Shown here: one piece after another, positions 1-52,371 of the stretch
Layout: each line of letters starts with the position of its first letter
Numbering within the stretch: position 1 is the first letter of the stretch
Source: an uncultured Colwellia sp.
GTDB lineage: Bacteria; Pseudomonadota; Gammaproteobacteria; Enterobacterales; Alteromonadaceae
Direction: 5' to 3'
Assembly (NCBI GenBank): GCA_913057925.1
Contig: CAJXPG010000006.1
Coordinates: 1 to 52,371 of the forward strand
Length of the DNA: 52,371 nucleotides
Notes under the pieces: generated by a model
Told to the model about the DNA's origin: nothing
The model's input: only the letters and a program-made list of their open reading frames with translations
Databases searched by the model: none
Translations under genes and position numbers: made by a program

Positions 1-46
1 AAGTTACACTGGAAATAAATAATATTATTACGGGTAGAAATTTCAC
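1..46 (-). CDS. Start of a second integron-cassette gene (partial, runs off window)
   Basis: Directly beyond the attC site on the minus strand, a GTG codon at 46-44 opens a frame that stays open to the window edge. A GAGGA ribosome-binding sequence (plus-strand complement 52-56) lies 5 bases ahead of it. The first residues read M-K-F-L-P-V-I-I-L-F-I-S-S-V-T, a basic then hydrophobic start typical of a signal peptide. The neighbouring ATG gives an immediate stop (ATG TGA), so GTG is the only sensible start. Only 15 codons are visible and nothing can be said about function. The position fits the next cassette of the same array. Confidence 0.4.
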   Translation of the reverse strand, partial: MKFLPVIILFISSVT

Positions 47-62
47 ATGTATCCTCAGAGCA

Positions 63-163
63 ACTTAACGCCGCGCTAAGCGGCAAAAAGTTGTTGGCTA
101 AAATAAGTGAGGAACGAACAAAAGCCAACTGTTTTTTGTCCGCTCTTTAGCGCCTTGTTATAG
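63..163 (-). other. attC recombination site (integron cassette)
   Basis: Read on the minus strand, this 101-base element begins with the R'' box CTATAAC (163-157) followed by AAGGCGCTAAAGAGCGG, and ends with GCCGCTTAGCGCGGC and the R' core GTTAAGT (69-63). The outer arms (GGCGCTAAAG.GCGG against CCGCTTAGCGC.GGCG) and inner arms (AGTTGGCTTTTGTTCGTTCC against the AGCCAACAACTTTTTG side) fold into the long imperfect hairpin typical of attC. Sequence and length resemble the large attC sites of chromosomal integrons in Vibrio, Shewanella and relatives. It starts 1 base after the stop codon of the cassette gene, as usual for cassettes. Confidence 0.85.
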
Positions 164-740
164 CTCAACGCCACCTAACATGAGGCCAACTGATACAATC
201 TATTCTGGGGTTAGATTTTAACGCCATACTTTTAGATACTACAGTTCCATGCATTTTATCTACAGAGAATAAGTACCAAAGGTTACCTTTGCCCAAATAA
301 TTGTCCATGTGTCCAGCGCCAAAATCCAAACTATCTCTTGCAGTAATTGCTCGGCTAATATGCATTTTAGGAGAAATACCAAACTCATCTATGATTTGAT
401 TACTACAAGTTACCACTTCATCAAGTTTTACGATCCCTTTTTCATATTGTTGATCTTCATTTATGTATGAGATGAAACTTATCAGCTCTTCATTTTCATG
501 AGTTGATACTGTGAATATGTGAAAATCAGGAGAGTCGCCTTGTCCAATAGACTGAGTCACTTTATGAAAAGGGAAATTATTGCTCACTTTATATAAGGAT
601 ATCTCCATTCCTTTTGTGATTTTCATGTTACCGACAGAAGATTCAGTGAATATAATTTTTTTTGATTCACTGCTACTAGCGGCAAAAGATAACAATATTA
701 ATAAAGTGATGATGTATCGCATACTACCCCTGAGCTATAA
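69..740 (-). mobile_element. Integron gene cassette (one ORF plus attC)
   Basis: The cassette can be delimited from the sequence. Its upstream boundary on the minus strand is G^TTATAG (core at 741-735) and its downstream boundary is G^TTAAG (69-64), giving about 672 bases with one ORF and one attC. In a circular cassette the R'' box must pair with the cassette's own first bases. Here TGAGCTATAAC beside the attC (167-157) is exactly complementary over 11 bases to GTTATAGCTCA at the upstream boundary (741-731). This is strong internal evidence that the two ends belong to the same cassette. No integrase gene is visible in the window. Confidence 0.75.
165..722 (-). CDS. Secreted hypothetical protein encoded by an integron cassette
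   Basis: A 185-residue protein with a clear N-terminal signal peptide (M-R-Y-I-I-T-L-L-I-L-L-S-F-A-A-S, cleavage probably near residue 17-20), so it is predicted to be exported. There are only two cysteines (about positions 106 and 176) and no recognisable catalytic motif; I do not recognise the family. A purine-rich AGGGG sits 5 bases before the ATG, just inside the cassette boundary. The stop codon TGA is part of the 11-base arm that pairs with the upstream end of the cassette. Cassette genes are usually expressed from an upstream promoter outside the cassette, and none is evident here. Function unknown; cassette membership is well supported. Confidence 0.75.
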   Translation of the reverse strand: MRYIITLLILLSFAASSSESKKIIFTESSVGNMKITKGMEISLYKVSNNFPFHKVTQSIGQGDSPDFHIFTVSTHENEELISFISYINEDQQYEKGIVKLDEVVTCSNQIIDEFGISPKMHISRAITARDSLDFGAGHMDNYLGKGNLWYLFSVDKMHGTVVSKSMALKSNPRIDCISWPHVRWR

Positions 741-760
741 CAGTTTATTAGGAGGAAAAA

Positions 761-917
761 TTCCGGCTTTCCACAAGCAGGGATTTATCTTCCATGATTT
801 TTAATAAAACTAAGATTACTGCATTCATTACACTATATCAATAAGTTATAAAAACCACTTCAACTGGTTGATGTGTGAAAGGCGGAATTATTCCCGCTTT
901 CTTGTAGAAAGCCGGAT
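761..917. repeat. Inverted repeat pair next to the cassette (761-777 and 901-917)
   Basis: The minus-strand sequence CTTGTGGAAAGCCGGAA (777-761) matches plus-strand CTTGTAGAAAGCCGGAT (901-917) at 15 of 17 positions. A second small hairpin (GAAAGGCGG / CCGCTTTC, about 877-902) lies beside the right arm. The pair may be a dispersed intergenic repeat or the edge of a further degenerate recombination site. No function is claimed. Confidence 0.4.
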
Positions 918-1176
918 TTATGCTGTACTGTACTTAAATACAGTTACTTTATTTTTTATTTTGCCTTTATTATTTTTACCGTATACCGCTGATCAATTGA
1001 GACTAAAACGTCGCGCAAAAAGAACAAAACAAACTTATTTGTATTGGATAAAAGCGTATAACCTTGCCAATCAATGTTATCGACAGCTAATCGAGCGTGT
1101 GAAACGACTGAAACGACAAATTAATGAGTTTTACACAATCGAATACCAACGAAGTGTTGTCTGGGGGGGGAAGTGA
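868..1176 (+). CDS. Small membrane-anchored basic protein, hypothetical
   Basis: This frame encodes up to 102 residues; starts are TTG at 868 or ATG at 871. It has one hydrophobic segment (about residues 20-40, V-L-Y-L-N-T-V-T-L-F-F-I-L-P-L-L-F-L-P) followed by a strongly basic, probably helical tail rich in Lys, Arg and Tyr (about 46-90). A hairpin with a short T tract follows at 1191-1216. No clear ribosome-binding site precedes either start, and the first codons overlap an inverted-repeat region, so the true start may be further in. I do not recognise it. It may be a genuine single-pass protein or a chance ORF beside an integron array. Confidence 0.35.
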   Translation: MMCERRNYSRFLVESRIYAVLYLNTVTLFFILPLLFLPYTADQLRLKRRAKRTKQTYLYWIKAYNLANQCYRQLIERVKRLKRQINEFYTIEYQRSVVWGGK

Positions 1177-1190
1177 CTTAGCCGTTTTAA

Positions 1191-1216
1191 AGTAAAAGAG
1201 AGCAGAGCCTTTTACT
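1191..1216 (+). terminator. Possible terminator after the 868-1176 ORF
   Basis: An 8-bp perfect stem, AGTAAAAG (1191-1198) with CTTTTACT (1209-1216), has a 10-base loop and is followed by CTTTCTTTTG. The stem is AT-rich and the T tract broken, so this is only a candidate. Confidence 0.4.
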
Positions 1217-1296
1217 CTTTCTTTTGACGTTAAAGGGTCTAGCAGCGTAGCTTTCTAGCCATGAACTTGAGAACGCTCTAGTTATCAAGAATACTA

Positions 1297-1320
1297 ACCC
1301 CGAGAAAACTAATTCGGGGT
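1297..1320. terminator. Hairpin downstream of the sulfatase gene
   Basis: Stem ACCCCGA (1297-1303) with TCGGGGT (1314-1320), 10-base loop, about 27 bases beyond the sulfatase stop codon on the minus strand. There is no strong U tract on either side, so it could be a weak terminator or an mRNA-end stabiliser. Confidence 0.45.
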
Positions 1321-1346
1321 CGTATAAAACTAGCTCCTAGAACAAA

Positions 1347-2849
1347 CTAAAAGCTTTCATCATAAAATTTGTAATCAATAGGCAGTTCTAAAAGCTTTTT
1401 TTCTCGCTTTTTATTATCAAAAAACTTTTTGCCTTTTTTCATTCGTTTTGTGTTCCAGTCAGGGTGGTCAAAACTGGTTGGCAATGGGTTAGGCATGGCT
1501 TTAAGATGCGCGGCAAATTGCTTTTTTATACTGGCATATTCAGGGTTATGGGTAATATTTTCATAACCTCGGCCATCAAAACTACCGTTAGTTTTATATA
1601 AACGTCCTTGCTCTTTACCATAAACAGGCGCAACGGCTTCTAGCAGGTAGTCTTTAGTTCTAACAAGCGTTGCAGGCCCTGGAAATGAATAAATAACGGG
1701 TTTAGTGTGCTCTGAGCCCCCTTTTAGAAAAGCCGCCATACTGGTGCCGTCCACATTAAAGTGAGCAGGTATTTTGGCCCCAGCTAACTCTGCTATGGTT
1801 GGTAGTACGTCAGTAAAGTCCATTAACTCATCAGTCATTTCTCGTTGTTTAACATCTGCTCCTGCCACAACAAATGGAACATGCACGCCGTATTCAACGC
1901 CCTTCCCTTTTGCCGAGGTTGCTGTGCCATTATCTGAGGCATAGATAATGTAGGTATTGTCCTCTATACCCAGATTTTCAATCTTTTTAACTATTTTGCC
2001 AACTAGCTTATCGGCATAATTAATTTGTGATAAAAAGTTTTTCGTCCCTTGAACACTGCTTTTGTTCACAATTTTATTCGAAGCAATCGCGCCTTTAGCA
2101 ACATCATCAGGGGTGGGCGTATGTGCGCCATGAGGCAGCACCATAGTGTAATAAGCCAAAAACGGCTTATCTTGTTTTGCTTGTTGGTCAATAAAATCAA
2201 CAATAGCATCTGAAAAAATGTCAGGGCCATAATCTTTCATGGTGGTGGCTAAAACTTTACCATTTTGAATAATGCCAGGTTTCCAATAGCGTGAAATTTT
2301 CGGTGCACCTGTGATGGCTGAGGCTTCCCATGTATCATCTGGAATAAGCTTTTTACCTAAGATTTTTTCAAATGCTTTCGGGCTCGCATTCCAAGCGGTA
2401 TAGGTATCAACGCCTAGGGCTTCTGAGTCACTCAGTAGATCATAACCTGATGGGTTGTGCCACTTTCCAGATACGGCTACCGCATAGCCTGCATCTTTAA
2501 CAAGCTTGGTAAAGGAAGGTAAGCGCCCTTTATTTTTATAATCATCTTGGTTTTCTAAATAATAAATTTTATTGTCATAAGCGCCATTATTTGTCGCATA
2601 ATTGCCACTTAATATCATTGAGCGAGATGGACCACAAATCGCTTGTGTCCAAGCGTGTTTAAAAGCGACGCCACGCTGAGCTAAAGCATCAATATTGGGC
2701 GTATTACTGGGAACGCCCTTTTTTACTTTATATAGGCCAAATTCTTCAAAACCTGCATCATCCGATAAGATAACAACAAAGTTAGGTTGCTTAGCAACAC
2801 TTATCGATGACAGTAAACTTAGCAAAGCAAGTAATATAACTTTTTTCAT
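1347..2849 (-). CDS. Secreted S1-family sulfatase (formylglycine type)
   Basis: A 500-residue sulfatase that would remove sulfate esters from a carbohydrate. The start is taken as ATG 2849 (M-K-K-V-I-L-L-A-L-L-S), which gives a signal peptide and follows AGAGA; the frame extends 19 codons further up, but that part crosses a terminator hairpin. The N-terminal metal-binding motif is V-V-I-L-S-D-D-A (Asp30-Asp31). The formylglycine site is C-G-P-S-R with Cys72, matching the Cys-type C-x-P-S-R consensus, so activation needs a maturase (none in the window). A lysine-rich tail lies near the C terminus. The gene follows TonB receptor 1 on the same strand, about 100 bases after its stop, and is probably part of the fucan locus. 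The substrate cannot be read from sequence; sulfated fucose or galactose is inferred from context. Confidence 0.93.
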   Translation of the reverse strand: MKKVILLALLSLLSSISVAKQPNFVVILSDDAGFEEFGLYKVKKGVPSNTPNIDALAQRGVAFKHAWTQAICGPSRSMILSGNYATNNGAYDNKIYYLENQDDYKNKGRLPSFTKLVKDAGYAVAVSGKWHNPSGYDLLSDSEALGVDTYTAWNASPKAFEKILGKKLIPDDTWEASAITGAPKISRYWKPGIIQNGKVLATTMKDYGPDIFSDAIVDFIDQQAKQDKPFLAYYTMVLPHGAHTPTPDDVAKGAIASNKIVNKSSVQGTKNFLSQINYADKLVGKIVKKIENLGIEDNTYIIYASDNGTATSAKGKGVEYGVHVPFVVAGADVKQREMTDELMDFTDVLPTIAELAGAKIPAHFNVDGTSMAAFLKGGSEHTKPVIYSFPGPATLVRTKDYLLEAVAPVYGKEQGRLYKTNGSFDGRGYENITHNPEYASIKKQFAAHLKAMPNPLPTSFDHPDWNTKRMKKGKKFFDNKKREKKLLELPIDYKFYDESF

Positions 2850-2869
2850 AACCGATCTCTTTAGAGTAA

Positions 2870-2892
2870 AAAGCCCAGACATGCTGGGCTTT
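2870..2892 (-). terminator. Rho-independent terminator between TonB receptor 1 and sulfatase
   Basis: Perfect 9-bp stem AAAGCCCAG (2870-2878) with CTGGGCTTT (2884-2892), 5-base loop, followed on the minus strand by TTTTTACTC. It sits 56 bases after the receptor stop and ends about 20 bases before the sulfatase ATG, so it would lower or gate expression of the sulfatase relative to the receptor. Confidence 0.85.
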
Positions 2893-2947
2893 AATTTTTG
2901 CAACACTTTAGCTAAATGCTATCAGTGTTACCACTTGGCTAATTTAA

Positions 2948-5854
2948 TTAAAATTTACCGGTAACACTTATACGATATCTACGACCACTGGCATTGTAAG
3001 CATTTAAACGTTCTGTTGAACCAATTTGCTCCCAGTATGGTAGCTGATCTAAGTAAGAGGTACTTACTTCATCGGTAATATTCACACCTTGTAATACTAA
3101 TTTAATACCTTTAGTGATATTAACCGATGCAGATAAATCAAATTGACCATAGGCATCACGATACTGTGCATTTTCTTGTGGACCAAATGCTTGCATCAAA
3201 TATTCTGAGCGATAGTTGTGCGATAACCTAACAAAGAAGCTATCCCCTTCGTAAGCGAGTGTTGTATTGAAGGTGTTTTTTGATAAACCTTCAAGTGGGA
3301 ACGTAGCCCCTTCAACCTCTTTACCTGTATCCGGATCAACAAGTTGTGCTTCACTTTCACTATAGGTGTAGTTAAATTTAACAGATAAGTTAGCTAAGTA
3401 ACTTGGTAAGAAATCTAAATCTTTATAGACGTTAACTTCTGCCCCTTTAACAATTGATGCCGGGCCATTCATCGGACGGCTAATTTCAAACAATAAACAA
3501 CCATTTTCATCGGCATCTTGATCAGGGTTACTTGCAGGAATACAGTTATCTGGTGTTGGGAATGGGTCAACTGTCGTTACTTTTTGAATATAATCTTGCA
3601 TGTCTTTATAAAAAAGACCTAACGAGATCATACCGGTTTTCCCCATGTAATGTTCGAAAGAAACATCAACTTGATCTGAGATAAACGGGTTTAAATATGG
3701 GTTACCACTTTTAACTTTTGGGTTACCCGCACCATAACTTACCGTTAATTTTGGTCCCACTTCACCAAACGTTGGTCTCGCCATTACACGCCCAACAGCA
3801 AAGCGCATTAAGCTGTCTTCAGTAAAAGAATAACGTAAATTTAATGAAGGTAAGGCTTCAGTGAAGTCGTGCTCAAAGCTTCTCGCTTCAACCACTTCTA
3901 CAGGGTTACCATCTTCATCAATAGTTTTAACTTTACTGGCACCATTACTCTCAGTATCAGTGCGCACAACCCTGACACCAAAGTTACCCACCAATGAATC
4001 ATCATCATTAGCAAAGTTCAGTTGTACATAACCAGCAAGGGTATTTTGATTAATGATTGTTGCTTTTAATGGGTCAGGCACTGAATTTTCAAGATTTTTT
4101 AATTCATCTCTTGTTAAGCCAAAATCGGCAAGACCACCATCAAGGTCTGGTACCGGCCAACTATAAACTGTATTTCCGGTAACATCGTCGAAGAAATTAT
4201 CTACAGGGAACTCAGCTTGCACGCCTTCGTTACCAATTCTAGAATCCCAGTTATAACCATCGACGCCTTCAGCATTTTTAGTAAAGCGAGGTTCATCCGC
4301 ATCTCTATCTTTTGTTCTATCGGTATATCTAACACCAAATTCAATTAAACTGACATAAGCAAAATCAAAATCATAATCAAAATCAAGCATAGCCGCTAAT
4401 TCATTATCTTTGGTTAAGTCAGTCGATGAGGTTACCGCACTGATTTTATATTCATCAGCATCAAACATCGATTGATTAATATCACCATGCTGGATCAGTG
4501 AAGGGATATCACCTAAGCGCGTATCAAAAGCATAAGGCACTTTAGTTTGAAGATCATATTTAAGACGAATAGCCTCCGGCGTTGTTAACTCTGTCATTGA
4601 ATAACCAACAGCACCTGAAACACGCATAGAATCAAAGTTTTGATTGATTTCAAGTCCAACAACGACGTTTTCTTTTTCTTTAGTTTTCCAATAGGCTGTG
4701 CTGTTGTTTGAACCTAAACGATTTGCCATAGGTACGCCATTTTCATCAGATAAATAGCCATTACCCGCCAGCACTGAATTATTACCATTAAGGATCATAG
4801 AGCTTGGCTCAACATACCCCATACCCGCAGAAAACACCTGAGATTCTTCACTTTCTTCAGAAGCTGAGTAAGTAGTATCAAAAATAACTTCCATACTATC
4901 TGTTGGTCTCATTTCAAAAGTAACTGCTGCACCAAGGCGTTCACGTTCTTTATTTTTTGTACCGTATTTTAAGCTTTTTGGTCTAGCTGCTCCGTATTGA
5001 CCTAAGTCAACACCATTAAGGTATCTATCGGGATGGCCCTCAGGTAGGGTATAAAGTTTTCCTTCAGAGCTATCATCAATGCCACCTTTGGCACCATTTT
5101 TCTCACCCGTTACCGAGGCTGGCATAAAATAACCATCAACCGCAAAAGCATCTTGGCGTAAATAACGTTTTTCATAGTTAATACCACCTGAAAAACCAAA
5201 GGTTCTATCAGCGAACTGATCAACGTAGTTGATTGAAAATTTAGGACTAGCTTTATCAACTAGCTCAGCGTATTCAGCTCCACCATTTACTACCAACTTC
5301 ATGCTTTTAGCATCAAGAGCTCTACGGGTTTTTAAGTTAATGCTACCACCTAAAGAGCCTTCTACCATAGATGCACTTGGTGTTTTAAATACTTCTACCT
5401 TTTCTAATAAACCAGAATCGAATGCTTCTAAATTAACGCCTTGATCATCACCACTTGAAGTCAGTGTTTTTCCGTTTACAGAAATTCGGTTTAACGCTGG
5501 CCCCATACCACGAATACTGACTTGAGAGCCTTCACCATCTTCTCGAGTGATTGAAACCCCGGTAATACGCTGTAAAGCCTCGGCAATGTTTGCATCAGGC
5601 ATTTTACCGATATCTTCAGCGATAATGGCATCTACAACACCAACCGCTTCCTTTTTCATATCACGAGATTTTTGTTCTGATGCACGAAAGCCAACAACTT
5701 CAATAACTTCAACAGATTTCTCTTTAGCTGCATCGTTTTTTTGTTGTTCTTCTTCAGCTGCGTGTACCGTAGGGTTCACCATTAATAATGATGCGGTACT
5801 CATTATCGCAACTTTACATGCTAATGATAGCTTTGCCATTTTGAACATTTTCAT
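2948..5854 (-). CDS. TonB-dependent outer-membrane receptor (carbohydrate type)
   Basis: A 968-residue receptor. It has a signal peptide (about residues 1-32, ending V-H-A), a TonB-box-like stretch (E-V-I-E-V-V-G-F, 49-56), and a plug domain with the segments D-A-N-I-A-E-A-L-Q-R-I-T-G-V and Q-V-S-I-R-G-M-G-P. A long beta-barrel follows and ends in the usual aromatic residue (R-I-S-V-T-G-K-F). The plug style is that of the Xanthomonas/Caulobacter carbohydrate-receptor group (TonB-Xanth-Caul type). It would import oligosaccharides across the outer membrane using TonB/ExbBD energy (not encoded here). Start ATG 5854 has GGAGA 8 bases upstream. Flanked by a sulfatase and a GH29 fucosidase on the same strand, it is probably the importer for the sulfated-fucan products. 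Confidence 0.95.
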   Translation of the reverse strand: MKMFKMAKLSLACKVAIMSTASLLMVNPTVHAAEEEQQKNDAAKEKSVEVIEVVGFRASEQKSRDMKKEAVGVVDAIIAEDIGKMPDANIAEALQRITGVSITREDGEGSQVSIRGMGPALNRISVNGKTLTSSGDDQGVNLEAFDSGLLEKVEVFKTPSASMVEGSLGGSINLKTRRALDAKSMKLVVNGGAEYAELVDKASPKFSINYVDQFADRTFGFSGGINYEKRYLRQDAFAVDGYFMPASVTGEKNGAKGGIDDSSEGKLYTLPEGHPDRYLNGVDLGQYGAARPKSLKYGTKNKERERLGAAVTFEMRPTDSMEVIFDTTYSASEESEESQVFSAGMGYVEPSSMILNGNNSVLAGNGYLSDENGVPMANRLGSNNSTAYWKTKEKENVVVGLEINQNFDSMRVSGAVGYSMTELTTPEAIRLKYDLQTKVPYAFDTRLGDIPSLIQHGDINQSMFDADEYKISAVTSSTDLTKDNELAAMLDFDYDFDFAYVSLIEFGVRYTDRTKDRDADEPRFTKNAEGVDGYNWDSRIGNEGVQAEFPVDNFFDDVTGNTVYSWPVPDLDGGLADFGLTRDELKNLENSVPDPLKATIINQNTLAGYVQLNFANDDDSLVGNFGVRVVRTDTESNGASKVKTIDEDGNPVEVVEARSFEHDFTEALPSLNLRYSFTEDSLMRFAVGRVMARPTFGEVGPKLTVSYGAGNPKVKSGNPYLNPFISDQVDVSFEHYMGKTGMISLGLFYKDMQDYIQKVTTVDPFPTPDNCIPASNPDQDADENGCLLFEISRPMNGPASIVKGAEVNVYKDLDFLPSYLANLSVKFNYTYSESEAQLVDPDTGKEVEGATFPLEGLSKNTFNTTLAYEGDSFFVRLSHNYRSEYLMQAFGPQENAQYRDAYGQFDLSASVNITKGIKLVLQGVNITDEVSTSYLDQLPYWEQIGSTERLNAYNASGRRYRISVTGKF

Positions 5855-6077
5855 TCGCTAATTCTCCCGATAAGTATAATGTCACACTTTCTTTTTATAG
5901 TTATATTTTTATATGTTACTAATCTGTCATGGTTCCCTGCACTGCTTTTCATTTTATAAATAATAAACAGGAAGACATCTATTATCGTACAATTAAAATG
6001 CTTTTTGCTTTTAATTTAAACAAACCGACATAGTGAACCCTATAAGTAATGTACACTTTTTAAAGAGATTATCTAGT

Positions 6078-6088
6078 TTTATTTACAA
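6078..6088. promoter_or_regulatory. TTTATTTACAA motif upstream of TonB receptor 1
   Basis: An exact TTTATTTACAA, 224 bases upstream of the receptor start. The same 11-mer occurs twice in the fucosidase/beta-helix divergent promoter (18631, 18676), and one-base variants lie before other genes of the locus. Candidate operator of a local regulator; the regulator gene is not in the window. Confidence 0.4.
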
Positions 6089-6172
6089 TAAAAGTGTTTT
6101 TTATATAAAAACATCCGTTTTTGACGCCCGTTTTCAATTTTTTTACTGTTCTTGGAAGGAAATGCATTGGAG

Positions 6173-6186
6173 TGTCACGAGTGACA
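6173..6186. promoter_or_regulatory. Palindrome TGTCAC-GA-GTGACA
   Basis: Two perfect 6-base half sites around a 2-base spacer, just beyond the fucosidase terminator and about 320 bases upstream of the TonB receptor start. The compact dyad resembles a dimeric-regulator operator, but no second copy was found in the window, so the call is tentative. Confidence 0.3.
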
Positions 6187-6192
6187 ATAAAA

Positions 6193-6224
6193 AAAGCTGT
6201 TATTGAAAAATCAATAACAGCTTT
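6193..6224 (-). terminator. Strong rho-independent terminator of the GH29 fucosidase gene
   Basis: Perfect 14-bp stem AAAGCTGTTATTGA (6193-6206) with TCAATAACAGCTTT (6211-6224), 4-base loop, followed on the minus strand by a run of T. It separates the fucosidase transcript from TonB receptor 1, so the receptor must have its own promoter in 5855-6190. Confidence 0.9.
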
Positions 6225-6302
6225 GTAATCAGCAGGAGTCGCTAAATGTTTTACTCATCATAAAGGTAAATAAAACATTCGCTAAGATCTCAGTATTTAT
6301 TC

Positions 6303-7889
6303 TTATAAATTGGCAGCATCAGGCTCTGTTACGATTAAATCACCAGCAACATCAATTTTGAAGGCATAAGCAAATTCACCAAACTTTTCTTTTGGAAATT
6401 GTAAATGCAAGCCCTTGTTATCGCGAGTCCAGGTAATACTTTCATCAGTACCTAATAAAGACACCTTACTAATCTTGCCTTTAGTGGAAATAGCATAATC
6501 ACTGTTTAAGGTATTAATGGTTAGTTTGCCATCTTTTGGCCAATCTAACGCAATGGCATACAGTGCATTGTCTTTTTGGGTAAAGCGGATATCTTTAGCA
6601 CCCAGTTTACGATGGTCCCACTTTATCTTCTCTTTACCCTTAATTTTTACTTGTTTGGTTACTTTAGTTGGCCCTTCGCCATAAACACTAAAGCGTCTTG
6701 TACCATAAATGGATTCGCCATTTACCTTCATCCAACGGCCAATGCCTTTCATGATGGCAATTTCTTCATCGGCAATCGAGCCATCACCTTTTGGCGTAAG
6801 GGATAAAAACATAATGCCGCCACGACTAGTAAAATCAATAATACTGTCGACTTGATAATCAGGTCCGTCACGGTATGTTTTATTGTTGACATAACTCCAT
6901 GGGTAACCAATGGCTCTATCTGCTAACCAATAACCTTTTTGATGTTCAGGCATATCACGGCCATTCTCATAACTTTTTAACCCAACATGATCTGGAAAGT
7001 TAAAATTGGCGGCTAACTTGTTGGCGACAACAACATCTTGTTTACGTTCAGCTGATTCGTTGTAGAAATACGAAATCGCTTTGGTTACATTATCTTCGGT
7101 CGGGTGACCACCTTTCATTGAAGTCGTTAATCCATCAAACCAAATAAAGTCTGGCTTGTAGTTATCAACAACTTCGGTAATTTTTCCATACCAGTCGGCA
7201 TTAAATTGCTCGGTAGAATCACGGCCATATTTCCAGAAAAAATCACCTAACTCAGGATCAGATAGCTCCCAGTTTTTATTAATCTTTGATGCGTCTTTAC
7301 CTTTATTGGGTAATTCACCATAGGCATAGTTAAAGGTTCTACCGTGATGGAATGTGGCTGCTAATTTCATATCTGGATACTTAGCAACTTCAGCAGCGAT
7401 TTCGCCATAAATATCTTTTTTAGGGCCCATGTTTTTAGCATTCCATCGGCTATATTTTGAGTCCCATAATAGAAAACCATCGTGATGAACTAAGGCGATA
7501 CCACCAAATTTCGCGCCAGCTTCATTCATTAAGCCAACCCATTCACTCGCATTAAACTTTGGTGCGGTGAACTTTGGAATAAAGTCTGCGTAACCAAACT
7601 CTTCTAAAGAGCCATATTTTTTAGTGTGATACTCATATACGCCTTTTTTATTTTTTGGCGAGTACATCTGACGAAGGTAATCAGGACCACCATGTGCAGG
7701 TACAGAATAAATCCCCCAATGGGTATATACACCAAACTTGGCATCTATTAACCATTCAGGAATGTCTTTCTTGGCAATTGAATCCCAGTCGGCTTGATAC
7801 TTATGCTGTTCTACAGCTTGCGCTGATAAACTAAAAGCACCTGCCGCAAGGGCTAGACTTAAATAAGAGCTTAAACGTGATTTTTTCAT
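6303..7889 (-). CDS. Alpha-L-fucosidase, GH29, secreted/periplasmic
   Basis: A 528-residue retaining exo-glycosidase predicted to release terminal alpha-L-fucose (members can also accept alpha-L-galactosides). Signal peptide 1-25 (ends L-S-A-Q-A). GH29 landmarks: K-F-G-V-Y-T-H-W-G (51-59), V-H-H-D-G-F (134-139), F-H-H-G-R-T (180-185), and F-I-W-F-D-G, where Asp252 is the expected nucleophile. A C-terminal beta-sandwich is implied by length. The acid/base residue is not conserved across GH29 and cannot be assigned by eye. Upstream of the gene is a TTTATTTACAA-like site; a strong terminator follows. The second GH29 enzyme at 16647-18347 is a lipoprotein with the same core but limited identity, so these look like paralogs with different locations. 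Confidence 0.95.
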   Translation of the reverse strand: MKKSRLSSYLSLALAAGAFSLSAQAVEQHKYQADWDSIAKKDIPEWLIDAKFGVYTHWGIYSVPAHGGPDYLRQMYSPKNKKGVYEYHTKKYGSLEEFGYADFIPKFTAPKFNASEWVGLMNEAGAKFGGIALVHHDGFLLWDSKYSRWNAKNMGPKKDIYGEIAAEVAKYPDMKLAATFHHGRTFNYAYGELPNKGKDASKINKNWELSDPELGDFFWKYGRDSTEQFNADWYGKITEVVDNYKPDFIWFDGLTTSMKGGHPTEDNVTKAISYFYNESAERKQDVVVANKLAANFNFPDHVGLKSYENGRDMPEHQKGYWLADRAIGYPWSYVNNKTYRDGPDYQVDSIIDFTSRGGIMFLSLTPKGDGSIADEEIAIMKGIGRWMKVNGESIYGTRRFSVYGEGPTKVTKQVKIKGKEKIKWDHRKLGAKDIRFTQKDNALYAIALDWPKDGKLTINTLNSDYAISTKGKISKVSLLGTDESITWTRDNKGLHLQFPKEKFGEFAYAFKIDVAGDLIVTEPDAANL

Positions 7890-8513
7890 TATATGCCTAC
7901 TTGTGGTTTGTCGTCAGTCATTGATAACACACAACATACTATGTACATATTAAATAATAAACACACAAAGAGATTCTTTACACTTATTTACACTCGATAA
8001 GCTTTTTTACTTTCTTTGTTTTTATTTATTTTATCTTTTGTTCACTTTAGCTTAGGAGCCGTTGATAAGATTAATACCAAACAGATTAATAGATTAACCA
8101 GCTTTAGCTAGATGAGTTCGGTTGGTATAACGTCAAAGTGTGGATCGTCACAAATAATGAGAAATGCGTCATACGATGAGAAAATTTAACATTTAAGTGA
8201 CACCTGAGATTATTTTTGTAACTCGTGAATGATCCAATAAGGTCAGCAAAGATACGAAAGCCGACATTAGCAACAATTGACATTTAAGCTATTTAGATTC
8301 TTCAATGTGTTGCATCGACAGATTAAACTCAAGCACCAAAGCGATCATTGATACTTTGAATCAAAAAGGCGGCTGTTCCGACAATATAGCCGTTAATATC
8401 GATAATTTTTAAGTTGTTTTAGTGCTCAGGATACGTTGACTTACTTCATATTGATAGACAACAAAGCCATCATTCGCGTTAACTCGTTTCTGCTCCAAAG
8501 TATGTTAAAGCAA
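7890..8513. other. 624-base intergenic region upstream of GH29 fucosidase
   Basis: Holds the fucosidase promoter region, including CTTATTTACAC at 7983-7993 (one of the TTTATTTACAA-like sites, about 95 bases before the ATG). A pair of TAATACCAAAC / GTTGGTATAA arms (about 8072-8130) looks like a worn dispersed repeat. The rest (8140-8510) has no supportable ORF and reads like decayed coding or filler sequence. Confidence 0.5.
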
Positions 8514-8987
8514 TTATAAATCGATCGCTCTAATCAAAAAATAGGTTGGCCAAATCTCTCTCACTTGACTTTCCCATAGCAAGTCTATTTTTCTATTTGC
8601 TTGTTGTAAAAGCCAAATTTTAGCCCATTTTTGTACAGTTTTACCTGACTTACTTAGCTTTAATGGCAGAAATATACGTTGATAATGATCTCCTTCATAT
8701 TCAACAATGGCGTGACTTCTCGCTCTCTTATGCAAGCTGTCTAAAGTTTCACTAATGATCTCGACCTTCGACAAAGGTAAAATACCTTGCCTTTTTAAAC
8801 AGGCTAAAACCTCAGCTTTATTTACACATACCTGCATGTAGGTATCTAAATGTGGTCTGTAAACCATTCCTGTTAGCCCATAACTCGCAGTGAATTCTCT
8901 GTCGGCCATTTCTTTTAACGGAATAAGTTCATTATTGACATCAGTTAATTCACTGAGCACATGAAGTTTGTCATTCAATTTAGACAA
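8514..8987 (-). CDS. Hypothetical protein, last gene of the opine/CDP cluster
   Basis: A 157-residue soluble-looking protein with no signal peptide or membrane segment; I do not recognise the family. It has a tryptophan-rich C-terminal part (K-W-A-K-I-W-L-L and D-L-L-W-E-S-Q-V-R-E-I-W-P) and a central stretch with Y-E-G-D-H-Y-Q-R-I-F-L. A small alpha+beta fold is possible but not shown. The start is TTG at 8987 behind GGGAG (10-base spacing); no in-frame ATG occurs until about residue 27. It begins 47 bases after the 2OG oxygenase stop on the same strand, so it is probably co-transcribed with it. Function may relate to the product of the cluster, but this is inference from position only. Confidence 0.7.
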   Translation of the reverse strand: MSKLNDKLHVLSELTDVNNELIPLKEMADREFTASYGLTGMVYRPHLDTYMQVCVNKAEVLACLKRQGILPLSKVEIISETLDSLHKRARSHAIVEYEGDHYQRIFLPLKLSKSGKTVQKWAKIWLLQQANRKIDLLWESQVREIWPTYFLIRAIDL

Positions 8988-9034
8988 TGACTAATTTCTC
9001 CCAAAAATAAATATCAATGCAGCATGGTTTAACA

Positions 9035-9697
9035 TTAACTTGGTGGGGCAATTTTATTTGCAATACTGTTGTTTAATCGAAACCAGCCTGCGATAGCGTA
9101 GCGGTCACTTTTCGCAGGTAATACTTCATGTGGAAATTCTTCACTTAAAAACACGACTATAGTGCCCAAACTAGGCGTTACTGTAGCTAAACTATTATCA
9201 GCAACAAAAGCAGTTGATAATTGATTATCATAAATCACTAATTCTCCACCATCAGCAACAGACCAATTTTTATTAAGATAAACCACAACAGATAGCACAC
9301 GATTATCTTCACCTTTAAAAGCATCTTTGTGCTTCTTATAAAAATCGCCTTTAGTGTAATGAGAAAAGTGGCTTTCAAAAGAAAATAAACCAAGAAATAA
9401 ACGCCTGTTCAAAAAAACTTGCAGTGACATTGTCCATTTTAACCACTCACAAGTCGCTTTACTGTTACTTATTATCCAAGATATTTCATCTGTGCGAATA
9501 AGTTCATTAATTGCATGGTCTTCGGCTCTGCCAATCCCTGCTCGTTGAAAATCATCCTTTGGCAGTACAGCGATATGTTTTAATAACAAGGTGGTTAATT
9601 CTTTGGGTAAAGCATAATGGCTAATACTGTAGCCCTTATCAACTATGTCTTTTGTGATTGATTCAAACAGTGATGCGTTGTTATTTGAAGACGCCAT
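9035..9697 (-). CDS. 2OG-Fe(II) oxygenase, prolyl-4-hydroxylase-like
   Basis: A 220-residue enzyme of the non-haem iron/2-oxoglutarate dioxygenase superfamily. Counting from ATG 9697, the iron ligands are His123 and Asp125 (K-K-H-K-D-A-F) and His190 (F-P-H-E-V-L-P), and Arg199 (S-D-R-Y-A-I-A-G-W-F) is the expected 2-oxoglutarate binder. The layout resembles the 2OG-FeII_Oxy_3 (PF13640) / SM-20 group: Y-T-K-G-D-F-Y, then L-S-V-V-V-Y-L-N, then G-G-E-L. A TTG five codons upstream (9712) is a possible alternative start; ATG 9697 is preferred because it lies 1 base after the stop of the dehydrogenase gene (TGA-T-ATG), implying translational coupling. Likely role: hydroxylation of an amino-acid-like small molecule or protein side chain made with the upstream enzymes. 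Confidence 0.88.
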   Translation of the reverse strand: MASSNNNASLFESITKDIVDKGYSISHYALPKELTTLLLKHIAVLPKDDFQRAGIGRAEDHAINELIRTDEISWIISNSKATCEWLKWTMSLQVFLNRRLFLGLFSFESHFSHYTKGDFYKKHKDAFKGEDNRVLSVVVYLNKNWSVADGGELVIYDNQLSTAFVADNSLATVTPSLGTIVVFLSEEFPHEVLPAKSDRYAIAGWFRLNNSIANKIAPPS

Positions 9698-9698
9698 A

Positions 9699-10880
9699 TC
9701 AGGTAAATTCAACAGGGTTCTGGTATACAGTGATACTTTCTTCTTCTACAAAACTCAATAACTCTTCTTTTGATAATTCACTTAATCCTAGCGAAGTGAG
9801 TGTTCTTCCTTCTTTAAAAAAATCTCGTACTAAAAGTCCACCGCACATCTCGATTAAACGATTACATTCAGGGGTGTTAATACCTAACTTTTCACCTAGC
9901 GAAGATAATAAAACCAGCCCCATAGGGACATCTTCCGTTACGTATCGGTTGTCAAAACTATATGGCCCTGGAGGAGATGAAACTTTATAGCTTTCAAAAA
10001 CCTCTTTAGGGTTTTGTGTTAAATCTTCTTCATTCCTAAATAGGCAGGCTTCTAAGTAGGGCTTTGGTTCACATCCAAGTGCAGATAACACTGCCATTTT
10101 TTCTGCATCAAGTTTTTCTATCATTAGCCATGCCATATCCGTTGAAAGTGCATCTCTGTACATATATGGCACTTCGTTAGGATGGTGTTTTGCACAATAG
10201 GCAAGCATTGGATACATGACATATAAACCAACAGTATGAACAATAATATTAGGATTATGGAGTGCAGATTCGAAAATATGTTTACGAACACTTTTTCTTT
10301 CAATGTTATAGGCAGGAAATAGGTTGGCGGCAATTGCCATGCCACGAGCTGTTTTTGAAGCAGGGAAAAAAGAAAGGGCATTTCTAGCGTTTTTAAATAA
10401 TACTTTCACTGTGCCAGGTTCAACCACCCTTGCATCATTAGGTGTTGATTCTCCTTCTGCAAAGATTGGGTTGTTATCGCAAAACTTACTGTAATAAATG
10501 CTTCCTGCATATCCAGGAATTAAGATGACTAGCTGATCATCCTGAAAATACTTTGCGATTCTTTCAGCTAAAGCTGGGTGATATGTTGTTTGAATAAAAA
10601 CCATAACAACATCTGCCCCTTCAATAGCTTCTTTAGGGTCTCTAGTAATCATTTCTAGTGGTTGAAACGTTTTTTCGACATTGTCGCTACTGTCGGTAAA
10701 ATGACCTGTTTTTGTATTGTCGATACAATAGATGCCTTTGTTTTCGACCATTCTTTCAAAGTGTTCATCATGAGTAATCTGATTTGAAGTTTTCAATAAT
10801 CTAACTTTATGTCCTGCCTCAGCAGCCATAAACGCACAAGCAGAACCAGCATTGCCGGCTCCTATGATGGTGATTCTCAT
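9699..10880 (-). CDS. Octopine/nopaline (opine) dehydrogenase family enzyme
   Basis: A 393-residue NAD(P)-dependent oxidoreductase. The N-terminal Rossmann motif is I-I-G-A-G-N-A-G-S-A (residues 5-14). The C-terminal half contains the A-L-H-N-P-N-I-I-V-H-T segment characteristic of the octopine dehydrogenase domain (PF02317), with the expected catalytic histidine. Family enzymes reductively join an alpha-keto acid to the amino group of an amino acid or amine to give an N-(1-carboxyalkyl) product. There is no signal peptide, so it acts in the cytoplasm. GAGAG lies 6 bases ahead of the ATG, and a hairpin at 10909-10930 precedes it. Keto-acid and amine partners cannot be read from sequence. Its neighbours (cytidylyltransferase, CDP-alcohol transferase) suggest the amine may be phosphorylated or lipid-bound. 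Confidence 0.88.
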   Translation of the reverse strand: MRITIIGAGNAGSACAFMAAEAGHKVRLLKTSNQITHDEHFERMVENKGIYCIDNTKTGHFTDSSDNVEKTFQPLEMITRDPKEAIEGADVVMVFIQTTYHPALAERIAKYFQDDQLVILIPGYAGSIYYSKFCDNNPIFAEGESTPNDARVVEPGTVKVLFKNARNALSFFPASKTARGMAIAANLFPAYNIERKSVRKHIFESALHNPNIIVHTVGLYVMYPMLAYCAKHHPNEVPYMYRDALSTDMAWLMIEKLDAEKMAVLSALGCEPKPYLEACLFRNEEDLTQNPKEVFESYKVSSPPGPYSFDNRYVTEDVPMGLVLLSSLGEKLGINTPECNRLIEMCGGLLVRDFFKEGRTLTSLGLSELSKEELLSFVEEESITVYQNPVEFT

Positions 10881-10908
10881 TTTTCTCTCAATAATTAGGG
10901 AAAAGAAT

Positions 10909-10930
10909 CAAGGGGAAAACCTTCCCCTTG
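10909..10930 (-). terminator. Hairpin in leader of the opine dehydrogenase gene
   Basis: Perfect 9-bp stem CAAGGGGAA (10909-10917) with TTCCCCTTG (10922-10930), 4-base loop, then ATTCTTTTCCC on the minus strand. It lies 224 bases beyond the cytidylyltransferase stop and 28 bases before the dehydrogenase ATG. It could be a weak terminator or attenuator between the two. Confidence 0.5.
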
Positions 10931-11153
10931 CATGTTCAAACGATGGATATTTATAAATGTGGAGATTTCGATATGTGAAAATTCAAAATTGTAGAAATTA
11001 AGGCTAAAAGAAAATTGGTTGTTTAAGAGCTAACGAAACCATAATAAATAGGTGGTATAAATCTCATAGAACAACGTCTAAGTTCTGGTAAACGTCTGCG
11101 TTAACAACCTTAAACTATTGTTGGTACTAGCAACCCAATTCATACATATTTTA

Positions 11154-11594
11154 TTACTTATTCTTGGACCACCAATTAAATTGACGCGGAGCACTATACT
11201 TTTTGACGCTATTAAGCTTCTTTATAATGGCTGTTGAGTCTGTTTCAGTACTTCTTGGAACGTATCGCATGATGCCCATTTTATGAGGTAACTCATACAT
11301 ATGTTGCATGTTATCGCCTGCAACATGAATATCAATTCCATTTAACTCGTAAAAACTAGCGTCTGTATTTCGGGTAAGTGGTGCAACGATGACCTCATCA
11401 ACACACTTGATATTTCTTATAATCTCGCATCGTTGTTCACAAGAAATAACGGGTGTACGTTTATAAGATTTAACGTCTTCATCGGAATGCACGCCAACAA
11501 TCAGATAATCACCAAATTGTTTAGCTTTTTTAAGAACTGATACATGGCCCACATGAAATAAATCAAATACACCACTGGTATATACTTTTTTCAT
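11154..11594 (-). CDS. Small cytidylyltransferase (phosphoethanolamine/glycerol-3-P type)
   Basis: A 146-residue nucleotidyltransferase of the CTP_transf_like family (PF01467). It has the signature G-V-F-D-L-F-H-V-G-H (8-17; catalytic His14 and His17) and a C-terminal R-S-T-E-T-D-S-T-A-I-I (114-124), corresponding to the R-T-x-G-I-S-T-T motif of glycerol-3-phosphate and phosphoethanolamine cytidylyltransferases. It would activate a phospho-alcohol with CTP to a CDP-alcohol, releasing pyrophosphate, in the cytoplasm. The length matches single-domain bacterial TagD-like enzymes. AGGAG lies 7 bases ahead of the ATG, immediately downstream of a large hairpin (11612-11647). The nearby CDP-alcohol phosphotransferase gene could use its product. 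The true phospho-alcohol is unknown; phosphoethanolamine is a guess. Confidence 0.88.
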   Translation of the reverse strand: MKKVYTSGVFDLFHVGHVSVLKKAKQFGDYLIVGVHSDEDVKSYKRTPVISCEQRCEIIRNIKCVDEVIVAPLTRNTDASFYELNGIDIHVAGDNMQHMYELPHKMGIMRYVPRSTETDSTAIIKKLNSVKKYSAPRQFNWWSKNK

Positions 11595-11611
11595 TTTATT
11601 GCTCCTATCAC

Positions 11612-11647
11612 GGAGCGAATAGCGAAAAGATTTTCGTTACTCGCTCC
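11612..11647 (-). promoter_or_regulatory. Long hairpin in leader of the cytidylyltransferase gene
   Basis: The arms GGAGCGAGTAACGAAAA and TTTTCGCTATTCGCTCC (minus strand, 11647-11612) form a 17-bp stem with two mismatched or wobble pairs and a 2-base tip. It ends 17 bases before the start codon, next to the AGGAG sequence. There is no U tract, so it is unlikely to be a simple terminator and could affect translation or mRNA stability. Confidence 0.5.
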
Positions 11648-11880
11648 ATCAAATCTTTTCGTCACAAACCTGCTTTGTTTTGCTTTTTAGTTGATAGCAA
11701 ATGTTTTCTTTTAAAAAAACATATCAGCCAATAAATCGTATTTACTCGCTAAAACAGTTGCCTATTATGTAAGGCTGTATCTTATGACTATGAACATTGG
11801 CATGGAGTAGGTTGTTTAGAGCCAACCTACATTCGTCATTTTTCTAGAGTGGAGATGTTGTGTAAGTAACGTTAATAAAT

Positions 11881-12546
11881 TCAAACGTTCGAAAACAACA
11901 ACCAGCTATAAACAAACGTTATAGCTAGCGTGTATAAAGCGAGAGCATAGTACCAAACACCACCATTGAGCTTTGGTGTTCTTATTGGAGCCACATTTAA
12001 CGCTGACAAGACTATAAGGGTGATATAAAGGACGATAGTGAAAGCAGAAGTTGTCATAAAGCTTTCTAATAAAAATACAAAAACAAGAATGATGACATTG
12101 TTGTCATAGGCAAGACCTTGGTAAGTAGATTTCCCCGCCAAACCGTATACGTTAAAATAACTTAAACGCAGAACGCCTGCGGCAACAATGAGAAAAGCAC
12201 CAGGGAATAAAAGAGGATTATAATTGCCATAACTTAATAATATGACAGCGGGACAAATACCGAAGCTGACAATATCTATGAGAGAGTCTACTTGCCCGCC
12301 AATTTGTCCTTGAATTGCTGTTCTACCTTTGATTTTTCTTGCTATTTTTCCATCATTCCAATCAAAAAAGACAGCCCAAACCAACCCAATCATTGCGGCA
12401 GGATAATTTCCGGTTAAGGCAAAAAATAACGCTAATAATGCTGAAAATAGACCGACTAACGAACAAATATTAGGTAAATCACTGGCGAGTGACAATATCG
12501 AAGGGGGATCAATAGACGGATTGCTTTGTGTTTTTTCTGATCGCAT
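11881..12546 (-). CDS. CDP-alcohol phosphotransferase, phosphatidylserine-synthase-like
   Basis: A 221-residue inner-membrane enzyme with about six hydrophobic segments. It carries the full CDP-alcohol phosphotransferase signature: Asp62-x2-Asp65-Gly66-x2-Ala69-Arg70, then 12 residues, Gly83-x3-Asp87-x3-Asp91. The four aspartates bind metal and the CDP substrate. The following V-S-F-G-I-C-P-A is typical of phosphatidylserine-synthase-like members, while the 12-residue spacing with K-I-K-G-R-T-A-I-Q is longer than usual. It either transfers a phosphatidyl group from CDP-diacylglycerol to an alcohol, or a phospho-alcohol from a CDP-alcohol to a lipid. The neighbouring cytidylyltransferase favours the second reaction and the signature the first. 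ATG at 12546; no obvious ribosome-binding site. Confidence 0.88.
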   Translation of the reverse strand: MRSEKTQSNPSIDPPSILSLASDLPNICSLVGLFSALLALFFALTGNYPAAMIGLVWAVFFDWNDGKIARKIKGRTAIQGQIGGQVDSLIDIVSFGICPAVILLSYGNYNPLLFPGAFLIVAAGVLRLSYFNVYGLAGKSTYQGLAYDNNVIILVFVFLLESFMTTSAFTIVLYITLIVLSALNVAPIRTPKLNGGVWYYALALYTLAITFVYSWLLFSNV

Positions 12547-12984
12547 GAATTATTCTCATTGAAATTGATTGTATAATTACGGGAATTTAATCTAAAGAGA
12601 GAACAATTTGTCGGTATTGTTATCAGTATTAGTACGCTTAATGCTGTAAATTTTCTAACGGGTAGTATTTATAACATCAAGTAACTTGCTCGGATGAGCG
12701 TTTGTTGCTAATAGATAATATCTTGGAGTTAATATAACACAATAGCGCTAGCCAATCTCATTTACTTCTATATATTTATAAATAGACAACTACTGAAGGC
12801 ATTAACGTCCAATACGATCATTTAAACGCTAGAAAAAGATTATATGAGTCAATTTGAGAACAGTTCATCTTGGACTGAAGGCAAAAAATGATGCCTGCCC
12901 AAATGGTGATCTAAAAATCGAAGTGTGTATGGTTAAATAGTGTGCTTACTATTTTAAGTGTTTGCGGATATCAATATTATTTAT
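12547..12984. other. 438-base intergenic region, no gene seen
   Basis: Lies between fumarase and the CDP-alcohol phosphotransferase, both on the minus strand. It should hold the promoter of the phosphotransferase and the end of the fumarase transcript. I see no convincing terminator, promoter pair or ORF in it. Confidence 0.4.
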
Positions 12985-14388
12985 CTATGGCTGTTCGTCA
13001 CTTGGCTTAATCATATTCTCAGGCACAATCCATTCCTTAAATTGTTCAACAGTTAATAGCTTAAGATCTAGTGCCGCATCGAGTAGGGTCAAACCTTCTT
13101 TATGGGCCTTTTTAGCAATTTTGGCTGCATTGTCATAACCTATGTGAGGATTCAATGCTGTAACTAACATTAATGATTCGTCTCTTAGCTTGGTTATACG
13201 CTCTTCATTAGCTGTGATGCCTGTGACACATCTCGCAGCAAAACTCTGGCAACCGTCGGCAAGCAATCGGATCGACTGTAATAGGTTATAAATCATAACA
13301 GGTTTAAATACATTAAGCTGAAAATGCCCATTTGAGCCAGCAATCGAAATGGTTAAGTTATTTCCCATCACTTGGGCAGCAATCATGGTCAAAGCTTCAC
13401 ATTGTGTCGGATTAACTTTACCTGGCATAATTGAGGAACCAGGTTCATTTTCAGGTAAATTAATTTCCCCGATGCCACAACGTGGTCCTGAGCCAAGCAT
13501 ACGAATATCGTTAGCAACTTTCATTAAGCTGACAGCGATAGTATTTAATGCGCCACTAGCCTCAACTATGGCATCATGAGCCGCGAGTGCTTCAAATTTG
13601 TTAGAAGCTGTAATAAAAGGTAGTTTTGTCACTTTTGCTACTTGTTGGGCAAATTTAATATCAAAGTCTTTAACCGTGTTAAGTCCTGTTCCTACAGCCG
13701 TGCCTCCCTGTGCTAATTGATATAGTGCAGGCAATGTTGCTTTAGCTCTGCGAATAGCATTATCCAGTTGAGTGCTGTATCCAGAAAACTCCTGTCCAAG
13801 TGTCAAAGGGGTTGCGTCCTGTAAATGCGTTCTACCAATTTTAATTAAGTGATTAAATGATATCGATTTTGTTTGTAATTCATTTCGCAGATTCTCTAAG
13901 GCAGGTAATAAACTGTGTGTTATTTCTTCAGCAGCAGCAATATGCATTGCCGTTGGAAAAGTATCATTCGATGACTGACTCATATTGCAATGATCGTTTG
14001 GGTGAATCGGATCTTTACTGCCAATCGTACCATTGAGTATTTCAATGGCACGATTGGAAATCACTTCATTGCAATTCATATTGCTTTGAGTACCCGACCC
14101 TGTTTGCCATACCACTAACGGAAAATGTTTATCAAGAGAGCCATTCATCACCTCGGCGGCTGCCAATATGATAGCCTGACCAATGTTTTTGTTCAGCTGT
14201 CCCAAATTGACATTTACTTGTGCTGCGGATTGTTTAACTATCCCTAATGCTCTAATTAATGGTTTAGGTAGTTTTTCCTCTCCAATAGGAAAGTTTATTA
14301 ATGAACGTGCTGTCTGAGCGCCATAGTAACTTTCTACTGGAACTTCCAATTGACCAAATGAATCATTTTCAATTCGATACCTAGTCAT
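12985..14388 (-). CDS. fumC: Class II fumarate hydratase
   Basis: A 467-residue oxygen-stable fumarase that interconverts fumarate and L-malate in the TCA cycle; cytoplasmic homotetramer. Family landmarks: [12 protein letters not shown] (97-108), [10 protein letters not shown] (137-146), [10 protein letters not shown] with His187, and the superfamily signature [10 protein letters not shown] (317-326) containing the catalytic serine Ser318. Length is normal for FumC. A strong AAGGAGG sits 7 bases upstream of the ATG. It is not obviously part of the opine/CDP cluster or the fucan locus and looks like a core metabolic gene. Aspartase, a close paralog, is less likely given the fumarase-style N terminus. 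Confidence 0.93.
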
Positions 14389-14659
14389 AAAATCCTCCTT
14401 ACTAAAAAATCAACGCATCTATATTTTCTTTATCATCAAGATAGACACTGTCAATTTGTATAGCTAGCTCTGGACACTTATTATCGATTTGTCACTATCG
14501 CTTATTTTTATAGTCACCTTGAATGTCCAGGGTATATTTTTTAAATTATCCAGCACCACTTAACCAAAGCAGTTAAAGCGTAAATACTTGTGAGTCTTGC
14601 TAAACTGTAGTTATGTAAGTTAAAGTCTATTTCGGATAATATTAGCCCTATCAATGCCA

Positions 14660-15514
14660 TTAAACTTTTCCCGTCCACACTTTATACGCAATATCATTTT
14701 TTCTATTATTCTTGACTGTATACATGAGTTCGTCAGCAATTTTCATCGCTTCTTTTATATCCATGGGTAACGTTTCAAACGTGACAATGCCAACACTAAA
14801 ACTTACATTCCAGCCTTTTTTTCGCATTTTATCTTCTAGTTCTTCACTGGCTTTAGCAAAAGCACTTTTAACTTCTGCTTGACTAGTTTCTGGAAATATA
14901 ATGGCAAATTCATCACCACCCAACCTCGCGATGATGTCTGTTTTTCGTAAGCTAGAGGTTAAACATCTTGCCACTGAAATAAGTAGTTCATCACCTTTCA
15001 AGTGACCGATGGAGTCATTAATACTTTTGAAATTGTCTACATCAATATAGGACAGTGAAAAAACATGCTTATACCTAATTGAGCGGAGAATCTCGTTAGC
15101 TAAATCAAGATAAAAACTTCTGGAATTTGAAAGGCCGGTAAGGTTATCTGTACTAGCCATAACGAACTCTGCATTATGGGCACTTCTAAAGGTAATGATT
15201 AATACTGCGGCTAAAGTATAGGTAATTAGTCGTATAAAAATATAAAAAATAGACTCTAAGGAAAAGGCGAATGAGTCTGTTAACATCGCATTGATGAACA
15301 AGGTTATTGAAACAACAAAAGCGGCAAATAGAAGCGGTTTTGCTCGTCGAGCATACCAACTAAGGATCACTAAAGGTATTAGAAATAGTGGTTCAAATAA
15401 TTCAAAATTATTAAAGTAAAATCCGGTAAATGCGATAAAAAACGCGATAAAATAACAAATAAAAATGACGGATGAAGTAGAATAACCATCTAAAATGCTC
15501 AACATCGTCTTCAT
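14660..15514 (-). CDS. Membrane-bound diguanylate cyclase (GGDEF)
   Basis: A 284-residue enzyme that makes cyclic di-GMP from two GTP. It has four or five hydrophobic segments in the first about 110 residues, then a GGDEF domain. The active-site motif G-G-D-E-F is at 199-203, and R-K-T-D (190-193), exactly five residues upstream, is the RxxD inhibitory I-site, so product feedback inhibition is expected. D-N-L-T-G-L is at 123-128. The membrane part shows no recognisable sensor family. The ATG has no own ribosome-binding site; instead a short ORF with a strong AGGAG ends on it through an ATGA overlap (see 15511-15534). The small secreted protein at 15586-16002 lies just upstream on the same strand and may be co-transcribed. 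Confidence 0.92.
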   Translation of the reverse strand: MKTMLSILDGYSTSSVIFICYFIAFFIAFTGFYFNNFELFEPLFLIPLVILSWYARRAKPLLFAAFVVSITLFINAMLTDSFAFSLESIFYIFIRLITYTLAAVLIITFRSAHNAEFVMASTDNLTGLSNSRSFYLDLANEILRSIRYKHVFSLSYIDVDNFKSINDSIGHLKGDELLISVARCLTSSLRKTDIIARLGGDEFAIIFPETSQAEVKSAFAKASEELEDKMRKKGWNVSFSVGIVTFETLPMDIKEAMKIADELMYTVKNNRKNDIAYKVWTGKV

Positions 15515-15534
15515 TGGTTTGTATGATTCATCAT
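15511..15534 (-). CDS. Seven-codon leader ORF coupled to the diguanylate cyclase
   Basis: A mini-ORF reading M-M-N-H-T-N-Q-stop starts 7 bases after an AGGAG sequence (plus complement 15542-15546). Its TGA stop overlaps the cyclase ATG as ATGA. The cyclase start itself lacks a ribosome-binding site, so ribosomes finishing the mini-ORF could restart there. The peptide sequence has no known function; the arrangement is directly visible, its use is inferred. Confidence 0.45.
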   Translation of the reverse strand: MMNHTNQ

Positions 15535-15585
15535 TTCTTTTCTCCTATATCACAGCCCTTATAAACTAGATGAGTATGAGCTAAC

Positions 15586-16002
15586 TTATTCTGTATGTTG
15601 CCCTAGCATAACGTTATCAACCAACGGATAGCCTGTCGTTTTATCACAAAAAGAAATTGAAACTGATATTTTTAATTTAGCAGAACTATTTAAAAATACA
15701 GAGCGAATATCGTTACGCATTCTAACAAGTTTCTCATATTTCACTTTCCCATGAAGCTTCTTTACCAAAAACATATTGTTAATATCACATTGGGGACTTT
15801 TAACGACAACTGGCCTACCTTTTTGGGACAACTGAAATACAAATGATCCGTCATCGTTAAACTGAATATAAGACACAGTTCCATTATAGAGGTCTTGCCC
15901 CGCAGCGGGTATTAAAAGAGTGGCATTCAACAGGAATACTAATGTAGTAATAGTAAAAGAAAGGACACTGAACCTTTGGCATCTGATGAATATTCTAGAC
16001 AT
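15586..16002 (-). CDS. Small secreted hypothetical protein
   Basis: A 138-residue protein with a long N-terminal signal sequence (hydrophobic stretch about 13-33, cleavage probably near residue 35, P-A-A-G-Q). The mature part begins D-L-Y-N-G-T-V-S-Y-I-Q-F-N-D-D-G-S-F-V-F, which looks beta-rich, and has two cysteines (about positions 72 and 119) that could form a disulfide in the periplasm. I do not recognise it. It ends about 50 bases before the leader ORF of the diguanylate cyclase, so the two may form a sensor/enzyme pair, but only adjacency supports this. No clear ribosome-binding site is visible at ATG 16002. Confidence 0.7.
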   Translation of the reverse strand: MSRIFIRCQRFSVLSFTITTLVFLLNATLLIPAAGQDLYNGTVSYIQFNDDGSFVFQLSQKGRPVVVKSPQCDINNMFLVKKLHGKVKYEKLVRMRNDIRSVFLNSSAKLKISVSISFCDKTTGYPLVDNVMLGQHTE

Positions 16003-16646
16003 TAACTAGACTCATTGAAAGGCTGAGTTAGAAGTATAGACAATATAAAACACTTGTGCCCAGATGGTGTTCACAATGGCTGGCAAACAACCAATTATTT
16101 GTTCACCTCCCCCTAAATTAGGCATAGTGAACGATAAAATTAATACATTATGTCAACGGTTTTACCTTAAAGTGGACCTTTCCTGCTAGCAGCTATTGAA
16201 GTCTCCAATGTGTGCAAAAAATCATCTTGAATTCAGATTCAATTAGCACAGTTTTAAGCAATGTAGTCGTTTAGATGTTAAAAAAACAAGGGCATATTGA
16301 GCTTGAAGCAGCCCCACAAAAAGCAGTAAATTTTAGTTAAGCTTATTCTGAATATCATCATGGTTTCGCAAAAGCTAAGGTCAGCAATTGGCTATAAGTA
16401 ACCATTGAGTATATGACTTAGGAGTTTTAAATTTTCTTATTTTTTGTGACGTTTTTTATAGTCTGCCCACGACTTTTGACATAAAAATTTATGTCAATTT
16501 ACACTAGTCTAGCTACAGCTCAGAAAATCCTAAACGAGAATTCTCATTGTTTATGAAGATCCACAAAAGGTTAAGAGAGAGGAAGTGACTTCACAATAGC
16601 TATTTACTCGCCATTGTGAAGCCGCTTTAGTTGTGACTAGTTGTAG
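16003..16646. other. 644-base intergenic region with possible decayed gene
   Basis: No intact ORF. About 16276-16400 on the plus strand reads as a broken frame with an internal stop (G-H-I-E-L-E-A-A-P-Q-K-A-V-N-F-S-stop-A-Y-S-E-Y-H-H-G-F) and may be the remnant of a lost gene. The right end holds the hairpin at 16589-16621. Confidence 0.35.
16589..16621 (-). terminator. Hairpin downstream of lipoprotein fucosidase
   Basis: CTTCACAATAGC (16589-16600) pairs with GCCATTGTGAAG (16610-16621) with one mismatch, which is a G-U pair in the minus-strand RNA; loop of 9 bases, 26 bases past the gene. No U tract follows, so it may stabilise the mRNA end or be a weak terminator. Confidence 0.45.
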
Positions 16647-18347
16647 CTATACTTTAGTTTTGTAGATTGGCCAATTGCCTTTTCGTCCAATGCCATCATC
16701 AAAGGTCGGTCTGACACTTTGGTCAAGTTCACCTTTAACGGTGATTTTGAAGCTATAAGCGATCTCTCCAGGTAACTGCTTAGGGAACTTAACAATTAAA
16801 CCATCAGAGTTTTGCTGCCAGTCAATTTTAGCATCACTGCCTAATAAGCTGACGGATGCAATACCTTTACCTGACTTTTCAACATTGCCCAAAGCGAGTG
16901 TAGGAACCTTTATTTCACCTGATTCTGGCTCTCCCATGACAATCGCGTATAAGTCATTGCCATTTTTAGTAAATCGAACTACATCACCTTTTGCTTTATC
17001 TAAGATGGTGTAATCCCAGTTGGTTTTCGGCTCACCATTCATGCGAAATGCATCAACACGCAAGACATCAGCATCCATTCCCTCGCCTACAGACTTCCAA
17101 GGTCGAGTATTATAGATAGCATCGCCATTAATACGCATCCAACGACCAATGCCCGCCATGATTTCTTTTTCACGTTCAGGGATTGAACCGTCCCCTTTAG
17201 GAGTTAGAGAAAGTAAGAAACTTCCACCACGGGCAACAATATCAACAAGGCTGCGAATATGATAATCATGACTATGTTGATACTCTTTATCTTTCACCCA
17301 TGTCCATGGGTAACCAATAGATCGATCAATGTTCCAATCACCTCGAACATCAACTTCCATATCACGACCATTTTCATAGGTACGATAACCAAAACCCATA
17401 GGGAAATTCCAACGCATAGACGCCGGTAACTTATTAAATAAATAAGTTTCGTCGGTGTAATCATTACCATTATTTAAAAAGTCTGAGAAAGTTTTTAATA
17501 ACCGTTCATCATTAACAATACCATTGGCTTTGCCCTTCGCTAAACCATCAAACCATAATAAATCCGGCTGATATTTCTCGATCACTTCATCAATTTTGTT
17601 ATGCCACTCATTGCTAAACTCTTCAACACTAACCGTTTCAGGGTTACGGTAAATATAATCGTACTTTGGATCGAAGATATCTAACTTTGCCTTTTCTTCT
17701 TCGGTATATTTATCAGCATCTTTAAAGCCCAAACCATAAGTACGAGCATGGTGAAAAGTCGCGACTAATTTCATATCACTTTTACGAACAGATTTGGTGA
17801 TTTCACCAAAAATATCCTTTTTAGGTCCTGTGTCCATACTATCAAACTTTGTATATTCACTATCCCATAAACAGTATCCATCATGATGTACCACGTGTAT
17901 CCCTGCATATTTTGCCCCGGCATCTTCCATCACGGCAACCCATTCATCAGCATTAAATTTCGGTGCTGTGAACATAGGAAGAAAATCTTTATAACCAAAC
18001 TCTTCTATTGGTCCGTAAGTTTTCTCATGGTGAGCACGTACACCGCGATCATTATCTTTACGGTACATAAAATCACCATAAACATTCGTCAGATGCGCAG
18101 GGACTGAATATAAGCCCCAATGGGTATAAACGCCAAACTTAGCGTCTTTTAACCACTCAGGTACTGGCGCCGTACTTAACGACTCCCAAGTAGGGTCATA
18201 TTTCTTTTTACTTTGCTCAACAAGTGATTTGTCACTTTTTTGCGCAACATCACCTTTTAGTACTACCTCACTACAGGCAGCTAAACTTAAGGCCGTCATA
18301 AGCGCTAAACTTATAGGCGCTAACTTTATCTTTACATTTATTTTCAA
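16647..18347 (-). CDS. Alpha-L-fucosidase, GH29, outer-membrane lipoprotein
   Basis: A GH29 enzyme of 566 residues from the preferred TTG start at 18347, which follows GGTGGA and gives a classic lipoprotein signal: K-I-K-L-A-P-I-S-L-A-L, then lipobox L-A-A-C with Cys25. Ser at +2 predicts outer-membrane retention. The frame is open 33 codons further up, but that stretch is an unlikely extra hydrophobic segment. Core motifs: K-F-G-V-Y-T-H-W-G, V-H-H-D-G-Y, F-H-H-A-R-T and L-L-W-F-D-G with Asp267 as expected nucleophile. It would release alpha-L-fucose (or L-galactose) from sulfated glycans at the cell surface or periplasmic face. It shares a divergent promoter with the beta-helix enzyme at 18736, a region with three copies of the TTTATTTAC motif. 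Confidence 0.93.
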   Translation of the reverse strand: MKINVKIKLAPISLALMTALSLAACSEVVLKGDVAQKSDKSLVEQSKKKYDPTWESLSTAPVPEWLKDAKFGVYTHWGLYSVPAHLTNVYGDFMYRKDNDRGVRAHHEKTYGPIEEFGYKDFLPMFTAPKFNADEWVAVMEDAGAKYAGIHVVHHDGYCLWDSEYTKFDSMDTGPKKDIFGEITKSVRKSDMKLVATFHHARTYGLGFKDADKYTEEEKAKLDIFDPKYDYIYRNPETVSVEEFSNEWHNKIDEVIEKYQPDLLWFDGLAKGKANGIVNDERLLKTFSDFLNNGNDYTDETYLFNKLPASMRWNFPMGFGYRTYENGRDMEVDVRGDWNIDRSIGYPWTWVKDKEYQHSHDYHIRSLVDIVARGGSFLLSLTPKGDGSIPEREKEIMAGIGRWMRINGDAIYNTRPWKSVGEGMDADVLRVDAFRMNGEPKTNWDYTILDKAKGDVVRFTKNGNDLYAIVMGEPESGEIKVPTLALGNVEKSGKGIASVSLLGSDAKIDWQQNSDGLIVKFPKQLPGEIAYSFKITVKGELDQSVRPTFDDGIGRKGNWPIYKTKV

Positions 18348-18630
18348 AACACATCCACCAATATGATTATTATAATTACTATACATAAACATTAATGTGA
18401 CGGTTATTAAAGATAAAGTAAATAAATAAACGAATAAACATGACAAAAATAACTAGAAACAAAGTTACCACCTAGTAAAAGTATCACACAAACAACAGCA
18501 TACGTTATTACTTACAAACCAAACCTTGATAACAATGCCATAGACAAAGTACTGAAGGTATAGCAAAACCACTAAAGTCTGATAGTGCCTTTGTGACTAA
18601 CAGCTAACTACTACAACAAACAGCTTGACC

Positions 18631-18686
18631 TTTATTTACAAAAACCGATAAAGTAACGTAAATAAATTACCCTTATTTATTTACAA
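18631..18686. promoter_or_regulatory. Operator cluster in divergent fucosidase/beta-helix promoter
   Basis: Contains TTTATTTACAA at 18631-18641 and again at 18676-18686, plus the reverse-oriented GTAAATAAAT at 18658-18667. The last two form a perfect 10-bp inverted repeat (GTAAATAAAT, 7-base spacer, ATTTATTTAC; 18658-18684). The cluster ends 50 bases before the beta-helix gene. It looks like a multi-site binding region for one regulator controlling both directions. Confidence 0.5.
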
Positions 18687-18735
18687 TCCACTTAATGAAA
18701 AGAGCCAAAAGCTTTTCCAATAAGGTTTAACTACA

Positions 18736-21700
18736 ATGAAGCAGTACTTAAAAACAATAAAAACAAACAGTTTCATCTTCTCTCTGGCCATTTCATGCAA
18801 TATGTTGTTTGCAGAAACAGGGGTTGCCGCACAGTGGTTTGTAGCACCAACGGGGAGTGGCAACATTGGTAGTCAAGCCGAGCCTTTCGGTAGTATTCAA
18901 ACAGCATTTGATAGCGCAAGTGCTGGTGATACTATTTTCTTACGTGCCGGGCGTTATCATGAACCAACTATTGTTACCTCAGGAAAAAGCGGTAGCTTTG
19001 GTGCACCAATAACGCTAACAAACTTTGAAAACGAAAAGGTAATAATCGACGGTTCTCAATCCATCGAGGAACTCGGAGGAACAAGTTGGCAAGCACTTAC
19101 TGACAACAGTAACATCTATAAAACAACAATTTCAAAAGACGTTTGGCAATTGTGGGTAAACAATAGAATGGCAATTGTTGCCCGATGGCCAAACGTAACC
19201 ATTGGTCATCCAACTGATAAAATACAATTACAAGCCGATGCAGTAACACCAATAGCCAATACCTGGTGGGATATAAATGGTACTTGGGGTCATATGGTCA
19301 ATGCGTGGAATTATGACAATGAAAAAAATGAAGGCACGGTAGAAAATAATACTTATTACCACGACCTTGAAAACTACCCTAAGAGTTTTGCTGGTGGTTC
19401 AATTATCTTGAATTACCATTCTGAAACGCAATTTTCTCGCAAAATCACTCACCATGATATAGGCAGTAATTTTATTACCCACGAAGGCGTAAATGACCCC
19501 CATGATAAAAGTAAAGGTCACTTCTTAGTTGAAGCCAAAGGTGCTTTAGATATGCCTGGCGAATGGTACTACGATAAAGACACGGGAGAAGTATGGCTGT
19601 GGCCCGAAGATAACCAAAACCCTACCGGTAAAAACATCCGGGGCAAAACACAGTCTTATGCGATTGATTTATCGGGCAGTGCTTTTATCACCATCAAAGG
19701 TTTACAGTTTTTTGGTACCACTGTGAAATGTGTCAAAGGTTTTGAATGTGACAATATCGTTTTAGAAGACAATCAATTCTTATACCCTTCTTGGTTTCGC
19801 CGTATGTTAGGTGAACATTATATCTCTGAAGGCTCAGCTGGCGCTGGCACTGAAGTAGGCGCTACCATTTTAAAAGGAAGTAACTACCGTATTGAAAACA
19901 ATGAATGGGCTTATAGTGATGGCTATATAGACATGCTTAAAGCACAAGGCACCAGTAATTCAGCTCCACCAGCCAATAACCGAGTTATCAATAATCTATT
20001 TCATCATTGGAGTTTCACGGGCATGGCACAAATGGTGTTGATGATGAACGCAAACTCAGGTGACTCATATCAAAGCCGTAATACCTTTCATACCAATGGC
20101 TCAAAAGTTATGTCGAAGGTAACTGGCGTTGATGTTAATTGGTCAAGAGCATATCACTTTGGTTACTTTCAACAAGATGGTGTTGCTTGGCAAAGTGCCG
20201 GTAGTTTGGGGGCTGAAATGGAGGCCGGTACAAAAGATCTCGGTGGCAGCTGGGGTGTAGAACGCCACCACCTATGGGTGCATGATGCTTTTAAGCCTGC
20301 AGTGCGATGGGACGGGCATGACGGTTTTTACGGCATAGACCATCACGAAGTGAGTATGAATACCCCTGGTCACGGCATGATTAAAGGTGATAAACACCAA
20401 GTCTACAATAATACCGCCGTTTTAGGGCAAGATCCGAATAATACCATGTTTAAAATTTTGGCAGACAATGAAGCCAAAGGAGATGATTTAGCAGAGCGTA
20501 ATGCTGGTACCCGAACTATTAATAATATCTCTGATTCAATCTCTGGGGACAGGCATGGTTATCTAGCATTGACAGGAACGGATGAAAATAATTGGAATGG
20601 CTATAAACATAGTGACTACGGCGATACAGCGGCAGCACAGTTAAGGGACCCATTCAATTTTGATTTTAGACCGCGCGAAGGCTCTGATCTCATTGATGCA
20701 GGTCAGGTACTATCTGATAGTACAATAAAAGATAAACAAGATATTTCACTATCACGAAGTGTTGATATTACCGACGGGTTTATTGGCGAAAAGCCTGATA
20801 TCGGCGCTTATGAATATGGCAATGATCATTATTGGATTCCGGGTTATCAATCGAAAGATACCGCCCTTAGCCCTGTGCCTCGGTTAGCAACAGCTTCAGC
20901 GCGTCCTGATGCCGAGTTAATGTGGTTACCTGCAAGAGATGCTATTGGTCATAAAATTTATTTTGGTACAACGCCAACAGCTCTTGAAGAAAAAGAATAC
21001 CGAACCGATCCACAATTAAATATCTATAACCCAGGAGAGTTAACCCCCAACCAGCAATACTTTTGGCGTATTGATACGGAATTAGCAAGTGGTGAGTTTG
21101 TTGCAAGTGATATATGGAATTTTACCGTAAAAGCCCCCTTGGAAGTTATTACTGAAAACTTCGAAGCCCTAGTTGATGTCTATGTTGACTCAAGTGAGCC
21201 AGATAAGGAATTTGAGGGCTCATCTGGGTTGAAACTCAGAACTCCCCCCCTTGATCACGAAAAACAAGATGAGCAGATAGCTTACTTGAAGTTTAATGTT
21301 ACGCCTTCAGAAGGTAACATTATTAAAGCAACACTTTGGCTATACCGTAATAACGCCAACTCTTCTATAAATGGCATAGAAGTTTACCCTGTTAGTAACA
21401 CTCAATGGTCTGCAGATACGCTAACTTATAATAATCGACCACAAATAGATGGTGATTTGCTAGTCAGTGATAATGTCAACCCCGTCAGTTGGGGCGCCTT
21501 TAATGTTACCTCGCATATAAGTGATGGCCTGGTTGCTTTTGCACTGCTTCGTCAAGAGCACAGTTCTTTCCGTGATATTGCGAGCTCTGAAGCTGGCTTT
21601 ACTCCGTACTTGGTCATTGAAATTGAACAAGAAGATCCAAATGCTCCACCGAAACCACCAACAGGGGTAACGGCAACAAAAGGTGGTGGAACGGTCACTA

Positions 21701-22272
21701 TCTCTTGGGATAATGAATTGGGTGAAAAAGTGGTTGGTTATAACGTTTATCGACGTGAAAATATCGAAGATTTTTTTGTAACCCCACTTAATGAAGGTCA
21801 GCTAACCACAGCGTCATTTGAGGACAGTACTGTATCAGCTAACGTTACTCACCAATATGTTGTTAAAGCAATCGATGTAAATGGTAAAAAATCATTTGAT
21901 TCACTCATTGTTGATGGCCTTGCCACCGGCATCATAGAGCCGGCTGATCCCGCTGAACCAGCAGACCCTGCTGAGCCGACTGAACCAACAGACCCCACTG
22001 AACCGACTGAACCAACAGACCCTGCTAAGCCGACTGAACCGGCAGATCCTGCTGAACCGACTGAACCAACAGATCCTGCTGAGCCGACTGAACCGACAGA
22101 GCCTGCTGAGCCGACTGAACCGGCAGATCCTGCTGAGCCGGCAGACCCTGCTGATCCGGCTGAGCCAACTGAGCCCGCTGAATCAACAGATCCAGAGCCA
22201 AGTGGCGGTTCAATAGGTCTCTGGTTACTACTAATATTGACTTTTCGACAGTTAAGTCGTCTGAAAAATTAG
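18736..22272 (+). CDS. Surface-anchored parallel beta-helix glycan hydrolase (GH141-like candidate)
   Basis: A 1178-residue multidomain exported protein. The signal peptide (about 1-32) is followed by W-F-V-A-P-T-G-S-G and a right-handed parallel beta-helix region (about 33-695) with a G-D-T-I-F-L-R-A-G-R-Y start and repeated N-x-N-x-F turns. Next are a fibronectin-III-like domain (about 700-805), a DNRLRE/CBM96-like domain (about 805-965, V-D-V-Y-V-D-S-S and A-Y-L-K-F-N-V), a second FN3 (about 972-1065), a Pro/Asp/Glu/Thr tripeptide linker (1070-1153), and a C-terminal GlyGly-CTERM tail (G-G-S, hydrophobic segment, basic end). The tail implies processing by a rhombosortase and surface attachment or export. 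Enzyme class is inferred: beta-helix proteins beside fucosidases are often GH141, but a polysaccharide lyase is possible. Confidence 0.85.
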   Translation: MKQYLKTIKTNSFIFSLAISCNMLFAETGVAAQWFVAPTGSGNIGSQAEPFGSIQTAFDSASAGDTIFLRAGRYHEPTIVTSGKSGSFGAPITLTNFENEKVIIDGSQSIEELGGTSWQALTDNSNIYKTTISKDVWQLWVNNRMAIVARWPNVTIGHPTDKIQLQADAVTPIANTWWDINGTWGHMVNAWNYDNEKNEGTVENNTYYHDLENYPKSFAGGSIILNYHSETQFSRKITHHDIGSNFITHEGVNDPHDKSKGHFLVEAKGALDMPGEWYYDKDTGEVWLWPEDNQNPTGKNIRGKTQSYAIDLSGSAFITIKGLQFFGTTVKCVKGFECDNIVLEDNQFLYPSWFRRMLGEHYISEGSAGAGTEVGATILKGSNYRIENNEWAYSDGYIDMLKAQGTSNSAPPANNRVINNLFHHWSFTGMAQMVLMMNANSGDSYQSRNTFHTNGSKVMSKVTGVDVNWSRAYHFGYFQQDGVAWQSAGSLGAEMEAGTKDLGGSWGVERHHLWVHDAFKPAVRWDGHDGFYGIDHHEVSMNTPGHGMIKGDKHQVYNNTAVLGQDPNNTMFKILADNEAKGDDLAERNAGTRTINNISDSISGDRHGYLALTGTDENNWNGYKHSDYGDTAAAQLRDPFNFDFRPREGSDLIDAGQVLSDSTIKDKQDISLSRSVDITDGFIGEKPDIGAYEYGNDHYWIPGYQSKDTALSPVPRLATASARPDAELMWLPARDAIGHKIYFGTTPTALEEKEYRTDPQLNIYNPGELTPNQQYFWRIDTELASGEFVASDIWNFTVKAPLEVITENFEALVDVYVDSSEPDKEFEGSSGLKLRTPPLDHEKQDEQIAYLKFNVTPSEGNIIKATLWLYRNNANSSINGIEVYPVSNTQWSADTLTYNNRPQIDGDLLVSDNVNPVSWGAFNVTSHISDGLVAFALLRQEHSSFRDIASSEAGFTPYLVIEIEQEDPNAPPKPPTGVTATKGGGTVTISWDNELGEKVVGYNVYRRENIEDFFVTPLNEGQLTTASFEDSTVSANVTHQYVVKAIDVNGKKSFDSLIVDGLATGIIEPADPAEPADPAEPTEPTDPTEPTEPTDPAKPTEPADPAEPTEPTDPAEPTEPTEPAEPTEPADPAEPADPADPAEPTEPAESTDPEPSGGSIGLWLLLILTFRQLSRLKN
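21943..22194 (+). repeat. In-frame tandem repeat coding [A/T]-[D/E]-P linker
   Basis: About 28 copies of a 9-base unit encode Ala/Thr-Asp/Glu-Pro tripeptides in the beta-helix enzyme. The third bases vary, but blocks of 18-60 bases are near-identical, so copy number may change by slippage. The product is an extended acidic stalk between the FN3 domain and the membrane-sorting tail. Confidence 0.85.
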
Positions 22273-22289
22273 GGGCCACTGATACGATG

Positions 22290-22309
22290 GGCTGTTTGTA
22301 AAAACAGCC
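22290..22309 (+). terminator. Possible terminator of beta-helix enzyme gene
   Basis: Perfect 8-bp stem GGCTGTTT (22290-22297) with AAACAGCC (22302-22309), 4-base loop, 17 bases after the stop codon. Followed by TAAACTATTT, a poor U tract. Confidence 0.5.
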
Positions 22310-22375
22310 TAAACTATTTAACAGACCTCGGTTCTAGAATTGTATCACTTAAAATTTTAGATACTTAGCTTATCT

Positions 22376-22411
22376 CTTAATCCGCTTAATCCGCTTAGCC
22401 CGTTTAGCCCG
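22376..22411. repeat. Four tandem 9-base repeats
   Basis: CTTAATCCG, CTTAATCCG, CTTAGCCCG and TTTAGCCCG follow each other without gaps in non-coding DNA. The surrounding 22310-22580 interval holds no gene that I can support. Confidence 0.6.
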
Positions 22412-22585
22412 AGTTGAGGTTAACAAGTATAAAGTTACCCTGTTAAGCAACTAAGCAACAGATTCATAGTTAGACAAGCTGAAAGATACTAAAGCATACA
22501 AGTAAGCCAGTTATTACCGTGCTAGTTTTCCCTAACATCTTCTCCCTTGCCACAGGGCTAATACCTATTTTATGGCAAAAAAAAG

Positions 22586-22603
22586 CCAGACCCTAAGGCC
22601 TGG
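22586..22603 (-). terminator. Rho-independent terminator candidate for the PEP-CTERM gene
   Basis: CCAGACC (22586-22592) pairs with GGCCTGG (22597-22603) with one mismatch, and on the minus strand is followed by a run of eight T. It lies about 225 bases downstream of the PEP-CTERM gene. Confidence 0.6.
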
Positions 22604-22827
22604 AAAATAGTCGGTGGGAACCAATATAAAACGAGAGCAACTCGTCTTTTATATATAGTAACCTTGTAAGCGTTCATCTTTCAATGCTTTGAATGTAAAA
22701 CTGTGTAAAGGTAAATATTGCTTTACTTAGATTAATTGCCTTACCAGAGAATAAAAGTAACAAACTTAAAAAAGAGACTTTTTAATACGCTGAGTAAGGC
22801 AGCTTAACAAATTTTATAACTAAGTAA

Positions 22828-23433
22828 TTAACGAACTTTACGTCTAAATAATCCAACAACAACTAAGCCTAGAATAGCTAAACTTGAAGGCTCTGGAATA
22901 CTTGCTGACTTCAAATTAGCAAAATTACCGTCATACACAACCCAGGCGTACCTTTTACTCGATTGCTTTAAGGTACTCTCACCATTATCTTTCTGATAAA
23001 TATATGCTTTATCAATTCCATCCTCGGTAAAGCTTGTCCCTGTCCAGTAGTCACCTTCTTGAATATTTGTAAAACCAGCATTACTAAAATCTGAACGACT
23101 AAACAGTTGACTAAACTCTGATGAGTTGTTGTCTGATAGCATCACGGGTAAACGCCAACCATCAGCACCAACGGTGTCATCAAGATCTAACGCTTGCGTC
23201 CATGATGAGATAACACCCCATCTATCTTTTCCCCCTTTACCATCTACATCATAAGAAAGTGCGTTTTGTAACCAAGTTAATTGACTATCGGTATCATAAA
23301 CAACAGCGACGCCAACACTATTATCATTATGGATATAATTACCACTGATCAAACCTGCATGAGCAACATTTAACAAGCTAGCAAATGATAAAGCTGAAGC
23401 AATCACGGTTGTTTTTATAAATTTATACTGCAT
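22828..23433 (-). CDS. PEP-CTERM surface protein with DUF1566-like domain
   Basis: A 201-residue exported protein from ATG 23433 (M-Q-Y-K-F-I-K); an upstream in-frame start would add 19 unlikely residues. The signal peptide ends near A-H-A-G. The body has the pattern of a DUF1566/Lcl-type domain: D-S-Q-L-T-W-L-Q-N-A near the start, W-R-L-P in the middle, D-Y-W-T-G-T-S-F, and Y-A-W-V-V-Y-D. The C terminus is a classic PEP-CTERM signal (I-P-E-P-S-S-L-A-I-L-G-L, then F-R-R-K), recognised by an exosortase and associated with exopolysaccharide. Such domains are often surface-exposed and possibly carbohydrate- or matrix-binding. Its promoter carries the dyad TTTGTAAA/TTTACAAA. Its place between a fucan enzyme and the fucose permease suggests a role in holding substrate. 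Confidence 0.9.
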   Translation of the reverse strand: MQYKFIKTTVIASALSFASLLNVAHAGLISGNYIHNDNSVGVAVVYDTDSQLTWLQNALSYDVDGKGGKDRWGVISSWTQALDLDDTVGADGWRLPVMLSDNNSSEFSQLFSRSDFSNAGFTNIQEGDYWTGTSFTEDGIDKAYIYQKDNGESTLKQSSKRYAWVVYDGNFANLKSASIPEPSSLAILGLVVVGLFRRKVR

Positions 23434-23490
23434 TTTTTTTCCCTTGTTTCTGTTTAATTGCGCAAACACACAACTGTACTTTATAAGCAA

Positions 23491-24129
23491 TAACCAAGCC
23501 CATTTGTAAAGAGGTTTACAAACAAGATCTTAGGAACTTATTTAAAACATTAGGAATATCCACTTTAAAACTGTAAAGAATATGAACATTAACGATAATA
23601 ATCACATTGTTCATTGCGCTTAATATAGCGTTTAAAAATAAAAGCAATAAAAACAACCACTAAAGTTTTACAGTATAAAACTGCTGACATATACATGGTA
23701 TTTAGCCGAATGGATTATCAGTTTGATTATCTAAATGAATGTCATGTGTCAGTTTATTTTACAACGAGAATGATAGGCAAAATTCTAAAAACGCTGTTGC
23801 ATACCTAGTGTAGGCGGTTGATGTTAAATTAGTTTCCTCTGAGCGAGGTAAAGGGGCAATAATTTTCCACAATCACCTTATCAGCTAAGCTTTCAGGCGA
23901 GTAATCGTTACATCATCATAAGAAAGACATCGTGGTGCTGTATCAAGTCACTAAATAAATAGCACCATGAAAATGTATTAGCCCATGAAGAGCACGGTAA
24001 ACTTTATCTTCAATTCGACACAAACTATCATTGACACAAACATCGACAACAAGTAACGTGCACTTTAAATATAATATTCATGCAGTGTTAAATACTGATT
24101 AAAATGAAATAGCACAGATAGAGGTCGAC
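23491..24129. other. 639-base divergent intergenic region
   Basis: Separates the PEP-CTERM gene (minus) from the permease (plus). It contains the dyad at 23503-23522 and a looser TTTATTTTACAA at 23753-23764. No ORF or RNA gene can be supported in the rest. Confidence 0.45.
23503..23522. promoter_or_regulatory. Dyad TTTGTAAA-GAGG-TTTACAAA upstream of PEP-CTERM gene
   Basis: Perfect 8-bp arms around a 4-base spacer, 70 bases before the PEP-CTERM start. The half site TTTACAA is shared with the TTTATTTACAA sites of the other fucan-locus promoters, so it may be a variant operator of the same regulator. Confidence 0.45.
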
Positions 24130-25560
24130 ATGACAACAGCTGTAGAAGAAAGTGTTGAGATAACAAATCAACCAAGTAAAGAAACAAATAAGACAAAAAC
24201 CCCGATATTAGCAAAAGAATATATTATCCCTTTTATTATGGTTGCCGCATTGTTTCCGTTATGGGGTTTTGCCAACGATATCACCAACCCTTTGGTTAAA
24301 GCATTTAAAGATATCTTTTTAATTTCTAATGCACAAAGCTCTATGGTGCAATTTGCTTTTTATCTTGGTTATGGAATCATGGCAATTCCTGCTGCAATAT
24401 TTATTCGACGTTTCTCTTATAAATCAGGAATTCTATTGGGCTTAGCGCTTTATGCTATTGGGGCACTATTATTTTTACCTGCCAGTATGACAGCAGAGTT
24501 CAACTACTTTTTATTAGCCTTATGTGTTATCACCTGTGGCCTTGCACTTCTGGAAACTACCGCCAACCCTTATGTGCTTTCAATGGGATCTCCTGAAACA
24601 TCAACACAGCGCTTAAATTTAGCACAAGCATTTAACCCAATAGGCTCACTAGCCGGCATGTTTGTTGCCTCGAATTACATTTTAAGTGAGCTTAAAGTTG
24701 AAGAGTTCCGTGCAACTGAACGTGCTGCTCATCCAGAGTACACGGATATGTTACCTTCAGTCGTTGACGGTAAGTTAACACAAGCGTTAACTGACTTTTC
24801 AATTGCCGAACCCGCCGCACACCAAGCGATGCAAGCTGCTGACTTAATCACCGTTCGTGGTCCATATATTGCGATAGCTTCTGTGGTTGCACTATTATTT
24901 GTCTTTTTCTTATTCCGTAAATTGCCTGACACCATTAGCCATGATGAACCACTTACGCTGAAAGTGTTAAAAGAAACATTTATACGTTTAATTTCAAATG
25001 CTCGCTACCGTGAAGGTGTTATTGCACAGGCCTTTTATGTGGGTGCTCAAATAATGTCTTGGACCTTCATTATTCATTACGGTATGACCTCTGTTGGCTT
25101 AACCGCGGCAGAAGCACAACAATATAATATGTTTGCTATGGGTATATTCCTTGCCAGCCGCTTTATTTGTACCTTAATGTTAGGCCTTATTCGTCCAGGT
25201 CAGTTGTTATTATTATTAGCTGCTGGGGGTATTTTACTTTCGTTTGGTACTATCTTTATTGGCGGAATGACAGGTTTATATTGCTTGGTTGCAACCTCAG
25301 CTTGTATGTCATTAATGTTCCCAACTATTTATGGTATTGCGCTTAAAGATACTGGTAATGATGCTAGCTTAGCATCTGCAGGCTTAGTGATGGCAATTGT
25401 TGGCGGTGCGCTAATGCCACCTTTACAAGGAAGCATGATAGATGGTGAAGCCCTTATTGCTGGGATCCCTTCGGTACAAACTTCTTTTGTGTTACCGCTT
25501 ATTTGTTTTGTTGTTATCGCTATTTTTGGCTACAGAGCGCATAAAATTCACAATACATAA
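24130..25560 (+). CDS. fucP: L-fucose:proton symporter, FucP family
   Basis: A 476-residue MFS permease with about 12 membrane segments. It carries the family motif W-G-F-A-N-D-I-T-N-P-L-V, where Asp50 aligns with the proton/sugar-coupling Asp46 of E. coli FucP, and L-L-E-T-T-A-N-P-Y, with Glu142 in the place of Glu135. It would import L-fucose with H+ across the inner membrane; FucP also accepts L-galactose and D-arabinose in E. coli, which matters for the catabolic operon at 42-49 kb. AGAGG lies 5-6 bases before the ATG. A loop insertion (about residues 190-240) is longer than in E. coli FucP. A strong terminator follows, so it is transcribed alone. Confidence 0.93.
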   Translation: MTTAVEESVEITNQPSKETNKTKTPILAKEYIIPFIMVAALFPLWGFANDITNPLVKAFKDIFLISNAQSSMVQFAFYLGYGIMAIPAAIFIRRFSYKSGILLGLALYAIGALLFLPASMTAEFNYFLLALCVITCGLALLETTANPYVLSMGSPETSTQRLNLAQAFNPIGSLAGMFVASNYILSELKVEEFRATERAAHPEYTDMLPSVVDGKLTQALTDFSIAEPAAHQAMQAADLITVRGPYIAIASVVALLFVFFLFRKLPDTISHDEPLTLKVLKETFIRLISNARYREGVIAQAFYVGAQIMSWTFIIHYGMTSVGLTAAEAQQYNMFAMGIFLASRFICTLMLGLIRPGQLLLLLAAGGILLSFGTIFIGGMTGLYCLVATSACMSLMFPTIYGIALKDTGNDASLASAGLVMAIVGGALMPPLQGSMIDGEALIAGIPSVQTSFVLPLICFVVIAIFGYRAHKIHNT

Positions 25561-25612
25561 TCACGGTAACTTAACGCACTTCTCGTGAGTGCTAAAGGTA
25601 TATGATGACAAT

Positions 25613-25637
25613 AAAACGAGCCTAACAGGCTCGTTTT
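25613..25637 (+). terminator. Strong rho-independent terminator after fucP
   Basis: Perfect 11-bp stem AAAACGAGCCT (25613-25623) with AGGCTCGTTTT (25627-25637), 3-base loop, followed by more T residues. It isolates the permease transcript from the sulfatase downstream. Confidence 0.93.
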
Positions 25638-25744
25638 TTTTCATCAAAATATAGCATTAGCTTTATATGAAGCTGTTAAGTAAGAGGAAAATACTAACCA
25701 ATAGTTAACTTATCAATAAATCACTTTTAGCTATTGCTATACAA

Positions 25745-25767
25745 TGGTTTTTATTTATAATAAACCA
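25745..25767. promoter_or_regulatory. Inverted repeat with TTTATTTATAA before sulfatase 2
   Basis: TGGTTT (25745-25750) and AAACCA (25762-25767) flank TTTATTTATAA (25750-25760), a one-base variant of the TTTATTTACAA motif, 26 bases upstream of the sulfatase ATG. It may serve as operator or as part of the promoter. Confidence 0.35.
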
Positions 25768-25792
25768 ATCGTTACTATAAAAAAGATATACT

Positions 25793-27313
25793 ATGAAAAT
25801 ATACTCAATCATTCACTCATCACTCACATTGCTAAAACGTCTCTTCTGGACCGGTATCACTGTCAGCACGGTAGCCATTGCATCAGCTCAGGCTACAGAG
25901 GCAGAGCGCCCTAATATTCTTCTCATTATTACTGATGATCAATCCATCGATACCATTAATGCACTAGGCAATGATGCTATCAATACACCGAATATAGATA
26001 GATTAGCGCACAGTGGTATGGCATTTACTCATGTTTTCAACCAAGGCTCATGGTCTGGCGCTGTTTGCGCGCCAAGTCGTCAAATGATTAATACTGGCCG
26101 TAACCTGCATATGACAGGCTTCTCACCAAAGTCGAATAAAACCAAACACCCATTAATGGGTGAGACATTTCAAAAAGCTGGCTACGAGACATTTATTACA
26201 GGTAAATGGCATGTAGGTGATGACGCACTAAAGCGCTCTTTTAACATTGGTCGTGCCGTACATGAAGGCGGTATGGCTCCTATCAGTAAAGGGGGTCAAT
26301 GGAAGCCTTGGTTAACGGATTTTGGTGAAAATATCAAGTGGGCTAAAAAGCAAAAAAATCAGCATACCAGTGAAGCTTTTGCCGATGCAGCCATCAGCTA
26401 TATAGAAACCAAAGAACAAAGAAATGACAACCCGTTCATGATGTATGTAGCTTTTACTGCACCGCATGATCCGCGTCAATCACCACAGTCTTATGTGGAC
26501 AAATATCCTGCCGAGAGCATGGTTTTGCCACCAAGTTTTGTTCCAATGCCAGAAATAGATGCCGGTGATTATAACATTCGTGATGAAGCATTAATGACAT
26601 TCCCACGTACAGAAAAACAAACCAAAGAATTTATTGGTGAGTACTACGCCATGGTTGAACACATGGACACACAAATTGGCCGTATCTTAGATAGCTTAGA
26701 AAAATCGCCTTATGCAAAGAACACTTACATAATTTTTACCTCTGATCACGGTTTAGCGGTTGGTAAACATGGTTTAGCGGGTAAACAAAGTGTTTATGAT
26801 CACAGTATTCGTGCACCGTTTATTATGGTTGGTAACGGAATTCCTGCCAATACACGTGCTAAAGGCATGTTTTACTTAAACAGTATTTTTGCCACTACCG
26901 CAGAGCTTGCCGGTATTGACGCTCCTGAGTCACTTCAAGGTCCAAGTATTATGCCAATAGTACGTGGCGAAAAAACAGTGATGAATGATTATATCTACGG
27001 TAGCTACCGTCACTTTCAACGTATGGCTCGCAGCCACAGATACAAGTTAGTTTACTACCCATTACTCAAACGTAACGTGTTATTTGATCTAAAAAATGAC
27101 CCTTGGGAAATGCATGATATCTCGAAAGAAGAAGGCAGTGATAAAATTATTAAAGAACTAACTGCTAAGTTAGAAGAGCTGAAAGTTGAGGTAGGTGATC
27201 CATTAACCAATGACGACCCGGCTAATAGCTACCAACCTTTTACCGGTAAGGTTCGACCTGGCTTTCAAAAGAACATGATTGGCGTTAAACAAACCGTATT
27301 TACTGAACATTAA
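25793..27313 (+). CDS. Secreted S1-family sulfatase (second)
   Basis: A 506-residue sulfatase with an N-terminal signal peptide (hydrophobic about 17-33, ends A-Q-A). The metal motif I-I-T-D-D-Q has Asp48 and Asp49, and the formylglycine site C-A-P-S-R has Cys92. T-G-K-W-H-V-G and F-T-S-D-H-G supply the further sulfate- and metal-binding residues. It is not closely similar to the first sulfatase, so different ester positions on the same polymer are likely. Family members in this size range act on sulfated monosaccharide units or choline sulfate; context favours fucan or galactan. The ribosome-binding site is weak (AAAGATATACT before ATG). A GC-rich hairpin terminator follows at 27343-27381. 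It needs a formylglycine maturase encoded elsewhere. Confidence 0.93.
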   Translation: MKIYSIIHSSLTLLKRLFWTGITVSTVAIASAQATEAERPNILLIITDDQSIDTINALGNDAINTPNIDRLAHSGMAFTHVFNQGSWSGAVCAPSRQMINTGRNLHMTGFSPKSNKTKHPLMGETFQKAGYETFITGKWHVGDDALKRSFNIGRAVHEGGMAPISKGGQWKPWLTDFGENIKWAKKQKNQHTSEAFADAAISYIETKEQRNDNPFMMYVAFTAPHDPRQSPQSYVDKYPAESMVLPPSFVPMPEIDAGDYNIRDEALMTFPRTEKQTKEFIGEYYAMVEHMDTQIGRILDSLEKSPYAKNTYIIFTSDHGLAVGKHGLAGKQSVYDHSIRAPFIMVGNGIPANTRAKGMFYLNSIFATTAELAGIDAPESLQGPSIMPIVRGEKTVMNDYIYGSYRHFQRMARSHRYKLVYYPLLKRNVLFDLKNDPWEMHDISKEEGSDKIIKELTAKLEELKVEVGDPLTNDDPANSYQPFTGKVRPGFQKNMIGVKQTVFTEH

Positions 27314-27342
27314 TTTCGGTAAATCTCGCTAATCATTTACCT

Positions 27343-27386
27343 GTGCTTGCCCGTAAATCCCAACCTTTATTGGGTAAGCACTTTTT
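27343..27386 (+). terminator. Terminator of sulfatase 2
   Basis: GTGCTTGCCC (27343-27352) pairs with GGGTAAGCAC (27372-27381), nine Watson-Crick pairs and one G-U, with a 19-base loop, followed by TTTTTATTT. Confidence 0.75.
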
Positions 27387-27614
27387 ATTTCAATCTGCCT
27401 TGTATTCGTAAAATTTTAACAAGGTTAGCTTCCCTATTTTATTACTGATGACGGTTAACACCATCCGACTGCTAACCCTGAATGGCGGTGTTCTTTTATA
27501 TAAAAATATCTGCGTGTTTTTATACGAAAGATTACCGGTAAAACTGTTTTTGATATTCAAACATTTAACTTTTAAAAACTGAACACTCAATTAAATCAAC
27601 TTTTGGACATTAAC

Positions 27615-28844
27615 ATGAAAGATATTCGTCAACAGGCGCTTGATTACCACGCCAATCCAACGCCTGGAAAAATAGGCATTGCCATCACAACCCCTGCCGA
27701 AACAAGCCATGATTTATCACTTGCTTACAGCCCAGGTGTTGCAGAGCCATGTCGCGAAATAGCTAAAGATCCAGACGCCGTTTACAAGTACACAGGTAAA
27801 GGTAATACCGTTGCGGTGATCAGTAACGGTACGGCAATTTTAGGTTTAGGCAACCTTGGTCCTATGGCATCAAAACCAGTGATGGAAGGTAAGGCTTTAT
27901 TATTCAAACGTTTTGCTAATATCGATTCTTTCGACATTGAAGTAAAACATAAAACCGTAGAAGAATTTGTTAGTACCGTTGCCAACATTGCCGACAGCTT
28001 TGGCGGTATTAACCTAGAAGATATTAAAGCACCAGAGTGTTTTGCTATTGAAAAAGCCTTAATTGAACGCTGTAAAATCCCTGTGTTTCATGATGATCAG
28101 CACGGTACCGCCATTGTTACCGCAGCAGGTATTATTAACGCCCTAGAAGTCCAAGGTAAAGATATTAAAGAGGCAAAAATTGCTTGTTTAGGTGCTGGTG
28201 CTGCAGCAATTGCTTGTATGGAGCTTTTAATAAAATGTGGTGCACAACGTGAAAAAATTTACATGCTAGACACCAAAGGCGTTATTCATACTCGCCGTGA
28301 TGACTTAAATGAATATAAGAAGCTGTTTGCCAATAATACCGACTTACGCACTTTAGCTGATGTAATTGATGGCGCAGATATTTTTATTGGTGTATCGGGT
28401 CCTAATTTGCTTAGCCCTGAACTCTTAAAAACTATGGCTGAAAACCCTATTGTTTTTGCCTGTTCAAATCCAGATCCTGAAATAAAACCAGAGCTTGCTC
28501 ACGACGTACGTGATGATTTAATTATGGCTACCGGTCGCTCTGATTACCCTAATCAGGTTAACAATGTATTATGTTTTCCGTTCATTTTCCGTGGCGCATT
28601 AGATGTAAGAGCACGCACCATTAACGATGAAATGAAAATTGCTGCAGTTTATGCCATCAGCGAAATAGCGAAAGAGCCGGTGCCCGATGAAGTATTAAAG
28701 GCAAGTGGCGTGCAGTCATTAACTTTTGGTAAAGGTTACATTATTCCCAAGCCAATGGACCCAAGATTATGTGACCGAGTTGCAAATGCAGTAGCACAAG
28801 CTGCAATTGACTCAGGCGTTGCACGTTTAACGCAGAAAAAGTAA
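27615..28844 (+). CDS. NADP-type malic enzyme (oxaloacetate-decarboxylating), short form
   Basis: A 409-residue enzyme converting L-malate to pyruvate and CO2 with reduction of NAD(P). The N-terminal malic domain has L-A-Y-S-P-G-V-A-E-P-C, V-I-S-N-G-T-A-I-L-G-L-G-N-L-G and the metal-binding H-D-D-Q-H-G-T-A. The Rossmann part has C-L-G-A-G-A-A-A-I-A. It stops where the phosphotransacetylase-like domain of the long MaeB enzymes would begin, so this is the short bacterial form. The frame opens at TTG 27603, but ATG 27615 is the natural start. It may supply pyruvate or NADPH generally; nothing ties it to the fucan locus apart from position. Cofactor preference cannot be read safely. Confidence 0.92.
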   Translation: MKDIRQQALDYHANPTPGKIGIAITTPAETSHDLSLAYSPGVAEPCREIAKDPDAVYKYTGKGNTVAVISNGTAILGLGNLGPMASKPVMEGKALLFKRFANIDSFDIEVKHKTVEEFVSTVANIADSFGGINLEDIKAPECFAIEKALIERCKIPVFHDDQHGTAIVTAAGIINALEVQGKDIKEAKIACLGAGAAAIACMELLIKCGAQREKIYMLDTKGVIHTRRDDLNEYKKLFANNTDLRTLADVIDGADIFIGVSGPNLLSPELLKTMAENPIVFACSNPDPEIKPELAHDVRDDLIMATGRSDYPNQVNNVLCFPFIFRGALDVRARTINDEMKIAAVYAISEIAKEPVPDEVLKASGVQSLTFGKGYIIPKPMDPRLCDRVANAVAQAAIDSGVARLTQKK

Positions 28845-28939
28845 AGGAGTGAGCAGATAATGCTACCCCACACTTTACCTTAAGTACAACAGCGAAAAGC
28901 ATAGCGCTCAATCTATCATGGTTAAATAATAGTTAAAAA

Positions 28940-28964
28940 AAATGGCGCCAATAGAGCGCCATTT
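28940..28964. terminator. Bidirectional terminator between malic enzyme and S1 protease
   Basis: Perfect 9-bp stem AAATGGCGC (28940-28948) with GCGCCATTT (28956-28964), 7-base loop, T run on the plus side and A run before it, so it can serve both converging genes. Confidence 0.9.
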
Positions 28965-29005
28965 TTTATCATTCATTGAGCGAATCAATTAATATAACCA
29001 GTCTT

Positions 29006-30712
29006 TTACTGACATGAACCAGCTACTGACCATACGTTGCTAAATACGTCTGGCTGTGCGCCAGTAGACCACCAAATAGCATCGTACTTTATGCCATTAT
29101 AGGCAACAACATCACCAACGGCATACGACGTTGTTGCTGACCATGGGGCAACACCGTCACACCCTGGATCAACAATAACGCCTCCACTTACTGACACAGA
29201 CTTGCTGGTTGTGCTTGATAAGCCTTCAGCATCAGTTACTGTGAGTGTCACTGTGTAAGTACCATCCGATGCATAAGTATGATTAGGATTTACTGATGAA
29301 GATGTTACACCGTCACCGAAGTTCCAGCGATTTGAAACTACAGCATTATCGTCTGACGAGCTGTTTGTAAATGAAGCAGTTAACTCATTGGTTGATACTG
29401 AGAAACTTGCAACAGGTGCTTCGTTTTCATCAGGACATTGGTTATCACCATCGCCGTTACCTGTGCCAATCACTTTCCAAACATTGGTATAAACAGTTGG
29501 AACTGCACCTGTAGACCACCACGTTGCTTCATAGTTAACACCTTGATGAGATACTTTATCACCAATGGTATAACTAGCCGATGCACTCCAAGCTGGGTAA
29601 GACTCAGCACTGGTTAAAGCTTGCGGACAAGTATCACCAGCAATAGTTATACTTACAGCGGATGAATCTCTTTGACCCTTAGTATCTGTTACCGTAAGCG
29701 TAACAGTATAGCTACCCGCATTGGCATAGGTATGTGAAGGGCTTGTTGCGTAGCTAGTATTTCCATCACCAAAGCTCCAGCTTGAACTAGCAATACCCTT
29801 ATCATCTGTTGAGTTGTTGGTAAATGATACCGAATAACCACTTACTGAAGAGCTAAAACGTGCTTCAGGAGCTTCATCAACGTCCCCGCCGCCGCCTGGT
29901 GTAACACCCGTTTTACTTTCAATCCAATCTAAGTAAGCTGTGGTACGCGTAAATGCTGTTGCACCCACACAGTTTTTGCCCCAACTTACCGTACCAATAC
30001 TGTAGTATTTACCGCCAGATTGTACAGCGTATGGACCACCACTGTCGCCATTACAGGCTGAAGTACCATTTGGTCCACCACCACAAATAACACCATTGCC
30101 GACATTAGCGCCTAATTGGCTTGAACAACTTGAATTTGAAATCACCGGTAAAGCAACTTCTCGTAACTTATCACTTGGAGTTCTACTGCCACCATAAGTT
30201 AAACCCCAACCCGAAACAGTAGCATATTGACCGACACCCGCAATTTGATCGGCAATAGCTTGTGTTGGTAAAGATGCCGGTGTAATTGAGCTACTTGCAG
30301 GTGTTGCTAAACGTAATACGGCAATATCATAACCTGAAGTAATATTGTTTGCGCCACGCCAGTATTCATGAGAAATGATTTGGCTTACTCGGTGCGTCGT
30401 ACCATCACCTGCGCTCATGCTATGAGCACCAATTTTAACGGTTAAGTTACTGGTTGACGCACTGTCTAAACAATGCCCTGCCGTTAAGACCCAATCTTTG
30501 CTGATCAATGTACCGCCACAACCTTGGCGACCATTCATTAACAACGCAACTTGATACGGACGCGAATAAGGTGTTGATTCAGTACCACCGACAATTTGTG
30601 GTGTTACATCAACAGCTTGTACTGTCGTTGCACTTAATGCACCAACGACCGCGATCGCGCTAAACGATAAAATAGCGCTGGTTTGCTTATTACCTTTGAA
30701 TAATTTTTTCAT
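29006..30712 (-). CDS. Secreted chymotrypsin-fold serine protease with PKD and chitin-binding-like tail
   Basis: A 568-residue exported S1 protease. Signal peptide about 1-33, short propeptide, then I-V-G-G (40-43) marking zymogen activation. The catalytic triad is His80 (T-A-G-H-C), Asp129 (G-Y-D-I-A-V-L) and Ser224 (G-D-S-G-G-P). The residue at the specificity position, six before the serine, is Ser218 rather than the Asp of trypsin, so chymotrypsin- or elastase-like cleavage is more likely. The tail has PKD (about 282-358), a CBM5/12-like module (about 370-415, Y-E-A-T-W-W-S-T-G), PKD (about 430-510) and a second CBM5/12-like module (about 520-568). The subtilase transcribed divergently has the same tail order. 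Both would act outside the cell, tethered to particles. Confidence 0.93.
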   Translation of the reverse strand: MKKLFKGNKQTSAILSFSAIAVVGALSATTVQAVDVTPQIVGGTESTPYSRPYQVALLMNGRQGCGGTLISKDWVLTAGHCLDSASTSNLTVKIGAHSMSAGDGTTHRVSQIISHEYWRGANNITSGYDIAVLRLATPASSSITPASLPTQAIADQIAGVGQYATVSGWGLTYGGSRTPSDKLREVALPVISNSSCSSQLGANVGNGVICGGGPNGTSACNGDSGGPYAVQSGGKYYSIGTVSWGKNCVGATAFTRTTAYLDWIESKTGVTPGGGGDVDEAPEARFSSSVSGYSVSFTNNSTDDKGIASSSWSFGDGNTSYATSPSHTYANAGSYTVTLTVTDTKGQRDSSAVSITIAGDTCPQALTSAESYPAWSASASYTIGDKVSHQGVNYEATWWSTGAVPTVYTNVWKVIGTGNGDGDNQCPDENEAPVASFSVSTNELTASFTNSSSDDNAVVSNRWNFGDGVTSSSVNPNHTYASDGTYTVTLTVTDAEGLSSTTSKSVSVSGGVIVDPGCDGVAPWSATTSYAVGDVVAYNGIKYDAIWWSTGAQPDVFSNVWSVAGSCQ

Positions 30713-30778
30713 AGTTAACTATCTCTTTATAATTATTGTTAATAAACTGTTACTTTCAAAACAAACCAAAAGCAACAG

Positions 30779-30803
30779 CAATCTCAAATACTATCTGAGA
30801 TTG
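30779..30803. promoter_or_regulatory. Dyad CAATCTCA-N9-TGAGATTG upstream of the S1 protease
   Basis: Perfect 8-bp arms with a 9-base spacer, 67 bases upstream of the S1 protease start. The spacing puts the two arms about 17 bases apart centre to centre, suited to a dimeric regulator. The core TGAGATT recurs before the subtilase and TonB receptor 2. Confidence 0.5.
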
Positions 30804-31331
30804 ATCGTTTTTCAACCAGGGATGTCAAATTAACAACAGGTCATTCCAGTTTTTTTTATACTCATCGGTAGGGAAAAACCAATCACACAAAGGATTGCAT
30901 GCGTAACAAAAACTTTACGAGTGTTAACGTTTTATTTACTTTTGACGTTTTTGAGTAAGGAATTATACCGAAGTTGAATAACCAAAAAACCAAAGCGAAC
31001 TTTTAGTAAACGATTTTTTTTTGATTTGTGGACATATCTAGCTTTGTAGGCTAAAACGCAGCCCCGCCCAACAAAAAGACCTAAACCATTAATATCAAAG
31101 GACAAGGTAAAAAAAACAATATAATAAAATAAGCATGAACAATATTGCCTCACACTTACATATACCAAAAAGAGATAAGATATAGTCACAATTAGCAGTT
31201 ATTTATGGGTAATAAAATAGCCAATACACCTCAAAAATTACCTAGCGCAAAAAAAGTGAAAATCATTATTTTTCATTAAGTAAAGTGGCGATATCCTTCG
31301 TCCTCCGCAAAAAAATATACGTGTAACTACA

Positions 31332-31373
31332 CTCAGAACAATCTGAGCCAATTAAAAATAAAATCTGAGATTG
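31332..31373. promoter_or_regulatory. Two ATCTGAG-type dyads upstream of the subtilase
   Basis: CTCAGA (31332-31337) with TCTGAG (31342-31347) is followed 14 bases later by the perfect odd palindrome AATCTGAGATT (31362-31372). They lie about 135-175 bases before the subtilase ATG. Confidence 0.5.
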
Positions 31374-31505
31374 ATAAAATAATAGCTTGAATTATGTACA
31401 TTTTTGATGAATATTAATTAACACCGTATTAACAATGCGGTTTATTGTACTGAACATCAAACGTTAACGAATAAAAAAAATAATTATTAACCCAGAGAGA
31501 ATAGT

Positions 31506-33569
31506 ATGAAAAATCAGAGATTTAAGTTATCACTGCTATCGACGGCTATCGCCTTACCTTTAGTGAGTTTGACCCTCAATGCTCAACCTACCATACAAGA
31601 AGAGCAACGTTTTATTGTCACATTTAAAAATAGTGCTTCAATCCAAAAGTCAGACACACTAACAAGAGCACAAGGAATTCAAGTAAATGCATTATTTGAC
31701 CGAGCTGCTGCAAATGTCGATGCGAAAGTAGTTAAGCGTTTACCTAACTCAAATGCAATGGCGGTTGTGTTAACACCAAGCCAACAGAAAGCCTTAGCAA
31801 AAGACACCTCTGTCCAATCTATTGAGGTCGATCCTAAACGCTATTTATTATCAGAAAGTACGCCTTATGGCATCACTATGGTGCAAGCATTACAATTATC
31901 TGATGCCGGCTCAGTGAATCAAAAAGTCTGTATTATGGACACTGGCTACACCTTAAATCATGCTGATTTACCTAGCTCGGGTGTAACTGGTGATGATGGT
32001 TACGGCAGTAATAATACTGGTAACTGGTATAACGATGGCAATGGTCATGGTACACACGTAGCCGGTACTATTGCTGCGATTGGAAGTAATAACCAGGGCG
32101 TTGTTGGTGTTAACCCATCAGGCAGACTTGGTTTACATATCGTGAAGGTATTTAATGATTCTGGTAGTTGGGCGTATGGCTCAGATCTTATTGAAGCGGT
32201 TAACCAATGTAAAAATGCTGGTGCTACAGTTATCAGTATGAGTTTAGGTGGCGGCGCTTCCTCTACAGCTGAAAGAGCGGCTTTTGATTCAGCGTATGCT
32301 TCAGGTATTTTAAATGTTGCTGCGGCAGGTAATGATGGCAACTCAAACATGTCATACCCAGCATCTTATGGCTCAGTAATGTCTGTTGCTGCTGTAGATA
32401 GCTCTGGCAATGTCGCCAATTTTTCACAATACAACTCACAAGTTGAAATTGCAGCGCCAGGTGTTGGTATAAACTCAACCTATAACGATGGCAGCTATAA
32501 ATCATTAAGTGGTACTTCAATGGCAACCCCTCATGTATCAGGGGTTGCAGCGTTGGTATGGGGAAACAATCCAAACTGTACTGTGCAACAAATACGAGAT
32601 GGTTTAAATGCTAGCGCACAAGATAAAGGCAGTAGCGGTCGCGATAGCTACTATGGTTACGGTATTGTTAAGGCAAAAGATGCCGATACTCACTTAAAAA
32701 ATGTTTGTGGTTCACCGCCACCTAATTACGCGCCAGATGCTAATTTCTCTACCGCTATTAGTGGATTACGTATCAGCTTTACTGATAAGTCTACCGATGA
32801 TAGCGGTGTAGTAAGTCGTAACTGGGCCTTTGGTGATGGTTCAACATCTACAGCAACTAACCCGAGTCATACCTACACTACTGATGGTAGTTATCAGGTA
32901 AGTCTAACCGTTGCTGATGCACAAGGCTTAACCGACAGTATTACTTCTACCGTAACTGTATCTGATGGGGTTGTTGTCGGTGATTGTGCACCAGCATGGT
33001 CAGCAACAACAAGTTATCAAGCTGGAGATAAGGTAAGTTATGATGGTTTTGAATATGAATCAACGTGGTGGTCAACTGGCGCCTCTCCGGCTATTTATAG
33101 TAATGTTTGGAAGAAATTAGGCGACTGTGATGGAAGCACAGTTCCTGATGAAAACGAAGCACCTGTTTCTAGTTTTACTTACAATAAAACAGCACTAGCC
33201 GTTAACTTTAATAACACTTCAACAGATGATAAAGCCGTAACAAGCTATAACTGGAGCTTTGGTGATGGTGGTACTTCTTCAAGTGTTAACCCAAGCTATA
33301 ACTATAATACTGCTGGTAACTACCAAGTTAGCTTAACCGTTTATGATGCCGAAGGTCTTAGCCACACTTCAAACCAAACGGTTGTTGTTAGTGATGATAG
33401 TAATAATCAAGGTTGTGGTGGTTTAGCGCCATGGTCAGTTTCTCAATCTTATGCCGTAGGTGATAAAGTGTCTCACAATGGCTATAAATATGATGCAATT
33501 TGGTGGTCAACGGGTGCTTCACCCGATGTATTTAGCAATGTATGGAGTAAAACAGGAAACTGTCAATAG
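31506..33569 (+). CDS. Secreted subtilisin-family protease (S8) with PKD and chitin-binding-like tail
   Basis: A 687-residue exported protease. Signal peptide about 1-26, an inhibitor-I9-like propeptide (about 35-113, R-F-I-V-T-F), then the S8 domain with Asp145 (I-M-D-T-G-Y), His181 (G-H-G-T-H-V-A-G), oxyanion Asn276 (A-A-G-N-D-G) and Ser338 (G-T-S-M-A-T-P-H). The tail is PKD (about 413-488), CBM5/12-like (about 495-542), PKD (about 552-630) and CBM5/12-like (about 637-687). Both CBM modules have the Y-x2-G-D-x-V ... W-W-S-T-G pattern and match those of the S1 protease at 29006-30712 almost residue for residue. The ATG follows GAGAGAATAGT. It would digest extracellular or particle-bound protein. 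The spacing of its promoter dyads suggests control with the S1 protease. Confidence 0.95.
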   Translation: MKNQRFKLSLLSTAIALPLVSLTLNAQPTIQEEQRFIVTFKNSASIQKSDTLTRAQGIQVNALFDRAAANVDAKVVKRLPNSNAMAVVLTPSQQKALAKDTSVQSIEVDPKRYLLSESTPYGITMVQALQLSDAGSVNQKVCIMDTGYTLNHADLPSSGVTGDDGYGSNNTGNWYNDGNGHGTHVAGTIAAIGSNNQGVVGVNPSGRLGLHIVKVFNDSGSWAYGSDLIEAVNQCKNAGATVISMSLGGGASSTAERAAFDSAYASGILNVAAAGNDGNSNMSYPASYGSVMSVAAVDSSGNVANFSQYNSQVEIAAPGVGINSTYNDGSYKSLSGTSMATPHVSGVAALVWGNNPNCTVQQIRDGLNASAQDKGSSGRDSYYGYGIVKAKDADTHLKNVCGSPPPNYAPDANFSTAISGLRISFTDKSTDDSGVVSRNWAFGDGSTSTATNPSHTYTTDGSYQVSLTVADAQGLTDSITSTVTVSDGVVVGDCAPAWSATTSYQAGDKVSYDGFEYESTWWSTGASPAIYSNVWKKLGDCDGSTVPDENEAPVSSFTYNKTALAVNFNNTSTDDKAVTSYNWSFGDGGTSSSVNPSYNYNTAGNYQVSLTVYDAEGLSHTSNQTVVVSDDSNNQGCGGLAPWSVSQSYAVGDKVSHNGYKYDAIWWSTGASPDVFSNVWSKTGNCQ

Positions 33570-33603
33570 TGAGTAAATACTTACCATCCTAATATGTTTA
33601 ATG

Positions 33604-33632
33604 AAAAATGGCGTCTTATAGACGCCATTTTT
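33604..33632. terminator. Bidirectional terminator between subtilase and 33728-34954
   Basis: Perfect 12-bp stem AAAAATGGCGTC (33604-33615) with GACGCCATTTTT (33621-33632) and 5-base loop, A and T runs at either side; serves both converging genes. Confidence 0.93.
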
Positions 33633-33727
33633 ATATCATGATTTACAATCGTTCAACCATTCATCAGCTAATCCCACGGTTTATCTCATCGTTAAACGTA
33701 CACTTATTGTGAGCCAAAAGCCTTTAA

Positions 33728-34954
33728 TTAAAGGCTATGTTCAAAGTAAACGCGATAAGTAGAAGACCAGATGGGGTATTCAACTTCCAATAAATAACAC
33801 GCAAAGTCTTTCTTTTCTAAATGCGCAAAGTTAAATAAATAATCACTCATTTCACCTATTTTTATCGCACCATTAACTTGAGCACCGGGTGAATCTGGGT
33901 GTAAAACTTTAAGCTCAGGAAACTCAGGTAAGCGTTCTGTCCACATATCATCAGAGCGTAGCTTACCCTCCTCTACCTTTTGATTCCCTGAATAACAGCC
34001 AACATTAACACTACTGCGCATGTCTAATTTTTTTTCTAAAAACACCAGCATCACTAACTTTTTAGTGGGGCTTTTTATAGAGATACTGGTTGAGCTACAT
34101 TTACTCTCGTGCTCTAACGGATTAGCCAATTCATCGGGGTTTGAAAATAAAAAAGTGGCATCAAATTTATTGGTTTCAGATAAATCATTAAAAACAATAC
34201 CTGAGTTACTCGCTGAATAACTCGCATAAGCAGAAAGTAACCCTTTACTTGAGTATTCATCAACCACACCAATGTGAAAATGATTTGGCGCAATACGGGA
34301 GTTCACCGTGATATTTTCAGGCGCAGTAAAACCTTCAGGGTTTGGACGAGTATAAAACTGTACAAAGGGAGGTGATGCTTTTGAGCGAACAATATTTTGC
34401 TTTGAGATCATCGCAACCTCTTGTAGATATTGTTTATTTTGGTCACTCTCTTTTAATATGTAGCAACTAAATAAGGTTTCCATCGAAGAGCCAATTAATT
34501 GTTTAGACGCTAAGTAATGTTGCTCTCGTTTTTCTTGTGCCGTTAATAAGTTTGTATCGGCGGTTTTACTCGCTGGTTTGTTGCTTAATAAACGCTTTAA
34601 TTCCGCATGACTGCGAGCGTACTTTTTTATTTGCATATCAAAAGCATCCACTGCGCTTTGTGCTTCTAAAATAAGTTGCGGCTCTAATGTCTGATGAGTG
34701 ACTTGTATTAAAAACTCTTTTAAACCAGAGATCCCCGGTAACATACAAAGCACTTCTTTACCGTCTTTACTTTTATTAATACCATTGAGTATGCGTTGGC
34801 AGTTAGAGCGATTAAACTTAAGCCACTTTGACATACCTGCGATAGTTTGAGCTGAGTGAGGAAAGCCTTGGACTAAGTGACGTAATACACTTTTTAAGTT
34901 TTCACCGGTGCGGTTTAATGCAATTAACTCTTCTTTTTCTAATAATATTGTCAT
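33728..34954 (-). CDS. Uncharacterised protein with possible N-terminal helix-turn-helix
   Basis: A 408-residue cytoplasmic protein (no signal or membrane segment) that I do not recognise by family. The first about 60 residues have helix-rich spacing of the type seen in winged-helix regulators (S-A-Q-T-I-A-G-M-S-K-W-L-K-F-N-R-S-N-C-Q-R-I-L), then L-P-G-I-S-G-L-K-E-F-L. The rest is mixed with no catalytic signature. It lies between the subtilase and the GNAT genes and has its own terminator. A regulator acting on the neighbouring proteases would suit the shared operator dyads, but this is inference. The ATG (34954) has no strong ribosome-binding site. The length and two-part look would also fit an uncharacterised alteromonad-specific family. 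Confidence 0.75.
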   Translation of the reverse strand: MTILLEKEELIALNRTGENLKSVLRHLVQGFPHSAQTIAGMSKWLKFNRSNCQRILNGINKSKDGKEVLCMLPGISGLKEFLIQVTHQTLEPQLILEAQSAVDAFDMQIKKYARSHAELKRLLSNKPASKTADTNLLTAQEKREQHYLASKQLIGSSMETLFSCYILKESDQNKQYLQEVAMISKQNIVRSKASPPFVQFYTRPNPEGFTAPENITVNSRIAPNHFHIGVVDEYSSKGLLSAYASYSASNSGIVFNDLSETNKFDATFLFSNPDELANPLEHESKCSSTSISIKSPTKKLVMLVFLEKKLDMRSSVNVGCYSGNQKVEEGKLRSDDMWTERLPEFPELKVLHPDSPGAQVNGAIKIGEMSDYLFNFAHLEKKDFACYLLEVEYPIWSSTYRVYFEHSL

Positions 34955-35092
34955 TTTTAGCTATTTAATTGAATCATCATGATTTATTTTTATTTAAGGC
35001 AAGTTATAGTGCTAATATTTCGCCTCTTGTTATGTTTAATCAATAACATGAATAACACTCGTTAGCCAACGGATTTTATTGGCTAACGCGTT

Positions 35093-35314
35093 TTATATTC
35101 TCTTAGTCGACAATTTTTTCATAACATAATTCGTTAAGACTTGACCGCGAATGCTGACTTGCTGCTGCTTAACTTCATTAAAAGTAAAGTGTGCAAAAAG
35201 TGGTTTAGCTATAATGCTAACATGAGAATAAAAACGGTTAATATTATTAGTTTTGCTTTGACGAAACAGTCTCTTTATTAACATTTTACCAATGCCTTTC
35301 CCTTGATGCATCAC
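35093..35314 (-). pseudogene. C-terminal fragment of a GNAT acetyltransferase
   Basis: Seventy-three codons start in the middle of the acetyl-CoA loop (H-Q-G-K-G-I-G-K-M-L-I-K) and continue through the last helices (F-Y-S-H-V-S-I-I-A-K-P-L-F). The N-terminal half of a GNAT domain is missing upstream, where the sequence has no matching open frame. No ribosome-binding site precedes it. It is most likely the remnant of a lost gene, in the same orientation as the intact GNAT next to it. Confidence 0.6.
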
Positions 35315-35375
35315 CTGAGTTAAACTTTCTAACAGTTAGCAAAGCTCTCCTTATTCTCTCGTTATTTTTACCGTA

Positions 35376-35864
35376 TTAAGATACGGTTTCTTTATAAAGC
35401 GTTAATCCTCTTGCTTTATAGTTCGCCAAGGCTGAGTGATGATCTAACGAACAAGTATTGACACAAACTCGCTCAGTTCCCTCTATTTTCCATGCATTTA
35501 AAATAGCCTGAGATAATAAATAACCACCAAATCCTTTACCAATAAAATTAGCTGCCAAACCAAAATAAGCAATTTCAGTGTCACCTGACTCAGTTGTTTT
35601 TAATTCAAAGTAACCTGCAATAGCACCGTCATAATAAGCAACCCAGGTACGCAAATTAGGGTTTTCAACATAAGTTTTCCATGTTTGATCTGACAGAGAT
35701 AATTTATCAGTCCATTGCCATTGCTCACCGACAAGTTGATAAAGAAATTTATTGAACCTAAATTCATCAATTTTTGCTTCAACGATATCTAGCCCATTTG
35801 CTTGAGTTTTTTCATTTAACTGTTCTGGGCTTTTCATCTCTAAATAATACGTTGTTACTGTCAT
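35376..35864 (-). CDS. GNAT-family N-acetyltransferase
   Basis: A 162-residue cytoplasmic enzyme expected to transfer an acetyl group from acetyl-CoA to an amine. The acetyl-CoA-binding motif is I-G-K-G-F-G-G-Y-L-L (about residues 108-117), preceded by the beta-bulge strand E-I-A-Y-F-G-L and followed by the conserved T-C-S-L-D-H-H-S-A-L-A-N-Y-K-A-R-G segment. Full GNAT length, start ATG 35864. The substrate is not predictable. The adjacent fragment at 35093-35314 is from a related fold but not an obvious duplicate. Confidence 0.88.
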   Translation of the reverse strand: MTVTTYYLEMKSPEQLNEKTQANGLDIVEAKIDEFRFNKFLYQLVGEQWQWTDKLSLSDQTWKTYVENPNLRTWVAYYDGAIAGYFELKTTESGDTEIAYFGLAANFIGKGFGGYLLSQAILNAWKIEGTERVCVNTCSLDHHSALANYKARGLTLYKETVS

Positions 35865-36079
35865 CTTTCACCTTCGATTGATATTGGCTCGATAAAATGA
35901 GTACAAATTGACTTTCCTTCTTCAACAAGCATTTTCCGAACCATAATTATGCCGCTATATTACGACCTTTTAGCGTTAAATAGCCAACGGTTTTCATTGC
36001 TCATTAGTAACAAGTTATTCAAACAATACTCTCCTACTATCTGAGCATGCTCAGCCCTTGACATTTTACCGGCATAAAA

Positions 36080-36107
36080 AAAGTACCTTAGTTGCCTAAG
36101 GTACTTT
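36080..36107 (-). terminator. Strong rho-independent terminator of TonB receptor 2
   Basis: Perfect 12-bp stem AAAGTACCTTAG (36080-36091) with CTAAGGTACTTT (36096-36107), 4-base loop, followed on the minus strand by T residues, 41 bases after the receptor stop. Confidence 0.93.
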
Positions 36108-36147
36108 AGCTCGGTTAATAAAATTACTTTATCAATCGCTTACTTAA

Positions 36148-39126
36148 TTAAAAGGTAATTTTAACCCCTGCATAATATTTACGACCAACGGCATCATATA
36201 ACAAACTACCAGCATTTAGGTTTGGTAATGCTGGTGGCGTTTTATCGGCAATATTATCTATACCAGCATACAGAGCGAAATTCTCTGAGGCGACAAAATT
36301 CACATTTAAATTATGGTAAGTGTATGAATCTACTTTATTATCAAACCACTCAGGGTACTGCCCTTCAACAGCATCATTATCAAAGTCGCTTTCACCAACA
36401 TAATTCATCGTCCAACTTAGGGTTAAATTATTAAGGTGGTATACCGTGGTAAACAAACCGCGTAAATTTGGTGTGCCCACCTCACCTGCTTGCTCGTCTA
36501 TTTCATCTGGAAATTCGATGTTAGTTTGAAATTGTCGTTCATTTAAGTAGGTTGCTTTAATATTAAAATTTAAGTCTCCGTACTCTGACAACCCCAAAAA
36601 GTAGTTCGCATCTACATCAACACCTGACGCTGTAAAGTTTGCAACATTGATTGATTTAGTTGCCACATTAATGATCTGGTTATTGGCATCACGCGTGATT
36701 AACTCACAATACTTTTGATTTAAATTTGAACCATCAACACAGTTAGATAATACATCAGTCGCTGAGTAGGTGGTTATGGCATCATCAATACTCATATCCC
36801 AATAATCAACAGCAAGGCTCAAGCCTTCCACCGGTTGAACAACTATACCAACAGTTAGGGTATCAGCAGTTTCAGCGGATAGGTTTTCATTACCACTGGT
36901 TTTAACACCACGAGTACCAAAATCAGCACTTGATTGAAAATCTGGCGCCATGCCTAATGCTGCACAGTTAGTCGCACGATTCTCAGGGTTTGGTCCGTTA
37001 GGTAGGTTATCTTCATGACAAGGGTCTACCATGTTTGCTGCCCCAACCTCTTCGGGTGCATATAACTCATTAATATTTGGTGCACGAACCGCATGAGAGT
37101 AAGTTGAGCGCACACGTATCTCATCCATCAAGGTCCAGTTCAGCCCTGATTTCCATGTAAGATCACCACCGGTAACACTATGCTCACTATATCGAGCAGC
37201 AAGTTCAAGCTCTAATGATTCAATCCCGGTGACGCCTTGTACCAGTGGAATTAAGGTTTCACCAAAAACTTCTGCAACAGTAAAGCTTCCATCAGTAATA
37301 CCAAGATAAGAGTAACTTTCGACGTTAACACCAGAGGTTGAGCCAACCTGTCCAGTACCTACTACCGTGCCATCAGGCAGTGTTTGTGTGGTTTGCGTCA
37401 ATGCATCAGGCGTACTATTAACACTTTCATCGCGATATTCCATACCAACAACAAAATCAACAGCGCCTGAATCCATTTCGAATAACTCACCAGTTATGGC
37501 AAAGTTAGCAACAAACTGCTGCATTTTTTCTTTGGTAAGTAAATCAACACCAACAAAACCTAACGCCTCTTGAGAAGCAAGATTATTAATCGGGTTAAAA
37601 GCGATACAACCATTACTTTGATCACGACACACCGCATTGCCACTACCGTCAGAGACAGCATCTAACGCCTGATAATAGCTTGAAAGCAATAAGTCCTGGT
37701 TTTTAATACTACCTTCTGTTTGACCGTACTGTAGATAGAAATCATAACTGTAATCACCCAAATCACCTTCACCACCAAAGGTAAACTGTGTGGTTTCACG
37801 TGATGTAGTCGAGCGAACGCCCATACCTACCACAGCAAGCGCTGCTTCATCATGACCCGCAGCATTAAGGGCATTAACAACAATTTCTGGTGCAAACGGG
37901 TTATCTGCTCTGATTGGAATTAATGGACCAAAGTTATCGTCATGAAAGACACTTGCTTGACCTGAAGCACCTGATTCAACCTTGCCATATTTTGCTTCTG
38001 CAAAAATGCGATGAGAATCACTTAGATCATAACGGGCTCTTGCATTAAATAGCACTCTTTCGCTCGGTGTTAATAAACTACTCGATTCAGACGTTCTAAA
38101 GCCATCACCACCATCACAAGGAACTGTTGTACAATTCATACCGGCAATAAAATCTCGAGTCTCCCCTGAGTCCCTATCTACGGTAAAAGTATCATAACCA
38201 TTAGGGCCAAACGGCTGTATTGGATCATCAGCGAAGATAGGGTAAAACGCGCCACTGACTTGTGTAATTGGCATTTGTGGAAAATTACCGCCCCAAGGTG
38301 CAGCATGATTGCCATCAAAAAGGTAGTCAGCATTAGGTACGTAAAATAATCCTTCTTCACTTAATGCTTGATAACGCTCATCGTCTCTGAAAATCCCTTG
38401 ACCTTCAAACGTTGCAAAAGCATGGGTTTTATTGGCATAGTCACGATCTTTGATCATGATTTCATCTTGATTTGAATAAGCACCACTTAGGGTAAAATTA
38501 CCTTTATCACCATCAAAATTACTCCCCCAACTTAAAGACAAATCACTTTTTTCACCATCACTTTGAGCCGTTTGACCATATGAGGCATCAAGTTCAAAAC
38601 CTTCAAAGTCTTTTTTCATGATAAAGTTAACCACACCCGTTACCGCATCTGCACCATAAATAGCCGACGCGCCACCAGTGATAATCTCCATACGCTCTAT
38701 TAAAGCAACGGGAATCATACTCATATCAACCGCAGCAGTATCGGCACCACCAGACACATGTCGACGACCATTTATAAGTACTAATGTACGGTTAACCCCT
38801 AACCCCCTTAAGTTAGCAAGCTCTAAACCAGCATTATTGGTATTCCCACCGTTTTGAAAATTAGTATTACCACCACCGACACCATCCATAAGCGCTGGTA
38901 GTTTATTCATTAAATCACCAATATTTTTAACACCAAATTGCGCAATGGCATCTGAATTGATGATGGTGGTTGGTGTCGCCATTTGAGCAGACTCATGTTT
39001 AATACGAGAGCCTGTTACAGAGATTTTCTCTATCTTCTCTTCTGTCACAGCTTCTTCAGCCAATGCTGGTGTTGCAAAAGCGACAGCAAATAATGCTGTA
39101 GTTATTTTTGAAAGTTTAAAACGCAT
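36148..39126 (-). CDS. TonB-dependent outer-membrane receptor (second, peptide-uptake candidate)
   Basis: A 992-residue receptor with signal peptide 1-23 (T-P-A-L-A), TonB-box region (E-K-I-S-V-T-G-S-R, 33-41) and a plug with N-L-R-G-L-G-V-N-R-T-L-V-L-I-N-G-R-R and G-G-A-S-A-I-Y-G-A-D-A-V-T-G-V-V-N-F-I. A long barrel ends Y-A-G-V-K-I-T-F. It belongs to the receptor group with the I-N-G-R-R-H plug pattern, different from receptor 1. ATG follows AAGGAAACAAG. A pair of ATCTGAGAT-type sites lies 62-85 bases before the start, matching the dyads before both secreted proteases, so uptake of peptides released by those proteases is a reasonable guess. The substrate is not proven. Confidence 0.94.
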   Translation of the reverse strand: MRFKLSKITTALFAVAFATPALAEEAVTEEKIEKISVTGSRIKHESAQMATPTTIINSDAIAQFGVKNIGDLMNKLPALMDGVGGGNTNFQNGGNTNNAGLELANLRGLGVNRTLVLINGRRHVSGGADTAAVDMSMIPVALIERMEIITGGASAIYGADAVTGVVNFIMKKDFEGFELDASYGQTAQSDGEKSDLSLSWGSNFDGDKGNFTLSGAYSNQDEIMIKDRDYANKTHAFATFEGQGIFRDDERYQALSEEGLFYVPNADYLFDGNHAAPWGGNFPQMPITQVSGAFYPIFADDPIQPFGPNGYDTFTVDRDSGETRDFIAGMNCTTVPCDGGDGFRTSESSSLLTPSERVLFNARARYDLSDSHRIFAEAKYGKVESGASGQASVFHDDNFGPLIPIRADNPFAPEIVVNALNAAGHDEAALAVVGMGVRSTTSRETTQFTFGGEGDLGDYSYDFYLQYGQTEGSIKNQDLLLSSYYQALDAVSDGSGNAVCRDQSNGCIAFNPINNLASQEALGFVGVDLLTKEKMQQFVANFAITGELFEMDSGAVDFVVGMEYRDESVNSTPDALTQTTQTLPDGTVVGTGQVGSTSGVNVESYSYLGITDGSFTVAEVFGETLIPLVQGVTGIESLELELAARYSEHSVTGGDLTWKSGLNWTLMDEIRVRSTYSHAVRAPNINELYAPEEVGAANMVDPCHEDNLPNGPNPENRATNCAALGMAPDFQSSADFGTRGVKTSGNENLSAETADTLTVGIVVQPVEGLSLAVDYWDMSIDDAITTYSATDVLSNCVDGSNLNQKYCELITRDANNQIINVATKSINVANFTASGVDVDANYFLGLSEYGDLNFNIKATYLNERQFQTNIEFPDEIDEQAGEVGTPNLRGLFTTVYHLNNLTLSWTMNYVGESDFDNDAVEGQYPEWFDNKVDSYTYHNLNVNFVASENFALYAGIDNIADKTPPALPNLNAGSLLYDAVGRKYYAGVKITF

Positions 39127-39635
39127 CTTGTTTCCTTATTTATTATTATATTAATCGCATTTTTAATGTTCATCTCGAAATAAGATAAATCTGAGATACG
39201 ATCTAAGATTGCAAAATGTGGTAGCATTGTAAAGAGCATTTTTCACACAAAAAAATTACAAGCACTGAATGTAAAGCTAGAAGTACATGTATTACTTGGT
39301 TTACATCTTATTCAATGCCCAGAGTTATGAGGGGGAAGTTGTATTAATCTGCAGAAGGGAACAGGTGATTTTTCATATTTTATAACAGTAAAAAATGCTT
39401 CAAATTAACGAGAGTTATCTCATTTCATTGTTTACTTTTCAAAATCTAGTACGACTCACTAGTACAAAACAAGTAGACAAGCGCATGAGGTAACACCCTA
39501 ATTTTAACAAAATAGCAGTATCACATTATTAACACCGGCTTAGACTATTCCTGGGTAAATTCAGAAATATTGCTAGACACAATATTGCCAGTTACTTGAA
39601 AGATATTGCCCTACAACCACATAACGTTGGAACAT
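39127..39635. other. 509-base divergent intergenic region
   Basis: Holds the control sites at 39188-39211 for TonB receptor 2 and the upstream region of the amidase. No ORF or other element is seen in the remainder. Confidence 0.45.
39188..39211. promoter_or_regulatory. Paired ATCTGAGAT-type sites upstream of TonB receptor 2
   Basis: AATCTGAGAT (39188-39197) and ATCTAAGATTG (39201-39211) stand in tandem, 62-85 bases before the receptor ATG. The core is shared with the dyads at 30779-30803 and 31362-31372. Confidence 0.5.
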
Positions 39636-41168
39636 ATGAAACATATATATAAAACCTTAGTTACTCTCACACTAGTAGTCCTTTCTTTGTCATCTATGGC
39701 TGCGATTGATGACAGCATGAACATTAACGACATTCATCAACAAATGAAGAATAAACTATTAACCAGTGAACAATTAGTTAAGTTGTATTTAGATCGTATC
39801 GAGAAATATGACCACAATGGCGTGCAGCTCAACGCTGTCGTGCAACTAAACAAACAAGCAATAAGCCAAGCTAAGGCATTAGATCAGTATTTTGTTGAGC
39901 ACGGCTTTAAAGGCAAGCTTCATGGCATTCCAGTTTTACTAAAAGATAATATAGATACCCTTGATGGCATGGCGAATACCGCTGGCTCAACTGCATTGGC
40001 AAAGAACTTCCCTAAAGATGAAGCGTTTTTGGTCAAGCAGCTCACAGAGGCTGGTGCAATTATTTTAGGAAAAACAAACTTAAGTGAATGGGCTAACTTT
40101 CGCTCTCCTCATGCATCTAGTGGTTGGAGTGCCTTATATGGTCAAAGCAAAAACCCTTACAATAGGCACATAACCCCTTGTGGTTCAAGTTCAGGTTCAG
40201 CCATTGCCGCCGCGGCTAATTTTGCCACAGTCACCATAGGCACCGAAACTGATGGCTCTATCACTTGTCCAGCATCTGTTAATGGTGTGGTTGGTATTAA
40301 GCCAACGTTAGGTACCGTAAGTCGAGATGGTATTATTCCTATCTCTCACAGCCAAGATACTGCAGGTCCTTTAGCTAAAAATGTGACGGATGCCGTTATA
40401 TTACTCTCTGCCATAGTGAAAGCAGATCACAATGATTCAGCAATGGTCGACTCTGCTATCAACTATGTATCACATTTAAAAGCTGATGGTGTGAAAGGAA
40501 AGCGTATTGGTATTGCCAGAAATTTAATGGGTTACCATCAAGGCTTAGACAATGTATTTAATGAAGCTGTACAGACACTTAAAACACAAGGTGCCATCAT
40601 TGTCGATAATACAAATGTTGCTCACTTTCAAGAATTGGGTCGCCATGAATTTGAAGTACTGCTTTATGAATTTAAAGCAGGTTTAAACCACTACCTTGCC
40701 AATACCAGTGAGGGTATCCCTAAATCACTTGCTCTGTTGATTGAGTACAACAAGAAGCATGCTGACGTAGAAATGCCTTTCTTTGCCCAAGAGCTATTTG
40801 AAATGGCCCAGAGTAAAGGAGAGCTCACAGACAAGAATTATATAGAAGCACTTGTACATTCAAAAAAATTAACTCAAGAGTTAGGGATTGACGCCTTATT
40901 AACAAAATATCAACTTGATTTAATTATCGCTCCAACAACCAGCCCAGGTTGGAAAATTGACTGGGCAAAAGGTGATAAACACTTAGGATCTGCATCATCG
41001 CCAGCAGCTGTTGCAGGTTACCCTCACATTACAGTGCCTATGGGTTATGTTGATGGGTTACCTGTTGGTATTTCAATGTTTTCAGGAAAACTGCAAGAAG
41101 GGAAACTCATCGAGACAGCTTATGGCTATGAGCAAGCGACCCTACACAGAGTTTCACCAAAGCTGTAA
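39636..41168 (+). CDS. Secreted amidase (amidase-signature family)
   Basis: A 510-residue exported hydrolase from ATG 39636, which gives the signal peptide M-K-H-I-Y-K-T-L-V-T-L-T-L-V-V (about 1-22) after TTGGAACAT; the frame is open ten codons further up without a better start. The amidase-signature Ser-cisSer-Lys triad is complete: Lys103 (L-L-K-D-N-I-D), Ser184 (P-C-G-S-S-S-G-S-A) and Ser208 (G-T-E-T-D-G-S). Cys replaces the usual first Gly of the G-G-S-S motif. Unlike GatA it is exported and has no GatB partner nearby, so it is a stand-alone amidase acting on small amides or peptides in the periplasm. Position beside TonB receptor 2 and the proteases fits processing of imported peptides. 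Confidence 0.92.
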   Translation: MKHIYKTLVTLTLVVLSLSSMAAIDDSMNINDIHQQMKNKLLTSEQLVKLYLDRIEKYDHNGVQLNAVVQLNKQAISQAKALDQYFVEHGFKGKLHGIPVLLKDNIDTLDGMANTAGSTALAKNFPKDEAFLVKQLTEAGAIILGKTNLSEWANFRSPHASSGWSALYGQSKNPYNRHITPCGSSSGSAIAAAANFATVTIGTETDGSITCPASVNGVVGIKPTLGTVSRDGIIPISHSQDTAGPLAKNVTDAVILLSAIVKADHNDSAMVDSAINYVSHLKADGVKGKRIGIARNLMGYHQGLDNVFNEAVQTLKTQGAIIVDNTNVAHFQELGRHEFEVLLYEFKAGLNHYLANTSEGIPKSLALLIEYNKKHADVEMPFFAQELFEMAQSKGELTDKNYIEALVHSKKLTQELGIDALLTKYQLDLIIAPTTSPGWKIDWAKGDKHLGSASSPAAVAGYPHITVPMGYVDGLPVGISMFSGKLQEGKLIETAYGYEQATLHRVSPKL

Positions 41169-42207
41169 TAAATTATTCAAGTTTTACTAAATATCAATCA
41201 AGTAAGCACTATACCTAAACTTTCGTGCTTACTTTCATACTGGCTCACTGTAATTTCAAAACAAAAAAATGAATAAAATCTGAAGGTAGCTATAAGGAAG
41301 CTTGGCTGACACAGGACTTTAAGCAACTACATGACATAAATCCTGTTTGTGTGGTTATTTTCAGGCTTAGTGCTAGTGACATGGGTAAAACCATCATCAT
41401 TCCCATGAGCAAGTGCTAAAGAATAAAAAGAACCTTACTTTAAGCCCTTTAACACCGGTGTAAATAGCACCTGCTAACAGGGTCCGATCAAAATGATTTT
41501 TTTCATTATATTGTCTTCTTAAAGCAGAAAATGCTTCAGTTGTGGAAAAGTATTTCAAAATATTTAACTCAAAGTATCAATGAACAAAAACTGTTCACTT
41601 TATTGTTTATCAAGGATAAATTAGTTAACTATCCCCAACCTTTTGTTCGTTCTTTTATTAAACAGCTGATATTAACTGGCAGAATAATCAGTAAACAACA
41701 TCTTCCCCACAATTGCTGTGGATAACTCTGTTAGTAATGATTTGATAGTGCGCTTATAGCCATAGGGAATGCAATTCCATCCACACTGACGAAAATATAG
41801 ACAGGGTGAACTAATCGAGTACTTTACTGGAACAGACTTAAAAGAATAGATTCACAAACAAAGTACCTGCCTTAATAGTTAAGCCCAATCAGTCCTAAAT
41901 CATCATACTTTAGTTTAAACAGCCCTAATACTGTCACTTACTTATAAAACACATAAAAAACATAAAAAACATCATTAATCAACGGTCAAACACCAACACT
42001 AAAAACAACAAAAAAAACAGCAACTTAGATAACAAGTGGTAATACTACCTTGGTGAACTGACGATTAACTTACCTTACTATTATTAGTAATTGACAAATT
42101 TCTCTTCCATTGAACAGTCTTGAGGTGTATATTATATTTAAAGAACACACCGAGGCTTATATTAGTAATCAGTCTTATGTACTGAATGCTACCAAGAGGA
42201 AGAACAT
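41169..42207. other. 1.04-kb intergenic region upstream of the catabolic operon
   Basis: I see no convincing gene. A 64-codon frame at 41531-41725 lacks a good ribosome-binding site and has a chance-like composition. TGTGGATAA at 41717-41725 matches a DnaA box but stands alone. The last 130 bases hold the operon promoter (42110-42138) and a GGTGT/ACACC pair (42124-42151). Confidence 0.45.
42110..42138 (+). promoter_or_regulatory. Candidate sigma-70 promoter of the catabolic operon
   Basis: TTGAAC (42110-42115), 17-base spacer, TATATT (42133-42138), about 70 bases before the first ATG. GGTGT (42124-42128) and ACACC (42147-42151) straddle the -10 box and could be a repressor dyad, though the arms are short. 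Confidence 0.45.
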
Positions 42208-43230
42208 ATGATGAAGTCGATTGTTTGCCAACAACCTGGCGAACTTAATTTTTTAGAAACAGAAAAGCCACAACCTAAAGCGGGTGAGGTACTCCTTAAG
42301 ATTCGTGCCATTGGTGTTTGTGGTACAGATATTCATGCTTACGGTGGTAATCAGCCTTTCTTTACTTACCCTCGTGTATTAGGCCATGAACTTTCAGGTC
42401 AAATTGAAGCCTTAGGTGAAGGCGTTGATTTACCACTTGGTAAGTCCGCTTATGTTATTCCCTATTTAGAATGTGGCGAATGTGTCGCTTGTCGTGCGGG
42501 TAAAACGAATTGCTGTACGAACATTGAAGTCATTGGCGTGCATCGTGATGGTGGTATGTGTGAATATTTATGTTTACCTGCATCTCATGTAGTTATTACT
42601 GAAGGTGTGCCTTTTGATCAACTAGCGGTTGTAGAGTGTTTAGCCATTGGTGCTCACTCAGTTCGTCGTGGCGAGGTTTCTGAAAAAGATACCGTCATGG
42701 TGCTAGGTGCAGGTCCAATTGGTTTAGGCGCAGCGCAATTTGCTAAAGTAGCAGGTGCTAAAACTTTTGTTGCTGATGTCAATAGTGACCGTTTAGCATT
42801 CGCTGACCGAGAATTAAATATTGATGCTACAGTTGACTGTAAAGCTGATGTAAAAGCTCAACTTGAAAGCCTAACCGATGGAGACTATCCAACAGTCATT
42901 ATTGACTGTACTGGTAACCCTGGCGCAATGCAGGCAACTTTTGGTTGGTTAGCACATGGTGGCACCTTGGTATTTGTCAGTGTAGTAAAAGCAGATATCA
43001 GCTTTAATGACCCTGAATTCCATAAGCGTGAAACCACTTTAAAAGGCAGTCGTAATGCGACTAAAGAAGATTTTGAACACGTTGTTGCTTGTTTAGCAAA
43101 TGGCAGCGCAAAATCAACCGCTATGGTTACCCACAAAACCAGTTTTGATGACTTTCCTGCGATCTTCCCTGAATGGGTAAAACCAGAAACAGGTGTTGTA
43201 AAAGCGGTGATTGAAGTGAATAGAGACTAG
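42208..43230 (+). CDS. Zn-dependent dehydrogenase, L-galactonate 5-dehydrogenase-like
   Basis: A 340-residue medium-chain dehydrogenase. Catalytic zinc ligands Cys38 and His60-Glu61, structural zinc cysteines Cys89, Cys92, Cys95 and Cys103, and nucleotide-binding V-L-G-A-G-P-I-G-L-G. The stretches G-G-N-Q-P-F-F-T-Y-P-R-V-L-G-H-E and D-P-E-F-H-K-R-E-T-T closely recall E. coli YjjN/LgoD, which oxidises L-galactonate to D-tagaturonate; length is the same. If that holds, downstream altronate dehydratase, KDG kinase and KDPG aldolase complete the route. An L-fucose/L-galactose 1-dehydrogenase role is the alternative. ATG 42208 follows GAGGA at 7 bases; a second ATG comes next. First gene of a seven-gene operon. 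Confidence 0.88.
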   Translation: MMKSIVCQQPGELNFLETEKPQPKAGEVLLKIRAIGVCGTDIHAYGGNQPFFTYPRVLGHELSGQIEALGEGVDLPLGKSAYVIPYLECGECVACRAGKTNCCTNIEVIGVHRDGGMCEYLCLPASHVVITEGVPFDQLAVVECLAIGAHSVRRGEVSEKDTVMVLGAGPIGLGAAQFAKVAGAKTFVADVNSDRLAFADRELNIDATVDCKADVKAQLESLTDGDYPTVIIDCTGNPGAMQATFGWLAHGGTLVFVSVVKADISFNDPEFHKRETTLKGSRNATKEDFEHVVACLANGSAKSTAMVTHKTSFDDFPAIFPEWVKPETGVVKAVIEVNRD

Positions 43231-43299
43231 TCAAAAATAGCCATAATGAATGCGTACTTATGGCTAAGATGATAAATAAAGTACAGTGTAGAGGTTAAT

Positions 43300-44130
43300 A
43301 TGTATATCGATGCTCACCACCATTTATGGAACTATGATGCCAGCGAATATGACTGGATCGATGATTCCATGGCAGTATTAAAACAAGATTTTCTAATTCA
43401 AGAGCTTGAGAAAACACTTGCTCAAAACGGATTTTCTAGCAGCATCGCCGTACAAGCTCGCCAATCTATGGAAGAAACGCTTTGGTTGTTAGAGCTAGCT
43501 GAACAAACACAACTCATAAAGGGTGTCGTTGGCTGGATAGACTTACGTAGTGACAACTTGGCTCAACAATTAGATGAACTAAGCGAATATGCAAAACTCG
43601 TTGGCTTTCGTCATGTTATTCAGGGAGAAACAGATCCTGCCTTTATGGAAAACCCTAACTTTATTCGCGGTTTGAAGATGCTAGCCGAAAGAGGCTACCG
43701 ATACGACTTACTCATCTTTGCTCACCAGTTACCTGCGGCAGCCGAAATGTTGGCTAAAGTACCTAACTTAAACGTTGTGATTGATCATATTGCTAAGCCA
43801 AACATTAAGTCGAGAACAGACTTTGATACTTGGCAACAAGGCATGGCTGTATTAGCGCACAATAAAGCTTGCTTCTGCAAGCTATCAGGTATGGTTACCG
43901 AAGCTGACTGGATAAACTGGACTGACATGGACCTGCAACCCTATATGATAACGGTTTGGAACTTATTTGGCGCAGAACGAATTATGTTTGGCTCTGATTG
44001 GCCCGTGTGCTTAGTCGCAGCACAATACGAACGTGTTAAACAAACCGTGATCGATTTTATCAATGCACGAAGTCCAGAAGATTTGCCTTTGGTCATGGGT
44101 GACAATGCCAAACGCTTTTATCAGTTATAA
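43300..44130 (+). CDS. Amidohydrolase, sugar-lactonase type (L-fuconolactonase-like)
   Basis: A 276-residue TIM-barrel metal hydrolase of the amidohydrolase_2 family (COG3618). Metal ligands: H-H-H-L-W at residues 6-10, V-V-I-D-H-I-A-K-P in the middle, and F-G-S-D-W-P-V near the C terminus. Characterised members open L-fucono-, L-rhamnono- or L-galactonolactones to the acid. It would work right after a sugar 1-dehydrogenase, which has not been found in the window. AGAGG lies 6 bases before the ATG; gap from the dehydrogenase is 69 bases. Confidence 0.9.
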   Translation: MYIDAHHHLWNYDASEYDWIDDSMAVLKQDFLIQELEKTLAQNGFSSSIAVQARQSMEETLWLLELAEQTQLIKGVVGWIDLRSDNLAQQLDELSEYAKLVGFRHVIQGETDPAFMENPNFIRGLKMLAERGYRYDLLIFAHQLPAAAEMLAKVPNLNVVIDHIAKPNIKSRTDFDTWQQGMAVLAHNKACFCKLSGMVTEADWINWTDMDLQPYMITVWNLFGAERIMFGSDWPVCLVAAQYERVKQTVIDFINARSPEDLPLVMGDNAKRFYQL

Positions 44131-44284
44131 CAAAACACCCTAAGGTCAACTTTCACTCATTTCACTAGAGAGTTAACCAATCAAACCTGTTAATGAAAGC
44201 TAACTAAAGCGTAATTTACTTACGTTTTAGCTAGCTATTGCCAAGTCGCTTGCACAAGCAAAAATTTGTAATGAGAGTTAAATC

Positions 44285-45805
44285 ATGAGTGAACAGCCAG
44301 AAGTAAGAAGCACTATTCAAGTACATAGCAAGGACAGTGTCGCTGTAGCATTGCAAGATCTTAACAAAGGGTCGGTTATTTCAATCAACAACACCCGTAT
44401 CACCTTAAATGATGATATTGGACGTGGTCATAAAATTGCTTTGAGCAATCAAAAAGCAAACGAGCAAGTCATTAAATATGGTTACTCTATTGGTTATTTA
44501 ACTGCCGATATCAATGCTGGCGATTGGGTTCATAGCCATAATTTAAAAACCCTATTAAGTGATGACGACCAATTCACTTATCAGCCAAGTGAACAGGTAA
44601 AATCTGCTTTAGATGATACCACGCATGATATGCCAACCTTTATGGGCTACCCACGTAACAACGGTCTGGTAGGTATTCGTAATGAACTATGGATAATCAA
44701 CAGTGTGGGTTGTGTTAATCACCTAGCCCAATCTCTTGTACGTCAATGTAAGGCGCAATTTAGCGATTTGGCTGATGACTTTTTAGCGGTAACTCACCCA
44801 TTTGGTTGCTCACAATTAGGCGATGATTTAGCGCAAACTAAACAACTTCTTGCCTCACTTGCGTCAAACCCAAATGCCGGTGCGGTATTGTTTTTAGGTT
44901 TAGGTTGTGAAAATAACCAGCTTGCGGCAATGATTGCCGAACTACCTGCTGAAATGAACGAACGTATCGCATATTTCAACGCCCAAGAAGTGGATGATGA
45001 AGAAGCGGTCGGAATGGCACACATTGAAAAGTTATTAGCCACTATGGCCAATGATAAACGTGTTGAATGCCCCGTATCCAAACTCACACTTGCGATGAAG
45101 TGCGGTGGCTCAGACGGGTTAAGTGGTTTAACTGCCAACCCATTACTAGGTCGCATCAGTGAAAAAATGGCTCAGTTTGGCGCAACCGTTATTTTAACGG
45201 AAACGCCAGAAATGTTCGGCGCGGAACAAGTATTAATGAACAACGCTGCCAATGAAGGGGTTTATAACGACATTGTCTCCCTTGTTGATAGCTTCAAACA
45301 ATATTTTATCGACAACAACCAGCCTGTTTATGAAAACCCGTCGCCGGGGAATAAGGCGGGTGGCTTAACCACCCTTGAAGATAAATCACTTGGCGCGATT
45401 CAAAAAGGCGGTAACGCTTTAGTGCAAGGGGTTATTCAATACGGCGAAAAAGCCCGTGCTAAAAACGGTATCACCTTATTACAAGGCCCAGGTAATGACG
45501 CTGTATCTTGTACTGCCCTTGCTGCAAGTGGCGCCAACATGGTGTTATTTACCACGGGACGCGGAACGCCATTAGGTGTCCCTGTACCTACAGTGAAAAT
45601 AGCGTCAAATAGCAGCTTAGCCACACGTAAAAAACATTGGATTGACTATGATGCTGGCCAATTGTTGCGCCTTGATAAAACCCAAGAGCAATGTACTGAT
45701 GAGTTTTTTCAGCTATTGCTTGAAATCGCCTCAGGTAAAGCGACAAAGAATGAACTTAATCAATTTAAAGAAATATCAATTTGGAAAGGCGGCGTAACCC
45801 TGTAG
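44285..45805 (+). CDS. uxaA: Altronate dehydratase (UxaA family)
   Basis: A 506-residue, full-length UxaA-type dehydratase: an N-terminal SAF-like domain (about 10-95) and the larger C-terminal domain with G-Y-P-R-N-N-G-L-V-G-I-R-N (about 119-131), H-P-F-G-C-S-Q-L-G and K-C-G-G-S-D-G-L-S-G-L-T-A-N-P. Family members remove water from D-altronate (or related aldonates) to give 2-keto-3-deoxygluconate, using iron. GAGAG precedes the ATG. It begins 154 bases after the lactonase, so a small internal gap exists. In this context either D-altronate or L-galactonate could be the substrate. Confidence 0.92.
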   Translation: MSEQPEVRSTIQVHSKDSVAVALQDLNKGSVISINNTRITLNDDIGRGHKIALSNQKANEQVIKYGYSIGYLTADINAGDWVHSHNLKTLLSDDDQFTYQPSEQVKSALDDTTHDMPTFMGYPRNNGLVGIRNELWIINSVGCVNHLAQSLVRQCKAQFSDLADDFLAVTHPFGCSQLGDDLAQTKQLLASLASNPNAGAVLFLGLGCENNQLAAMIAELPAEMNERIAYFNAQEVDDEEAVGMAHIEKLLATMANDKRVECPVSKLTLAMKCGGSDGLSGLTANPLLGRISEKMAQFGATVILTETPEMFGAEQVLMNNAANEGVYNDIVSLVDSFKQYFIDNNQPVYENPSPGNKAGGLTTLEDKSLGAIQKGGNALVQGVIQYGEKARAKNGITLLQGPGNDAVSCTALAASGANMVLFTTGRGTPLGVPVPTVKIASNSSLATRKKHWIDYDAGQLLRLDKTQEQCTDEFFQLLLEIASGKATKNELNQFKEISIWKGGVTL

Positions 45806-45823
45806 GGCAAAACCGAAATAATT

Positions 45824-47314
45824 ATGCAATTATTATCACAACAAACACTAGACAAGGTTGCACAAAAATCTGCAGCCAATGGTTCTAAAATAGTTACCCC
45901 GCAATACGACAGAGAAAATACTGAAATCGGTATTGTACATCTAGGCCCTGGCGCCTTTCACCGTGCCCACCAAGCCGTTTATACCGAAAATGCCATGAAC
46001 TTAGCCGGTGGCAACTGGGGCATTTGTGGTGTTTCATTACGTAGCGCAACAGCACGTGATGTCTTAGCCAAGCAAGATAATCTATATACCTTAGCTATTT
46101 TAGATAAAGAAATTAATTATCAAATTATTGGCGCGATCAAGGAAGTATTAGTAGCTAGCGAGCAATCACAGCAAGTCATGGACCGTTTAGCTTCCCCTCA
46201 TACCAAACTTGTGACGTTGACCATAACAGAAAAAGGTTATTGCCTTGGCTCTGATGGTCGCCTTGATTTATCACACAGCGATATCGCGCACGATTTATCA
46301 AACCGTTGCCAACCTATCAGCGCTATTGGTTATATTGTACAAGCCTTAGGTCAACGTAAAATTAATAGTATTGCCCCGTTTAATGTACTTAGCTGTGATA
46401 ACGTTTCTGGCAATGGTGACAAACTACGCCGCGCTGTCATTGATTATGCCGCACAACTTGATGCTGACTTAGCTAGCTGGATTGAAGTAAACGTTGCTTT
46501 TCCAAATGCCATGGTTGATAGCATCACCCCTAAAACTGAAGATTACACTGTTGATAGCGTGTCAAATGCTATTGGCACTCGTGATGAGTGGCCAATTCAA
46601 CGTGAGCAATTTACTCAATGGGTCATTGAAGATAACTGGAATGGCGAACGCCCTGCCTGGGATAAAGTCGGCGTGGTATTTACCTCTGATGTTGATGGCT
46701 TTGAAAAAGCAAAATTGCGTTTATTAAACTGCTTACACTCAACACTTGCCTATGCTGGCTCACTTGCCGGTTTTGAAACAGTTTTTGACGTTACCAACGA
46801 CGATGCCTTCTATCAGTTCATTTGTCAGCTAGCCAATAAAGAAGTGCTTGGCTCATTTGAACCACCTAAAGAACTTGACGTACAAAGCTATAGCGAAGAG
46901 ATAATCGAGCGTTTTTTAAACCCTGAAATTCGCCACTTATTAGCTCAGATTGCTTGGGATGGCTCACAAAAATTACAAATGCGCGTACTGCCAATCATTG
47001 AAGATAACATAGCCCTAGGCCGTTCAACCAAGTTGTTATCACTATCACTTGCTTGCTGGTTTGAATTTATCTGTCGTGCTCTAAAAGAAGGCAGAGAAAT
47101 TGTTGACCCACTTGCCAATGACTTTGCCAACATGCCTGCATTACTTAGCGATGATAGCACCGAAGTGGTAGCAGCATTTTTATCTATCGAGTCTGTTTTT
47201 GGTAAAGCATTAGCAGCAGATATTGAACTAAAAGTTGAATTAGTTAATAGCTTGTCTGCTCTTCGTATAGGCAATATCACTCAAATCAATTCCGTTGTGG
47301 AGAAATTATGTTAA
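45824..47314 (+). CDS. Mannitol-dehydrogenase-family reductase (fructuronate/tagaturonate type)
   Basis: A 496-residue long-chain polyol dehydrogenase with H-L-G-P-G-A-F-H-R-A-H-Q (nucleotide-binding start) and conserved K-L-R-L-L-N-C-L-H-S near residue 300. UxuB reduces D-fructuronate to D-mannonate and UxaB reduces D-tagaturonate to D-altronate. The layout here looks more UxuB/MtlK-like, but the adjoining UxaA favours tagaturonate reduction. It starts 18 bases after uxaA without a strong ribosome-binding site, so coupling is likely. Its final codons overlap the aldolase start by 7 bases (ATGTTAA). Confidence 0.9.
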   Translation: MQLLSQQTLDKVAQKSAANGSKIVTPQYDRENTEIGIVHLGPGAFHRAHQAVYTENAMNLAGGNWGICGVSLRSATARDVLAKQDNLYTLAILDKEINYQIIGAIKEVLVASEQSQQVMDRLASPHTKLVTLTITEKGYCLGSDGRLDLSHSDIAHDLSNRCQPISAIGYIVQALGQRKINSIAPFNVLSCDNVSGNGDKLRRAVIDYAAQLDADLASWIEVNVAFPNAMVDSITPKTEDYTVDSVSNAIGTRDEWPIQREQFTQWVIEDNWNGERPAWDKVGVVFTSDVDGFEKAKLRLLNCLHSTLAYAGSLAGFETVFDVTNDDAFYQFICQLANKEVLGSFEPPKELDVQSYSEEIIERFLNPEIRHLLAQIAWDGSQKLQMRVLPIIEDNIALGRSTKLLSLSLACWFEFICRALKEGREIVDPLANDFANMPALLSDDSTEVVAAFLSIESVFGKALAADIELKVELVNSLSALRIGNITQINSVVEKLC

Positions 47315-47958
47315 ACCCAAGTTTTGCAGCATTAGTTAAAAACAGTCCTATTTTACCTGTTTTACACATGGAAAGCGTTGAAGATGCTGTTAATGTCAGT
47401 CGCGCTTTGTATAAAGGCGGTATTACCTGTGCAGAAATCGTTTTACGCTCTCCTGTTGCCCTTGATTGCATCAAAGCCGTGAGTGAGCATGTACCTGAAA
47501 TGACAGTGGGTGTTGGTACCTTAACAACCCCTCAACAAGTTAAAGACTCAGTTGCAGCGGGTGCTGAATTTTTAGTCAGCCCATCTTTTACCAAAACCTT
47601 AGCGACAGCGATGATAGAAACTGGCCTACCTATGCTACCGGGTGTGGTATCTCCATCTGAAATCACGCAAGCACTAGAGCTTGGTATCAAAGAAGTAAAG
47701 TTTTTCCCTGCTGCGCAATACGGCGGTGTTAAAACCATTAAAGCATTAGCCAGTGTATTTAGTCAGGTTAAATTCTGTCCTACCGGTGGTGTTAGTCTTG
47801 ATAATATGGGCGAATACTTTGCCAACGACAGTATTTTTGCCGTAGGTGGTTCTTGGATGGTACCTAAAGATCTGATCAAAAATAAAGATTGGGATGCCAT
47901 TACCTTATTAAGCCAACAAGCAATTGCCGCCATTGATGATTTGGACCAGTGCGCATGA
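47308..47958 (+). CDS. eda: KDPG aldolase (2-keto-3-deoxy-6-phosphogluconate aldolase)
   Basis: A 216-residue TIM-barrel class I aldolase. The Schiff-base lysine is Lys131 in E-V-K-F-F-P-A, and Glu43 in C-A-E-I-V-L-R is the expected general base. It splits KDPG to pyruvate and glyceraldehyde-3-phosphate. Its ATG lies inside the end of the upstream reductase, and its stop overlaps the next start (ATGA), so it is translationally coupled on both sides. Because it works on the 6-phosphate, the operon substrate must keep a C6 hydroxyl. Confidence 0.95.
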   Translation: MLNPSFAALVKNSPILPVLHMESVEDAVNVSRALYKGGITCAEIVLRSPVALDCIKAVSEHVPEMTVGVGTLTTPQQVKDSVAAGAEFLVSPSFTKTLATAMIETGLPMLPGVVSPSEITQALELGIKEVKFFPAAQYGGVKTIKALASVFSQVKFCPTGGVSLDNMGEYFANDSIFAVGGSWMVPKDLIKNKDWDAITLLSQQAIAAIDDLDQCA

Positions 47959-48932
47959 ATACCAACATAGATAAAAATACAAGTAACATCATCGTTATGG
48001 GTGAGTGCATGGTCGAATTTGGCCGTGCTGCAGGTTGCACTGCAAACGATAACCTTTACAAAAAAAGTTTTGCTGGTGATGTTTTTAACACCGGTATTTA
48101 CATAAAGCGCTGTGTTAAAGAGCACGCAAATGTTAACTTTTTAACCGCGATTGGCAAAGACGAAAATAGCAATGAAATGCTTGCCATGATGGAAGGTGAA
48201 TCCCTTGCCACGAACTTGGTTTATCAATCAAATTCGGCGCAAATGGGCTTGTATTTAATCAATGTTGATAACGAAGGCGAACGTAGTTTTAGCTACTGGC
48301 GAGAAACGTCAGCTGCAAAACAGGTTGTTAGATTTTTAAATGATGATTTAGACAATCCTGCCCTAAAAAATGTCGATAGCTTCTTCTTTTCAGGTATTTC
48401 CATTGCCATATTATCTGAGGGTGATAGACAAAAATTGTGGCGCTTTATTTTTGAGTTAAAAGCAGCTGGCACTACAATTATTTTTGATCCAAACTATCGC
48501 CCGACACTTTGGAGTTCACTTAACGAAACTCGCGCTGCTTATGCGGCCGCGTTTGAACTTGCCGATATTGCACTACCGGGTGTTGATGATCATATGGTGC
48601 TATATAATGCTAAAAGTGCTGAAGATGTTGCCACCTTTTTAGAGCAATTTGCTATTGATGAAATCATCATTAAAAATGGCTCACAAGGTATGTTATTAAG
48701 TGTTGACGGCAAGCGCAGTTATGTTGATGTTGACCCAGTTGAAAACGTCGTTGATACCACCTCTGCAGGCGATGCATTTAACGGCGCTTATTTGAGTGCG
48801 CGCTTATTAGGTAGAAGCGCTGAACAAGCAGCAAAATTTGCTGCAAAGGCTTCAGCTTGTGTTATTCAACACAAAGGAGCAATTGTTGATGAAGCTGCTT
48901 TTGCACAACACCTGCTTGATTACCCAATGTAA
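47955..48932 (+). CDS. kdgK: 2-keto-3-deoxygluconate kinase (PfkB family)
   Basis: A 325-residue sugar kinase that phosphorylates KDG at C6 using ATP. The start is ATG 47955, overlapping the aldolase stop as ATGA; a GTG two codons upstream is less likely. Family motifs: G-E-C-M-V-E-F at the N terminus, N-Y-R-P-T-L-W, and the C-terminal D-T-T-S-A-G-D-A-F-N-G with catalytic Asp273. A repeat-rich 242-base gap separates it from the mutarotase gene. Confidence 0.93.
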   Translation: MNTNIDKNTSNIIVMGECMVEFGRAAGCTANDNLYKKSFAGDVFNTGIYIKRCVKEHANVNFLTAIGKDENSNEMLAMMEGESLATNLVYQSNSAQMGLYLINVDNEGERSFSYWRETSAAKQVVRFLNDDLDNPALKNVDSFFFSGISIAILSEGDRQKLWRFIFELKAAGTTIIFDPNYRPTLWSSLNETRAAYAAAFELADIALPGVDDHMVLYNAKSAEDVATFLEQFAIDEIIIKNGSQGMLLSVDGKRSYVDVDPVENVVDTTSAGDAFNGAYLSARLLGRSAEQAAKFAAKASACVIQHKGAIVDEAAFAQHLLDYPM

Positions 48933-48950
48933 CAGATACGTAATCATTGA

Positions 48951-49048
48951 CGAGTTAACTTGATTTGAGTCCAATTACTTGGTCATTCCCGAGATAACTT
49001 GATTTGAGTCCACTTACTTCGTCATTCCCGAGTTAACTTGTCGGGAAT
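48951..49048. repeat. Tandem 39-base repeats with REP-like hairpin
   Basis: Units 48951-48989 and 48990-49028 are near-identical 39-mers (start CGAG-TAACTTGATTTGAGTCC, end GTCATTCC); a third partial unit begins at 49029 and ends in the hairpin ATTCCCG (49024-49030) / CGGGAAT (49042-49048). The GTCATTCCCG core is typical of dispersed palindromic repeats in Proteobacteria. It lies between kdgK and the mutarotase gene and may reduce or stabilise read-through. Confidence 0.75.
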
Positions 49049-49174
49049 CTAAAGTGTTAAATGAATAAAAACAACATGGCTCTTCGATAAGACACTTCGA
49101 AGATGACGAATTTAACGCTCGAAGATCGCAATGAAACTATTGTACAGTGATTTATATTTCACCAAGGAAATAAA

Positions 49175-49528
49175 ATGAAAACTACCCGACATTGTTTAGC
49201 AACCGATTTAAAAAATAATCCTGAGCTCATTGAACAATACAAAGAGTACCACAAGCCAGGTAATGGCTTTCCAGCGGTTGCTAAGAGCATTCGTGATGCT
49301 GGCATTGTTGAAATGGAAATCTACCTGATTGAAAACCGTCTATTTATGATCATGGAAGTTGATGACAGCTTCGATGCTGCAGCAAAAGCTAAAGCTGACG
49401 CACTCTGCCCAGAAGTACAAAAATGGGAAACATTAATGTGGCAGTTTCAACAAGCATTACCATGGGCAAAAGACGGTGAAAAATGGTTACCGATGGAAGA
49501 AATATTTAAACTAACCGAGCAACCATAA
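49175..49528 (+). CDS. L-rhamnose-mutarotase-family protein (L-fucose/L-galactose mutarotase)
   Basis: A 117-residue dimeric alpha/beta-barrel (ferredoxin-like) protein, PF05336 type. Visible landmarks are Y-K-E-Y-H (22-26), M-E-I-Y-L-I-E and L-F-M-I-M-E, and C-P-E-V-Q-K-W-E-T-L-M-W-Q-F-Q near the C terminus. Members interconvert anomers of L-rhamnose, L-fucose and related sugars. It would supply the anomer used by the sugar dehydrogenase. AAGGA lies 6 bases before the ATG. It probably belongs to the operon despite the repeat-containing gap. Confidence 0.9.
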   Translation: MKTTRHCLATDLKNNPELIEQYKEYHKPGNGFPAVAKSIRDAGIVEMEIYLIENRLFMIMEVDDSFDAAAKAKADALCPEVQKWETLMWQFQQALPWAKDGEKWLPMEEIFKLTEQP

Positions 49529-50096
49529 CTTATATGGCATTCATGCCATCACCAATTAGGTGTTTTAGGCTTGATACTCTCACAAGCTTATTACACCAAC
49601 CTCTCTCCCCCCAACATACTGAAGGTTCTAAATAAAGTTAAAAACCGTTAAGTAAAGTCATAAACTGAAATTATTACGTTTAGGTAGTAAAATATCGTTC
49701 AAAAAATTAAATTAATTCTATTTTAAAGTAGAAAAGGCTGAACCATCATATTGAGTTAATAATCTACTGATAGCAGACGTTCTACTTAGATTTACACATA
49801 TATTTTGTTGATGAAATTTTCTCATTCAGGCTGACAGACAACTAAGCTGCCATAGAGATTATTAAAAAATTCAAGCGAATAAGAAAATTATCTATAACTC
49901 GCTATCGCCCCCAAAGTGAGATAGACGGATAGCGCTCAAACGCACTGGACCAGTTAATCCGTCATAAATTTACGGCTACCGCAGCAGTTACGTTCAATTA
50001 ATAACATCACAATATACTTTTTCTACATTAAATTGACATAATAAAGATAAAATTTATTGTGATGCTTTCAGTTTCATCGCTATAGATATTAAGACT
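49529..50096. other. 568-base intergenic region
   Basis: Contains a small hairpin ATGGCAT/ATGCCAT (49534-49549) just after the mutarotase gene. About 49937-50000 reads in one frame A-L-D-Q-L-I-R-H-K-F-T-A-T-A, reminiscent of the start of some helix-turn-helix proteins, but broken and without a start. Nothing else can be supported. Confidence 0.35.
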
Positions 50097-51281
50097 TTAA
50101 GCGCTTACCTTATCTAATAGCTTCGCTGGTTTCAGTATACAAATAGCAGATAGAACTAAACCAAATACGGCAACGTTGATCACGGTATTATATTGTTCAT
50201 TGGTCAGAATAAGTGCGCCAACCATTGGGCCAGAAGCCAATCCCAGCTTAGAAGCAAAACCACCTAAAGCGGCCAATTGCCCTGCTTTATCTAGCTCTGA
50301 ACAAATACCAAACATATAAGGTAGGGCAAATGCCCATGTCACGCCAATAATGACATTAGCCACCAAATAAACTTGTTCACTGTCACTAAAATGTAATAAC
50401 CAACTGCATAATGCTGTAATCAATATAGAGGTGACTAAAGGAATGGTTCGTCCATATTTAGTACCTATTAACATAACTAAAAAAGCCCCTACTAAAGCAA
50501 TCCAGCTTGCGTAAGCTAATGCAGGACCCATAAAGTCAATCGTTAAACCTCTTGCCTTGCCTAGTCCAATTACATAAGCAAACAGTCCCATATTAGCGGC
50601 TTGGAATAAAAAAATGGCGGCAAGATTAAAGTATAAAGGTTTTTTTTGTATTCTCTGGGATTGTTCCTTGTGTGATGGGCTTTTTTCGATGCTGTATTGT
50701 GGAATAAAAGGCATCATAATTAAGCTGACGACAGTAAAAGTAATTAAAGAAAGAAATAGCGCGGTTGTGCCATAAACTGGCACAAGCTCAGGTAAGTACA
50801 TTAAGCCTAAACCACCTAATCCCCATTGGATAAAAAGTAAATAACCAAAGGTTTTATCTGCTTCACTGGTTCTTGAAATAATACCAAAGCCAATGCCTAC
50901 TAATAATCCACCTGTTAAACCATGGAGAAAACGAATACCGATCATCAGGCTAGGGTTGTTAATGAAAATACAAGCACTATCTATCACGATTAAGGTTAAT
51001 AACAACGCATAAGACCAAGTACGCCAATTAATGCGTTTAATTAAAAACACAGCGGTTAACGCACCAAGTGCTGCACCATATAAATTTGCTGAACTTACGA
51101 AACCAGCTTGTTGATTAGTAAAGGCTAAGCCCTCTTTTAATCCGCTCACCACGGCGGGCATGATGTTGATATAAAATATTCCTGCGGTTGTTAAAAAAGC
51201 TAACATAACTCGGGCAATAATCCCGTTAGGATCGACTTTGTTAAGTGTATTAAATTCACTTTTTGTTATGGTTTCTGTCAT
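50097..51281 (-). CDS. MFS transporter, substrate unknown
   Basis: A 394-residue permease with about 12 membrane segments and the usual central cytoplasmic loop (about 196-215, S-I-E-K-S-P-S-H-K-E). The N-terminal half includes A-G-F-V-S-S-A-N-L-Y-G-A-A-L-G-A, and a second conserved-looking segment is R-F-L-H-G-L-T-G-G-L-L-V-G-I-G-F-G. It is most like YbfB/MFS_1-type drug or metabolite exporters and is not a FucP relative. GAGAA sits 5-6 bases before the ATG. It is transcribed opposite to the catabolic operon and probably unrelated. Confidence 0.88.
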   Translation of the reverse strand: MTETITKSEFNTLNKVDPNGIIARVMLAFLTTAGIFYINIMPAVVSGLKEGLAFTNQQAGFVSSANLYGAALGALTAVFLIKRINWRTWSYALLLTLIVIDSACIFINNPSLMIGIRFLHGLTGGLLVGIGFGIISRTSEADKTFGYLLFIQWGLGGLGLMYLPELVPVYGTTALFLSLITFTVVSLIMMPFIPQYSIEKSPSHKEQSQRIQKKPLYFNLAAIFLFQAANMGLFAYVIGLGKARGLTIDFMGPALAYASWIALVGAFLVMLIGTKYGRTIPLVTSILITALCSWLLHFSDSEQVYLVANVIIGVTWAFALPYMFGICSELDKAGQLAALGGFASKLGLASGPMVGALILTNEQYNTVINVAVFGLVLSAICILKPAKLLDKVSA

Positions 51282-51354
51282 TATATTTCTCGTCTAAGTG
51301 GTTACTACTGACACCGTGAAGTGAAGCTAAATATTTTATTCTTTAACCTCATTA

Positions 51355-52350
51355 TTAATCACAGTAGATCCCGGCTTGTTCTAATTGTGCTTTTAATGGC
51401 GCAAGTTGTTGTGCAAATTCCCTCCATTTTCCTTGCGAACTTTTATAAATCCCTTGACGAACTTGCGTGGCGCTCGCTGTTGTTGATGCAGACTTATTAT
51501 TTTGGAAATCAATGCATTGACTTTGCCAAGTTAAATCACATTGTAGAATTAATGCTTTGGCTTGATCTTCGATATTATCAATAACATCTTCATAGGCTAT
51601 TTGATGAATAGCTCCTGGTATTACGTCTTGCCAATGCTGCATCAATTTATGGTGAGCAATATAATATTGACCTAGTTCTTTTAAGTCATAAGAAAATGGA
51701 TAACCTTGAGTAAACAATTGCTTATAAATTGCATAACAAGTATCCATGGGATGACGGATGACATGAATGATTTTAGCTCTAGGTAAAGCTAAAGAGATCA
51801 GCCCTACATACAAAGAGTTTAACGGAGATTTATCAATGAAATGTTTGCTTTTACCTGTACTGTTACGAGTACTTTCAATATAGCTTTTCCCTAGTTGGGT
51901 AAAATTAATTTTTGTTGTTAACGATACCAACTCTAATTTGTTTTTAGGGCCGCTTTTATTTTGTTGATAGCAATAAGCTTTTACTTGCTCCATCATTTGC
52001 AGAGCAAAATCATTTAACTCGCCAGCACTGTCAACATCAGTATGATTACTGATAATTCGGTCAACTAAAGTAGAGCCCGTTCGCGGCAACCCTAAAACAA
52101 AGATGGCTTCTCCATTGTTACAAAACAGTTCATTTTGTTTTGCTTGTTGTTCGAAGAATTGCGGATTAAAAGCCTCAATAATTGTATTTAACGTGGCAAT
52201 ATCGTGCTCAACATCATAACGAATATTGCTGCGCCTGCTCTGCGCTCCCTTTGTTAAATACTCAAAGCTTTGCTCATATTGTTTTAAGTCTTCGAACTCT
52301 TTGGCTAATGCATAATAAACTTGCGCTTTAGCAACCGGATGTTCTATCCC
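51355..52350 (-). CDS. TPR-sulfotransferase, N-terminally truncated at contig end
   Basis: About 331 genuine codons remain. The first visible part is the end of a TPR-like helical region (A-L-A-K-E-F-E-D-L-K-Q-Y-E-Q-S-F), followed by a sulfotransferase domain. The PAPS 5'-phosphate loop is L-G-L-P-R-T-G-S-T-L-V-D-R-I, and the 3'-phosphate segment is H-V-I-R-H-P-M-D-T-C-Y-A-I-Y. Family members of this shape transfer sulfate to tyrosine or small molecules. The frame continues to 52365 with M-Y-K-R-Q, but those five codons are adapter sequence, so the real start lies beyond the window. C terminus intact, stop at 51355. Its target is unknown. Confidence 0.88.
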   Translation of the reverse strand, partial: GIEHPVAKAQVYYALAKEFEDLKQYEQSFEYLTKGAQSRRSNIRYDVEHDIATLNTIIEAFNPQFFEQQAKQNELFCNNGEAIFVLGLPRTGSTLVDRIISNHTDVDSAGELNDFALQMMEQVKAYCYQQNKSGPKNKLELVSLTTKINFTQLGKSYIESTRNSTGKSKHFIDKSPLNSLYVGLISLALPRAKIIHVIRHPMDTCYAIYKQLFTQGYPFSYDLKELGQYYIAHHKLMQHWQDVIPGAIHQIAYEDVIDNIEDQAKALILQCDLTWQSQCIDFQNNKSASTTASATQVRQGIYKSSQGKWREFAQQLAPLKAQLEQAGIYCD

Positions 52351-52371
52351 CTGTCTCTTATACACATCTGA
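52351..52371 (+). other. Nextera transposon adapter (sequencing artefact)
   Basis: Bases 52351-52369 are CTGTCTCTTATACACATCT, the Tn5 mosaic end used in Nextera libraries, followed by GA as in the read-1 adapter. It is not genomic. Translated on the minus strand it yields M-Y-K-R-Q, a well-known false N terminus. Confidence 0.97.

Follow-up and report, generated by a model that had tools for sequence, protein, structure and literature searches.

Gene content and arrangement

Do the five genes that stand together on the minus strand at positions 8514 to 12546 of a Colwellia contig serve one pathway, as the initial annotation proposed, or does the locus combine units of separate function? The whole analysed stretch of 52,371 nucleotides is hereafter called the window. 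The ORF listing and Pfam searches bear out the five genes and their families; four of the five products pass the Pfam cut-offs, and the fifth has no curated match. The first gene (PT, 11881-12546) encodes an integral-membrane CDP-alcohol phosphotransferase of 221 aa (CDP-OH_P_transf, PF01066; 48.9 bits, E 1.2e-12, cut-off 22), the second (CT, 11154-11594) a small HxGH-type cytidylyltransferase of 146 aa (CTP_transf_like, PF01467; 69 bits, E 5.8e-19, cut-off 21). The third (ODH, 9699-10880) encodes a protein of the octopine/nopaline dehydrogenase family with 393 aa (Octopine_DH, PF02317; 105.4 bits, E 3.5e-30, cut-off 30), in which the N-terminal GxGxxG is present as GAGNAG. The fourth (OX, 9035-9697) specifies a 2OG-Fe(II) oxygenase of 220 aa (2OG-FeII_Oxy_3, PF13640; 81.8 bits, E 7.3e-23, cut-off 27). 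The motif of such oxygenases is HxD...H...R, and OX possesses HKD, a later HEV and R. The last gene (C5, 8514-8987, TTG start) encodes a 157-aa protein without known family: neither Pfam nor NCBIfam gave a hit that passes a curated cut-off, and the structural model (pLDDT 54) was too poor for a fold search.

The tight spacing is limited to the last three genes, as annotated, the first two gaps measuring 286 bp (PT-CT) and 273 bp (CT-ODH). The oxygenase indeed starts one base after the preceding stop (TGA-T-ATG) when its ATG is used instead of the in-frame TTG at 9712, with which the ORF listing begins. An identical ODH/OX junction occurs in genome G006, while the gap is longer, about 11 bases, in G143.

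Conservation of the gene order

One other genome, G143, was found to carry the complete set in this order; it belongs to another family. We regard the order as beyond chance because it recurs there, and the possibility that the set is wholly unconserved is ruled out by this intact order. The initial annotation had expected a genuine cluster to extend beyond one or two species; among the genomes searched the full set occurs in two only, though these represent two families.

In the single-pathway reading, ODH would form an N-(1-carboxyalkyl) amino-alcohol phosphate, CT would activate it, PT would transfer it to a lipid and OX would hydroxylate the product. The order shared with G143 and the ODH-OX junction shared with G006 are consistent with this, as is the co-occurrence of PT and ODH above expectation, both in the genus (4/37 genomes, expected 1.5, P 0.027) and in the order sample (2/394, expected 0.14, P 0.007), figures in which shared habitat and ancestry are uncontrolled. 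The distribution of the individual genes argues in the other direction. In 14 of the 17 ODH-bearing genomes ODH has no other member of the five-gene set as a neighbour, and in just two does it adjoin the PT-CT pair. The 14 close named PT-CT loci lack ODH, 11 of them being readable for more than 9 kb after the pair, and the two loci nearest to the window PT on the tree (L102, L205) are likewise PT-CT pairs with no ODH beside them. Three other members of the genus have both PT and ODH, but apart, separated by about 24 kb (G034) or on different contigs (G002, G019). Furthermore, OX is frameshifted in G143, and ODH has its own leader. We therefore consider the single pathway very unlikely, and the proposal that ODH and OX feed the PT-CT unit found no support in the comparison: they probably do not belong to its pathway.

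ODH is present in 7/37 and OX in 18/39 genomes of the genus, and the two stand together in three genomes. C5 was found in 21 of 61 relatives and follows OX directly in ten genomes, as a fragment in one of these. We favour, with some reservation, a division of the locus into three separately moving units, namely module A (PT and CT), module B (ODH, usually alone) and module C (OX with or without C5).

Against such separability, the five-gene order of G143 and the three genomes that have ODH and OX together could reflect a functional link.

The leader of ODH

The closest PDB relative of ODH is the opine dehydrogenase N-(1-D-carboxylethyl)-L-norvaline dehydrogenase (1bg6, E 1.9e-27), from which the locus differs in the leader with its repeat array. 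This leader (10881-11010, minus strand) comprises a degenerate period-8/16 repeat followed by an inverted repeat (10909-10930), and most relatives carry a short tandem-repeat array at the same place. In the window copy the period signal exceeds all 200 shuffles, and TRF detects no array. The leader set left out L199, which has the full upstream region and no array, the loci at contig edges (L022, L023, L203) and the G030 copy; L202 was additionally omitted from set A5. The tree of ODH mixes families.

By its score the inverted repeat also resembles a terminator. A simple terminator of CT was rejected, as relatives with no CT there carry the repeat in the same position ahead of ODH. An RNA structure has little support: pair counts are barely above those of shuffles, and sliding the alignment by one column pairs better. 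The mean fold energy of 12 leaders (z -0.99) equals that of 10 control upstream regions (-0.97), and the ODH loci (10 searched) gave no Rfam match above gathering. In the open-licence PMC literature we found nothing on a tandem repeat at an opine dehydrogenase promoter, and nothing that looked relevant among the listed papers on Shewanella opine dehydrogenase, PMC9426571 included.

The cytidylyltransferase and its hairpin

The window CT has the motif HVGH, and 38 of 39 relatives have either this or HIGH. PDB relatives of CT are ethanolamine-phosphate and glycerol-3-phosphate cytidylyltransferases, the former having the best score when two stretches are summed. CT reaches no curated NCBIfam equivalog model at its cut-off; the model of glycerol-3-phosphate cytidylyltransferase (TIGR01518) is missed with 68 against 165.4 bits.

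A hairpin occupies the spacer immediately ahead of the Shine-Dalgarno sequence of CT (11595-11654, minus strand) and is alignable in 17 readable loci of the close group 1; L134, which ends inside PT, was left out of the set, and L110, identical to L108 in that stretch, out of set A7. The hairpin covaries, with 94.4% of cells paired and nine two-sided changes across 16 distinct rows, and none of 500 shuffles scored as high for either measure. The longest uninterrupted stem exceeds 95% of shuffles in 13 of the 17 loci, the exceptions being the window, L196, L103 and L107. In the window copy this stem has six pairs and is not beyond shuffles (222/300), while the fold z of that copy is -4.3 to -4.4; across loci z falls below -2 in just 6/17 (mononucleotide shuffles). 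No Rfam family corresponds to the hairpin, and the window stretch has no Rfam match above gathering. A still more elaborate variant of the single pathway, in which deep-sea bacteria would make a membrane lipid with an opine-type (N-carboxyalkyl), hydroxylated head group under a repeat-array leader switching ODH and a hairpin switching CT, appears to us slightly less probable even than the plain one.

The phosphotransferase and its partner genes

PT and CT form a conserved pair. Within the genus, all eight close PT genomes have the two genes adjacent. Among the 15 close named loci 14 do so, and the fifteenth (L134) breaks off inside PT. The annotated view of the two as a unit of CDP-alcohol chemistry is supported. 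Over a wider range of 79 loci (80 before removal of L158, whose PT ORF was not recovered), a cytidylyltransferase-type partner lies within three genes of PT in 75. This partner is an HxGH cytidylyltransferase in 38 loci and an NTP-transferase/PLP enzyme cluster in 37; no locus has both, and three of the four loci with neither are short contigs or contig ends. The two partner folds are unrelated. On the PT tree (86 rows, rows under 190 aa, i.e., L134, left out) the CT label needs two changes, two are forced by well supported branches, and none of 500 shuffles is as low, such that the partner type changed at least twice. That PT keeps a partner across at least two changes between unrelated folds argues that the link between PT and CDP-X, the activated form of a small phospho-alcohol X, is probably under selection.

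PLP enzymes beside the NTP-transferase were named from few representatives rather than from all 37 loci. They are CobD/HisC-like in L115 and L125, and resemble the 2-aminoethylphosphonate aminotransferase PhnW in L123 and L214; in these representatives they thus belong to families making amino-alcohol phosphates or aminoethylphosphonate. ODH-family genes with about 20% identity to ODH occur near PT in two of the 79 loci (L128, L145, both of the NTP-transferase group), which we take as chance or weak.

PEP mutase has the motif EDKx5NS. A phosphonate reading of the NTP-transferase units was rejected, as this motif is absent from ORFs of at least 150 aa at 88 loci, many of them short. The logic of these units parallels that of the PntC phosphonate-tailoring units, which combine an NTP-transferase cytidylyltransferase with a PLP transaminase (PMC6697681). 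They differ from them in the missing PEP-mutase motif (88 loci scanned) and the CobD/HisC-like PLP enzyme (representatives), and the window CT has another cytidylyltransferase fold.

Could PT be an ordinary phosphatidylserine synthase beside an unrelated cytidylyltransferase? The canonical signature of CDP-alcohol phosphotransferases is DxxDGxxARx8GxxxDxxxD. PT instead displays DxxDGxxAR-x12-GxxxDxxxD, a four-residue insertion in the alignment with phosphatidylserine synthase 7b1k, and the x12 spacer is found in 78/79 relatives (x11 in one). The nearest curated models are those of PssA (TIGR00473) and archaetidylserine synthase (NF038087), and the AlphaFold model (pLDDT 87.3) has a phosphatidylserine synthase as its best PDB match (TM 0.66). 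However, PT remains below every curated cut-off (73.7 vs 107 and 92.8 vs 240 bits, respectively), and together with the insertion and the near-constant cytidylyltransferase-type partner this makes an ordinary synthase improbable.

Module A might alternatively yield a soluble phosphodiester solute from CDP-X and a phospho-polyol, followed by a phosphatase, similar to di-myo-inositol-phosphate and perhaps serving as a piezolyte. In its favour, the IPCT-DIPPS model picks up the NTP-transferase partners with scores under its cut-off, and 4mnd appears among the structures that match the PT fold. In addition, 12/79 loci have a metallophosphoesterase no more than 2.2 kb away from PT, and many PT carriers are recorded as marine, several as deep-sea. 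Conversely, the fold of PT is nearer to phosphatidylserine synthase (TM 0.66) than to IPCT-DIPPS (TM 0.49), the scanned representatives have CobD/PhnW-like neighbours instead of inositol-1-phosphate synthases, and the window CT belongs to PF01467, unlike the NTP-transferase cytidylyltransferase that defines the IPCT-DIPPS route. We regard this solute as unlikely, if the least so of the alternatives weighed here.

A probable composite locus with a proposed head-group transfer unit

On balance, we interpret the locus as a composite in which the two genes of module A form a CTP-dependent unit for head-group transfer, and modules B (ODH with its leader) and C (OX with or without C5) would work separately. 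They may have come to lie side by side as blocks moved horizontally among marine families. Judging from its family, CT would join CTP to X to form CDP-X, and PT would transfer phospho-X; the most likely acceptor is diacylglycerol or another lipid with a comparable hydroxyl. PT very likely uses the CDP-X made by its partner, as in Kennedy-type head-group transfer, because a partner is close in 75/79 loci, never of both types, and was exchanged at least twice. Against this stands the nearest solved fold, as phosphatidylserine synthase uses a CDP-diacylglycerol donor.

The pair shares with the Kennedy pathway (cytidylyltransferase and CEPT/EPT) an HxGH-superfamily cytidylyltransferase combined with a CDP-alcohol phosphotransferase. 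It differs in being a small bacterial two-gene unit whose PT is PssA-like and not CEPT-like: the model compares to the Kennedy-type cholinephosphotransferase 8ul9 with TM 0.48, no better than to IPCT-DIPPS, and human CEPT1 and cholinephosphotransferase match PT only at E above 1. No ethanolamine or choline kinase was identified with confidence in 12 genomes, ten of which have Choline_kinase (PF01633) matches, nine over the Pfam cut-off and all partial. In G000 and G143 the match has a PnuC-like gene (recognised by eye) as its neighbour, which we take to suggest a thiamine rather than an ethanolamine kinase.

As to the nature of X, ethanolamine phosphate, or an amino-alcohol phosphate close to it, seems the most likely, if tentative, candidate because the NTP-transferase version of the operon carries PLP enzymes of corresponding families; glycerol-3-phosphate and phosphoserine are alternatives. 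In the representatives scanned, these families lie near the phosphoethanolamine suggested in the initial annotation.

The likely role of the pair is to link a small activated head group to a membrane lipid, and it appears to represent a pathway of marine bacteria that has not been described before. In the open-licence PMC literature we found no paper joining opine dehydrogenase, cytidylyltransferase and CDP-alcohol phosphatidyltransferase, nor one joining cytidylyltransferase, CDP-alcohol and Colwellia. PT is very probably the gene which Peoples et al. 2020 (PMC7542103) list for strain MT41 as a 'CDP-alcohol phosphatidyltransferase' with piezophile bias in Colwellia, because the 567 bp given there equal C. 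marinimaniae MTCD1 PT from TTG codon 30, a likeness in length to the MTCD1 gene. The relevant passages of that paper name no cytidylyltransferase partner, and its main text has no term that starts with 'cytidyl'.

A piezophile-biased membrane-lipid gene of Colwellia thereby gains a partner and a proposed reaction, in which CTP and phospho-X would give CDP-X, followed by transfer. That the activating enzyme has been replaced at least twice across unrelated folds provides strong evidence, independent of assays, for what PT consumes. Proteobacteria make phosphatidylethanolamine through phosphatidylserine; if X is ethanolamine phosphate, module A would constitute a Kennedy-type branch in Proteobacteria.

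Gene content and conservation of the block

All five minus-strand genes of the initial annotation, with their families, were recovered by ORF reading and Pfam: a CDP-OH family phosphotransferase (PT, 11881-12546), an HxGH cytidylyltransferase (CT, 11154-11594), a member of the octopine dehydrogenase family (ODH, 9699-10880), a 2OG-Fe(II) oxygenase (OX, 9035-9697) and a 157-aa protein (C5, 8514-8987) without an assigned family in Pfam or NCBIfam. The close ODH/OX junction likewise stands, with TGA-T-ATG joining both genes. The five genes are real and the block is partly conserved, in three modules: PT with CT, ODH with its own leader, and OX with or without C5.

Counted at >=73% identity, 8 of the 61 relatives carry ODH, as do 11 of the order's 394 genomes, which makes 17 different genomes altogether. 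The full order PT-CT-ODH-OX-C5 recurs in G143, a complete genome from another family (identities to the window of 84%, 83%, 89%, 72% and 76%, respectively; OX frameshifted at ~70% of its length). DNA identity between the two blocks is 77-84% in genes, and 53% and 63% in two long spacers. The neighbourhood thus exists outside the window, but ODH adjoins PT-CT in these two of the 17 ODH genomes only, and OX in three (with G006), the upstream side of ODH lying outside the contig in G006, G019, G030 and G312, where the contig starts too near. That all five genes serve one pathway, in which an N-carboxyalkyl head group is made, activated, lipid-linked and hydroxylated, is possible and agrees with the order kept in G143, but the case is weak, as the remaining ODH copies lack the window's neighbour genes. 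PT occurs in four of 152 genomes of G143's family, and a close PT together with ODH in G143 only.

Families are mixed on the ODH tree, where one clade (support 100/98) has members of three families; ODH therefore moves horizontally. A tandem second ODH-family gene, 26% identical, lies beside ODH in G034 and G002 (L019 7913-9049, L020 9586-10761). Some ODH copies look broken, being split into two reading frames in G214 and G030 (L199 6009-7151, L024 87-1108). OX was found in 18 of 39 genus genomes and C5 in 21 of 61 relatives; C5 directly follows OX in ten genomes (window, G006, G143, G019, G032, G002, G020, G029, G011 and G013), in G006 as a fragment only.

A protein that appears GGDEF-like by eye (window 14660-15514) has a 72%-identical copy adjoining PT-CT in G172 (L205 10655-11512), which suggests that the block common to both may be larger than PT-CT. 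Alpha-L-fucosidase-like genes flank the region (6303-7889, by Pfam; 16647-18446, by homology to the first) and, with a TonB-receptor-like gene (2948-5854, by eye), possibly form a fucose-polysaccharide locus.

The phosphotransferase and its partner

A close PT is present in 8 of 39 genus genomes, each time adjoined by CT (78-81% identity apart from the window's own). For a wider sample we took the best 80 of 431 loci confirmed in a PT-alignment scan, 79 of them with a PT ORF; partner families were assigned on representatives (L115, L119, L123, L125, L128, L148, L214) and elsewhere by homology. An HxGH CT lies at most three genes from PT in 38 of these 79 loci, while 37 instead have a cluster with a MobA/LicC-like NTP-transferase and/or a CobD/HisC-like PLP enzyme, two of them with a PhnW-like aminotransferase. 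Both partner types never occurred within three genes of one PT (0/79), and four loci have neither (three short contigs or contig ends and one Planctomycetota MAG). Two changes of the CT label are required on the PT tree, two being forced by supported branches. What speaks most strongly for PT consuming a CDP-alcohol is that its partner, whatever the fold, is of cytidylyltransferase type.

Within the same best 80 of 431, 12 of 79 loci (L107, L108, L110, L112, L134; L126, L140, L141, L148, L150, L154, L157), both Colwellia and Desulfobulbales-type, have a calcineurin-like metallophosphoesterase at 0.45-2.1 kb from PT, in varying orientations. In two loci, PT and the PhnW-like aminotransferase are separated by a second CDP-alcohol phosphotransferase (L214 7784-8545, inositol-phosphate-synthase-like; L215 8473-9249, a similar ORF by eye).

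The AlphaFold model of PT (pLDDT 87.3, pTM 0.84) best matches phosphatidylserine synthase (7pow and 7b1k, TM 0.64-0.67), followed by PIP synthase (0.57) and IPCT-DIPPS (0.49); cholinephosphotransferase 8ul9 (0.48) and human CEPT1 (0.37) match at E >1 only. In 78 of 79 loci (best 80 of 431) the signature has an x12 spacer, four residues longer than that of phosphatidylserine synthase.

Possible nature of the phospho-alcohol

In the PDB, the PLP enzyme best matches 6oux, a 'threonine phosphate decarboxylase-like enzyme' (129 bits), closely followed by 3ftb, named histidinol-phosphate aminotransferase (124), and more distantly by CobD 1lc5 (84). We take 6oux to be a phosphoserine decarboxylase of norcobamide synthesis; the reference tied to it concerns, by its title, SMUL_1544. 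Ethanolamine phosphate is the product that Cj1436 of Campylobacter forms from serine phosphate by decarboxylation, according to the consulted portion of PMC12409886. The PhnW-like replacements suggest 2-aminoethylphosphonate or something similar. Among PDB entries, CT is related to ethanolamine-phosphate cytidylyltransferase (121 bits over two stretches) and, at 93 bits, to glycerol-3-phosphate cytidylyltransferase. An ethanolamine-phosphate-like compound is thus suggested but not established. Matches to the Choline_kinase family occur in 10 of 12 genomes, all partial and nine above cut-off; the two examined both adjoin a PnuC-like gene (by eye).

A conserved hairpin before CT

The 60 bases 5' of CT (window 11595-11654, minus strand) are alignable across 17 readable group-1 loci, the window and 16 other PT-CT loci, and form a covarying hairpin that abuts the CT Shine-Dalgarno sequence. 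Pairing reaches 94.4% of cells in 16 distinct rows (shuffles 88.4, sd 1.2; 0/500 as high; slid versions 24-51%), and nine two-sided changes were equalled by 0/500 shuffles; the number of pairs with such changes (87/500) and further pair types (101/500) are unexceptional. Single-sequence tests give a weaker signal: the fold z is below -2 in 6 of 17 loci, window included, and 13 of 17 loci, but not the window, have a longest stem exceeding that of 95% of shuffles. A covariance model, scoring 150 first-look candidates per genome, found the hairpin once in each of nine PT-CT genomes; each of these was a training row or the same as such a row, and only the uniqueness of the match is therefore new information. 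It found none in three genomes without a close PT and, apart from the window, L196 and L205, matched none of the 26 loci of group 2, group 3 or divergent type put to it. The hairpin has no Rfam family. Since it abuts the Shine-Dalgarno sequence, it likely controls CT translation or mRNA processing.

A possibly variable ODH leader

Tandem arrays of 7-, 8- or 16-bp units, for the most part ACATYTC variants, lie upstream of ODH in 10 of 13 readable copies from several families (L018, L019, L020, L021, L196, L197, L198, L200, L201, L204). They comprise 2.6 to 24.5 copies, one running past the 420-base stretch taken; some are short and low-scoring. In the window leader (10881-11010) TRF reports no array, although its period signal exceeds that of all 200 shuffles; L202 carries an array of 46 bp without a period signal, and L199 lacks an array. 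A three-unit pattern matched 18 times across 12 whole genomes, in 4 of them, and every match lies 72-343 bp before ODH; a control pattern gave none in the 12. Judged from these repeats, the region resembles a variable promoter or leader; to call it phase-variable would be a guess.

Relation to described systems

In the part of Peoples et al. 2020 seen, a CDP-alcohol phosphatidyltransferase of MT41 (748798-749364, 567 bp) is piezophile-biased (PMC7542103). The PT of C. marinimaniae MTCD1, from TTG codon 30, is likewise 567 bp, and a chemotaxis-like ORF (by eye) lies near both. The logic described for PntC, as far as the consulted text of PMC6697681 goes, combines an NTP-transferase cytidylyltransferase with a PLP transaminase. 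Among open-licence PMC papers we found none joining opine dehydrogenase, cytidylyltransferase and CDP-alcohol phosphatidyltransferase, none linking the latter two in Colwellia, and none on a tandem-repeat promoter of opine dehydrogenase. As far as these literature searches show, PT and CT probably form a variant of CDP-alcohol head-group transfer that is new to the literature.
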